From the NCBI GenBank assembly GCA_903822545.1, contig CAIJPN010000184.1, forward strand, positions 1 to 38,693: a stretch of 38,693 nt of DNA. Reading direction: 5' to 3'. Origin of the DNA: an uncultured Anaerolineae bacterium. Lineage in GTDB: Bacteria > Chloroflexota > Anaerolineae > Anaerolineales > Villigracilaceae. Each line of letters starts with the position of its first letter. Position 1 is the stretch's first letter. The notes beneath the pieces are model-generated. The model saw only the letters and a list, made by a program, of their open reading frames with translations. It was not told where the DNA came from and did not search any database. The position numbers and the translations under genes are program-made. Shown here piece after piece: positions 1 to 38,693 of the stretch.

Positions 1-168
1 CCTTCAAACCAAAATCCAAAGCCTTCAAACCAAAATCCAAAGCCTTCAAACCAAAATCCAAAGCCTTCAAACCAAAATCCAAAGCCTTCAAACCAAAATC
101 CAAAGCCTTCAAACCAAAATCCAAAGCCTTCGAACTGAAAACATAAGCCTTCAAACCTTAAAAACAAT
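1..168. repeat. 21-bp tandem repeat array, cut by the left edge
   Basis: Six identical 21-bp units (each beginning CCTTCAAACC) run from 1 to 126. A degenerate unit follows at 127-147 and a partial one from 148. The array continues off the left edge, so its full copy number is unknown. In forward frame 1 each unit reads Pro-Ser-Asn-Gln-Asn-Pro-Lys and the frame closes at TGA 136-138. It could therefore be the C-terminal tail of a protein starting outside the window. However, two other forward frames and two reverse frames are also open through the units, so a non-coding array is equally possible. There are no variable spacers, so it is not CRISPR. Confidence 0.95.
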
Positions 169-300
169 CACGCATAACTTGCTATTTTTGCTGTGCACCC
201 ATTACCTGACCAGTACATAAAAACTGTATTGGTCAAATAAAGCATGGAAACATACCGAAACTCTTTGCGCAAAAATCAACTTAGAAACCCCCAAAAAAAA

Positions 301-366
301 ACACGGAGACACGGAACTCACGGAGTTTTTAAAGGCTTTTCTCCGTGTTCTCCGTGTCTCCGTGGT
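301..366. repeat. CACGGAG-type inverted repeat
   Basis: The left arm (301-325) and right arm (341-366) are imperfect reverse complements built from repeated CACGGAG / CTCCGTG words, around a 15-nt AT-rich loop. Repeats of this kind occur in many environmental bacterial genomes as dispersed palindromes. Transcribed, it would fold into a long hairpin. No clear target-site duplication is seen. Confidence 0.75.
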
Positions 367-554
367 GAAACGCCTGGGATTTTGAGTCCATCCTTTTTGT
401 GATCCTTACACTATTGCCATTAAAACCTGATTTCCTTTGCGATTTTGCGACCTTGCGTTAAAAGGGCAAAAATTCACCGCGTTTTTTTGAGAAGATACCC
501 AGGCAGTGACATCCCCGGACTTTGAGAAAGTCATAGCAATATCGGCACAAATAC

Positions 555-583
555 TTGTCCGAGAGTACAGGCTGTGCTAGACT
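555..583 (+). promoter_or_regulatory. candidate promoter, leaderless start of the TPR gene
   Basis: TTGTCC (555-560), a 17-nt spacer and TAGACT (578-583) resemble a sigma70-type promoter. The -10 box ends six nucleotides before the ATG at 590, so transcription would begin at or next to the start codon. No Shine-Dalgarno sequence precedes that ATG, which agrees with a leaderless mRNA. Confidence 0.4.
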
Positions 584-589
584 CATACT

Positions 590-2479
590 ATGGCCCAAGA
601 AGATACCTCCCTTCCTCCCGAACTTTCTGCCGAAGACATCATGCTCCAGAAGGCAGTGGATGCCATAGAGCAGGCAAAATATGCTGACGCGCGCGAAATC
701 CTGACGCGGCTGCTGAAAACCAACCAGAACAACCCCACCATTTGGGTCTGGCTAAGCGCTGCCATGGAAACCAACAAAGAGCGCCTGTACTGCCTGCAAA
801 CCGCCTACAAACTCGACCCCACCAACTCTGCCGCCAAACGCGGGCTGGTGTTGATGGGAGCGCTGCCAGCCGAAGAGAACGTCCAGCCGTTCCCCATGAA
901 CCATCCCCGGCCCTGGCAGGACAAAGTCAAAATTACGGATGAAAAAGAAAAGCCGACAGGTATCCGGCGTATCACCGGCAACCCGCTCTTTCGCATTGCG
1001 GCCCTGGTGCTGGTCGGTTTGCTCTGCCTGGGGGCAGTAGCCGGAGGCTTTGCCATCAGCGCCCGCTTGCAGCCCACCCCCACGCGCCGCCCGGTCAACG
1101 TTGGCACCGCCACCCCCTCCGCCACCATGATCCCCCTGCGTTCGGCCACCCCAGTGCCGCCCGGCAGCCTCTCAGAATTGCTCCAGGGAGCCGCTTACAC
1201 TCCCACCGCCATTTATGCCGCCACCGAACATGCCGATGTCGCCCGTGATTCATATCGCGCTGCCATGTCTGCCTACCAAAAAGGCCAGTGGGATACCGTT
1301 GCCATCATGATGTACCAGGTGGCAACCGCCCATCCTGGCTCGGCAGATGCGCTGTATTTCGTGGGTGAGTCCTACCGCCAGAGCGGCAAATATGACCAGG
1401 CGCTGGAAGCCTACCAGGATGCCATCGACATCAACTCCAACTTCGCGCCCAGCTACCTGGGGATGGCCGAATCACTCATCGCGCTTAACCCCAAGCCTAA
1501 ACCGGCCACCATCAAACAAATTGAGACCGCCCTGGCGGATGCAATCGACATAGACCCCAACTTTGCAGCCGCCTACCTTGAACGCGGCCTGTACCTGCTC
1601 AAAAAAGGCGACCCGCTGGCAGCGCAAATGGATCTCGACCAGGCCGCCCGCATCAGCCCAGATTCACCCAGTGTGCAGGTAGCCCTGGCGCGCGCCGAAC
1701 TGGCCCTGGGCAACAACCAGGAAGCCCTGGATGCCGCCCTCAAAGCCAACCAGCAAGATGTCACCATGCTCGAAGGCTACCTGGTGCTCGGTATGGCCTA
1801 CCGCGCCAACGGCAAAATTGATGAAGCTGTCCGCATCCTCGAAATGTACGTTGACTATGAGCCAACCAACCCCGAAGTTTATACCATCCTGGGCATAGCC
1901 TACTACAACGATGAGAATTACAACGACGCTATCGACGTTCTCAATCGCGCCATCAAGCTGGACAAAACCAGCTCAGAAGCTTACTACTGGCGTGGTGAAA
2001 CCTACATGGCCCTGGAAGATTACGAAAGGGCCCAGGCCGACTTTGCCCAATCGCTCATTGATGCCCCCACCTCCTTCAAGGCCGGGCTGGGCATTGCCCG
2101 CGCCATGCTCAAACAAGAAGATGGCGGCGGCAATGCTTATGACCAGATCATGAAAACTGAAAAACTGGCCAAAACCGATGAAGAACGTGTCCAGCTCTAC
2201 TACTACCGCGCCCTGGCCCTTGAAGCCATTAAAAAACCACTGGTAGCTTACAAAGACTGGAAATTGTTGCTGGAAATGCCAGAAGGCACTGTTAACGAAG
2301 AAATCCTGGCGATTGCAGTTGCCCGCGTTAAAGAACTGGCGACGCCCGTCCCGCCCACTGCCACCGCTAGTGCGACCATTACCGCCTCCCCCACCCGCCA
2401 GCCTACCAAAACCATGACGCCCACCCCCACCCGCCAGCCATCCTCTACACCCAAACCATCATCCACACCCAAACCCTGA
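590..2479 (+). CDS. membrane-anchored TPR-repeat protein
   Basis: A 629-residue protein. Residues 17-95 form a short cytoplasmic TPR-like segment. A single membrane helix spans about 134-157, followed by a Thr/Pro-rich linker. A long series of TPR motifs covers about 215-590, with typical patterns such as ALEAYQDAIDINSNFAPSYL. The C-terminus is a low-complexity Thr/Pro/Ser/Lys tail. No catalytic domain is seen. TPR arrays usually act as protein-interaction scaffolds; the topology suggests the main array lies outside the membrane, with the partner unknown. The ATG at 590 is chosen because a -10-like box ends six nucleotides upstream. A strong hairpin follows the gene at 2545-2603. The TPR assignment is firm; the role is not known. 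Confidence 0.9.
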   Translation: MAQEDTSLPPELSAEDIMLQKAVDAIEQAKYADAREILTRLLKTNQNNPTIWVWLSAAMETNKERLYCLQTAYKLDPTNSAAKRGLVLMGALPAEENVQPFPMNHPRPWQDKVKITDEKEKPTGIRRITGNPLFRIAALVLVGLLCLGAVAGGFAISARLQPTPTRRPVNVGTATPSATMIPLRSATPVPPGSLSELLQGAAYTPTAIYAATEHADVARDSYRAAMSAYQKGQWDTVAIMMYQVATAHPGSADALYFVGESYRQSGKYDQALEAYQDAIDINSNFAPSYLGMAESLIALNPKPKPATIKQIETALADAIDIDPNFAAAYLERGLYLLKKGDPLAAQMDLDQAARISPDSPSVQVALARAELALGNNQEALDAALKANQQDVTMLEGYLVLGMAYRANGKIDEAVRILEMYVDYEPTNPEVYTILGIAYYNDENYNDAIDVLNRAIKLDKTSSEAYYWRGETYMALEDYERAQADFAQSLIDAPTSFKAGLGIARAMLKQEDGGGNAYDQIMKTEKLAKTDEERVQLYYYRALALEAIKKPLVAYKDWKLLLEMPEGTVNEEILAIAVARVKELATPVPPTATASATITASPTRQPTKTMTPTPTRQPSSTPKPSSTPKP

Positions 2480-2544
2480 TTTTCCTCCCCTAAAAAACTA
2501 CGCACTGCGCGTTCAACATACACTTGGGTGGGGGCAAAAGACAT

Positions 2545-2603
2545 CGCCCGGCTTGAATCAAAAAATCCCCGGCAACCGGGGATTTTTTGATTCAAGCCGG
2601 GCG
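2545..2603. terminator. perfect 28-bp-arm hairpin, bidirectional terminator
   Basis: The arms at 2545-2572 and 2576-2603 are exact reverse complements around a 3-nt loop (CAA). The inner part is a GC-rich CCCCGG stem flanked by six A on one side and six T on the other, so it can terminate transcription on both strands. It lies between two convergent genes. The right arm includes the last three codons and stop codon of the minus-strand DUF971 gene. Confidence 0.85.
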
Positions 2604-2939
2604 AATGGTTCGGCAGGCCGGGCAAGGGCACAAGGCCCGCAAGTAATGCCAGTTATAGATCCCATAATCATGGGCATCTTCCCACACGATCGTGATGCCA
2701 TATGCCCCCGTGGCCTTCACAGTCACCATGCGCGTGGCTGGGGAATCCTCCAGCTGCACCTGGAACACCGCCGGGTCTGGCTCCGACTTCATATTTTCAT
2801 GCCCGCCCCGGCACTGCGCACACGGGCAGGCCGCTCGCAGCAACGCAAACGGATAAATACTGGTATGCCCATCTGCCCAGGCAATCGTCATCTCCAACCC
2901 GGGGCGGTTGGCAGAAATGGATACGGGTTTTTCATTCAT
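2592..2939 (-). CDS. DUF971 domain protein
   Basis: A 115-residue protein matching the DUF971 / gamma-butyrobetaine hydroxylase N-terminal-like family. The family pattern is visible twice: YPFALLRAACPCAQCRGG near residues 29-46 and IYNWHYLRALCPCPAC near 93-108. The cysteine clusters suggest metal binding. In some bacteria such proteins neighbour iron-sulfur or Mrp-type genes, but nothing of that kind is adjacent here. AAGGTGAG precedes the ATG at a good distance, which supports the start. The stop codon lies inside the terminator hairpin arm. It is downstream of the SH3b gene by 56 bp on the same strand, so the two may be co-transcribed. Family assignment is good; biochemical role is unknown. 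Confidence 0.85.
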   Translation of the reverse strand: MNEKPVSISANRPGLEMTIAWADGHTSIYPFALLRAACPCAQCRGGHENMKSEPDPAVFQVQLEDSPATRMVTVKATGAYGITIVWEDAHDYGIYNWHYLRALCPCPACRTIRPA

Positions 2940-2995
2940 AAACTCACCTTTTCGTTGAAAACGGCATCTTTTGGGGCAGGAATTCTGCCCTCAAG

Positions 2996-3478
2996 TTATT
3001 GGGTTGGGGGCGGAACAACTTTCAAAAAGTTGGAGGCCGCCCAGCCGGCACGGGTCTGGTCATACGGCGCAATGATCAACCACCAGGTATATCCATCCAG
3101 TTCGCGCGGGCCATCTTGCACCGTAAAGACTTCCGAATCCAGCCCCAGGAAGAGCTGGTTACTGTTCAACCCCGGCGCTGAGCGGATCCGCAGCCCGTCA
3201 CCCCCGGTGCCAGCGATTTGCACATACGTCCCCACCGAAATCTGGTTCGGGTCAAACGTGGGCGTCACCGGGATGAAAGTTGGGGTTGGCAGGTTGGGCA
3301 GGGTTCCAGTAGGGGCCGGGATGACCGTCTGGATGGCAACCACACTGCCCGTCACCGGGGCGGGCGGGGCAGTCACCACCACCCAGGCAAAAGCCAGAAT
3401 CAACAGCGCCACCGCGATCAGGATCGCGCCCAAAAATACGCGGGGGGTAAGGATGTTGCGCAGGTTGATGTTCATCAT
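2996..3478 (-). CDS. membrane-anchored bacterial SH3 domain protein
   Basis: A 160-residue protein. A membrane helix at about residues 14-36 acts as an uncleaved anchor or signal. A Thr/Pro-rich linker follows (about 38-78). An SH3b-like domain covers about 82-155, with the motifs GDGLRIRSAPG and DGYTWWLIIAP seen in SH3_3/SH3b domains. Such domains usually bind cell-wall or extracellular ligands, so the domain is predicted to face outward. Two adjacent ATG codons (3478 and 3475) are possible starts; a GAAGAGAA stretch lies upstream. The partner or ligand is unknown. Confidence 0.85.
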   Translation of the reverse strand: MMNINLRNILTPRVFLGAILIAVALLILAFAWVVVTAPPAPVTGSVVAIQTVIPAPTGTLPNLPTPTFIPVTPTFDPNQISVGTYVQIAGTGGDGLRIRSAPGLNSNQLFLGLDSEVFTVQDGPRELDGYTWWLIIAPYDQTRAGWAASNFLKVVPPPTQ

Positions 3479-3527
3479 AAAACGATTCTCTTCGCAAATA
3501 AAAGATAGGATTCTGGCATAAACCAGG

Positions 3528-3693
3528 AAATGATTGGTTCTACCGTTTTGGGTGTGAAAACTTGTAGGGGCGGCCCTTCACGGCACAAATTGGTGTAGTT
3601 TTGCAAGTCATTCTGATATAAAACTACGATTTTTCACGCCGGGCGGGTCGCCCCTACCCAATATCCCATTGAAAACGGGAGAGCCAAATGATT
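3528..3693. mobile_element. ISL3-like MITE, copy 1, with 8-bp target duplication
   Basis: A 150-bp non-coding element at 3536-3685 begins GGTTCTACCGTTTT and ends AAAACGGGAGAGCC (12 of 14 positions paired). It is flanked by an exact direct repeat AAATGATT at 3528-3535 and 3686-3693. An internal inverted repeat contains GTAGGGGCG and CGCCCCTAC. A second copy with its own 8-bp duplication lies at 29599-29763. GGCTCT-type ends and 8-bp AT-rich duplications are typical of ISL3-family insertion sequences. No transposase is encoded, so movement would need one supplied from elsewhere. Confidence 0.88.
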
Positions 3694-4080
3694 TTTTGCC
3701 ACACAGCTACAATATTAACGCAGGCCAGGCCAAATCGGCCCACTTTTCCGCAGCAATTCCAAAACTGGAACCACAACGCAAAGCCACCAAAATGCCAGGT
3801 TTTTGAATTTTCATCGATAAACCCATGCGTCCCAAACACATCGCACCAGCCTGGTCTGGAAAACCCAGAAAGCCATGGGTTTTCCAAAGATTTTTCGCGG
3901 TAATTGCGATTTTTCTATCTGGCCCAATACAGGCAAGCTGGGCCAGATTCCCGGCACAGGGCTTTCCCCCGCCGGGATGGGGCGGATACGAAAAACCTGG
4001 CCCTGGCAATATTTGGAATTGTCGCCAATTATCAACATCAAGAATTATATCGGATTTTGAAATGATATAATTTCATTACG
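3694..4080. other. intergenic region upstream of the kinase gene, with hairpin
   Basis: No convincing gene is seen; the short open frames here have atypical, tryptophan- and proline-rich translations. The clearest structure is a hairpin with perfect 11-bp arms, TGGAAAACCCA (3857-3867) and TGGGTTTTCCA (3876-3886), around an 8-nt loop. It has no T-run, so it is not an obvious terminator. The right end holds the kinase promoter. Confidence 0.55.
4066..4071 (+). promoter_or_regulatory. candidate -10 box of the Ser/Thr kinase gene
   Basis: A perfect TATAAT hexamer lies nine nucleotides before the ATG at 4081, inside a small palindrome GAAATGATATAATTTC. No good -35 box is seen at the usual distance. 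The mRNA would have at most a few untranslated bases, consistent with the absence of a Shine-Dalgarno sequence. Confidence 0.45.
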
Positions 4081-5190
4081 ATGACTACCAACCAACCCGT
4101 AATCCTAAGCAACCGATACCAGCTGCTCGAGCCAATTGGGCAGGGCGGCATGGCGCAGGTTTACCGCGCCCGCGACCTGATGCTGGAACGCACCGTTGCC
4201 ATCAAAACCCTGCGTTCCACATTCTCATCTGACAGGGCTTTCCAGGAGCGATTCCGGCAAGAAGCCAAAGCCGCCGCCAACCTGTCGCACCCCAACATCG
4301 TCACCGTGCATGATTTTGGATTTGACCAGGGCATGTTATTCATCGTCATGGAACATGTGCCCGGTACCAATCTCAAAACGATGATCGAAAACCTGGGCAA
4401 ATTCAGCGTGGAAGATGCCATCCCGCTGCTGGTGCAGGCTGCCGCGGGTATCGGCTACGCCCATCGCGCCGGGCTGGTGCACTGCGATGTCAAACCACAC
4501 AACATGCTCGTCACGCCCGACCGCCGCCTGAAAGTGGCCGATTTTGGCATCGCCCGCGCCATCGCCAGCATTCGCCCCGAAGAACAGAGCGAAGTCATCT
4601 GGGGTTCCCCGCTCTATTTCTCACCCGAACAGGCCGCCGGGCAGGCTCCCTCGCCCGCCTCCGATGTCTACTCGCTGGGCATCGTTATGTACGAACTGCT
4701 CACGGGCCGCCCGCCTTTTGTGGCCAAAACCGCCGAAAAAATGGCCGAACTGCACCGCGAAGCTGCCCCGCAGCCACCCAGCCAACTCAACCCGGCCATC
4801 ACCCCCGAACTCGAACAGATCATCCTGAAAGTGCTCTCCAAAGAGCCTTCAGCCCGCTACCGCACCGCCGACCAGCTTGGGCGCGTGCTGATGACCTTTG
4901 GCGCGGCCAAAAAATCCCCGGCAGTGGCACTCACCCCGCAGCCGCCCATCGGCGATAGCCAGCCCGTGGCGCCCACTGCCAAACCGGCCCAACCCGTCCG
5001 CCCGGTTGTGCGGCCCGCTTCCCCTGGCGCGCGCACCGTTGCCACGCCCGCCCCTGCCCCAGCAGCAGAAGAATCCCTGGATGTTGATTGGCTCTCCGTC
5101 TTCCTGGGATTGGTCGCCTTCCTCCTGGTGGGTGGATTGATCCCCTTCTGGATGTACATCATCACCACCTGGACTTCCCAACTGCCCTGA
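4081..5190 (+). CDS. membrane Ser/Thr protein kinase (PrkC/Hanks type)
   Basis: A 369-residue protein with an N-terminal Hanks kinase domain (about 12-275). Visible motifs are the glycine loop GQGGMAQVY (20-28), Lys42, the conserved Glu61, the catalytic loop HCDVKPHN (134-141), DFG (154-156) and SPEQ/APE-like 181-184. The arginine of the usual HRD motif is cysteine, making it a non-RD kinase. A Pro/Ala-rich linker follows, then one membrane helix near 338-362 and a very short tail outside, with no PASTA domains. It probably phosphorylates cytoplasmic proteins. Its stop overlaps the start of rpe, so the two are translationally linked. PP2C and RsgA, which neighbour this kinase in Bacillota, are absent. 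Confidence 0.95.
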   Translation: MTTNQPVILSNRYQLLEPIGQGGMAQVYRARDLMLERTVAIKTLRSTFSSDRAFQERFRQEAKAAANLSHPNIVTVHDFGFDQGMLFIVMEHVPGTNLKTMIENLGKFSVEDAIPLLVQAAAGIGYAHRAGLVHCDVKPHNMLVTPDRRLKVADFGIARAIASIRPEEQSEVIWGSPLYFSPEQAAGQAPSPASDVYSLGIVMYELLTGRPPFVAKTAEKMAELHREAAPQPPSQLNPAITPELEQIILKVLSKEPSARYRTADQLGRVLMTFGAAKKSPAVALTPQPPIGDSQPVAPTAKPAQPVRPVVRPASPGARTVATPAPAPAAEESLDVDWLSVFLGLVAFLLVGGLIPFWMYIITTWTSQLP

Positions 5191-5852
5191 TGCAGACTCC
5201 CGTTATCGCACCATCCATCCTGTCTGCTGACTTCACCCGCCTCGGCGCAGATTTGCAAGCCTGCCAAACTGCCGGGGCGGATTGGATTCATGTCGATGTC
5301 ATGGATGGGCACTTTGTCCCCAACATGACCATCGGCCCGCTGGTACTCGAAGCCTGCCGCCGCGCCACCCCGCTGCCGCTCGACGTACACTTGATGATTG
5401 AAAAACCCGAGCAAATGCTTGAAACGTTTGCAAAAGCCGGGGCAGCGCGTCTTACCGTGCATGTGGAAACCTGCCCGCACCTGCACCGCACCATCCAGCA
5501 GATCCGCGCCCTGGGAGTCAAACCCGGTGTTACGCTCAACCCATCCACCCCGGCAGTCTTGCTCAAGGAAATCATCCACATGGTCGATCTTGTGCTGGTG
5601 ATGACTGTCAACCCCGGGTTTGGCGGGCAAAACTTCATCGCCGAGATGCTCCCCAAGATAACGGAAATCCGCGCGATGCTGGATTCATCCAACCCCGCTG
5701 CCTGGCTGGAAGTGGATGGCGGCATCTCTGAAAGCACCATCGCCCTCATCCGCGCCGCCGGGGCCGATGCTTTTGTGGCCGGGAACGCAGTTTTTAAACA
5801 CCCCGGCGGCATTGCCGCTGGCATTAAAGCCCTGCGCCGCGTGATATCATAA
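5190..5852 (+). CDS. rpe: ribulose-phosphate 3-epimerase
   Basis: A 220-residue TIM-barrel enzyme interconverting D-ribulose 5-phosphate and D-xylulose 5-phosphate in the pentose phosphate pathway. Length is normal. Family signatures are present: SILSADF, IHVDVMDGHFVPN (metal ligands His34 and Asp36), LDVHLMI (His67), VNPGFGGQ and LEVDGGI (Asp176). The ATG overlaps the kinase stop codon (TGATG), so this start is preferred over extending upstream in the same frame through the kinase gene. A bidirectional terminator follows at 5917-5947. Identity is firm. Confidence 0.97.
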   Translation: MQTPVIAPSILSADFTRLGADLQACQTAGADWIHVDVMDGHFVPNMTIGPLVLEACRRATPLPLDVHLMIEKPEQMLETFAKAGAARLTVHVETCPHLHRTIQQIRALGVKPGVTLNPSTPAVLLKEIIHMVDLVLVMTVNPGFGGQNFIAEMLPKITEIRAMLDSSNPAAWLEVDGGISESTIALIRAAGADAFVAGNAVFKHPGGIAAGIKALRRVIS

Positions 5853-5916
5853 AACGCCTTCACCCTTTAGTGGTTGGGACTCTTAAAATCATCCGCCTGG
5901 AACCACCTGGGTTAAA

Positions 5917-5947
5917 TAAAAAATCACGGCCTAACCGTGATTTTTTA
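5917..5947. terminator. bidirectional terminator between rpe and rpmB
   Basis: Arms TAAAAAATCACGG (5917-5929) and CCGTGATTTTTTA (5935-5947) are exact reverse complements around a 5-nt loop. The T-runs on each side can serve rpe (+) and rpmB (-), which converge here. Confidence 0.88.
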
Positions 5948-5969
5948 TTCGCGGAAAAAGATTCAAAAC

Positions 5970-6152
5970 TCAGGCCGATTTGACCATTGTGCGAATGCAC
6001 TTGGTGCACAACGTCTTCTGGGTTTTGTGGCCCTTCTCAACAACGGTCACCTTTTGCAGGTTCGGCAGGAACTTGCGGTTGGTGGCGCGCAGCGAGAATG
6101 AACGATTGTGACCAAAGGTAGTGGTCTTACCACAATGAGCGCATTTTGCCAT
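5970..6152 (-). CDS. rpmB: 50S ribosomal protein L28
   Basis: A 60-residue ribosomal protein of the large subunit. It begins MAKCAHCGKTTTFGHN and contains the L28 signature SFSLRATNRKFLPNLQ. Two cysteine pairs, CAHC (4-7) and CTKC (about 49-52), indicate the zinc-binding C+ form. GGAAG lies 7-11 nt before the ATG and supports the start. It is divergent from the Asp23 gene, the same arrangement as rpmB and yloU in Bacillus subtilis. Confidence 0.97.
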   Translation of the reverse strand: MAKCAHCGKTTTFGHNRSFSLRATNRKFLPNLQKVTVVEKGHKTQKTLCTKCIRTMVKSA

Positions 6153-6320
6153 TTCTAACTTCCTTTCTTACTTCAAACCGCTTCTGGTGTAAAGCTCCAG
6201 AGCCTAAGATAGGGTAAAATTACAAGGGATTGCTTCGCTGTTACTGACAAGCGCGGTATTCTATCACAGAACGTATCCTTCCACAAGTAAAGTGTTAATA
6301 TCGGCAGAGGAAACCATACT

Positions 6321-6677
6321 ATGGGACAAGAGAAAACTACCCTGGGAAGTATTCATATTTCACCCTACGCCATCGCCACGATTGCGTATCATTCCACCCT
6401 GCAATCTTATGGGGTGGTAGGCCTGGCCCCCAAAAACCTGGCAGAAGGTATCACCAGCACCATCACGCGCGAACCGATGCGCGGCGTCAACGTACAATTT
6501 GACGAAGACCGGCTCCACATCGACATCTACATCATTGTCGAGTTTGGCACACGCATTGCATCGGTTGCCCAAAGCGTTGGTAACGCCGTTCGTTACCAGG
6601 TTGAAAAAACCGTCGGGCTGAAAGTTCATGAAGTTAATGTTCACGTGCAGGGCCTGCGCGTGAGCAGCAACGACTAA
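6321..6677 (+). CDS. Asp23/Gls24 family envelope-stress protein
   Basis: A 118-residue protein of the Asp23/Gls24 (YloU) family. The core pattern is clear: GSIHISPYAIATIAYHS, GVVGLAPKN, and the C-terminal VGNAVRYQVEKTVGLKVHEVNV-type helix and strand. Relatives are membrane-associated cytosolic proteins linked to cell-envelope stress or, in yloU-like cases, found next to the fatty-acid kinase gene, as here. CAGAGG precedes the ATG as a weak ribosome binding site. It is 48 bp upstream of the fakA-like gene and probably in the same operon. Confidence 0.93.
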   Translation: MGQEKTTLGSIHISPYAIATIAYHSTLQSYGVVGLAPKNLAEGITSTITREPMRGVNVQFDEDRLHIDIYIIVEFGTRIASVAQSVGNAVRYQVEKTVGLKVHEVNVHVQGLRVSSND

Positions 6678-6725
6678 CACAGGCTGTTTCACCAAAAAAA
6701 CACCCTTACAGGGAGAATTTAACGT

Positions 6726-8366
6726 ATGCACAGACAGATAATCGACGGCCCGGCGCTTAAACAATTGGTGGAAGCGGGCCTGACCTGGCTGCGAACCAAC
6801 CAGCAGGTGGTCAACGCCCTAAACGTGTTCCCCGTGCCCGATGGCGACACCGGCACGAACATGGTACTCACCATGCAATCTGCCTACGCTGAAATTGCCA
6901 GTGCAGGGTATCACAACGCCGGGCAGATGGCTGCCGCAGTTGCCCAGGGCGCGCTGATGGGCGCGCGTGGCAACTCTGGCGTCATCCTTTCGCAGCTCTG
7001 GCGCGGGTTTGCGCGCGGCCTGCACGGGATGGAGATTGTTGATGGCCCCGCGCTGGTGAAGGCTTTTGCCGAAGCCCGCGACACCGCTTACAAGGGCGTT
7101 GTTCGCCCGGTGGAAGGCACCATCCTGACCGTTTCCAAAGACATCGCTGCCAGCGCCGAAGAAGCCATCAAAGAGACTGCCGACCCGGTGGAAATCCTGC
7201 GCCGCTGCGTTGCCGGGGCCGATGCCTCCGTCCAGCGCACCCCTGACCTGCTGCCGGTACTCAAGCAGGCGGGCGTGGTCGATTCGGGTGGCAAGGGGCT
7301 GTTCTTCATTGTCGAAGGAATGTTGCGCTATCTCGACGGCTTGCCGCTCGATGCGCCGCTCATCTCGGTACAGCCGCTATCATCCATGAATCTCGAAAAT
7401 GCCCTGGAAGATGTGGAAGAAGGCCAGGATTGGGAAGTGGTGGTCGATTTCCGTCCGGGAACCGGCTTTGAACTGCAAAGATTCTACGAAAAACTCGAAG
7501 AAATCGGCACATCCATCCAGGTGGGTGAAGGTGAAGGGATGTACCGGATGCACATCCACACCCCGCTGGAAAAACGCTACGAGCCAATTGATTACATCAT
7601 GGGCCTGGGCACGATCACCAAAGTGGCGATGGAAAACTTGCTCGCGCAGATGGATGACATCCAGAGCGGGGCCGGCAACCAGAAACTGGAACTGACTAAT
7701 ATCGAACCGGGGCAAATTGCCGTGGTGACGATTTCGCCCGGCACCGGCATCTCGCGCATTTTTGCCAGCCTGGGCGTGGCAGCGGTTGTTTCGGGTGGGC
7801 AGACCATGAATCCATCCACCAAAGACATCCTTGATGCCTTTGAGAACCTGCCCACCGATAAAGTCATCATCCTGCCCAATAACAAAAACATCATCCTGGC
7901 GGCCAACCAGGCCAAAGATGTCACGGTTAAAGAAGTGTATGTGGTTCCCAGTCGCAATGTCCCGCAAGGGCTGGCTGCCATGCTGCACCTGAATCCAGAT
8001 GGCGATGTGGCCGATGTGGCCGATCGAATGATCAAAGCGATGGAACACGTCATCACCTGCGAGATTACCGTTGCCACCCGCTCGGTTGAAATCGATGGCG
8101 TGACGGTTAAAGAAGGCCAGGTGATCGGGCTGCTCAATGGCAAGCTGGCTGTCGCTTCAGACAGCCTGGAACACGCCACGCTCGAAGTGCTTGCCAAAGC
8201 CGAAGCGATGAACTATGAGCTGATCACCCTTTTTGCGGGTGAAGACCTGAAACATGCCGAGGCCAACCGCATTGCTGACCTGATCCGCGAGAATTACTCT
8301 GGCCAGGAAGTGGAAGTGCAAGACGGTGGCCAGCCGCACTACCAATTCATCATCTCTATTGAGTAA
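6726..8366 (+). CDS. fakA: DhaL/DegV-linked fatty acid kinase, FakA-like (YloV)
   Basis: A 546-residue protein. The N-terminal DhaL (DAK2) nucleotide-binding domain covers about 1-200, with the Mg-ATP motif NVFPVPDGDTGTNM (33-46) and GARGNSGVILSQ. The middle and C-terminal domains match the YloV/FakA family, which binds the fatty-acid carrier FakB and phosphorylates the bound fatty acid. Acyl-phosphate then enters phospholipid synthesis. Two DegV (FakB-like) genes follow directly, supporting the role. GGGAGA precedes the ATG. The family is certain; fatty-acid kinase activity is inferred from homologues and context. Confidence 0.93.
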   Translation: MHRQIIDGPALKQLVEAGLTWLRTNQQVVNALNVFPVPDGDTGTNMVLTMQSAYAEIASAGYHNAGQMAAAVAQGALMGARGNSGVILSQLWRGFARGLHGMEIVDGPALVKAFAEARDTAYKGVVRPVEGTILTVSKDIAASAEEAIKETADPVEILRRCVAGADASVQRTPDLLPVLKQAGVVDSGGKGLFFIVEGMLRYLDGLPLDAPLISVQPLSSMNLENALEDVEEGQDWEVVVDFRPGTGFELQRFYEKLEEIGTSIQVGEGEGMYRMHIHTPLEKRYEPIDYIMGLGTITKVAMENLLAQMDDIQSGAGNQKLELTNIEPGQIAVVTISPGTGISRIFASLGVAAVVSGGQTMNPSTKDILDAFENLPTDKVIILPNNKNIILAANQAKDVTVKEVYVVPSRNVPQGLAAMLHLNPDGDVADVADRMIKAMEHVITCEITVATRSVEIDGVTVKEGQVIGLLNGKLAVASDSLEHATLEVLAKAEAMNYELITLFAGEDLKHAEANRIADLIRENYSGQEVEVQDGGQPHYQFIISIE

Positions 8367-8386
8367 AAAACAACACACGAGGCCAT

Positions 8387-8420
8387 ACGCACTACGGAAT
8401 TTGTTTTCGTAGTGCGTTTC
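8387..8420 (+). terminator. hairpin between fakA and the first degV gene
   Basis: Arms ACGCACTACG (8387-8396) and CGTAGTGCGT (8408-8417) pair exactly around an 11-nt loop, followed by TTCTTTAT. It ends only eight nucleotides before the ATG of the next gene. It may terminate part of the fakA transcript and set a lower level of the DegV genes, or hide their ribosome-entry site. Confidence 0.65.
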
Positions 8421-8425
8421 TTTAT

Positions 8426-9154
8426 ATGAGCATCTGCATTATCACCGATTCCGTAGCAACCTTCCCGGCCACCAGCATTGGGCACCGCAACCTGCAGATC
8501 GTAATGCCGCGCAGCGAAAAAGGCATTCCCCAGTTGCCCACAGCCGGCGATTTTTTGCGCACCTTCAATTCTGTCAACCACGATATGCTGGTCTTGGCAG
8601 CTTCCAGCGATATCTTGCCTGGATTTGAGATTGCCTCCCATGCAGCCGACCAGCATGGCGGCACAAACCACATCACCGTCATCGACTCGCGCCAGATTGG
8701 CGCAGGGTTGGGTTACCTGGCGCTTTCTGCTTGCCAGGTGGCACTCACCGGGCTGTCATTGAACGAGCTGGAAACGCATGTGCGCGCCTCCATCGGCGAC
8801 ATTTACACCATGATTGCCATCAACGCTGGCGCGCGCGATGAAAATACCGAAGAATCAGCTGATGGCACCAGTATTTACTCAATTGATGACGGCCAGCTCT
8901 CGTTTTTCAAAAAAGTGCGCACACGCCGCCATCTGCTGGAAACCTTCCAGGAATTCCTGGACGAGTTTGAGCACCCGCGCGGTATCGCTTTTGCGCAGGG
9001 GCCCGATGGCAGCCTGCGTTCGCGCCCGCTGCGCGAACTTTCGGCCAGCCTGTTCCCGGGGGTTTCATTCAGCGAACAGGATTTCCCGGCGCTGCTGTTG
9101 CCGATCTATGGCAGCGGGTCGGCCTGTCTTACTGTCTATGAGCCGGGGGGGTAA
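8426..9154 (+). CDS. divergent DegV family protein
   Basis: A 242-residue protein related to DegV/FakB fatty-acid binding proteins. It keeps the N-terminal strand with ITDSVATFP and the domain-core stretch VIDSRQIGAGLGYLALSA. It is about 40 residues shorter than the next DegV gene. The usual fatty-acid pocket motif SPTTxxPS and the YIKRSGR segment are not visible; the middle instead reads NAGARDENTEES, rich in acidic residues. It may bind another ligand or have lost fatty-acid binding. There is no clear Shine-Dalgarno sequence, and a hairpin lies directly upstream. Its stop is eight bp before the next DegV gene, implying co-expression. Confidence 0.75.
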   Translation: MSICIITDSVATFPATSIGHRNLQIVMPRSEKGIPQLPTAGDFLRTFNSVNHDMLVLAASSDILPGFEIASHAADQHGGTNHITVIDSRQIGAGLGYLALSACQVALTGLSLNELETHVRASIGDIYTMIAINAGARDENTEESADGTSIYSIDDGQLSFFKKVRTRRHLLETFQEFLDEFEHPRGIAFAQGPDGSLRSRPLRELSASLFPGVSFSEQDFPALLLPIYGSGSACLTVYEPGG

Positions 9155-9162
9155 CCTGCCCC

Positions 9163-10008
9163 ATGAAAATTGGCATCGTCACCGATTCAACCTCGGATCT
9201 GACCCCCGAATTGATCCAACAACACGGCATCGAAGTAATCCCCGCCATCCTGATCGTCGATGGCCAGGCTTATGCCGATGGGGCCGGCATTGCGCGCGAG
9301 GATTTCTACCAGCGCCTGCCAGGCATGCGTACCAGCCCAACCACTGCCGCCCCATCTATTGGCGAGTTCGCAGCGCGGTTTGAGAAACTCTTCGAGGTTG
9401 GGAACGAGCACATTGTCTGCGTCCACGCTGCCGGCCAGCTTACCACCATCATCAACTCGGCCCGGCTGGCCGCCCGGGATTTCCCGGGGCGCATCACAGT
9501 CCTGGATAGCGGTTCACTTTCTCTAGGGCTGGGGTTCCAGGCCTTGGCCGCTGCTGAGGTTGCCCAAAAAAACGGCAGCCTGGAAGCAACCCTCCAGGCG
9601 ATCCATTCCACCCGCGAACGTACCATCACACGCGCATCGCTCGATACAATGGAATATATCAAACGCTCGGGCCGGGTTCCCCACGCGGTGGCGGCGCTGG
9701 GCGAGATTCTCAACATCAAACCGCTCGTCGCGTTGAAAGCAGGCATTTTAAAACCCCTGGGTGCAACCCGCACCACCAAACAGGGCAACGAGCGCACGCT
9801 GGAAATGCTGCTTGAAAGTGGCAAACTCGAACGACTGGCTGTCCTGCATACCAACGCCCCTGGGCGCGCCCACTGGCTCTACGATAACTTTATGCAAACT
9901 GCCCCCCAAAACGCTCCGCCGGGCATTTTGCAACTCATCGTCACCACCGTCATCGGCACGCACATCGGCCCCAATGGGGTTGGGTTTGTGGCCGTAAAGG
10001 CTGCCTGA
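9163..10008 (+). CDS. DegV family fatty acid-binding protein (FakB-like)
   Basis: A 281-residue DegV protein of normal family length. Visible family features are the N-terminal VTDSTSDL (7-14), the pocket loop TSPTTAAPS (about 57-65), VLDSGSLSLGLGFQ, YIKRSGRVP and the C-terminal TTVIGTHIGPNGVG. FakB proteins hold a fatty acid while FakA phosphorylates it at the carboxyl group. The FakA-like gene lies two genes upstream in the same direction, so this is the likely carrier partner. Lipid specificity cannot be read from the sequence. It converges on panC with a 15-bp gap and no clear terminator. Confidence 0.93.
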   Translation: MKIGIVTDSTSDLTPELIQQHGIEVIPAILIVDGQAYADGAGIAREDFYQRLPGMRTSPTTAAPSIGEFAARFEKLFEVGNEHIVCVHAAGQLTTIINSARLAARDFPGRITVLDSGSLSLGLGFQALAAAEVAQKNGSLEATLQAIHSTRERTITRASLDTMEYIKRSGRVPHAVAALGEILNIKPLVALKAGILKPLGATRTTKQGNERTLEMLLESGKLERLAVLHTNAPGRAHWLYDNFMQTAPQNAPPGILQLIVTTVIGTHIGPNGVGFVAVKAA

Positions 10009-10023
10009 CGATACCCCCCCTGT

Positions 10024-10863
10024 TTAGCCCAAAACAAAATTATCAATTAACCTGGTTTTGCCGATGAAGACTGCCAGCGAGAGCAAGGCTTTGTGGTCAA
10101 CGGTTTGCAACTCGGCCAGGGTTGCATAATCAGCACAAGATACATACTGGAGTTGGGCGCGCGGCTCGCTGGAGATAACCTCCCGCACCACCTGGCGGAG
10201 TTTCTCGGCATTGGTTTCACCGCCCTCGAAGGCTCTTGTGGCCGTTAAAAGGGCGCAGTACAACACTGTGGCAGCTTGCCGCTCCTCCGCGCTGAGATAA
10301 CTGTTACGGCTCGACATTGCCAGCCCGTCATCTTCGCGCATGGTCGGGCAGACGATAATTTCAATGGGGTGATTCATGTCGCGGGTCATCTGGCTGATGA
10401 CGGCCACCTGCTGGGCATCTTTTTGGCCGAAATAGGCTTTCTCGGGGCGCGTGGCGTTGAACAGTTTGCTGACGATGGTAGTGACACCGCGAAAGTGCCC
10501 GGGGCGCATGGCTCCCTCCAGCGGTTGGGTGATTTGTTCAACATTTACCCAGGTTTGGAAATCTGGTGGGTACAACTCTTGGGCCGTTGGCGTCCAGACC
10601 AGGTCGACCCCGGCAGCTTCAAGCAATTGCAGGTCGCGCTCCAGGCTGCGGGGATAGCGCGAGAGATCTTCATTTGGCCCAAACTGGGTCGGGTTAACGA
10701 AGATGGTGGCGATGACAGATTGGCATTCGGCTTTGGCGCGGCGGGCCAGCGAAATATGACCTGCGTGCAGGTAGCCCATGGTCGGGACAAGCCCGACCGG
10801 GCCTTTGAGTGTGGCGCGGGCTGCCCAGAGTTCTTCCAGGCTGGAGATGATTATCATGGACAT
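10024..10863 (-). CDS. panC: pantothenate synthetase
   Basis: A 279-residue enzyme that joins pantoate and beta-alanine using ATP, the last step of pantothenate (vitamin B5) synthesis. The nucleotidyl-transferase signature VPTMGYLHAGH (26-36, the HxGH motif), FVNPTQFGPNEDLSRYPR, FGQKDAQQ and the KMSKS-like AMSSRNSYL are all present. Length is normal. AGGAG lies seven nucleotides before the first ATG, which supports this start over the second ATG two codons in. The other pantothenate genes are not in the window. It lies 36 bp downstream of the phosphodiesterase gene, so co-transcription is possible. Confidence 0.97.
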   Translation of the reverse strand: MSMIIISSLEELWAARATLKGPVGLVPTMGYLHAGHISLARRAKAECQSVIATIFVNPTQFGPNEDLSRYPRSLERDLQLLEAAGVDLVWTPTAQELYPPDFQTWVNVEQITQPLEGAMRPGHFRGVTTIVSKLFNATRPEKAYFGQKDAQQVAVISQMTRDMNHPIEIIVCPTMREDDGLAMSSRNSYLSAEERQAATVLYCALLTATRAFEGGETNAEKLRQVVREVISSEPRAQLQYVSCADYATLAELQTVDHKALLSLAVFIGKTRLIDNFVLG

Positions 10864-10899
10864 GCGAAATCTCCTGTGAGTGGTGGCAGGGTTTTTGCC

Positions 10900-11934
10900 T
10901 TACTGGCAAAATGGCACAGCCCGTGGAATCTGGATAACCCCAAAGGCTTCGTAAACAGGCCAGCCATCCCATTCAGCGGGGCGGGGCAGCCTGAGCGCCC
11001 AGGCCGCGGTGGCGGCGGTATCGGTCGTTTGGATGGGGGTTGTGAGCGGCCCGGGGCGCACACCAGGGCCAGAAATGATCCAGGGGATGGTCATATCCTG
11101 TGGATCGCGTGATCCATGGGTTTGGTTATGGCCGCCATGGTCGGCGGTGATGATGATCAGGGTGTTTTCACGCAGCCCGCGCTCATCGAGGGCTTTTAGC
11201 AGCAGGCCAATGGCTTCATCGGCGCGGCGCAGGACGCTTAGTTGTTCTGCTGAGAGCCAGCCATATTCATGGCCCATGGCGTCAGGTGTAGGAAAGTGTA
11301 TGAACAGGACACCAAAGTCTTGAGGAAATTCTTTGATAGTTTCTTCGGCGATGACCAGGTCGCGGTCGTTGATATAGCGGAAATAGGTGAGACTCTCTGG
11401 TTCGGTGATCTGGCTGAGTTTCTGTTTGCCAACGAACATGTAGGTTTGCAGCCTGGCGGCGCGGGCCAGATCGAACAGGTCGATGCCATTGGCATAGCCT
11501 CTTTCGGGGAAGTAGTCGTTCCAGTCGACCCCATGTTTGGATGGGCACAAGCTGGTGAACATGGATGCGTGCGAAGGCAGTGTGGAGCTGGGAAAGATGG
11601 TTTGGGCGCTGAGCGTGTAGGCGCTGGTTTGTATGAAGGCTTGCAAGTTGGGCATGGGCGCCAGGCCGATGGCGTCTGGGCGCAGCCCGTCGATGGTCAG
11701 GATGAAAACGCGTTTAACCGGCGGCTGGGGTGTGAATGTGGCGGTCGGTGTTGGGGTGGGGGTAAGGGTGGCAGTGGGGGTGAATGTTGGGGTAGCGGTC
11801 AGCGTGGCGGTAGGTGGCGGCAGGGTCAGCGTGGCGGTAGGGGTTGCCTGGGGCGCGGGAGACAGGCACGATGTCAGGAAAAAGGCGAGTAATAGCAGCA
11901 GATGAAGCAAGTGTTTGGGTTGTCGGAGTATCAT
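10900..11934 (-). CDS. lipoprotein alkaline phosphatase-type phosphodiesterase
   Basis: A 344-residue protein of the alkaline-phosphatase superfamily (type I phosphodiesterase/nucleotide pyrophosphatase). The N-terminus is a lipoprotein signal ending LTSC (Cys23), followed by a Thr/Pro-rich linker to about residue 70. The catalytic domain shows metal and nucleophile motifs: LTIDGLRPDA, SSTLPSHASMFTS, THFPTPDAMGHEYG-like PDAMGHEYG, and ITADHGGHNQTHG. It should be anchored on the outer face of the membrane and hydrolyse phosphodiester or phosphonate substrates; the substrate cannot be told. The frame extends upstream to 12048 but the ATG at 11934 is chosen because the signal peptide begins right there. 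No clear Shine-Dalgarno sequence. Confidence 0.9.
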   Translation of the reverse strand: MILRQPKHLLHLLLLLAFFLTSCLSPAPQATPTATLTLPPPTATLTATPTFTPTATLTPTPTPTATFTPQPPVKRVFILTIDGLRPDAIGLAPMPNLQAFIQTSAYTLSAQTIFPSSTLPSHASMFTSLCPSKHGVDWNDYFPERGYANGIDLFDLARAARLQTYMFVGKQKLSQITEPESLTYFRYINDRDLVIAEETIKEFPQDFGVLFIHFPTPDAMGHEYGWLSAEQLSVLRRADEAIGLLLKALDERGLRENTLIIITADHGGHNQTHGSRDPQDMTIPWIISGPGVRPGPLTTPIQTTDTAATAAWALRLPRPAEWDGWPVYEAFGVIQIPRAVPFCQ

Positions 11935-12108
11935 GATGGTTAGTCCAATCTGGATTTTTTCCAAAAGAATATGGCAGGGCTTGCTAAAAGTCGCACCCCC
12001 TGCGTAGATTAACTTACAAGAAAGCCCAGGAGAATGTGGTGCACGCATGGAATTTCATTGGTAAAATTAATATATTACCCGATTCACCTGTTTTGAGAGG
12101 AGGAATTT

Positions 12109-12489
12109 ATGCCAGCTTTGAACCGAGTCCAGTTGATTGGCTACCTGGGCAAAGACCCGGAGGGGCGCTTTACACCAACCGGGAAGAATGTGACACATTT
12201 TAGCCTGGGGGTGACACAGCGCTGGAAGTCTGGCGGCGAAACGAAGGAGTACACCGATTGGATTTATGTGGAGGCCTGGGGGCGGCTGGGCGAGATCTGC
12301 GACCAGTATTTGCACAAAGGCAGCCTGGTGTACCTGGAAGGCCGTTTGAAGACCGAGCGCTACGAGGAAAAGGGTGAAACCAAATATGTAACCAAAGTGG
12401 TGGCCCTTTTACTGCAAATGCTCGACCGCAAGGGCGCTGACGAGCCGATGGTTTCGGTGGAGGAGGCGCAGGGCGAGTACGATGCCTAG
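12109..12489 (+). CDS. ssb: single-stranded DNA-binding protein
   Basis: A 126-residue OB-fold protein. The SSB signature is clear: LNRVQLIGYLGKDPE near the N-terminus, FSLGVTQRW, EYTDWIYVEAWGRLGEIC and GSLVYLEGRLKTERY. It coats single-stranded DNA in replication and repair. GAGGAGGAATTT precedes the ATG, an excellent ribosome binding site. Unlike typical bacterial SSB there is no long disordered tail and no acidic tip ending in Pro-Phe; it ends EEAQGEYDA. It may be an accessory SSB, or interact differently with partner proteins. It stands alone, divergent from the phosphodiesterase gene. Confidence 0.95.
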   Translation: MPALNRVQLIGYLGKDPEGRFTPTGKNVTHFSLGVTQRWKSGGETKEYTDWIYVEAWGRLGEICDQYLHKGSLVYLEGRLKTERYEEKGETKYVTKVVALLLQMLDRKGADEPMVSVEEAQGEYDA

Positions 12490-12595
12490 CTGCGAAACAA
12501 GATTCTGCGCTCCTGATGTGTGACGGGGGCGCAGAGTTCATTAATGGCCCGGCGGCCAGCCATAATGTGGGGATTTGCTTTCTGTGTGGATGGGT

Positions 12596-13828
12596 TTAAG
12601 GCTCGAATAACCAGGCTTCAAATTCTGCGCCAGCCGGGCAGGTGGTTACTCCGGCGGGGATAACCAGCAGGGCATTGGCTTGCACTGTGGAAAAGAGATT
12701 CCCTGAACCCTGGTGGCCGGTTAACATTGCCTGGTATTTCCCGTTTCGGAGTTGGACAATTGCTCTCAGGTAGCTTTCGCGTCCATCAGACTCGATGGGC
12801 TCAACCAGGCTGGCCCTGATTGATATTTTGGTTTTCAGCGCGATGCCAGACATTCGTTCCAGGGCCGGTTGGACAAAAACCAGGAAACTCACATAGGATG
12901 AGACCGGGTTGCCCGGCAGCCCGAAAAAGGGAATATCGCGGTAGATGCCAAATGCCAGGGGCTTGCCCGGGCGCATGTTAACTTTCCAGAAGTTGAGACT
13001 GCCTGAGCTTTCCACAACTGATTTGATATAGTCAAAAGCGCCAGCGCCAACCCCTGCCGATGAAATGATGACATCGGGCCGGGTTTGTGCGGCTCGCGCA
13101 AAAATCTCTTGAACGGCCTCCTGGCGGTCTGGTACAACGCCCAGCGAAATTACTTCGCATTCCGCTTTTTGGATGAGCGCGGCCAGCATTGGGCCATTTG
13201 AATCGTAAATTTTCCCAGGTAACAACGGCATTCCTGCCGAAACCAGTTCATCTCCGCTGGAAATGATGGCAACACGCGGTTTGCGGCGCACCGGCACAGA
13301 TGCAATACCGAGCAAAGCCAGTATGCCAATATCTTGGGGGCGTAGCAGGGTGCCATTGGGCAGGATGGCCTGCCCTGGCTGGATGTCTGTTCCGCTCCTG
13401 CGGATATTTTCCCCACTGTTGGCGGGGCGGTAGATGTGGACTTTTTCCGGCAGGTGACTGTCGATTTTGCGGTCATGGCAGTCAGTATCTTCCACCATGA
13501 TGACAGCATCCGCCCCGCCCGGTACCGGCGCGCCGGTCATGATGCGGGCGGCCTGGCCGGTTGAAATCACTTTTTCGGGCATTTGCCCGGCTGGGATATC
13601 TGCTACAACATCCAGTGTAACTGGATGTGCGCTTGTGGCTGTGCGCACATCCTCCATGCGAACGGCAAAACCATCGACGCTGGAATTGTCGAACAGCGGG
13701 AAGTGTATCCCTGAAATCACAGGCTGGGTCAGGATTCGTCCCAGCGCACCATCCAATGGAACCAGGCTGGTTTCCAGCGGCTGGAAGTGGGATAAGATTC
13801 GTTGTTGGGCTGATTGAACACTGATCAT
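12596..13828 (-). CDS. moeA: molybdopterin molybdenumtransferase MoeA
   Basis: A 410-residue enzyme that inserts molybdate into adenylylated molybdopterin, the last step of molybdenum cofactor synthesis. Visible family segments: DNSSVDGFAVR near residues 48-58, IMTGAPVPGGADAVIMVE, the VRPGKPL-like MRPGKPLAFG and GLPGNPVSSYVSF. The loop usually reading GGVSVGDYD is altered to AGVGAGAFD here. Length is normal (E. coli 411). GAGGT lies five nt before the ATG. No other cofactor genes are nearby, so it is an isolated gene. Confidence 0.94.
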   Translation of the reverse strand: MISVQSAQQRILSHFQPLETSLVPLDGALGRILTQPVISGIHFPLFDNSSVDGFAVRMEDVRTATSAHPVTLDVVADIPAGQMPEKVISTGQAARIMTGAPVPGGADAVIMVEDTDCHDRKIDSHLPEKVHIYRPANSGENIRRSGTDIQPGQAILPNGTLLRPQDIGILALLGIASVPVRRKPRVAIISSGDELVSAGMPLLPGKIYDSNGPMLAALIQKAECEVISLGVVPDRQEAVQEIFARAAQTRPDVIISSAGVGAGAFDYIKSVVESSGSLNFWKVNMRPGKPLAFGIYRDIPFFGLPGNPVSSYVSFLVFVQPALERMSGIALKTKISIRASLVEPIESDGRESYLRAIVQLRNGKYQAMLTGHQGSGNLFSTVQANALLVIPAGVTTCPAGAEFEAWLFEP

Positions 13829-14114
13829 GGCGGACCTCGAAAGAACAGATTACCTGAATTTATCACAAGTTGTCATCTTTTGAAATTGTGCTCAGCTATT
13901 CCCAATTTGAAACCAATGGATTTAACGCAAAGTTGCAAAGGCGCCAAGTTTTTTGACTTATCTGCGTAAATCGATAAAAAGACCGGTTAGCGCAACGGTC
14001 AGGTCAAATTTTCTAAAAAACCTTTGCAACTCTGCGCCCTGGCGTTAGGATTCTGGCCCTTTTGCCTGCGACTCAATTTTTAATTTGGAATTACTGATTC
14101 AAATGAAAAAGTTC
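13829..14114. other. intergenic region with repeat element
   Basis: No gene is seen. Most of the stretch is the inverted repeat at 13922-14048; the rest carries the moeA leader on the left and AT-rich sequence before the tRNA promoter on the right. Confidence 0.6.
13922..14048. repeat. TAACGCAAAG-type inverted repeat with internal hairpin
   Basis: The left end (TAACGCAAAGTTGCAAAGG) and right end (CCTTTGCAACTCTGCG then GGCGTTA) are imperfect reverse complements about 125 bp apart. Inside, GACCG (13981-13985) and CGGTC (13996-14000) form a small stem. It resembles dispersed palindromic intergenic repeats, and a one-arm fragment of a similar word set occurs near 435-466. No target duplication was found. 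Confidence 0.65.
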
Positions 14115-14143
14115 TTGACCATGCTCACTATCTGATGTAGAAT
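14115..14143 (+). promoter_or_regulatory. promoter of the tRNA-Arg gene
   Basis: TTGACC (14115-14120), a 17-nt spacer and TAGAAT (14138-14143) form a near-consensus sigma70-type promoter. Transcription would begin around 14150, a few bases before the mature tRNA 5' end at 14158. Confidence 0.8.
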
Positions 14144-14157
14144 ACTGCCTTGCCAAT

Positions 14158-14230
14158 GCCCCCGTAGCTCAATGGATAGAGCGCTTGCTTGCGGAGCAAT
14201 AGGTTGGGTGTTCGAGTCGCCCCGAGGGCA
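14158..14230 (+). tRNA. tRNA-Arg, anticodon GCG
   Basis: A 73-nt cloverleaf: acceptor arm GCCCCCG / CGAGGGC with one C-A mismatch, D arm GCTC/GAGC, anticodon arm CTTGC/GCAAT (outermost pair mismatched), loop TTGCGGA, T arm GGGTG/CGCCC with loop TTCGAGT. The anticodon (14191-14193) is GCG, reading Arg CGC/CGU codons. An A follows the GG of the D loop and the discriminator base is A, both compatible with arginine identity. The CCA end is not encoded. The promoter upstream and terminator downstream show a single-gene unit. The two stem mismatches deserve a covariance check. Confidence 0.87.
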
Positions 14231-14234
14231 CAGC

Positions 14235-14264
14235 AAAAGAGCGGAGAAATCCGCTCTTTTTGTT
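14235..14264 (+). terminator. tRNA-Arg terminator
   Basis: Arms AAAAGAGCGGA (14235-14245) and TCCGCTCTTTT (14250-14260) pair exactly around a GAAA tetraloop, followed by more T residues. It begins five nucleotides after the tRNA. Confidence 0.9.
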
Positions 14265-14280
14265 TTCTTGAGCAGTGTGG

Positions 14281-14286
14281 GATAAT
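14281..14286 (+). promoter_or_regulatory. candidate -10 box of surE, leaderless layout
   Basis: GATAAT ends six nucleotides before the chosen ATG at 14293, directly after the tRNA terminator. No Shine-Dalgarno sequence is present. The -35 region is weak (TTTTGT at 14258-14263, spacer 17), partly within the terminator T-run. Confidence 0.35.
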
Positions 14287-14292
14287 TGCGCC

Positions 14293-15093
14293 ATGCGAAA
14301 AAAACAAATTTTATTAACCAACGATGACGGGATTCGCTCGCCCGGCCTGTGGGCTGCCGCAAAAGCCCTTTCCACCTTGGGATTTGTGACCGTTGCCGCC
14401 CCACGTGAACAATCCACCGGCATGGGGCGCAGCCTGCCAAGCACATCCACCGGTATTATCCACATCGAGATGGTTGACGTGGGCGGCCAGCAATGGCAGG
14501 TACATGCCGTTCAGGGCTCGCCAGCCCAGGCTGTGCTGCACGGCATCCTGGAAATTATGCCGCAGCGGCCCGATCTGGTGGTTTCTGGCATCAACTATGG
14601 GGAAAATGTCGGCAGCGGCATCGCCATTTCGGGCACAGTTGGCGCGGCGATGGAGGCGGCTTCGATAGGCATCCCGGCCCTGGCAATGTCGCTCGAAACC
14701 GAGAAACATCACCACATGTCCTACTCCACCGATGTTGACTTCTCCACAGCGGCGCATTTTGCCCATCTTTTTGCGCAAAAAATATTGAAACATGGCATGC
14801 CCCGGGGTGCGCAACTCATCAAAGTGGATGTGCCATCAGATGCCACGCCCGACACTCCCTGGCATTGGACAAAACTCTCATCCCAGCAATACTACATCTC
14901 CACCAAGCCTGTGCGCACTGCCTGGGAGCAGCCTGCGCCGGTTGGCTACGAGCTTTCGCCACAACTTGAAAACGAGCCCGCTGGAACCGATGTCTATGCC
15001 CTGCTTAAAGAACGCCAGGTGTCGGCTACACCGCTGACCCTGGACATGACCGCCCGTGTCGCGCCAGAAGAGTTGCAGCGATTTGTTGGATAA
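14293..15093 (+). CDS. surE: 5'/3'-nucleotidase SurE
   Basis: A 266-residue metal-dependent phosphatase that removes phosphate from nucleoside monophosphates and is linked to stationary-phase survival. The hallmark ILLTNDDGIRSPG sits at the N-terminus with metal ligands Asp11 and Asp12. APREQSTGMGRS, VQGSPAQAVLHG and VVSGINYGENVGSGIAISGTVGAA-type segments follow. The frame opens with a GTG at 14275, but the ATG at 14293 gives the family's usual beginning and lies six nt after a -10-like GATAAT. Length is normal. Confidence 0.95.
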   Translation: MRKKQILLTNDDGIRSPGLWAAAKALSTLGFVTVAAPREQSTGMGRSLPSTSTGIIHIEMVDVGGQQWQVHAVQGSPAQAVLHGILEIMPQRPDLVVSGINYGENVGSGIAISGTVGAAMEAASIGIPALAMSLETEKHHHMSYSTDVDFSTAAHFAHLFAQKILKHGMPRGAQLIKVDVPSDATPDTPWHWTKLSSQQYYISTKPVRTAWEQPAPVGYELSPQLENEPAGTDVYALLKERQVSATPLTLDMTARVAPEELQRFVG

Positions 15094-15179
15094 AGCCGCA
15101 AGCCCGCGCCGCCCTTTGCGCTATTGTGTTCAGGGATAGCCTGGAAGGGTCGCCTTTACTCAACTCACAAGGAGTCATC

Positions 15180-15635
15180 ATGCCCGGAAAATTCTTCAAT
15201 GAACTGGAAGTTGGTCAAAAAATCCGCCACAGCAATGGGCGGACGGTAACCGAAATGGATAATGTGATGTTCTCGATGCTGACGATGAACACCCAGCCGC
15301 TGCACACCAACGAAGATTTTGCCAGCAAATCGCAGTTTGGGCAGCGCATTGTCAACGGATTGTTTACGCTTGGGCTTGTCACCGGCCTGACGGTGGGCGA
15401 ACTGACCGAGGGCACCATCATCGCCAACCTGGGCTACGATAAAGTTATCCACCCAAACCCGGTCTTCCACGGCGATACCATTTACGCCGAAACCGAAGTG
15501 CTGGAAAAGCGCGAGTCGAAATCGCGGCCCGATGTGGGCATTGTGCGCCTGAAACACTGGGGCAAAAAGCCCGATGGCACGGTGGCGGTGGAATTCGAGC
15601 GCACAGTCATGTTTTTGAAGAAAAACGAAAGCTAA
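15180..15635 (+). CDS. MaoC-like hydratase (mesaconyl/itaconyl-CoA hydratase type)
   Basis: A 151-residue hot-dog fold protein. The MaoC hydratase region is clear: LTMNTQPLHTNEDFA, then FGQRIVNGLFTLGLVTG and VFHGDTIYAETEVLEKRESKSRPDVGIV. The usual Asp of the GDxNPxH catalytic motif is Asn here; the NT-x-PLH variant is seen in relatives acting on branched C5 or dicarboxylic acyl-CoAs. AAGGAG lies eight nt before the ATG at 15180, so the upstream frame extension is not used. A CitE-like lyase follows 12 bp later, and such pairs occur in itaconate, mesaconate or citramalate CoA pathways. Exact substrate is inference. Confidence 0.85.
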   Translation: MPGKFFNELEVGQKIRHSNGRTVTEMDNVMFSMLTMNTQPLHTNEDFASKSQFGQRIVNGLFTLGLVTGLTVGELTEGTIIANLGYDKVIHPNPVFHGDTIYAETEVLEKRESKSRPDVGIVRLKHWGKKPDGTVAVEFERTVMFLKKNES

Positions 15636-15647
15636 AAGGAGAAACCC

Positions 15648-16517
15648 ATGCACCCTCGACGCGCTTTACTCTATATGCCCGGCGACGATTGGAAAAAGAT
15701 CAACAAATCCATCACTTTTGGGGTGGATAGCATTTGCATGGACATGGAAGATGGCACGGCGCTCAGCCGCAAGGCCGAAGCGCGCGAAACCATCGCCAGG
15801 GCTTTGCAGGAATTGGATTTTGGCAAATCTGAAAAACTGGCGCGTATTAACGCGGTGGGTTCTGGCTTTGAGTCGCTCGATCTCCAGGCTGTATTGCCCT
15901 ATCATCCCGATGGCATTGTCATCCCGAAAGTGGAGTCGCGCGAACAGGTGGAGTGGGCCAGCGCCATCATCGAGCAGGCCGAATTGGAATATGGCTGGCC
16001 GATTAACTCCATCCGCATCCTGATCGGCATTGAAACCGCAGCGGGGATCATGAACCTGCGAGAGATTGCCTCACACCCCCGGCTGGATGCGTTGATCTTC
16101 GGCGGCGAGGATTTTGCCGCCAACATTGGCGCGGTGCGCACCCCCGAAGCCTGGGAGTTGTTCTACGCGCGCAGCGCCACCGTCACCGCAGCGGGGATGT
16201 ATGGGTTACAGGCTATCGACATCGTCACGATTGACTTCAAAAACCTGGAAATCGTCCGCGCTGAGGCCGAATTTGGGGCGCGCATGGGTTTTGTGGGCAA
16301 ACAGGTGATCCACCCGGCACAGGTGGAGCCGGCGCAGTTGGCTTTTACGCCATCTGACGAGGCGATTGCCCATGCTAAACGCATTGTGGAAACCTTCGAG
16401 ACCAGCCAGCAGGCCGGGGCCGGGGCTTATGCGCTGGACGGCAAGATGATCGATATGCCGCTGCTCAAAAACGCCCAGAAGGTGTTGGATCGCGCCAGGG
16501 CGGCGGGAAAAGCCTAG
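15648..16517 (+). CDS. HpcH/HpaI-CitE family CoA-ester lyase
   Basis: A 289-residue TIM-barrel enzyme of the CitE/malyl-CoA lyase family, which cleaves beta-hydroxyacyl-CoA esters. Visible motifs: RALLYMPGDD at the start, CMDMEDGTA (31-38), ARINAVGS with the CoA/substrate arginine near 67, PKVES, GIETAAGI with metal ligand Glu129, and GGEDFAANIG with metal ligand Asp155. FVGKQVIHPAQV is also typical. AGGAG precedes the ATG. The MaoC gene upstream suggests hydration and cleavage of a dicarboxylic CoA ester such as citramalyl-CoA or malyl-CoA. Specificity is not decided by the sequence. Confidence 0.9.
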   Translation: MHPRRALLYMPGDDWKKINKSITFGVDSICMDMEDGTALSRKAEARETIARALQELDFGKSEKLARINAVGSGFESLDLQAVLPYHPDGIVIPKVESREQVEWASAIIEQAELEYGWPINSIRILIGIETAAGIMNLREIASHPRLDALIFGGEDFAANIGAVRTPEAWELFYARSATVTAAGMYGLQAIDIVTIDFKNLEIVRAEAEFGARMGFVGKQVIHPAQVEPAQLAFTPSDEAIAHAKRIVETFETSQQAGAGAYALDGKMIDMPLLKNAQKVLDRARAAGKA

Positions 16518-16534
16518 ATAACGGGAGCCACAGT

Positions 16535-16870
16535 ATGTCTGATCTTTCTAAAGCAGCGGTGATGAATCTCGAAGCGGGGGAAGAGTTGGCCGGGGGCTGG
16601 GCCACCATCCACATCCCCGATATTGGCATTTATAAGTTGATCGCCAAGAAAAAGCGTGATGGTACTTTTGAGTGGGCCCATTTTGTGCAGCGCGATAACG
16701 GCGCGCGCGAAAAAGTTTATCGCGGGCAGGCCAAAACGCGCCACGAACTGGATAGCGCGCTGGAAGCCATCAATAATGCCCTGCGCAAGACTTATGGCAT
16801 CACCCTGCTGCCTTCGGATTACAACATGTACACGCTCGACGGCAAGAAGATATCAGAAACAAAACAATAG
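16535..16870 (+). CDS. small conserved-looking protein of unknown function
   Basis: A 111-residue protein I do not recognise. It begins MSDLSKAAVMNLEAGEE and has a Trp/aromatic core (GGWATIHIPDIGIYKLI, EWAHFVQRDNG), a basic middle and a short helix SALEAINNALRK. There is no signal peptide, membrane helix or cysteine motif, so a small soluble protein is expected. GGGAG lies seven nt before the ATG, and codon use resembles its neighbours. It lies 17 bp after the CitE-like gene and 53 bp before the transporter, probably in the same operon. Confidence 0.75.
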   Translation: MSDLSKAAVMNLEAGEELAGGWATIHIPDIGIYKLIAKKKRDGTFEWAHFVQRDNGAREKVYRGQAKTRHELDSALEAINNALRKTYGITLLPSDYNMYTLDGKKISETKQ

Positions 16871-16923
16871 TATTTTGGAGTGCGCAGGTTTTGCTTGCGC
16901 GTTGCGAAAAGAACAGGATTGCT

Positions 16924-17766
16924 GTGCTCTCAATCATTTATGGGATTTTGGCCGCCATCTCGTGGGGCGGAGGCGATTTTAGCGGCGGGCTGTCCAGCCG
17001 CCGGGTGGGCGCTTATCGCGCCGTGTTTTTAGCTGAGGCGCTTGGCCTGGTTTTCCTGCTAATTGTGCTGGCGATTTTTCGCGAGGCGCTGCCGCCCCTG
17101 TTGGGGCTGGCGCTGGCGGCGGGTGTGGGCGCGTTTGGGTCGTTGTCATTGCTGATCCTGTACCGGGCGATGGAAGTCAGCAAGATGAGCATTGCGGCCC
17201 CGGTTTCAGCGCTTTTGGCGGCAGGATTCCCGGTTCTTGCTGGCGCACTCACCGATGGAATGCCCAAAATAAGCCAGTTTGCTGGTTTTGGGCTGGCCTT
17301 GGCGGCGGTCTGGATGGTTTCACAATCTGGCGAAGCAGGCAAGCCGCACCTCCAGAGCGTGGCCGATTTGCGCCTGCCCCTGCTGGCGGGGATCGGCTTC
17401 GGAACGTATTTCATCATCATTCACCGGGTTGCACAGGAATCTACGCTCTGGCCGATGATCGCTTCACGCACGGGCGGGACGCTTATGCTGGCGCTGGTGG
17501 TGCTCGGGATGCGGCGCGAGGCGCTCAACATCCCGGCCCGCGAGTGGCCGTTGGTGACGCTGTGCGGGATTTTGGATGTGGGCGGGAACTTTTTCTACAT
17601 CCTGGCATCGCAGGTTGGGCGATTGGATATTTCCGCGGTATTGAGTTCGCTCTACCCGGGTGTAACCGCCCTGCTGGCCTGGGTACTGATTAAAGAGCAT
17701 ATTTCTGGCCCTCAGCGTGTGGGGATTTTTCTGGCGCTTGCGGCGATTGTCCTGATGACAATTTGA
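16924..17766 (+). CDS. EamA/DMT family transporter
   Basis: A 280-residue membrane protein with about ten hydrophobic helices in two repeats of five, the drug/metabolite transporter arrangement. The first helix reads IIYGILAAISWGGGDF, typical of EamA proteins, and the second repeat ends with YPGVTALLAWVLIKEH, another family signature. It probably exports or imports a small metabolite; the substrate is unknown. The start is uncertain: GTG at 16924, preceded by CAGGA, places translation just before the first helix; TTG at 16891, preceded by GGAG, would add 11 residues. It may be co-transcribed with the CoA-lyase genes. Confidence 0.87.
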   Translation: MLSIIYGILAAISWGGGDFSGGLSSRRVGAYRAVFLAEALGLVFLLIVLAIFREALPPLLGLALAAGVGAFGSLSLLILYRAMEVSKMSIAAPVSALLAAGFPVLAGALTDGMPKISQFAGFGLALAAVWMVSQSGEAGKPHLQSVADLRLPLLAGIGFGTYFIIIHRVAQESTLWPMIASRTGGTLMLALVVLGMRREALNIPAREWPLVTLCGILDVGGNFFYILASQVGRLDISAVLSSLYPGVTALLAWVLIKEHISGPQRVGIFLALAAIVLMTI

Positions 17767-17810
17767 CCTGCTGAAACAAACTTGTCGCCGATGGCAATTT
17801 GGGAGATAAG

Positions 17811-20084
17811 ATGGAACGTTTTTACGCACAAGACGGACAGTTTTGGTTCAATGACCAGCCGCAGCTCATCCAGGCGGGGGAATTGCACTACTTCCGCACC
17901 CCGCCTGACCAGTGGCGGCACCGGCTGGGGCTGCTCCAAAAAGCCGGATTCAACACCCTGGCCACCTACATCCCCTGGTTATGGCACCAGCCCGAAGAAA
18001 ATCTCTCTGATTTCGATGGTCACAGCCATCCCATGCGCAACCTGGCCGGTTTTTTAGACCTGGCCGCCGAAATGGGCTTTTTCATCATCGCCCGGCCAGG
18101 CCCCTACATCATGGCCGAAACCATCAACGAAGGCATCCCGCCCTGGGTTTTTGACAAATACCCACAGGCGGCTTTTATCAACCAGCGCCAAAAAGCTGAA
18201 AATATTGCCAGCTACCTGCATCCAGACTTCCTGGCATGTATCCGGCAGTGGTACCGGGGCGTTTTTGGCATCCTGTCAGCCCGCCAGGTAACGCGCAGCG
18301 GCAGGATCATCATGATCCAGTTGGACAACGAGATGGGCATGATCCCCTGGGTCAGGAACATCGTCGATACCAACCCCGATACGCTGGAACGTTTTTCTGC
18401 TTACCTGCAAACCCATACAGCCGAAACAGGGTTTTCGCCCTCCAAAATCCTGGAGGAACTAACCAGCCCCAGCCAACCGGCCCTGCTGGAACACTATCGC
18501 CGTTTTTATCGCGGTTACCTGCGCGAATACACCACTTTTTTGTGGGATGAGGCCCGCGCCAACGGTATGGATGTGCTGCCGGTGATCAACATTCATGGTT
18601 TTGGCAATGGCGGCAAAACCTTCCCCATTGGTCTTTCGCAGCTGGCAGATGTGATAAACCTCGAAAACATGCTCAGCGCCACCGATGTCTATCCCATCCA
18701 CATTGACGAGGGAAACTTTCACCAAATGTTGCTGGTGAACGAGGCCACCAAAGCCCTCCAAAACCCGGCCCAGGCGCTTTTTTCCATCGAATTCCAGGCG
18801 GGCGGCAATACCGATTTCGGCGGCGGGCAGACTTCGCTCTACGATCTGCACAGCCGCCTGTGCATCTCTGGTGGAATGCGCGCCATCAACCATTATCTCT
18901 TTTTTGATGGGGAAAACCACCCGGTTCTTAGCCCGGTTAAACGCCATGATTGGGGGCACCCGGTACGAAAAGATGGTTCCACCCGCAAACATTATGACCG
19001 TTACCCCCGGCTTTCTCGCACCCTGGCAGCCTACGGCCCCGATCTTGTGCTGGCCCGCCCCCAAACGGTCACAACCCTGGGATTTTTACTCGATTACTTT
19101 ATGACCGAAGTCAACAACCCGTTGACCCAGGATGCTACCAACAGCCTCACCCACCAGCGGGATGTGCTGATATTCGACTTCCTGGCGCGCGGATTGGCGC
19201 TTACGCACCGTCCATTTGATGCGGTTGAAGTGACGCGCGCTACGCTGGATGTTGTTACAACCCCGCTGCTATGGCTGATGCTGGAGCGGCAGTGTGATGC
19301 CGCCACGCAGCAAAAACTGGTCGATTATGTGCTGGCTGGCGGCAAACTGGCGCTGGCCGGGCGCATGTGCCTGGAAGATTTTGAGCACCGCGCCTGCACC
19401 ATCCTGAAAGATGCGTTGGGCATACGTGAGATCGCGGGCGGGCTGCCGTTTGCGCCTGCACTGCTGACGGCCTTCCAGTATCACGATGTCCCGGCGTCTT
19501 TTGTGGAAACTTACAGCGGCGAGTTTGAACAGGTTTTTGCCACCCGCCAGGATGGCGGCGAGACTGTCGGTTTTGTGAAAAAGCTGGGGCGCGGCACTGT
19601 GCTGATGCTGGGCGCGGCGCTGGCAGCCAATACGCTCGATGACCTGGATATTTTCCACCAGATGGCGCTGGAGATGGGCTGCCAGCCACAGTTCCGCATG
19701 TCTGCGTGGGCTGATGTGCGCCTGAGCAGGGGTGGTCAGGGCAGTTTTGTTTTTATTAATAATTACCAGGATGATCCGCTGGAAACGGTGCTTGAATCAG
19801 GCGGGGAAGCCTGGTTTAACGGCAACCCGCTGCGGCTTCGGGCGCGCAGCGGGTTGATCCTGCCGGTTAACTGGCAGGCTGTTGCGGGTGTGTTCATCCA
19901 CTTCCTGACATCCGAAGTGGTTGAAATCTGCCAGGATGAGGCCGGGGTGGAGATTTTTGTGGACCCGCCCGGGTTTTGCGCTGAGTTGAGCCTGCGCGGG
20001 TATGCTGCTTCGGCCAGTGAAGGGGCTGGGCGCGTTTTGCTATCTGGCACCGATGGCCGGATTTTGCTCAGGCGGTGCGGGTAG
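17811..20084 (+). CDS. GH35 family beta-galactosidase
   Basis: A 757-residue glycoside hydrolase family 35 protein. The N-terminal TIM barrel holds LIQAGELHYFRTPPDQW, GFNTLATYIPW and ARPGPYIMAE. The acid/base residue is Glu174 in QLDNEMG, and the nucleophile is likely Glu327 in SIEFQAGG. Beta-rich domains make up the rest. It should release terminal galactose from oligo- or polysaccharides. No signal peptide is visible, so it likely acts in the cytoplasm on imported sugars. GGGAG lies six nt before the ATG at 17811. No sugar transporter or regulator is adjacent. It converges on the hybrid kinase with only a five-bp gap. Confidence 0.92.
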   Translation: MERFYAQDGQFWFNDQPQLIQAGELHYFRTPPDQWRHRLGLLQKAGFNTLATYIPWLWHQPEENLSDFDGHSHPMRNLAGFLDLAAEMGFFIIARPGPYIMAETINEGIPPWVFDKYPQAAFINQRQKAENIASYLHPDFLACIRQWYRGVFGILSARQVTRSGRIIMIQLDNEMGMIPWVRNIVDTNPDTLERFSAYLQTHTAETGFSPSKILEELTSPSQPALLEHYRRFYRGYLREYTTFLWDEARANGMDVLPVINIHGFGNGGKTFPIGLSQLADVINLENMLSATDVYPIHIDEGNFHQMLLVNEATKALQNPAQALFSIEFQAGGNTDFGGGQTSLYDLHSRLCISGGMRAINHYLFFDGENHPVLSPVKRHDWGHPVRKDGSTRKHYDRYPRLSRTLAAYGPDLVLARPQTVTTLGFLLDYFMTEVNNPLTQDATNSLTHQRDVLIFDFLARGLALTHRPFDAVEVTRATLDVVTTPLLWLMLERQCDAATQQKLVDYVLAGGKLALAGRMCLEDFEHRACTILKDALGIREIAGGLPFAPALLTAFQYHDVPASFVETYSGEFEQVFATRQDGGETVGFVKKLGRGTVLMLGAALAANTLDDLDIFHQMALEMGCQPQFRMSAWADVRLSRGGQGSFVFINNYQDDPLETVLESGGEAWFNGNPLRLRARSGLILPVNWQAVAGVFIHFLTSEVVEICQDEAGVEIFVDPPGFCAELSLRGYAASASEGAGRVLLSGTDGRILLRRCG

Positions 20085-20089
20085 CGCGA

Positions 20090-23000
20090 TTATTTTTTGT
20101 GCAGCAGTTCGCTCATGAGTGTGGACAGGTTGCGCAGGCCAACCGGTTTGCTGACGTATTCGTTTGCTCCGGCGGCCAGGCAGCGTTCGCGGTCTTCGTT
20201 CATGGCCAGGGCGGTGAGGGCTATGATGGGGGTGTGTTTGAACTGTGGCATGGTACGCATACGGCGGATGGCTTCCAGCCCGTCGATTTCGGGCATCTGG
20301 ATGTCCATCAGGATGATGTCTGGGGGTGTTTGCACCGCTTTTTCGAGTGCTTCCCGGCCATTTGTGGCGATGATGATGCGGTAGCCAATGCTTTCCAGGT
20401 AGTCACCGGTGGTGACTACGTTGATTTCGTTGTCTTCGGCCAGGAGCACAACCCCCAGGTATTGGGCGGCAGGGATGCCAGGGGTTGCCGGTTCTTCCTG
20501 GTGATGCGATTCGGGGATATCCAGGGGCTGTTCCAGGCCTGGTATGGTGTGCCAGGGCAGCGTGACGGTGAAGCAGCTGCCCGAGCCAACCTGGCTGGTG
20601 ACGGTTACGGTGCCGTTGTGCATCTCGGCCAGTCGTTTGACCAGCGCCAGCCCCAGGCCGGTGCCATCATATTGGCGGGTGAGGCTGGTATCTACCTGGG
20701 TAAAGGGTTTGAACAGGCGCGCCAGGTCAGCCTGGGAGATGCCAATGCCGGTGTCTTTGACCATGAGTTCGATGCAGTTTTGCGGTGCGTTGGCATGAAT
20801 TTGCAAGATGACCCTTCCGTTGAGCGGGGTGAATTTGACGGCGTTGCTGAGCAGGTTGACTAAAATCTGTTTGAGCCGCAGCTGGTCTACTGATATGGTC
20901 GAGACGCGCGAATCAGGCAGGTATTCCAGCGCGATGAACTTTTTGATGGCCTGTTCTTTGACAAAGGCCAGGCTGGCCTGACAGACATCGTTGATGAAAA
21001 CCGTTTCAGTGTGCAGTTCCAGTTTTCCGGCTTCGATCTTGGAAAGGTCGAGCAGGTCGTTGATGAGTGAGAGCAGGTGCCGCCCACTGGCATCGATGGT
21101 ACGCACATATTTTTGCTGGTACATGTTGAGCGGCCCGCGCATTCCATCCAACAGGATTTCAGAAAGCCCCAGGATGCCATTCAGCGGGGTGCGGAGTTCA
21201 TGGCTCATGTTTGCCAGGAATTCATCTTTCATGCGCATGGCGCGTTCCAATTCGGCGTTGGCAAGCCGCAGGGTTTCTTCCACCTGTTTGCGGGCGGTGA
21301 TATCGCGGATTACGCTCTGGACGAATTTGGGTTTGTGGTTTTCGTCGCGGATTAGCGAGAGGTTGATTTCTGAGAGGATGAGTGTGCCGTTTTTGCAAAC
21401 CAGGGTGCGTTCGTAGCTTGGAACCGTGTCGCCGCGTAAAATGCAGACAAACCGGTTGAAGGCATCTTCCAGTTCTGTAGCCAGGACAAAGTCGGATGAT
21501 TTTCGCCCGATCATCTCCGTGCTGGTATATCCCAAAAGCTGCCCACAGTGCGGATTCACCCGGATGACCCTGGCGTGTGGATCAAGCAGGAAGATGGCGT
21601 CGTTGGCGTTTTCAAACAGGGCGCGGTAAGTTTCCTCGTTTTCGCGCAGGGCATTTTCGGCCAGTTTTTCCTGGGTGATATCCTGGATGACACCGATGAT
21701 TTGGTCGACCTGGTGATCTGAATTATTCACAACAACGCCATGTGCGCGGATGTAGCCCATTCCGCCATTGCGCAAGATGCGATATTCAATTGGGGTGTAG
21801 ACTGCGTTTTCAATGGCCGATTGGGCAGAATCCATTAGCCTGGCAACGTCATCTGGGTGAACTATTTTAAATAAAGTTGCCATCGTGCCGTCAAAAGCTT
21901 CATGGCTAATGCCGTTGATAGCGTACATTTGTTCATCCCACAGGAGCTGGCCGGTGTGCATGTTCCACTCCCAAACGCCCATCCCGGCGGCCCTGGTTGC
22001 CAGCTCGAGACGCTGGCGGGTGGATTCAATCTCTTTTGTGCGCGCTCGAACGCGGTTTTCCAACTCGGTGAACAGCCTGGCATTGGATAATGCCGCTGAA
22101 GCGCGGAATGCCAGGGCTTCTAAAAAACGCAGGTGGTCTTCTGTGTGGGAATTTTTAACCATACTGAAGATTTGCAGCGCCCCGGCCACTTTGCCTTCTT
22201 CGGTTAGCGGCACGATGATGGCAGAACGGGTGGTTTCAGCATCTTCGGGTGGTTCATCCACGATCTGGGCTTTTTCGTTGATGTGATAGGATGTTTTGGC
22301 GGTTTTCATGGCCTGGATGTAATCTGGCAGCAGGAGCGATTCTCCGCTGCGGATGACCAGGCTCTGGGTGCCGCGCCCCGGCGGTTCAAGCGGGATGGGT
22401 GGGAACCCGGAAACATCCTGCGCGCCGTATTCACTTTCCATGTGCTGGCAGGTGAGCAGTTCGGTTTGGGGGTCAAATGATGAGACGATGAGCATGTCGC
22501 AGGGCAGGGCAGCGGAGGCATAACGGTAGATTGTGCTGTAGATTTCTTTGGGGTTGAGCGTCTGGCCCAAGGCCCGCCCGGCTTCCACCAGCAGTGAAAG
22601 GTCTTTGGTGCGCGCGTTCAGGGTTTCCATCAGTTTTTGGCGTTCTTCTTCACTCTTCTTGCGCGCGGAAATATCGATTATTTGTGCCAGCAGGCAGGGT
22701 TCATTCTCAATTTCGATAATCTCTGCCGACATCAGCACGGTTCTTTTTTGCCCGTTTTTAGAGCATAAAATCGTCTCGAAGTCATGCACTGGCTGTCCGC
22801 CTTCCAGCCCCGATAATAAATCGGCCCGTTGTTGCGGGTCATCCCAAATGCCCAATCCCAACGCTGTGGCCCCGATGATTTCCTGGCGTTCGTAACCCAG
22901 CAGGTTAACCCAGGCCAGGTTGACTTCAATGATGACATTATCGCGCCGGCGTGATATGACAATACCCAACGGGCTGTGCTGGACAATGGTGGCAAAGCGT

Positions 23001-26000
23001 TTCTCACTCTGGCGCAGGGTTAATTCGGCTGTTTTGCGTTCGGTGATATCAACCGAGATGTTAGCGTAATGTTCCTGGCCCACCATAAAGACCGAAGACA
23101 TGTAACTGCGATTATTACCCTCAAAATGCGTTTCAAAGAGCCTGGCTTGTCCGCTGGCAACCACCTGGCGCGAGATATCAATATACCCGCTCATTGTTCC
23201 CATACCGAACAATTCGGATGCGCGCTTGCCGATCAATTCATCGGCAGGTTTCCCAAGGCTTTGGGCGCCAAGTGGGTTGATGTCGCTGATCTCCCAGTCA
23301 ATAATTTCACCATGCTCGTCATGAACCAGGCGGTAAATAATCCCTTCGAGCGGCACATTATTGAATAAATCGTTGAATTTATGCGTACTGGCGTGCAAAT
23401 TCTCTTCGGCCAGTTTTTGCTCGGTGATATCCTGGATAATGCCCATGGTGCGCGCTGGGCGGCCATTTTCATCATAGCTAATCTTAACCTGCTCATGCAG
23501 CCAGCGTTTGCGCCCGCTGGGCAGGTAAACGGGGTATTCATAATCCAGGTCTCCCTGAGAGGCCAGCAATTTTCGTTGCCACTCAAGCAAATTTTTCAGG
23601 TCAGCAGGATCCATCAGGTTGCCGATTGTGGCATGGGTTGGGGGATCGCTATCGCGTGGCAGTTCAAGGATGTTATAGAGTTCATCAGAGAAAACCAGGG
23701 TTGCATTGGGCGCAACCCACTCCACATGGCCAATACGCCCAATACGTTGGGCTTCGCGCAGCAGCGCCTCACTTTTGCGCAACTCCACATCAATACGTTT
23801 GCGTTCAGTAACATCAATGGTAATCCCATGCCAGACGATACTGCCATCCGTTTCCCGGATTGGCGTGGAATGACCTTCCAGCCAGATCATGCCCTTAACC
23901 GGGTGGTTATACAGGTATTCATTGTGCCAGGGTTTCAGGGTGTGCGCCGAGACTTCGATCGCTTTCATCAAAAGATCGATCTGTTCAGGCGGCACTCTTT
24001 GAGTGAGCGCATCAATATTGTTAGCAAGATCGGCCAGTTTTAAGCCATACAGGTCTTCAAAAGCTGCGCTGGCATAGGGGATGTTCAACCTCCCGTCGGC
24101 ACTTAATCGGAAGGTGCAAATGGCCCCCGGAACGGTGGCGGCCAGGCTGGCAAAGCGATTTTGTTCAACCTTGAGTATCTCATCCATCCGCTTTTGCTCA
24201 GTTATATCCAGCGAGTTAATCATCGCCAGGATCACCCGCCCATCTGCATCACGTACCGGCTGGGCGCTGATGCGCCACCAGCGGTTTCCTGTTGGCAGTG
24301 GTTCTGATATCTCATATACATTACCCTGTCCGTTGGCAAACACCTGGAGCACCATATTAAACCGGAGCATTAAAGTTGATTCGGGGAAGAAATCGTGGAT
24401 TTTCCCCCCTACGATCTGCTCAGGAGAAGCTCCCAGCTCTTGTGCGCCGATATCGTTGATATAGTGGAAAACGCCCTCGGCATCTATTGTGGCGATGGCA
24501 GCTTCCTGGCAGTTTACCAGGCTGCGATATTTCTCCTCGCTTTCGCGCAACGCTGATTGTGTGTGCAGCGCAATCGCCAGGTTCCCAACCTCGGTGGCCA
24601 GGGTTTCAAGCGTCTGACGGGTTAATGGCGGCACAACATCCAGGATGTGCGAACCGATATTCATGCTGCCCAACACCTGCCCCTGGTAATGGATGGGAAT
24701 CACTGCCAACGCCCCCATTCTTTCGCGCTGGTGATGCGGGTGCACCGACAATTCCTGCCTGTCAAAATAAATTGGCTGGCCGTTCATCACCACCCGGGCA
24801 CTGGGAGAAGCTAACTCATAAGAAGATACGCTGGCCGTAAACTCTGCGCTCAGCCCAGCGTGATAGACCATTTTCAGCCGTTGTAGTTTCTGGTCAAGCA
24901 TATAAATGCCCCCGCAATCCATGCCCGAAACCGACAAGACTGTTTCAAGGCAAGCTGGCCAGGGGGCTTGGCCAGTTGTGAACATGCTGATGATGCGCGC
25001 CAGGTCACGTTGGGCCTGTACCAATTCTTCAAACTGTTTTCGCTGGGTAATATCCTGGGCGACCCCATTGACAAAAGCTGGCTGTCCATTTTCATCCAGC
25101 AGCAGCCTGGCTTTCATGTGAATCCACCGGACATCCTGGTTTGCCATGATGCGGAATTCAACATCAACGGCATTGTTTTCATTGTATGCCTGGTCGGCAG
25201 TTGTAAGGTTGGGTATGGCAGCTTGCCAGGCAGCCTTCACTTTATACCGATCAAGGGGGTGGATGAGTGCCAGCAAGGTATCAACGTTTGTTACCCTGGC
25301 GGGCAGTTCAATCTCAGGTGCGATGGTGGTGTTCAATTCAAACATCCCGGTCTTCAAGTCAAGCATCCAGCTGTGCAGGTTGGCAATCACCTGGGATTCC
25401 TGTAAAAGCTGCTGGTTTTTGCGCAGCTTCTCCTCGGCCAGTTTGCGCTCGGTAATATCAATGCTGGTACCCCACATACGCACCAGCTTCCCATTTTCTA
25501 CTGTTCCAATAGTGTTACTCAGGCACCAGATGGGCTGCCCATCGGCAGTATATTCAAACGTCTCATCGTTGACCGATTTATAGCCATTGGCAATAAACTT
25601 CCTGAAGGTGGCGCGGTTGACCGGATTATCTTTGCCACCATGGGCATCGATCATACGCACGCCAATTAACACATCCACTGATGGCAGGTGGTACATATCG
25701 GCCAGGGCCTGGTTGCTTTCGGCCATATATGCGTTGGCGTAAATGGCGTCGATCTGTTCTTCTATGGGGAGGCTGGTGTCGATGGGTTGGTCAAACCCGG
25801 TCAGGTAGATGCCTTCGAAGCTTTGGCTGATGAACTGCTGGTAACGTTCATCGCTCTGGTGCAGCGCCTGGTAGCGCGAATCGCTTTCTTCCACCTTTCG
25901 GATCAGTTTTTGGCGCTCAATGGCGTGACGCACCACCCGCGCGGCCATGCTGTAACCGGCTGTATCTTTCAGGAGATAATCCTGCGCCCCGGCCTGGATT

Positions 26001-26269
26001 GCCTCGAGGGCTTTTAATTCATCCAACCTGTCAGACAGAATCACCACCGGCACATGCGGCGCCTGGCGATGGAGTGCTTCAAATGCGGGTAGTGCTGCCA
26101 GAATAATATCGAATGTTGCGCCTGCCAATTGCAACAGCCCGGCCTGACTGTTTTCAACCGCGCACACTTCAAATGTATTCAACGAATCTTTGTTCAGTTC
26201 AGATTGTATGAGCAATACATCGGCTGGGTTGTTTTCAACCAACAAGATTTTGATGTTCGTATTGATCAT
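20090..26269 (-). CDS. giant soluble hybrid histidine kinase (REC-PAS/GAF array-HisKA-HATPase-REC)
   Basis: A 2059-residue protein without membrane helices. Order: receiver-like domain (5-120); PAS 140-275 and 285-412; GAF 417-570; PAS 577-693, 700-825, 830-953, 960-1078 and 1085-1205; GAF 1222-1398; PAS 1412-1535 and 1541-1662; HisKA with His1690 in MSHELRTPLNG; HATPase with SNAVKFT, DTGIG (1839-1843) and GTGLGL (1869-1874); receiver 1938-2057 with Asp1989 in LMDIQMPEIDG. The linkers repeat the DITERK signature after each PAS. The first receiver lacks the phosphoacceptor Asp: ILAALPAFEAL replaces the usual LLDLSLP. It presumably integrates several cytoplasmic signals and autophosphorylates, passing phosphate to Asp1989. 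The output partner is unknown. GAGGAG precedes the ATG. It is divergent from the second kinase. Confidence 0.95.
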   Translation of the reverse strand: MINTNIKILLVENNPADVLLIQSELNKDSLNTFEVCAVENSQAGLLQLAGATFDIILAALPAFEALHRQAPHVPVVILSDRLDELKALEAIQAGAQDYLLKDTAGYSMAARVVRHAIERQKLIRKVEESDSRYQALHQSDERYQQFISQSFEGIYLTGFDQPIDTSLPIEEQIDAIYANAYMAESNQALADMYHLPSVDVLIGVRMIDAHGGKDNPVNRATFRKFIANGYKSVNDETFEYTADGQPIWCLSNTIGTVENGKLVRMWGTSIDITERKLAEEKLRKNQQLLQESQVIANLHSWMLDLKTGMFELNTTIAPEIELPARVTNVDTLLALIHPLDRYKVKAAWQAAIPNLTTADQAYNENNAVDVEFRIMANQDVRWIHMKARLLLDENGQPAFVNGVAQDITQRKQFEELVQAQRDLARIISMFTTGQAPWPACLETVLSVSGMDCGGIYMLDQKLQRLKMVYHAGLSAEFTASVSSYELASPSARVVMNGQPIYFDRQELSVHPHHQRERMGALAVIPIHYQGQVLGSMNIGSHILDVVPPLTRQTLETLATEVGNLAIALHTQSALRESEEKYRSLVNCQEAAIATIDAEGVFHYINDIGAQELGASPEQIVGGKIHDFFPESTLMLRFNMVLQVFANGQGNVYEISEPLPTGNRWWRISAQPVRDADGRVILAMINSLDITEQKRMDEILKVEQNRFASLAATVPGAICTFRLSADGRLNIPYASAAFEDLYGLKLADLANNIDALTQRVPPEQIDLLMKAIEVSAHTLKPWHNEYLYNHPVKGMIWLEGHSTPIRETDGSIVWHGITIDVTERKRIDVELRKSEALLREAQRIGRIGHVEWVAPNATLVFSDELYNILELPRDSDPPTHATIGNLMDPADLKNLLEWQRKLLASQGDLDYEYPVYLPSGRKRWLHEQVKISYDENGRPARTMGIIQDITEQKLAEENLHASTHKFNDLFNNVPLEGIIYRLVHDEHGEIIDWEISDINPLGAQSLGKPADELIGKRASELFGMGTMSGYIDISRQVVASGQARLFETHFEGNNRSYMSSVFMVGQEHYANISVDITERKTAELTLRQSEKRFATIVQHSPLGIVISRRRDNVIIEVNLAWVNLLGYERQEIIGATALGLGIWDDPQQRADLLSGLEGGQPVHDFETILCSKNGQKRTVLMSAEIIEIENEPCLLAQIIDISARKKSEEERQKLMETLNARTKDLSLLVEAGRALGQTLNPKEIYSTIYRYASAALPCDMLIVSSFDPQTELLTCQHMESEYGAQDVSGFPPIPLEPPGRGTQSLVIRSGESLLLPDYIQAMKTAKTSYHINEKAQIVDEPPEDAETTRSAIIVPLTEEGKVAGALQIFSMVKNSHTEDHLRFLEALAFRASAALSNARLFTELENRVRARTKEIESTRQRLELATRAAGMGVWEWNMHTGQLLWDEQMYAINGISHEAFDGTMATLFKIVHPDDVARLMDSAQSAIENAVYTPIEYRILRNGGMGYIRAHGVVVNNSDHQVDQIIGVIQDITQEKLAENALRENEETYRALFENANDAIFLLDPHARVIRVNPHCGQLLGYTSTEMIGRKSSDFVLATELEDAFNRFVCILRGDTVPSYERTLVCKNGTLILSEINLSLIRDENHKPKFVQSVIRDITARKQVEETLRLANAELERAMRMKDEFLANMSHELRTPLNGILGLSEILLDGMRGPLNMYQQKYVRTIDASGRHLLSLINDLLDLSKIEAGKLELHTETVFINDVCQASLAFVKEQAIKKFIALEYLPDSRVSTISVDQLRLKQILVNLLSNAVKFTPLNGRVILQIHANAPQNCIELMVKDTGIGISQADLARLFKPFTQVDTSLTRQYDGTGLGLALVKRLAEMHNGTVTVTSQVGSGSCFTVTLPWHTIPGLEQPLDIPESHHQEEPATPGIPAAQYLGVVLLAEDNEINVVTTGDYLESIGYRIIIATNGREALEKAVQTPPDIILMDIQMPEIDGLEAIRRMRTMPQFKHTPIIALTALAMNEDRERCLAAGANEYVSKPVGLRNLSTLMSELLHKK

Positions 26270-26734
26270 GATATGTCTCCTCAGCAGGCGTCACCACTCC
26301 TGATAAGATGATCACCCGCTGCACTAACCCTGATGCGGTTCTTTGGGTGGCGCTGGCCATGGCGTTTCCCAAGGCAATGTCAGTATGAAGAAATTGGCTT
26401 GTTCGTAGGCGCTTTTTCAGACGATCTGCCGTTATACTGGATCGCAAGCCTGGTTTTTTTTGTTGCTCAAAAGGTCAGGGCCGGCGAAGCGAGTTGTCAA
26501 CTCCAGCTCCATACCAAACCGCGGGTTGGTATGGGGCTGCTCGTATGCTTGAAATGTGCGGGGTTATGCATTTACAGCGTCTTAGTATATCCCAAGTCAT
26601 TTGGGTATGATTATTTTGATAGTGTGTTGCATGGAAACAATACCTAAGGATTATAATAATTTCTTTCTTGGGGAATTTCATTTGAAATAGATGCAAAACT
26701 TGGCATTTATGTATCCTGGTTGTGTGAGGTGAAA
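26270..26734. promoter_or_regulatory. divergent intergenic region with three palindromes
   Basis: This 465-bp region separates two divergent sensor kinase genes and has no convincing gene. Palindromes: GAGTTG-T-CAACTC (26491-26503), a 26-bp one with arms CCATACCAA and TTGGTATGG (26509-26534), and CCCAAGTCATTTGGG (26591-26605). The first two are only five bp apart and could be operators or hairpins. A short AT-rich run with TATAAT (26653-26658) could be a -10 box for the plus-strand kinase gene. No known binding-site consensus is recognised. Confidence 0.5.
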
Positions 26735-29089
26735 ATGGATTTGCCGTCGCATAATAAAATACGTCTCCTGCCTATGCAATTGGTTTTTGTGCTTCCATAT
26801 GTTTTTTTGACCATTGTCACGGTAGGGCTGGTTGGGTACGTTGTGCTTTCAAATGGGCAAAATGCAGTGAATGAAGTTGCACATCAGATGCGCAGTGAGC
26901 TGGTCTGGCGTGTTAAAACGCGCATTGAAAGCTCCCTGGATGTTCCCCATCAGATTAACCATGTGAATGAAAGCATCCTGGAACAAAAGCTGGTGAATCT
27001 GGCTAGCGCCAAAGACCTCCAGCAATATTTCCTGGGAATGGTCAAAAACTACCCCACCATCACCAGCATCTATTTTGGCAATACCAGCGGCGGCCTGGCT
27101 GGCAGCGGGCGGGAAGGCCCCGGCGGGGAGTATTACACCTACTCAACCGAGAATTTCCAGGCTGGTACCTTCACAAAATATAGTGTGGATGCCAGCGGGA
27201 AAGCGGCATCCTTGTTGACCACTGTCCCGAATTTTGATGCACGTACACGGCCCTGGTATATCAACGCGGCTGGCAAAACCTCGGCTGGCTGGAGCCAGAT
27301 TTACATCCTGTTCACATCGCAAGATATGGCCATTGCCGCCAGCACCCCGGTCTATGATGCCAACCAACAGCTTTTGGGCGTGCTTTCTGTGGATATTTTC
27401 CTGGCACAGATTAGCAGCTATCTCCAGACCATTGACCTGCCCGGGGATGGGGAAATCTTCATCGTGGAACCCAACGGTTTGCTGGTGGCAACTTCCACCG
27501 GGGAGAAAATGTTCGTCGATGGTAACAATGACGGGGTGATGGAACGCGTCCAGGCAGACAAAAGCACATCGCCGATGGTCAGCCGCGCGGCAGAATATCT
27601 AAAAAGTAAGTATGGCAGGGATTATGCCAATCTCCCCTGGTTGGAATACCAGCTTGAATTTGATATGAATGGCAGCCGTCAGTTTTTGCAGATGCTGCCC
27701 TTGGAAGACCCGTATGGCTTGCGCTGGATGATTGTGGTTGTGGTGCCGGAATCCAGTTTTATGTCTGAGATCAATACCAGTAAGCGATCGACAGCCTATA
27801 TCACCATCCTGGGGATGCTGGTTTCCATTTTGGTCAGCATTTTCATCGCCCAAAAGATCAGCCGCCGGATTCACTGGTTGGGGGTGCAAGCTGAATCCAT
27901 CGCCAGGGGCGAGTGGATTGAGGGCATCCAGGCTACCAGCGGGATCAATGAATTGCGCAAATTGGAGATTTCTTTTGCCTGGATGCAGAGTCAACTGCGG
28001 AAAACGCTCGACAGCCTGACCAGCGAAATTACTGAAAGAAAACAGGCTGAAGTGGCTCTCAGGGAGAGTGAGATCAAATTTCGCAGTGTGATCGAACAAT
28101 CTCAGGAAGGTTTTGTCTTGATCAATGAACAGGGGCTTGTCGTGGAGTGGAATCGTGGGATTCAGCAAATTACAGGGATTCCCGCTCCAGAGGCAGTTGG
28201 CCAGCCCATCTGGGATCTGCAATATAGGATTATGCTGCCCGAACGCCGCCAAGATGCAAATATGGCGCTTTTGAAGGCACGCACCCTGGCAGGCTTCCAG
28301 GAACGCCAGGCTCCCTGGCTCAACAGCAGCAATCGAGGTGAAATCCTGTGTACGGACGGTCACCGTAAATTCGTCCAGATGAGCACATACGGTGTCTTGG
28401 TGGGTGAAAAGTTCATGATTGGCGGATCTATGCACGATATCACCGAAGAACGCCAGGCGCTGCTGGAAAAAGAAACCTTGTTGCGCGAGTTGTATCATCG
28501 CACCAAGAATAATATGCAGGTAATCTCGTCCCTGCTGGCTTTGCAGCAGGATTACACCGCCAACCAGGAAGTTATTGCGCTGGTCGAGGAAATGCGCGGG
28601 CGAATCAATTCGATGGCGATGGTGCATGAAAAGCTATATCAATCGCGCAATCTTTCCAGTATCGATATGTCAGAATATATCCGCGATCTGGCCGACTTGC
28701 TGCGGAAAAGTTATGCTTTTTCTGATGAAGTCAATATGCGTTATGAGATGGATAGTGTTTTTGTGTTGATTGATACGGCTATCCCCTGTGGCCTGATGGT
28801 TAACGAACTGGTCTCCAATGCCCTGAAATATGGTTTCCCGGCGGGGCGCTCTGGCGAAATCGTGATTACGCTTAAAAACACCACCGAACAGATTGTTTCC
28901 CTGACCATTTCAGACAATGGTGTGGGGTTCCCACCGGGATTTGATCCACGTTCGCACGGCAAGTTGGGCACCGAAACCATTTTTGCGTTGGGCGAAGCGC
29001 AGCTTGGCGGCAAGGTCGAATTTTTCTCAAATAACGGTGTAACCTGCTCGATCGTCTTTGATAACAATTCTTATACTCCCAGGGTATGA
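26735..29089 (+). CDS. dCache-HAMP-PAS sensor histidine kinase (HisKA_2 type)
   Basis: A 784-residue membrane kinase. Membrane helices near residues 13-36 and 353-375 bracket a double-Cache sensor region (about 40-330), which contains FDARTRPWY, a common Cache motif. A HAMP linker (about 376-428), a PAS domain (about 440-565) and a HisKA_2 dimerisation domain follow, with phospho-acceptor His588 in LYHRTKNNMQ. The ATPase has NELVSNALKYGFP and DNGVGFP; the second glycine box is replaced by LGTETIFALGEAQLGG, known in this kinase subfamily. Extracellular small-molecule sensing is inferred. GAGGTGAAA before the ATG at 26735 decides the start over a TTG at 26720. The response regulator follows six bp later. 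Confidence 0.94.
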   Translation: MDLPSHNKIRLLPMQLVFVLPYVFLTIVTVGLVGYVVLSNGQNAVNEVAHQMRSELVWRVKTRIESSLDVPHQINHVNESILEQKLVNLASAKDLQQYFLGMVKNYPTITSIYFGNTSGGLAGSGREGPGGEYYTYSTENFQAGTFTKYSVDASGKAASLLTTVPNFDARTRPWYINAAGKTSAGWSQIYILFTSQDMAIAASTPVYDANQQLLGVLSVDIFLAQISSYLQTIDLPGDGEIFIVEPNGLLVATSTGEKMFVDGNNDGVMERVQADKSTSPMVSRAAEYLKSKYGRDYANLPWLEYQLEFDMNGSRQFLQMLPLEDPYGLRWMIVVVVPESSFMSEINTSKRSTAYITILGMLVSILVSIFIAQKISRRIHWLGVQAESIARGEWIEGIQATSGINELRKLEISFAWMQSQLRKTLDSLTSEITERKQAEVALRESEIKFRSVIEQSQEGFVLINEQGLVVEWNRGIQQITGIPAPEAVGQPIWDLQYRIMLPERRQDANMALLKARTLAGFQERQAPWLNSSNRGEILCTDGHRKFVQMSTYGVLVGEKFMIGGSMHDITEERQALLEKETLLRELYHRTKNNMQVISSLLALQQDYTANQEVIALVEEMRGRINSMAMVHEKLYQSRNLSSIDMSEYIRDLADLLRKSYAFSDEVNMRYEMDSVFVLIDTAIPCGLMVNELVSNALKYGFPAGRSGEIVITLKNTTEQIVSLTISDNGVGFPPGFDPRSHGKLGTETIFALGEAQLGGKVEFFSNNGVTCSIVFDNNSYTPRV

Positions 29090-29095
29090 TCAGGT

Positions 29096-29464
29096 ATGAG
29101 CAAAAAAATTACATTCATTATTGTCGAGGACGAAGCCCTTTTTTCGTTACACCTGGCCCGCCAGCTTCACCGCAAAGGGTACGATGTTATTGGGCGTTTT
29201 GTTTCTGGCGAACAGGCGGTGGATTACACCCGGAATCACATCCCAGATGTGGTGACAATGGATATTGGTTTGCATGGCAGGTGGAACGGCGTCGAAACTG
29301 CTCACAAGTTGCGCGAATTCACCCAGGCCCCCATCATTTTTATCACCGGCTATTCCCAAAAAGAGATAATCGATCGCGCGCTGCAAATTGAGCGGGCCTA
29401 CTACCTGCCAAAACCGTTGAATGACCGGGAATTTAATTCCATCCTGGAAAAAGTGCTGTCTTAA
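29096..29464 (+). CDS. single-domain response regulator
   Basis: A 122-residue receiver domain with no output domain. Acidic residues EDE (11-13) and the phospho-acceptor Asp56 in VVTMDIGLHG are present, with Thr in IFITGYS and Lys in YLPKPLN completing the active site. This CheY-like protein is most likely phosphorylated by the HisKA_2 kinase encoded six bp upstream; that pairing is typical for the kinase class. It must act through protein contacts, possibly with a separate effector or phosphorelay protein not found in the window. Confidence 0.93.
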   Translation: MSKKITFIIVEDEALFSLHLARQLHRKGYDVIGRFVSGEQAVDYTRNHIPDVVTMDIGLHGRWNGVETAHKLREFTQAPIIFITGYSQKEIIDRALQIERAYYLPKPLNDREFNSILEKVLS

Positions 29465-29598
29465 AACATCAACATCGCCTGACATTGGCCCTGAGCGTCA
29501 AACCCAGGGAACGTTGATACGAAGCATCATGTGACTCCGCTATTTATTCTATTTTTCATCATCATCTGCCTCCCCCGCTGGGGCAGGGGACTCACGCA
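29465..29598. other. intergenic region before MITE copy 2
   Basis: No gene, promoter or clear terminator is seen in this part of the 500-bp gap between the response regulator and the M42 genes. The rest of the gap is filled by the MITE and hairpins listed separately. Confidence 0.5.
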
Positions 29599-29763
29599 AA
29601 AATTATGGCTCTACCGTTTTTGGTGTGAAAATCTGTAGGGGCGACCCTTCAAAGCATAAACAGGCCCATTTTTGCAGGGAATTCAAGCACAAATCCAAGA
29701 TTTTTCGCACGGGGCGGGTCGCCCCTACCCGTTCCCCATTAAAAACGGGAGAGCCAAAATTAT
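29599..29763. mobile_element. ISL3-like MITE, copy 2, with 8-bp target duplication
   Basis: A 149-bp element at 29607-29755 begins GGCTCTACCGTTTTT and ends AAAAACGGGAGAGCC (14 of 15 positions paired). An exact direct repeat AAAATTAT flanks it (29599-29606 and 29756-29763). The ends, the GTAGGGGCGACCCTTC stretch and the GGGCGGGTCGCCCCTACCC stretch match copy 1 at 3528-3693, while the middle differs. Different duplications at the two sites show independent insertion events. No coding capacity. Confidence 0.9.
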
Positions 29764-29828
29764 TTAAAGCCCATCCCCCCACCGGAACGTGTGCCCGTCA
29801 GGGCAGAAGGATGGGGGTGGGAAAAATA

Positions 29829-29855
29829 AAACGCCCGGCGGCGTTCCGGGCGTTT
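29829..29855. terminator. GC-rich hairpin, possible terminator
   Basis: Arms AAACGCCCGG (29829-29838) and CCGGGCGTTT (29846-29855) pair exactly around a 7-nt loop. The short A and T runs could support termination in either direction, between the response regulator (+) and the M42 gene (-). Confidence 0.55.
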
Positions 29856-29874
29856 GGGAAAAGGGCGGGCAAAA

Positions 29875-29960
29875 TGTAAGGGCGCGTGAAAAATCGCCTA
29901 TTTATGCCAGGGTTTCTTGCGAAAACAAATCAGGTTATGCCCTGGCAGGTCGCCCTTACA
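29875..29960. repeat. nested inverted repeat related to the MITE core
   Basis: Outer arms TGTAAGGGCG (29875-29884) and CGCCCTTACA (29951-29960) pair exactly; inner arms TGCCAGGG (29905-29912) and CCCTGGCA (29940-29947) also pair. The outer word resembles the GTAGGGGCG/CGCCCCTAC core of the MITEs, but the ends and flanking duplication of those elements are absent. It ends three bp from the stop codon of the M42 gene and may serve as its transcript end. Confidence 0.65.
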
Positions 29961-29963
29961 CTG

Positions 29964-30953
29964 TTAAATTTCGACCGGGTTCGAGAGCATCGCCGCGATG
30001 AGTTTGACGGCGTTCTGCACATCGTTGTAATCCACCATCTCGCTCGGCGCATGGACGTAGCGGCACGGGATGGAGATGCAGCCCACCGGCACACCGGCGC
30101 GCGAAACCTGCATGGCGGTGGCGTCGGTGGTGCCGCCCAGCAGCACTTCGCGCTGGTACGGGATTTTGTTCTTTTCGGCGGTGGATGTCATCCAGTGGAT
30201 GATGCGTGGGTCAGCCAGCATCCCGCCATCTTTGACCTTGATGGCCGGGCCGTTGCCCAGTGCCACGATAAAGTTCTTGATGCCGGGGGTGTCGCCCCAG
30301 CCAGTGACATCGATGCTGAAGCCCAAATCGGGGGCCACACCATAGGCCGATGTCCCGGCGCCGCGCAGTCCAACTTCTTCTTGCACAGTGAAAACGAAAT
30401 ACACCTCGTGCGGCGTCTCTTTCAGCGCGCGCAGGGCTTCAATCGCCACCGCACAGCCGATGCGGTCGTCCATGCTTTTCGCCACCAGGCGGTCACCCAG
30501 ATCCATGAAAGTGCGGTCAAAGCCACAGACATCGCCAACCTTAACGGGGTGATTCTTGTCGCTGGTCGCGCCCACGTCGATATAAAACTTCTCGATGGCC
30601 GGGGTGTCGCTTGGCTTTTCAATCGGCTCGGCGTAAATCACGCCCCGCGTGCCGTTGACGAAACGCACCCGCCCGCCCATCATGTTCTGCGGGCGCACAC
30701 CGCCAATATTGGTGAAACGCACAAAACCTTTTGCGTCGATGTGGGTGGCAATCAGGCCGATTTCGTCCATGTGCGCCGCGATCATGATCTTTTTGCCGCC
30801 TTTGGGGCCTTTGCGCACGATCAGGCTGCCCATCTGGTCAACGCGCACTTCATCAGCCAGCGGCGTCACCTCGGCGCGGATCACATCACGGATGGCGCCT
30901 TCATAACCGGAGGGGGAGAAAGTTTCAGTCAGTTTTTGAATGAGTTGTTTCAT
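29964..30953 (-). CDS. M42 family metallopeptidase (copy A)
   Basis: A 329-residue aminopeptidase of family M42 (TET/endoglucanase-M type). Metal-binding and catalytic motifs are complete: AHMDEIG, MDDRIG, QEEVGLRG, SIDVTG and the C-terminal YVHAPSE. Members form hollow 12-subunit complexes that trim short peptides to amino acids in the cytoplasm. AAGGA precedes the ATG. It is the last gene of a four-gene minus-strand cluster, 58 bp after the S51-like gene. Cleavage preference cannot be read. Confidence 0.95.
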   Translation of the reverse strand: MKQLIQKLTETFSPSGYEGAIRDVIRAEVTPLADEVRVDQMGSLIVRKGPKGGKKIMIAAHMDEIGLIATHIDAKGFVRFTNIGGVRPQNMMGGRVRFVNGTRGVIYAEPIEKPSDTPAIEKFYIDVGATSDKNHPVKVGDVCGFDRTFMDLGDRLVAKSMDDRIGCAVAIEALRALKETPHEVYFVFTVQEEVGLRGAGTSAYGVAPDLGFSIDVTGWGDTPGIKNFIVALGNGPAIKVKDGGMLADPRIIHWMTSTAEKNKIPYQREVLLGGTTDATAMQVSRAGVPVGCISIPCRYVHAPSEMVDYNDVQNAVKLIAAMLSNPVEI

Positions 30954-31011
30954 GGAAAATCCTTTTTATTCACATTATGGAGTGCGGAAGCTCACTTCCG
31001 CAGCGCAAAAG

Positions 31012-31728
31012 TCAAGGTAAATGCAACTTCTCACCAGCCGCAAAACTCAAAACCTGTTGGTGCGTGATGACGAACACCTTCCGGCATCCCATCACCTGCC
31101 ACTCGCCGCCGAGATGCCCCACCAGCGCAGTATCTTCATCCAGGCCGAGCACATACTCATCTGCGGGCAAAAGCGCCTGTAAAACCGGCAACGTTATTCC
31201 ACGCCAGGCCAGCATCCGGTCAAAGTGCGGGAAAATGTGCGCTTTTGACAGCAGCCCAAAGGCTTTTTGCTGGCGCAGGCCGAAAGAGCGCATATCCGGC
31301 AGGAATTCGCCCAGGAACATCGCCCCGGCGGAACAGCCCGCGAAGGCTGCTCCCCGCCCTGTCGCTTTTATGACCGCTTCCCAGGCTTTACTGCCCCGCA
31401 GCGTTTCGTACAGATACCCCGGCTTGCCACCAGAAAAATAAATCAGGTCGGCCCCGGCAATTTGATCCGCGAAACGCGCATCTTCGGCAGATTCCCGATC
31501 AACGATAGGCAGCCCGCTGACATCTGCGCCCAGCGCCCGGAAGTGCTCCTCGCCCATGCGCATCCAGCGTCCCCAGGATTCTTCGCCTTCCTGCCCGGCG
31601 GCGGTTGGGAGACAAACCACTCGCGGGGTTTTGCCCGCCGGGGCGGCTGCATCCAGCAAGAACCGGTCAACAGCGTTCATCACGGGCAGGTATTCGCCCG
31701 AGCCGAGCAGCGCCACCAGGCCGTTCAT
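31012..31728 (-). CDS. S51-like peptidase / type 1 glutamine amidotransferase-like protein
   Basis: A 238-residue protein of the peptidase S51 superfamily (dipeptidase E and cyanophycinase relatives). It begins VALLGSGEYL and has FSGGKPGYLYETL and the nucleophile elbow FAGCSAGAM, with Ser133 as the likely nucleophile. A signal peptide is lacking, so it acts in the cytoplasm. Relatives cut Asp-X dipeptides or cyanophycin, but some of this family have no known substrate. It lies between M42 genes with a four-bp gap upstream and is probably co-translated, which suggests a part in peptide recycling. There is no clear Shine-Dalgarno sequence. Confidence 0.85.
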   Translation of the reverse strand: MNGLVALLGSGEYLPVMNAVDRFLLDAAAPAGKTPRVVCLPTAAGQEGEESWGRWMRMGEEHFRALGADVSGLPIVDRESAEDARFADQIAGADLIYFSGGKPGYLYETLRGSKAWEAVIKATGRGAAFAGCSAGAMFLGEFLPDMRSFGLRQQKAFGLLSKAHIFPHFDRMLAWRGITLPVLQALLPADEYVLGLDEDTALVGHLGGEWQVMGCRKVFVITHQQVLSFAAGEKLHLP

Positions 31729-31732
31729 GCGA

Positions 31733-32797
31733 TTATCGGCGTTCCTCGGCCAGCAAATCGGGGGAGATGCGTTTTAGCGCGGCAGAGAGCAGCGCCAGCG
31801 AGTTCTTCCAGTCATCCAGCCGCGCAATCGAGGCAGCCGAGTGAGTATAGCGATGCGGCACCGAAACCGAAACGGTCGGAATGCCCGCCCGCACCTTATG
31901 GATCGCGCCGCCATCCGTCCCGCCGCCGCCCGGCTGCCGGTACTGATACGGGATTTTCTCCTCGTCGCCGGTCGCGCTCAGGAAACGGATCAGGCGCTGG
32001 TCGTTCAGGGTTCCAGCGTCAGCTGTGTAAATGGCCGGGCCGCTGCCCAGCTTGGTGTTGTAGGAAATGTTCTCGCTGCCGTCAAACATCGGCTGGTCGT
32101 TGGCGGGGGTTGAATCCACCGCAATGGCCAGGTCGGGGTTGAAATGATAAGCCGCCACCCGCGCCCCGCGCAGGCCGATTTCCTCCTGCACCGAGAAAGA
32201 CAGGCACAAATCCACATTGGCAGGCGGGTTTTTCAGCAGGTCGATCAAAATCGCCACGCCGATGCGGTTGTCGATGGCCTTCGAGATGATGGCCGGGCCA
32301 TTACGCTTGAAATTCGGCACAAACGCCGCGCGCTCGCCAATTTTGGCCTTACCCGCGCCGCCCGGTCCCAGATCGATTTTCAACTGGTCGAGCGGGATTT
32401 TGCGCTGGCGCTCTTCTGCCGTAGTCAGGTGGATGGGCCGCGCCCCGATGACACCCGGCAGTTTGCCCTTGCCGACCACCACGGCCCGCCCCGGAAGCTG
32501 GCGCACGTCGATGCCGCCCACCAGTTCGAAGCGGTACAGGCCTTCGCCTTCGTCGCTCACCAGCATAAAACCGACTTCATCCATGTGACAATCGAGCATC
32601 ACGCGCAGGCGGGAGCCGTCAGAAGTGCCGGACTTTGTCACCAGCACATTCCCCAGCGCATCGACTTTAACCTCGTCGGCGTAGGGTTTCACTTCTTCCA
32701 GCACAATTTTGCGCACTTCGCCTTCATCGCCCGAAACGGCGCTGGCGTTGCACAGCTTTTCGAGCAGTTTGATCTGTTTTTCGGTGATATTTGGCAT
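31733..32797 (-). CDS. M42 family metallopeptidase (copy B)
   Basis: A 354-residue M42 aminopeptidase. It opens KLLEKLCNASAVSGDEGEVR, the usual family N-terminus. Ligand motifs are DCHMDEVG, IDNRIG, QEEIGLRG, AVDSTP and YTHSAAS; all metal-binding positions are kept. GGGAAG precedes the ATG, and the gene begins three bp after copy C ends. Copies A, B and C differ clearly in sequence, so they are old paralogues and may have different side-chain preferences or mix in one complex. Confidence 0.95.
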   Translation of the reverse strand: MPNITEKQIKLLEKLCNASAVSGDEGEVRKIVLEEVKPYADEVKVDALGNVLVTKSGTSDGSRLRVMLDCHMDEVGFMLVSDEGEGLYRFELVGGIDVRQLPGRAVVVGKGKLPGVIGARPIHLTTAEERQRKIPLDQLKIDLGPGGAGKAKIGERAAFVPNFKRNGPAIISKAIDNRIGVAILIDLLKNPPANVDLCLSFSVQEEIGLRGARVAAYHFNPDLAIAVDSTPANDQPMFDGSENISYNTKLGSGPAIYTADAGTLNDQRLIRFLSATGDEEKIPYQYRQPGGGGTDGGAIHKVRAGIPTVSVSVPHRYTHSAASIARLDDWKNSLALLSAALKRISPDLLAEERR

Positions 32798-32800
32798 GGG

Positions 32801-33862
32801 TTAATCTTCCCAGACAATTTTCGAGACAAAATCGGCATCCAGGCTGGCGATGAATTCCGCCACCAGGCGGCCGACGCGGTTGATGTCTTTGTACGAAACC
32901 ACTTCCACGGGGGTGTGCATGTAGCGCAGCGGAATCCCGATGATGGCGGTGGGGATGCCTTCGGCTGTGATCTGCGTGGCGTAGCCATCGGTGCCAGACA
33001 TGCGCGGCATCACATCCATTTCAAAGGGGATTTCGAGCTTTTCAGCCAGCTCTTTGAATTTTTTCTGCAAAAACGGGTGGACATTTGGCCCCAGCCCAAT
33101 GGCCGGGCCTTTGCCGAGTCCGTGAGTTTGCCAGTCGGAGGCCCCGGGGCCTTTGGCAAAGGTCACATCCACAGCAATGGCGAGTTCGGGGCGCAGGCCA
33201 AAAGCCGAGGTGAAGGCGCCGCCCAGGGTCACTTCTTCCTGCACAGTCGCCACCGCCCAGACATCCCACAGGTGCTTTTTGCTTTGCAGTTCTTCCAGTG
33301 CCACCGTCAGGGCAGCCACCGAAGCGCGGTTGTCGAGCGTGTGGCCCGAGATCACATCCCCGCTCAGGTCGGTGGGAGTGGATGCGTACGAGATTGGTGA
33401 ACCAACCGGCACTTTGGCGGCAACTTCTTTGGGAAGCAGGCCGGTATCGACCCACAGGTAGCCCATCTCGACCACGCCTTCGCCAACGCTGGGGGGCAGG
33501 GTCTTGCCCGGCGGCAGGACTACTACACCGGGAATGTCTTCCGTCCCGTGAACCGTGACCGGCGTCCCCGGCAGGATGCGCGAATCAACGCCGCCCACCT
33601 GTGTGAAGCGGATCAAGCCATCGATTACCTGTGTCGCCAGCAGGCCGATGGCGTCCATGTGGGTGGCAACCATCACCGAGGGGCGTTTTTCGGCAGTCGA
33701 GGCGCCTTTTTTCAGTCCTTGCAGCGAACCGATGCGGCTGATGCTGATTTCATTGACCAGTGGACGCCACTTTTCTTCGATAATCCGAGAGATGGGCGTT
33801 TCGTACCCCGAAAGGCCCGGGGCCGAGAGCATGGATTTCAGGAATGGGGAAATATCTGGCAT
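32801..33862 (-). CDS. M42 family metallopeptidase (copy C)
   Basis: A 353-residue M42 aminopeptidase, first gene of the cluster. It has FLKSMLSAPGLSGYE, ATHMDAIG, LDNRAS, QEEVTLGG, AVDVTF and YMHTPVE; the metal ligands are kept, though the residue after HMD is Ala instead of Glu. The frame runs back to 33928, but ATG 33862 gives the normal family start and the upstream extension is basic and unlike the family. No good Shine-Dalgarno sequence precedes it. The operon promoter should lie at 33863-33986. Confidence 0.93.
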   Translation of the reverse strand: MPDISPFLKSMLSAPGLSGYETPISRIIEEKWRPLVNEISISRIGSLQGLKKGASTAEKRPSVMVATHMDAIGLLATQVIDGLIRFTQVGGVDSRILPGTPVTVHGTEDIPGVVVLPPGKTLPPSVGEGVVEMGYLWVDTGLLPKEVAAKVPVGSPISYASTPTDLSGDVISGHTLDNRASVAALTVALEELQSKKHLWDVWAVATVQEEVTLGGAFTSAFGLRPELAIAVDVTFAKGPGASDWQTHGLGKGPAIGLGPNVHPFLQKKFKELAEKLEIPFEMDVMPRMSGTDGYATQITAEGIPTAIIGIPLRYMHTPVEVVSYKDINRVGRLVAEFIASLDADFVSKIVWED

Positions 33863-33986
33863 GGGAATTGGGACTTTTGAATGGGATTTTCTCGAAAATG
33901 GCCTAGAAAAAACGGCTGAAGTCGTCACTACTTGGGTAGTACCAACTTCAGTCGGGCAATACTGCTATACATTCCATCCCCTGGCG

Positions 33987-34475
33987 CTATGGTGTCGATG
34001 TTGGGGTAGGGGTTTCAGGCGTGTTGGTTGGCGGCAGGAACGGCGTGGGTGTGTTGGTTGCTGTTGGCGGGACTGGCGTAAAGGTGGCTGTCGGCGTGGA
34101 TGTGGCGGTGGATGTGGCGGTATTTGTGTTGGTCGGTGTCGGCGAGGGGGTGATGGGAGTATTCGTCGGCGGCAGGAACGGCGTGGCAGACGGTGTGAGG
34201 GTTTGGGTGGGCGTTTCGGTAGATGTGGCTGTGGCTGTGTTGGTAATAGTCGCGGTTAACAGGTTTGGCGTGACGGATGGGCCATTTGTCAGGGATGGGA
34301 TCACTAATTCGGTAGCGGTAGCAGTTGGCGTATTCGATGGAGTCGGGGTGGGGGTGGTTGGCCCGGGTTTAAATTGCATGGCGACCAGTCCCAGGCAATA
34401 GCAGGGAATGGTCGCCAGGATAATCCAGAGCAAGGCTGTACGTCGCCGGTTGGTAGTTTCGTCTGCGTTAAACAC
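33987..34475 (-). CDS. membrane-anchored Thr/Pro-rich protein
   Basis: A 162-residue protein with a basic N-terminus (NRRRTALL) and one membrane helix at about 13-33, followed by 120 residues made almost only of Thr, Pro, Ser, Asn and Ala. The segment PFLPPTNTP occurs twice. No folded domain is present. Such tails act as extracellular stalks in Anaerolineae proteins and may be heavily O-glycosylated, but here nothing follows the stalk. The start is GTG, with a promoter-like sequence ending six nt upstream. It may be a truncated relative of a larger stalk protein. Confidence 0.72.
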
Positions 34476-34481
34476 CTTGCT

Positions 34482-34510
34482 ATGATAACATCAGTCAGCG
34501 TTCGGGGCAA
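34482..34510 (-). promoter_or_regulatory. candidate promoter, leaderless start of the Thr/Pro-rich gene
   Basis: On the minus strand, TTGCCC (34510-34505), a 17-nt spacer and TATCAT (34487-34482) precede the GTG at 34475 by six nucleotides. The geometry is the same as at 555-590, so transcription would begin at the start codon. Confidence 0.45.
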
Positions 34511-34798
34511 GAAGCTGAAATGTTAGTCAGCAATTCCAAATTTAAAAAAGGGATGAAATCTATGGTAAGGTTTTGGGATGACAATCCAACAAAACCTAGG
34601 CCTTCAAAACATAATGAGTTACTATCGCAAACGCTGGTCAGGAGCAACTTAGGTACGAAAGCCCAGAAACAACACCAGTTACAGGGACGCTTCCCCTGTT
34701 CGTAACTGTGGGTAACAAAATCATCCATCAGAGAAAAATATACCAATGAATAAGTTTTGCTGTATACTTACCGATTGCCTTTTCACCCGGAATACCTT
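34511..34798. other. AT-rich intergenic region with hairpin
   Basis: No supported gene. The one clear structure is an interrupted inverted repeat: CAGTTACAGGG (34676-34686) with CCCTG (34694-34698) and GTAACTG (34702-34708), a stem with a 3-nt bulge and 7-nt loop. It lacks a T-run. TATACT (34763-34768) could be a -10 box for the small membrane-protein gene. Confidence 0.5.
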
Positions 34799-35152
34799 AT
34801 GAAAACTCCTTTTTTCCTTCTTTCAATTCAAGAGTCGCATTCCATCGTGTATTACGTGCAACTGGTCGCCACAATTTGTTTATTGGGTGTAATGCTGAAA
34901 TTGGGTTGGGACTTTCTTGTTTTGGGTTTGAAAATCACTACGGGCACAATTGGTAAAAAAGATGCGATGCAGCAAAGTTTTACGATATTTTTTGGATTCT
35001 TTTTAGCAATGTTCGTTACTGGCATTATTTGGATGGATAAATCTGAAATGGCACTCTTAGAAATAGTGTCATTCATTACCATCGCGATTTCAGTTTCCTT
35101 TTTTATCTCGTTCTTTTTTGCATTGGGTGTGTATGCAACGACTCGATCATAG
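34799..35152 (+). CDS. small membrane protein of unknown function
   Basis: A 117-residue protein not recognised. It has three hydrophobic helices (about residues 15-43, 60-80 and 88-112), linked by short polar segments such as GKKDAMQQS and DKSEM, and should sit in the cytoplasmic membrane. The ATG at 34799 is preferred over an upstream in-frame TTG at 34757. Base composition and codon choice (many TTT, ATT, AAA) are clearly more AT-rich than the neighbours, suggesting later acquisition. The stop codon lies in a short palindrome CGATCATAGATCG just before mfd. Confidence 0.7.
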   Translation: MKTPFFLLSIQESHSIVYYVQLVATICLLGVMLKLGWDFLVLGLKITTGTIGKKDAMQQSFTIFFGFFLAMFVTGIIWMDKSEMALLEIVSFITIAISVSFFISFFFALGVYATTRS

Positions 35153-35166
35153 ATCGGCTTAAAAAC

Positions 35167-38100
35167 ATGGACTTTCTCCTTTCCTCCCTCCGCTCAACCC
35201 CTGAATACCAGACCTTCATCAAGCAAATCCAGGAAGATAAACGCTTTCCCGGCCTGGGATTGCCGCGCGCAGCGCGGTTGGCGCTGTTGGCGGCGATTCA
35301 TAATGATTTGAATCGCCCCATCATCCTGCTGACCGACCGGGCGGATCATGCCCTGGCGCTGCAAGACGAACTTGGGTTCTGGCTGCCTGCCGTTCCGCGC
35401 TACCTGTTCGCGGAGCCGAATCCGCTGTTTTACGAGGATGCGGCCTGGGGCGTGGCAACACGCCGCGACCGTTTGCAGGCCATCACGGCGCTGGCGGCCT
35501 ATCACCTGCCGTTTGCGGAGAAGCCGTCACAGGCGCCGGTGATTGTGGCCTCGGCGCGGGCGGTGATGACGCGCACCCTGCCCCGGCGCGACTTCCTGAA
35601 GGCCAGCAAGAAAATCGCCGTCGGGCAGGAGGTCTCGCCCGAGGCGCTGCTGCGCGCCTGGGCGGAGATTGGCTACGAGGCGGCGGATACCGTTTTCGAG
35701 CCGGGGCAATTCTCCCGGCGCGGCGGCATCCTGGATATTTGGGTGCCGTCTGAGCCCTACCCGGCGCGTATCGACTTTTTCGGCGATGAAGTGGATAGCA
35801 TCCGCCGCTTTGACCCGGCCTCGCAGCGGACGCTGGCGAAGTTGGAGAATGTGCTGGTGACCCCGGCGCGGGAATATTTGGTGAAGGCCGATAATTCGAG
35901 GGGCGATAATTCGATATTGGATAATTCGAGTATCGAATATCGAATGTCGAATGCCCCATCCGAGTTTCTTATTCCTGTTTTCCACCCATTCCCTGCCTCG
36001 ATTTTGGATTACCTGCCCCCACGCGGCATGATCCTGGTGGATGATCTGTCTCTGGCTGAGTCGATGGTGGCGGAGGTGGAGGAGCAGGCGGTCAAATTCC
36101 GCGCCGAGTCGATTGCGGAGGGGACGCTGCCAGCCGATTTCCCGGTGCCGTACCTGAGTTGGGCGGAGGTGCTTGATTCGGTGCAGGCACATCCGTGGGT
36201 GGAGATGGGTTTTGGGAACAGTGATCAGGATGCAGTGATCAGTAATCAGTTGCGGGATGTGTTTGGTCACGACCAGCGGTTTGGGGGGCGGTTAAAGCCT
36301 TTCGTGGAGTATCTGGCGAGTTTAACGGCGCAACGTGACAGCGTGGTTGTGATTTCCCGGCAGAGTAAGCGCCTTTCGGAGTTGTGGCAGGAGCATTGGG
36401 ATGAAAATCTCCCTCACCCTGGCCCTCTCCCGGGGGGAGAGGGGAGTGAAAGCCCCTCGAAACAGGAGGCAGGCGGCGGGGCGGAAAAAATCCAGTTTGT
36501 CGAAGCGTCGCTGTCTGAGGGTTTTATCCTGCGCGTAAAACGGGAAAATGATACGGGTGGACATCCACAAGATGAAACTTTGCTCCACCTGATTACCGAT
36601 TCGGAAATCTTTGGCTGGGAGCGCCCGACGCCGCGCACCCGGCAGCGGCCCACCACCGAGACGCCCGAGGCAGCTTTCGGCGATTTGCGCGCCGGGGATT
36701 TTGTGGTGCATGTCGATTATGGCATTGGCAAGTTCACCGGGCTGGTGCGGCGGGTGCTGGATGGGCATGAGCGCGAGTTCCTGGCGGTGGAGTATGAGGG
36801 CGGGGCGCAGGTGTTTGTGCCGGTCTTCCAGGCCGACCGGCTGACGCGCTATGTGGGCTCGGATGGCGATTCGCCCAATGTGACGCGCCTGGGCACGCAG
36901 GAATGGTCGAACGCCAAGAATGCGGTCAAGGAAGCGGTGCAGAAGGTGGCCGAGGAACTGCTGGAGCTGTATGCCAAGCGTCAGACGGTGACGGGCTATG
37001 CGTTTGGGGCGGACAGCCAGTGGCAGAAGGAGTTGGAGGACAGCTTTCCGTATGTCGAGACGCCCGACCAGGTGGCGGCGATTGCGGCTATCAAGCGCGA
37101 TATGGAAACGGCGCGCCCGATGGACCGCCTGCTGTGCGGTGATGTGGGCTACGGCAAGACCGAAGTGGCGCTGCGAGCGGCTTTCAAGGCGGTGCAGGAC
37201 GGCAAACAGGTGGCGGTGCTGGTGCCGACCACCGTGCTGGCACAGCAGCACTTTGAGACCTTCCAGCAGCGGCTGGCAGCCTTCCCGGTGACGGTGGAGA
37301 TGCTTTCGCGTTTCCGCAGCCAGCGTGAGCAGACCGAAATTATCCGCAAATTGCTGTTGGGGCAGGTCGATATCATCATCGGCACGCACCGGCTGATGTC
37401 GCAGGATGTCGAGTTTAAGGATTTGGGGCTGGTCATCATCGACGAGGAACAGCGCTTTGGCGTGACCCACAAGGAGCACCTGAAAAAACTGCGCACCGAG
37501 GTGGATGTGCTGACCTTGACCGCCACGCCCATCCCGCGCACGCTCTACATGGCCCTGACCGGCGTGCGCGACATCTCGACCCTCAACACCCCGCCCGAGG
37601 AGCGCCTGCCGATTATCACGCATGTCGGCCCGTACTCGCCGCGGCTGGTACGCCAGGCCGTTTTGCGCGAACTGGAGCGCGGCGGGCAGATATTTTTCGT
37701 CCATAACCGCGTGCAGACCATCCACGCCATGAAAATGCACCTCGAAAAGCTCGTCCCCGAGGCGCGCATCGGCATCGGTCACGGCCAGATGGATGAACAC
37801 GCGCTCTCCAACGTGATGCACGACTTCACCGAGGCCAAAATCGACATCCTGCTCTCGACCACCATCATCGAAAGCGGCCTCGACATCCCCAACGCCAACA
37901 CGCTGATCGTTGACCGGGCGGATACGTTTGGCCTGGCCCAGCTCTACCAGCTTCGCGGACGCGTGGGACGCGGCGCGGCCCGGGCGCACGCCTACTTTTT
38001 CCGCCACCGCAAGCTGGCTCCCACTTTGGAGGGCCAGGAGCGGCTGGAAGTCATCGCCGAGAACACCCAGCTCGGCGCGGGCTACTCCATTGCCATGCGC

Positions 38101-38693
38101 GACCTGGAAATCCGCGGCGCGGGCGAACTGCTGGGGATGCGCCAGAGCGGGCAGATTACGGCGGTCGGCTTCCATCTCTACACGCGCATGCTGGCGGCGG
38201 AGGTCAAAAAGCTGCGGCGGGCAGCGGCCAGCCTGGATGGAAAAACCGATGAGCGGATGGCCGTTATCGGGGCGGGAGCCAGTTCCACGCCGCTTTCCGT
38301 TTTCGAGCAGGAACTCAAAGAACCCGTGACTGTCGATTTGCCCCTGGCCATAGGAATCCCTGCCAGCTACATCCACAACCAGGACTTGCGGCTGCGGCTG
38401 TACAGGCGCATTGCCTCCTTGCGCGAGGAGCACGAACTCGAACCGCTGATGACCGAATTCGCCGACCGCTTTGGCCCCCTGCCCGAAATGTTCGCCAACC
38501 TGTTCTACCAGATGCGCATCAAACTGCGGGCGGATGCCGCCGGGCTGGCCTCCGTCAGCACCGAAGCCGGGCAGATTGTGCTCAAATACCCGGCGCTGAC
38601 CGAAAACATGTCCCAGCGCATGCTCTCCGATTTAGGCTCGCGCATCCGCGGCGGCAAAAATGCCTACTGGTGCAACTTCCTGAAGGATGATGA
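35167..38693 (+). CDS. mfd: transcription-repair coupling factor Mfd, 3' end cut by the window
   Basis: At least 1175 residues, open to the right edge and nearly full length. It releases RNA polymerase stalled at DNA lesions and recruits UvrA. The UvrB-like module (about 1-330) has FEPGQFSRRGGILDIWVP. The RNA-polymerase-interacting CarD-like domain starts near 503 (GDFVVHVDYGIGKF). The translocase has Walker A GDVGYGKT (658-665), DEEQ (759-762) and STTIIESGLDIPNANT with the QLYQLRGRVGRG segment. The D7 domain is present except for its end. Three repeat-derived segments are read in frame near 242-262, 351-361 and 415-435, with no stop or frameshift. No Shine-Dalgarno sequence precedes ATG 35167. 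Identity is firm. Confidence 0.97.
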   Translation, partial: MDFLLSSLRSTPEYQTFIKQIQEDKRFPGLGLPRAARLALLAAIHNDLNRPIILLTDRADHALALQDELGFWLPAVPRYLFAEPNPLFYEDAAWGVATRRDRLQAITALAAYHLPFAEKPSQAPVIVASARAVMTRTLPRRDFLKASKKIAVGQEVSPEALLRAWAEIGYEAADTVFEPGQFSRRGGILDIWVPSEPYPARIDFFGDEVDSIRRFDPASQRTLAKLENVLVTPAREYLVKADNSRGDNSILDNSSIEYRMSNAPSEFLIPVFHPFPASILDYLPPRGMILVDDLSLAESMVAEVEEQAVKFRAESIAEGTLPADFPVPYLSWAEVLDSVQAHPWVEMGFGNSDQDAVISNQLRDVFGHDQRFGGRLKPFVEYLASLTAQRDSVVVISRQSKRLSELWQEHWDENLPHPGPLPGGEGSESPSKQEAGGGAEKIQFVEASLSEGFILRVKRENDTGGHPQDETLLHLITDSEIFGWERPTPRTRQRPTTETPEAAFGDLRAGDFVVHVDYGIGKFTGLVRRVLDGHEREFLAVEYEGGAQVFVPVFQADRLTRYVGSDGDSPNVTRLGTQEWSNAKNAVKEAVQKVAEELLELYAKRQTVTGYAFGADSQWQKELEDSFPYVETPDQVAAIAAIKRDMETARPMDRLLCGDVGYGKTEVALRAAFKAVQDGKQVAVLVPTTVLAQQHFETFQQRLAAFPVTVEMLSRFRSQREQTEIIRKLLLGQVDIIIGTHRLMSQDVEFKDLGLVIIDEEQRFGVTHKEHLKKLRTEVDVLTLTATPIPRTLYMALTGVRDISTLNTPPEERLPIITHVGPYSPRLVRQAVLRELERGGQIFFVHNRVQTIHAMKMHLEKLVPEARIGIGHGQMDEHALSNVMHDFTEAKIDILLSTTIIESGLDIPNANTLIVDRADTFGLAQLYQLRGRVGRGAARAHAYFFRHRKLAPTLEGQERLEVIAENTQLGAGYSIAMRDLEIRGAGELLGMRQSGQITAVGFHLYTRMLAAEVKKLRRAAASLDGKTDERMAVIGAGASSTPLSVFEQELKEPVTVDLPLAIGIPASYIHNQDLRLRLYRRIASLREEHELEPLMTEFADRFGPLPEMFANLFYQMRIKLRADAAGLASVSTEAGQIVLKYPALTENMSQRMLSDLGSRIRGGKNAYWCNFLKDD
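35890..35951. repeat. 15-bp repeats and palindrome inside mfd
   Basis: GATAATTCG occurs at 35890, 35905 and 35920, an exact 15-bp period. ATTCGATATT (35909-35918) and AATATCGAAT (35936-35945) form a perfect inverted repeat. Translated in frame it gives DNSRG-DNSIL-DNSSI, unlike the surrounding UvrB-like sequence, and looks like an inserted element. Confidence 0.8.
36219..36249. repeat. CAGTGATCAG repeat inside mfd
   Basis: CAGTGATCAG occurs at 36219-36228 and 36233-36242, followed by TAATCAG. This word set is typical of dispersed repeats and is read in frame as NSDQDAVISNQ. Confidence 0.6.
36409..36456. repeat. CCCTCTCCC-GGGAGAGGG palindrome inside mfd
   Basis: CCCTCTCCC (36423-36431) and GGGAGAGGG (36435-36443) pair around three G. 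With the preceding CCCTCACCCTGG it matches a very common dispersed intergenic repeat of bacteria, here read in frame as NLPHPGPLPGGEGSE. Confidence 0.8.

Follow-up and report, generated by a model that had tools for sequence, protein, structure and literature searches.

The three M42 aminopeptidase genes in the window, a contig of 38,693 nucleotides from an uncultured Anaerolineae bacterium, are probably the version found in Chloroflexota of an ancient M42c-M42b-M42a operon of bacteria with a division of labor between basic, acidic, and neutral N-terminal residues. In the transcribed order on the minus strand, the cluster consists of M42c (32801..33862), M42b (31733..32797), a gene for a serine exopeptidase of family S51 that is of the same type as the cyanophycinase-like 6nqc (31012..31728), and M42a (29964..30953). 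The M42 genes were recognized by their open reading frames, the PF05343 profile, and phylogenetic trees, and they are of the 1vho, 2fvg, and TmPep1050 types, respectively; the S51 gene was recognized by its open reading frame, the PF03575 profile, and a PDB match. The stretches from each stop codon to the next start codon are 3, 4, and 58 bp long. The four-gene M42/S51 cluster of the initial annotation is thus present, and the gaps of three and four bp given there are correct for M42c, M42b, and S51, the first three genes, which may be co-translated. M42c could start with an ATG at 33862 or with a GTG at 33928, which opens a longer frame; the ATG is likelier, because for most orthologs in the family the alignment to the longer frame begins only around its residues 16-23. 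A terminator-like hairpin with a T-rich tail is found downstream of M42a (29828..29855, minus strand, two overlapping pattern matches), in a scan that gave 8 matches versus 7.0 in shuffled sequences, i.e., no excess. Promoter-like patterns gave 9 matches versus 2.5 in shuffled sequences, all of them consensus matches only.

All three M42 proteins belong to the family, with PF05343 scores of 293, 243.8, and 230.7 bits (cut-off 23.2). An alignment to PfTET3 revealed that the equivalents of H63, D65, D177, E207, E208, D230, and H314 are retained in all three, comprising the five metal ligands, the general base Glu, and the catalytic Asp, which we take to be D65. The alignment bears out the earlier statement that the metal ligands are intact in every copy, and the copies do differ in sequence, with pairwise identities of 28-35%. 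All three proteins stayed below the cut-offs of the NCBIfam models for glutamyl and lysyl aminopeptidases: M42b scored 177.3 with the glutamyl aminopeptidase model TIGR03107 (cut-off 469.7), and M42c scored 186.2 with the archaeal lysyl aminopeptidase model NF040822 (cut-off 700). A fourth M42 protein of the same genome is encoded on a different contig, and its nearest model is TIGR03106, with a score under the cut-off.

To follow the gene order across phyla, relatives of M42c were scanned for and the best 80 matches were kept; these loci over-represent trios and are no census, because the query was of class c. When a trio is defined as three M42 genes that share a strand and lie within 9 kb, 53 of these loci contain one, and according to the record titles they stem from Bacillota (35), Chloroflexota (14), Thermotogae (1), and others (3). 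Addition of 31 further Chloroflexota loci resulted in a total of 84 trios. Taking the longest frames, the gap between c and b is 60 bp or less in 72 of the 84, that between b and a in 54, and both are in 50. The same order recurs in other phyla, and therefore the cluster is more than a chance arrangement. In some Clostridia (e.g., L134, L135, L165, and L168) only c and b adjoin in the locus DNA examined. The recurring neighbors of the trios in other phyla resemble housekeeping genes, as named by eye, and no conserved peptide-transport neighborhood was recognized among them. A description of a conserved bacterial operon of three M42 genes was not found among the literature matches listed.

Each position in the trio is its own orthologous line, and the first genes group less firmly. 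In a FastTree phylogeny all 84 second genes form a single clade with 2fvg (support 1.0), and all 84 third genes form a single clade with 4p6y, which is TmPep1050 (support 0.996). The first genes form one clade in 83 of 84 cases, with a weak support of 0.243, and 1vho and its Thermotogae neighbor, the first gene of locus L095, stand apart. In a tree of 104 rows, which includes PhTET2 and PfTET3 and leaves out TET1, SthPep1079, and SthPep1080, each gene position occupies one side of a branch, with SH-aLRT values of 99, 100, and 99 (disregarding rows that belong to none of the groups). The conserved order might also be explained by transfer of the operon between lineages rather than by vertical descent from an old ancestor. 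This is a possibility that we do not favor: a single Thermotogae locus among the best 80 matches speaks for it, as do the 39 of 101 inner branches of the 104-row tree that are open, many of them deep forks; however, the sampled Chloroflexota rows cluster together with the unplaced L101 for b (97) and for a (98), and a Chloroflexota grouping is also found for class c (89), with one Bacillota row (L116) mixed in.

The three classes differ in the charge of the predicted S1 pocket. The specificity pocket of PfTET3 is formed by Thr232, Asp254, and Glu281 (PMC4745047). At the columns of residues 254 and 281, the window's proteins have G/D in M42c (negative), Y/R in M42b (positive), and K/E in M42a (neutral, as in PhTET2). 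At column 281, an R or K is present in 82 of 84 class b proteins, an E in 83 of 84 class a proteins, and an acidic residue (E or D) in 78 of 84 class c proteins; at column 254, 82 of the 84 class a proteins have a K. Among 304 well-filled columns, the specificity-pocket position 281 is the sole one with a class-conserved reversal of charge. The net pocket charge is -1, +1, and 0 for c, b, and a in 76 of 85 trios, and nine trios depart from this pattern. From these residues, M42c is predicted to prefer basic and M42b acidic N-terminal residues, and M42a is predicted to be a leucyl-type enzyme for neutral or hydrophobic ones. An explanation of the trio as redundant tandem duplicates, which are held by dosage and do not divide the work, would agree with the common family and the common catalytic residues, yet it is very unlikely, because the three clades are old and distinct, each keeps its position in several phyla, and the pocket charge is class-specific.

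A similar argument has been made for PepA of Streptococcus pneumoniae, for which a positive S1 patch, Arg257, is considered the reason for the acidic preference (PMC3718333, PMC4803204). Arg257 falls into column 254 by residue counting alone, in contrast to the class b charge (R/K) at 281, and thus the two charges seemingly lie on different walls of the pocket. MHJ_0125 is described as glutamyl-specific (PMC3718333), and nevertheless it has an Asp at the place of Arg257; therefore, the pocket charge is not always predictive of the preference.

A known parallel is the set of TET1, TET2, and TET3 of Pyrococcus horikoshii, with preferences for acidic, neutral, and basic residues, respectively, which has been called an "integrated peptide-destruction system" (PMC4220976). 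Both systems comprise three M42 paralogs with complementary specificities, which on the bacterial side are predicted from residues, and the trio is read here as the bacterial counterpart with basic-, acidic-, and neutral-preferring enzymes. However, PhTET2 and PfTET3 are not grouped with classes a and c, and orthology was not found. They are each other's sisters (98), and therefore the archaeal split into basic and neutral enzymes apparently arose separately. Among bacteria, Thermotoga maritima is represented by 2fvg and 4p6y within the clades of the second and third genes and by 1vho, which is placed next to the first gene of L095, a locus of a Thermotogae MAG with three M42 genes in a row. 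We take 1vho to be TM1048 and 2fvg to be TM1049, and the genes for TM1048, TM1049, and TmPep1050 are presumably neighbors. Symbiobacterium thermophilum has the M42 enzymes SthPep1079 and SthPep1080 with consecutive numbers, and three characterized ones are mentioned in PMC3511314.

The three enzymes would most likely strip basic (M42c), acidic (M42b), and neutral or hydrophobic (M42a) N-terminal residues off oligopeptides, presumably in the cytoplasm. Jointly they may be able to dismantle almost any short peptide, and peptides released by ATP-dependent proteases or taken up by the cell could thereby be reduced to free amino acids. The tight gene spacing would hold the amounts of the three enzymes in step, if they are co-expressed as the layout suggests. 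The M42 literature found deals mostly with single enzymes or with the archaeal set, and the fixed order together with the class-specific charge reversal makes the trio a plausible bacterial equivalent of TET1/2/3. The order also says which gene should do what, so that M42 enzymes, some of which still carry the PDB molecule name endoglucanase, could be annotated by position.

It had been proposed that the paralogs form a mixed-subunit machine, i.e., that two or three of them share one TET particle of 12 subunits, so that a single chamber would contain sites for basic, acidic, and neutral residues. P. horikoshii TET2 and TET3 can mix and give stable 6:6 and 8:4 particles (PMC4220976). At the dimer interface, D137, R311, and Y312 hardly vary in any of the three bacterial classes, and in the dimer-dimer contact the classes largely agree in having Gln206 and an aromatic residue at 219; the conserved gene order and the near all-or-none presence described below also fit mixed particles. 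However, several other dimer-dimer contact positions are class-specific, and the paralogs are less similar to each other than PhTET2 and P. furiosus TET3 (51% identity), the latter used as a stand-in for the archaeal partner known to mix with PhTET2. In addition, TmPep1050 of the class a clade was characterized singly, as an active leucine aminopeptidase (PMC3511314). Mixed cages are possible but less likely than not, and the defined trio makes both them and peptide recycling easy to address at the bench. M42a has no PPH loop, with PP absent from class a in all 84 trios, and the loop histidine is retained in M42b and invariant across class b (84/84). It is rather improbable that a single mixed cage unites all three preferences and that a neighboring M42b lends its loop histidine in trans to the PP-less M42a; in that case, an archaeal-like split of labor would have arisen separately in bacteria and been fixed as an operon across phyla.

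Within the window's family, the presence of the M42 set is near all-or-none: 52 of 61 genomes have all three genes, six have none, and three are incomplete drafts. The set is dispensable in the six genomes, as it has been lost as a whole. In one genome (G034) M42b was not found, also not in the remaining 1.7 kb of the contig beyond M42c. In four others (G035, G049, G054, and G056) different contigs carry the genes, and one piece lies at the end of a contig. Two genomes of genus g3 have a broken operon, with all three genes apart in G026 and M42a 127 kb away in G040, and the operon is probably broken in G050, in which M42a is on another contig; despite this, all three genomes retain all three genes. 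The scattering in close relatives that would speak against the cluster according to the initial annotation is thus seen in two or three of the 52 genomes with all three genes. The view that the three M42 genes are one functional set is well supported by the conserved order, the near all-or-none presence, and their retention after operon breakage.

S51 is an accessory gene of the lineage. Its product belongs to the family (PF03575 score 56, cut-off 23.9), and its best PDB match is the cyanophycinase-like exopeptidase 6nqc (E 6.9e-45), with which it has Ser, His, and Glu in common. S133 (in GCSAGA), H168 (in HF), and E198 are invariant in 23 sequences including that of the window, and we take S133 and H168 to be catalytic residues. 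The protein does not fit the model for PepE or that for cyanophycinase: the scores are 23.1 with NF003642 (cut-off 156) and 47.5 with TIGR02069 (cut-off 126.6). In addition, the genome has no cyanophycin synthetase over the cut-off (best TIGR02068 match 48.7 bits versus 850), which is a supporting rather than a strictly defining criterion. The partner dipeptidase that had been suggested is therefore not borne out, and an ortholog-level match is missing in 29 of the 61 family genomes, two of which have S51 remnants in the gap between b and a; four genomes have S51 elsewhere. When an ortholog is present, it lies between b and a in 28 of 32 genomes (hand count; with the contig interrupted there in G035 and G056). 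This position and the invariant catalytic residues would fit a four-gene machine with the S51 enzyme as the main peptidase partner. Such a machine is unlikely, however, since S51 occurs at only one locus among the best 80 cross-phylum M42c matches, is absent, relocated, or a remnant in many relatives, and adjoins the PCYC gene (see below) without the M42 genes in G060 and G010. Alongside the M42 trio, the S51 exopeptidase would have been inserted between b and a in the window's family, and perhaps it handles ends that are poorly dealt with by the M42 enzymes.

In the window, a gene for a small protein is located upstream of M42c (33987..34475, minus strand), which was recognized as an open reading frame with a TIPCYCLG motif, has no Pfam family, and was named PCYC. 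Neither this motif nor an S51 match was seen at the Thermotogae locus L095. PCYC, a small unannotated putative membrane protein, has a hydrophobic N-terminal stretch with the motif, followed by a Thr/Pro-rich stalk. It was matched in 56 of the 61 family genomes, and in 49 of these 56 the gene is on the same contig as M42c and at most 1.3 kb upstream, so that it usually appears to head the operon in this family.

The three M42 aminopeptidase genes of the window belong to a real and widespread trio, i.e., a locus with three M42 genes on the same strand, which is mostly explained as a peptide-recycling set. In the window, the transcribed order on the minus strand is M42c (33862-32801), M42b (32797-31733), a gene for an S51 peptidase (31728-31012), and M42a (30953-29964), which ends the cluster. 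The intergenic distances are 3, 4, and 58 bp, and the coordinates thus bear out the gaps of 3 and 4 bp that the initial annotation had reported among the first three genes. Each of the four encoded proteins scores above its Pfam cut-off. The metal ligands and the general base of the Pyrococcus enzyme PfTET3, as named in PMC4745047, were all found in the aligned columns of M42c, M42b, and M42a, in agreement with the earlier statement that the ligands are intact, and the copies differ in sequence as had been noted, with pairwise identities of only 28-35%. A fourth M42 gene of this genome (L003, G000:C41:51462-52322) lies outside the cluster and is of a different type; its closest model is TIGR03106 (NAGGN system), with 320 bits and thus below the cut-off of 397.75. 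According to translations judged by eye, the cluster is adjoined by genes for a 2059-residue sensor kinase-like protein (20090-26269, minus strand) and for a sensor kinase with response regulator (26720-29464, plus strand).

Protein searches at a stringent threshold (E of at most 1e-75) in 61 family genomes detected M42a in 53, M42b in 52, and M42c in 55 of them, and combination by hand yielded the full gene set in 52/61. None of the three genes was found in G010, G012, G022, G038, G039, and G055 (6/61; completeness of G039 60% and of G055 66%). The set is incomplete in three genomes: G015 and G028 have an M42b fragment at a contig end, and in G034 the contig extends 1.7 kb past M42c without M42b, while M42a is close to the start of another contig. 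The notion that relatives keep the cluster together held for 45 of the 52 full-set genomes, which have the three genes within one short contig stretch, but not for G026 and G040, in which all three genes and M42a, respectively, are truly dispersed, nor probably for G050, with M42a on a separate contig. In G035, G049, G054, and G056 the genes are split over contigs, with one piece at a contig end.

The distribution beyond the family was addressed by a scan of genome contigs with an alignment of class c (classes c, b, and a being the orthologues by position). Among the best 80 of more than 589 candidate stretches, 53 loci contain three same-strand M42 genes within 9 kb, and by record title these are 35 Bacillota, 14 Chloroflexota, one Thermotogae (L095), and three others (L101 'bacterium', L108 'Bacteroidetes', and L123 'Lutibacter'). 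Archaeal and verrucomicrobial loci among the best 80 have one M42 gene each. The best 80 loci are no census, because they were picked by similarity. In a phylum sample, M42c was matched at E up to 1e-40 in 49/131 genomes, and 25 of the 28 loci retrieved from outside the order of the window (L047-L074) have a lone M42 gene, the other three being a trio (L047), a c-b pair (L048), and two M42 pieces (L065). Addition of 31 further Chloroflexota loci to the 53 resulted in 84 trios; with each gene taken as its longest reading frame, c and b are no more than 60 bp apart in 72/84, as are b and a in 54/84. No description of a conserved bacterial M42 trio was found in the literature searched; already known are single members of it, the three-enzyme system of archaea, and mixed cages in archaea.

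The flanks of 31 loci of relatives (L035-L047, L075-L094) often contain opposite-strand genes, SbcC-like upstream of the operon in 23/31 and DUF456-like downstream in 16/31 (both named by eye), and neither was recognized by eye among the reading frames of the window. A HepT/MntA type VII toxin-antitoxin pair is present inside the M42b-M42a gap at L077:8639-9464, where it exceeds NCBIfam cut-offs, and at L092:7838-8738, where it was identified by eye. An MntA-like gene is also present at L078:3766-4275 and, by eye, at L082:9889-10302.

In a FastTree of 332 sequences, including the 84 trios, all 84 second genes fall into a single clade with the Thermotoga structure 2fvg (support 1.0), and all 84 third genes into one with 4p6y, i.e., TmPep1050 (support 0.996). 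The first genes form one clade of low support (0.243) in 83/84 cases, and the first gene of L095 pairs with 1vho outside of it. In a mixture-model tree of 104 rows, each position represents one side of a branch (SH-aLRT 99, 100, and 99, with rows outside the groups uncounted), and the closest named rows mark the genome of the window as a member of the Chloroflexota. PhTET2 and PfTET3 are each other's partners in this tree (support 98), and, judged from this pairing, the neutral/basic split in archaea appears to be separate from the bacterial one.

The specificity pocket of PfTET3 has been described to comprise Thr232, Asp254, and Glu281 (PMC4745047). At column 281 (PfTET3 numbering), 78/84 sequences of class c carry E or D, 82/84 of class b R or K, and 83/84 of class a E; at column 254, K is found in class a (82/84), Y, S, or T in class b (83/84), and G, A, or T in class c (61 of 84). 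Column 281 was the sole one with opposite charges in at least 80% of each of two classes among 304 scanned columns, which were filled in at least 67/84 rows of every class. The net pocket charge is -1, +1, and 0 (c, b, a) in 76/85 trios including the window, which has G/D, Y/R, and K/E at columns 254/281, and 9/85 deviate. The K/E pair of class a is shared by the leucine-type enzymes PhTET2 and TmPep1050. From these residues we infer that classes c, b, and a favor basic, acidic, and neutral residues, respectively, the same three-way split that has been established for TET3, TET1, and TET2 of P. horikoshii (PMC4220976). Caution is warranted, because SpPepA Arg257 seems to be placed elsewhere than the positive residue of class b, and MHJ_0125 has been described as glutamyl-specific without such an Arg (PMC3718333).

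The co-assembly of PhTET2 and PhTET3 (PMC4220976) is an archaeal precedent for a mixed cage, and D137, R311, and Y312 of the dimer interface are near-invariant across the three classes, which also largely share Gln206 and an aromatic residue at 219 in the dimer-dimer interface. However, it is rather doubtful that the trio paralogues build such a cage, as further dimer-dimer positions, namely R212, P257, N292, Q295, and R298 of PfTET3 and R220, H248, and I292 of PhTET2, are variable or class-dependent in the trio, identity among the paralogues is 28-35% versus 51% in the archaeal comparison, and TmPep1050 is reported to be functional by itself (PMC3511314). In the PPH loop, both PP positions are gapped in M42a (84/84) and the His is kept in M42b (84/84). 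This His may extend to the active site of the neighboring subunit (PMC8993905), and therefore help in trans would be possible in a mixed cage. What is well founded at the sequence level is a predicted division of labor among the three M42 enzymes.

S51 orthologues, counted by hand as about half identical or more, are present in 32/61 family genomes. They sit between M42b and M42a in 28/32 (across a contig break in G035 and G056) and elsewhere in G058, G049, G060, and G010. Short remnants within the M42b-M42a gap (G037:C17:34946-35092, G009:C141:3294-3518) are a sign of in-place gene loss. Among the best 80 scan loci S51 occurs at L160 only, and it is an accessory of the lineage of the window. 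S133, H168, and E198 do not vary among 23 S51 sequences including that of the window. The initial annotation had suggested that the cluster may encode a partner dipeptidase, which is not supported for the S51 protein, as it did not fit the model for PepE, nor that for cyanophycinase; the window genome is also without a cyanophycin synthetase over the cut-off.

Ahead of M42c lies PCYC (33987-34475, minus strand), a gene for a small unannotated protein with a hydrophobic TIPCYCxG stretch (TIPCYCLG in the window) and a Thr/Pro-rich stalk. A Pfam search matched no family, and single members of its alignment gave merely stray weak matches. Its N-terminal profile matched in 56/61 family genomes, once per genome bar a weak second match in G032, and in 49/56 PCYC shares a contig with M42c and lies upstream of it by at most 1.3 kb, with G058, G048 (contig ends), G050, G060, G010, G012, and G038 as exceptions. 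A strict motif search of the fetched loci retrieved it in 20/30 family trios and six other Chloroflexota loci. PCYC is retained in the trio-less genomes G012, G038, and G010, and it is directly followed by S51, without M42 genes, at L183:6352-8044 in G060, which has its trio on another contig (L196), and at G010:C29:45444-46622 (L184), where the S51 match is fragmented. Therefore, the role of PCYC need not hinge on the M42 enzymes.
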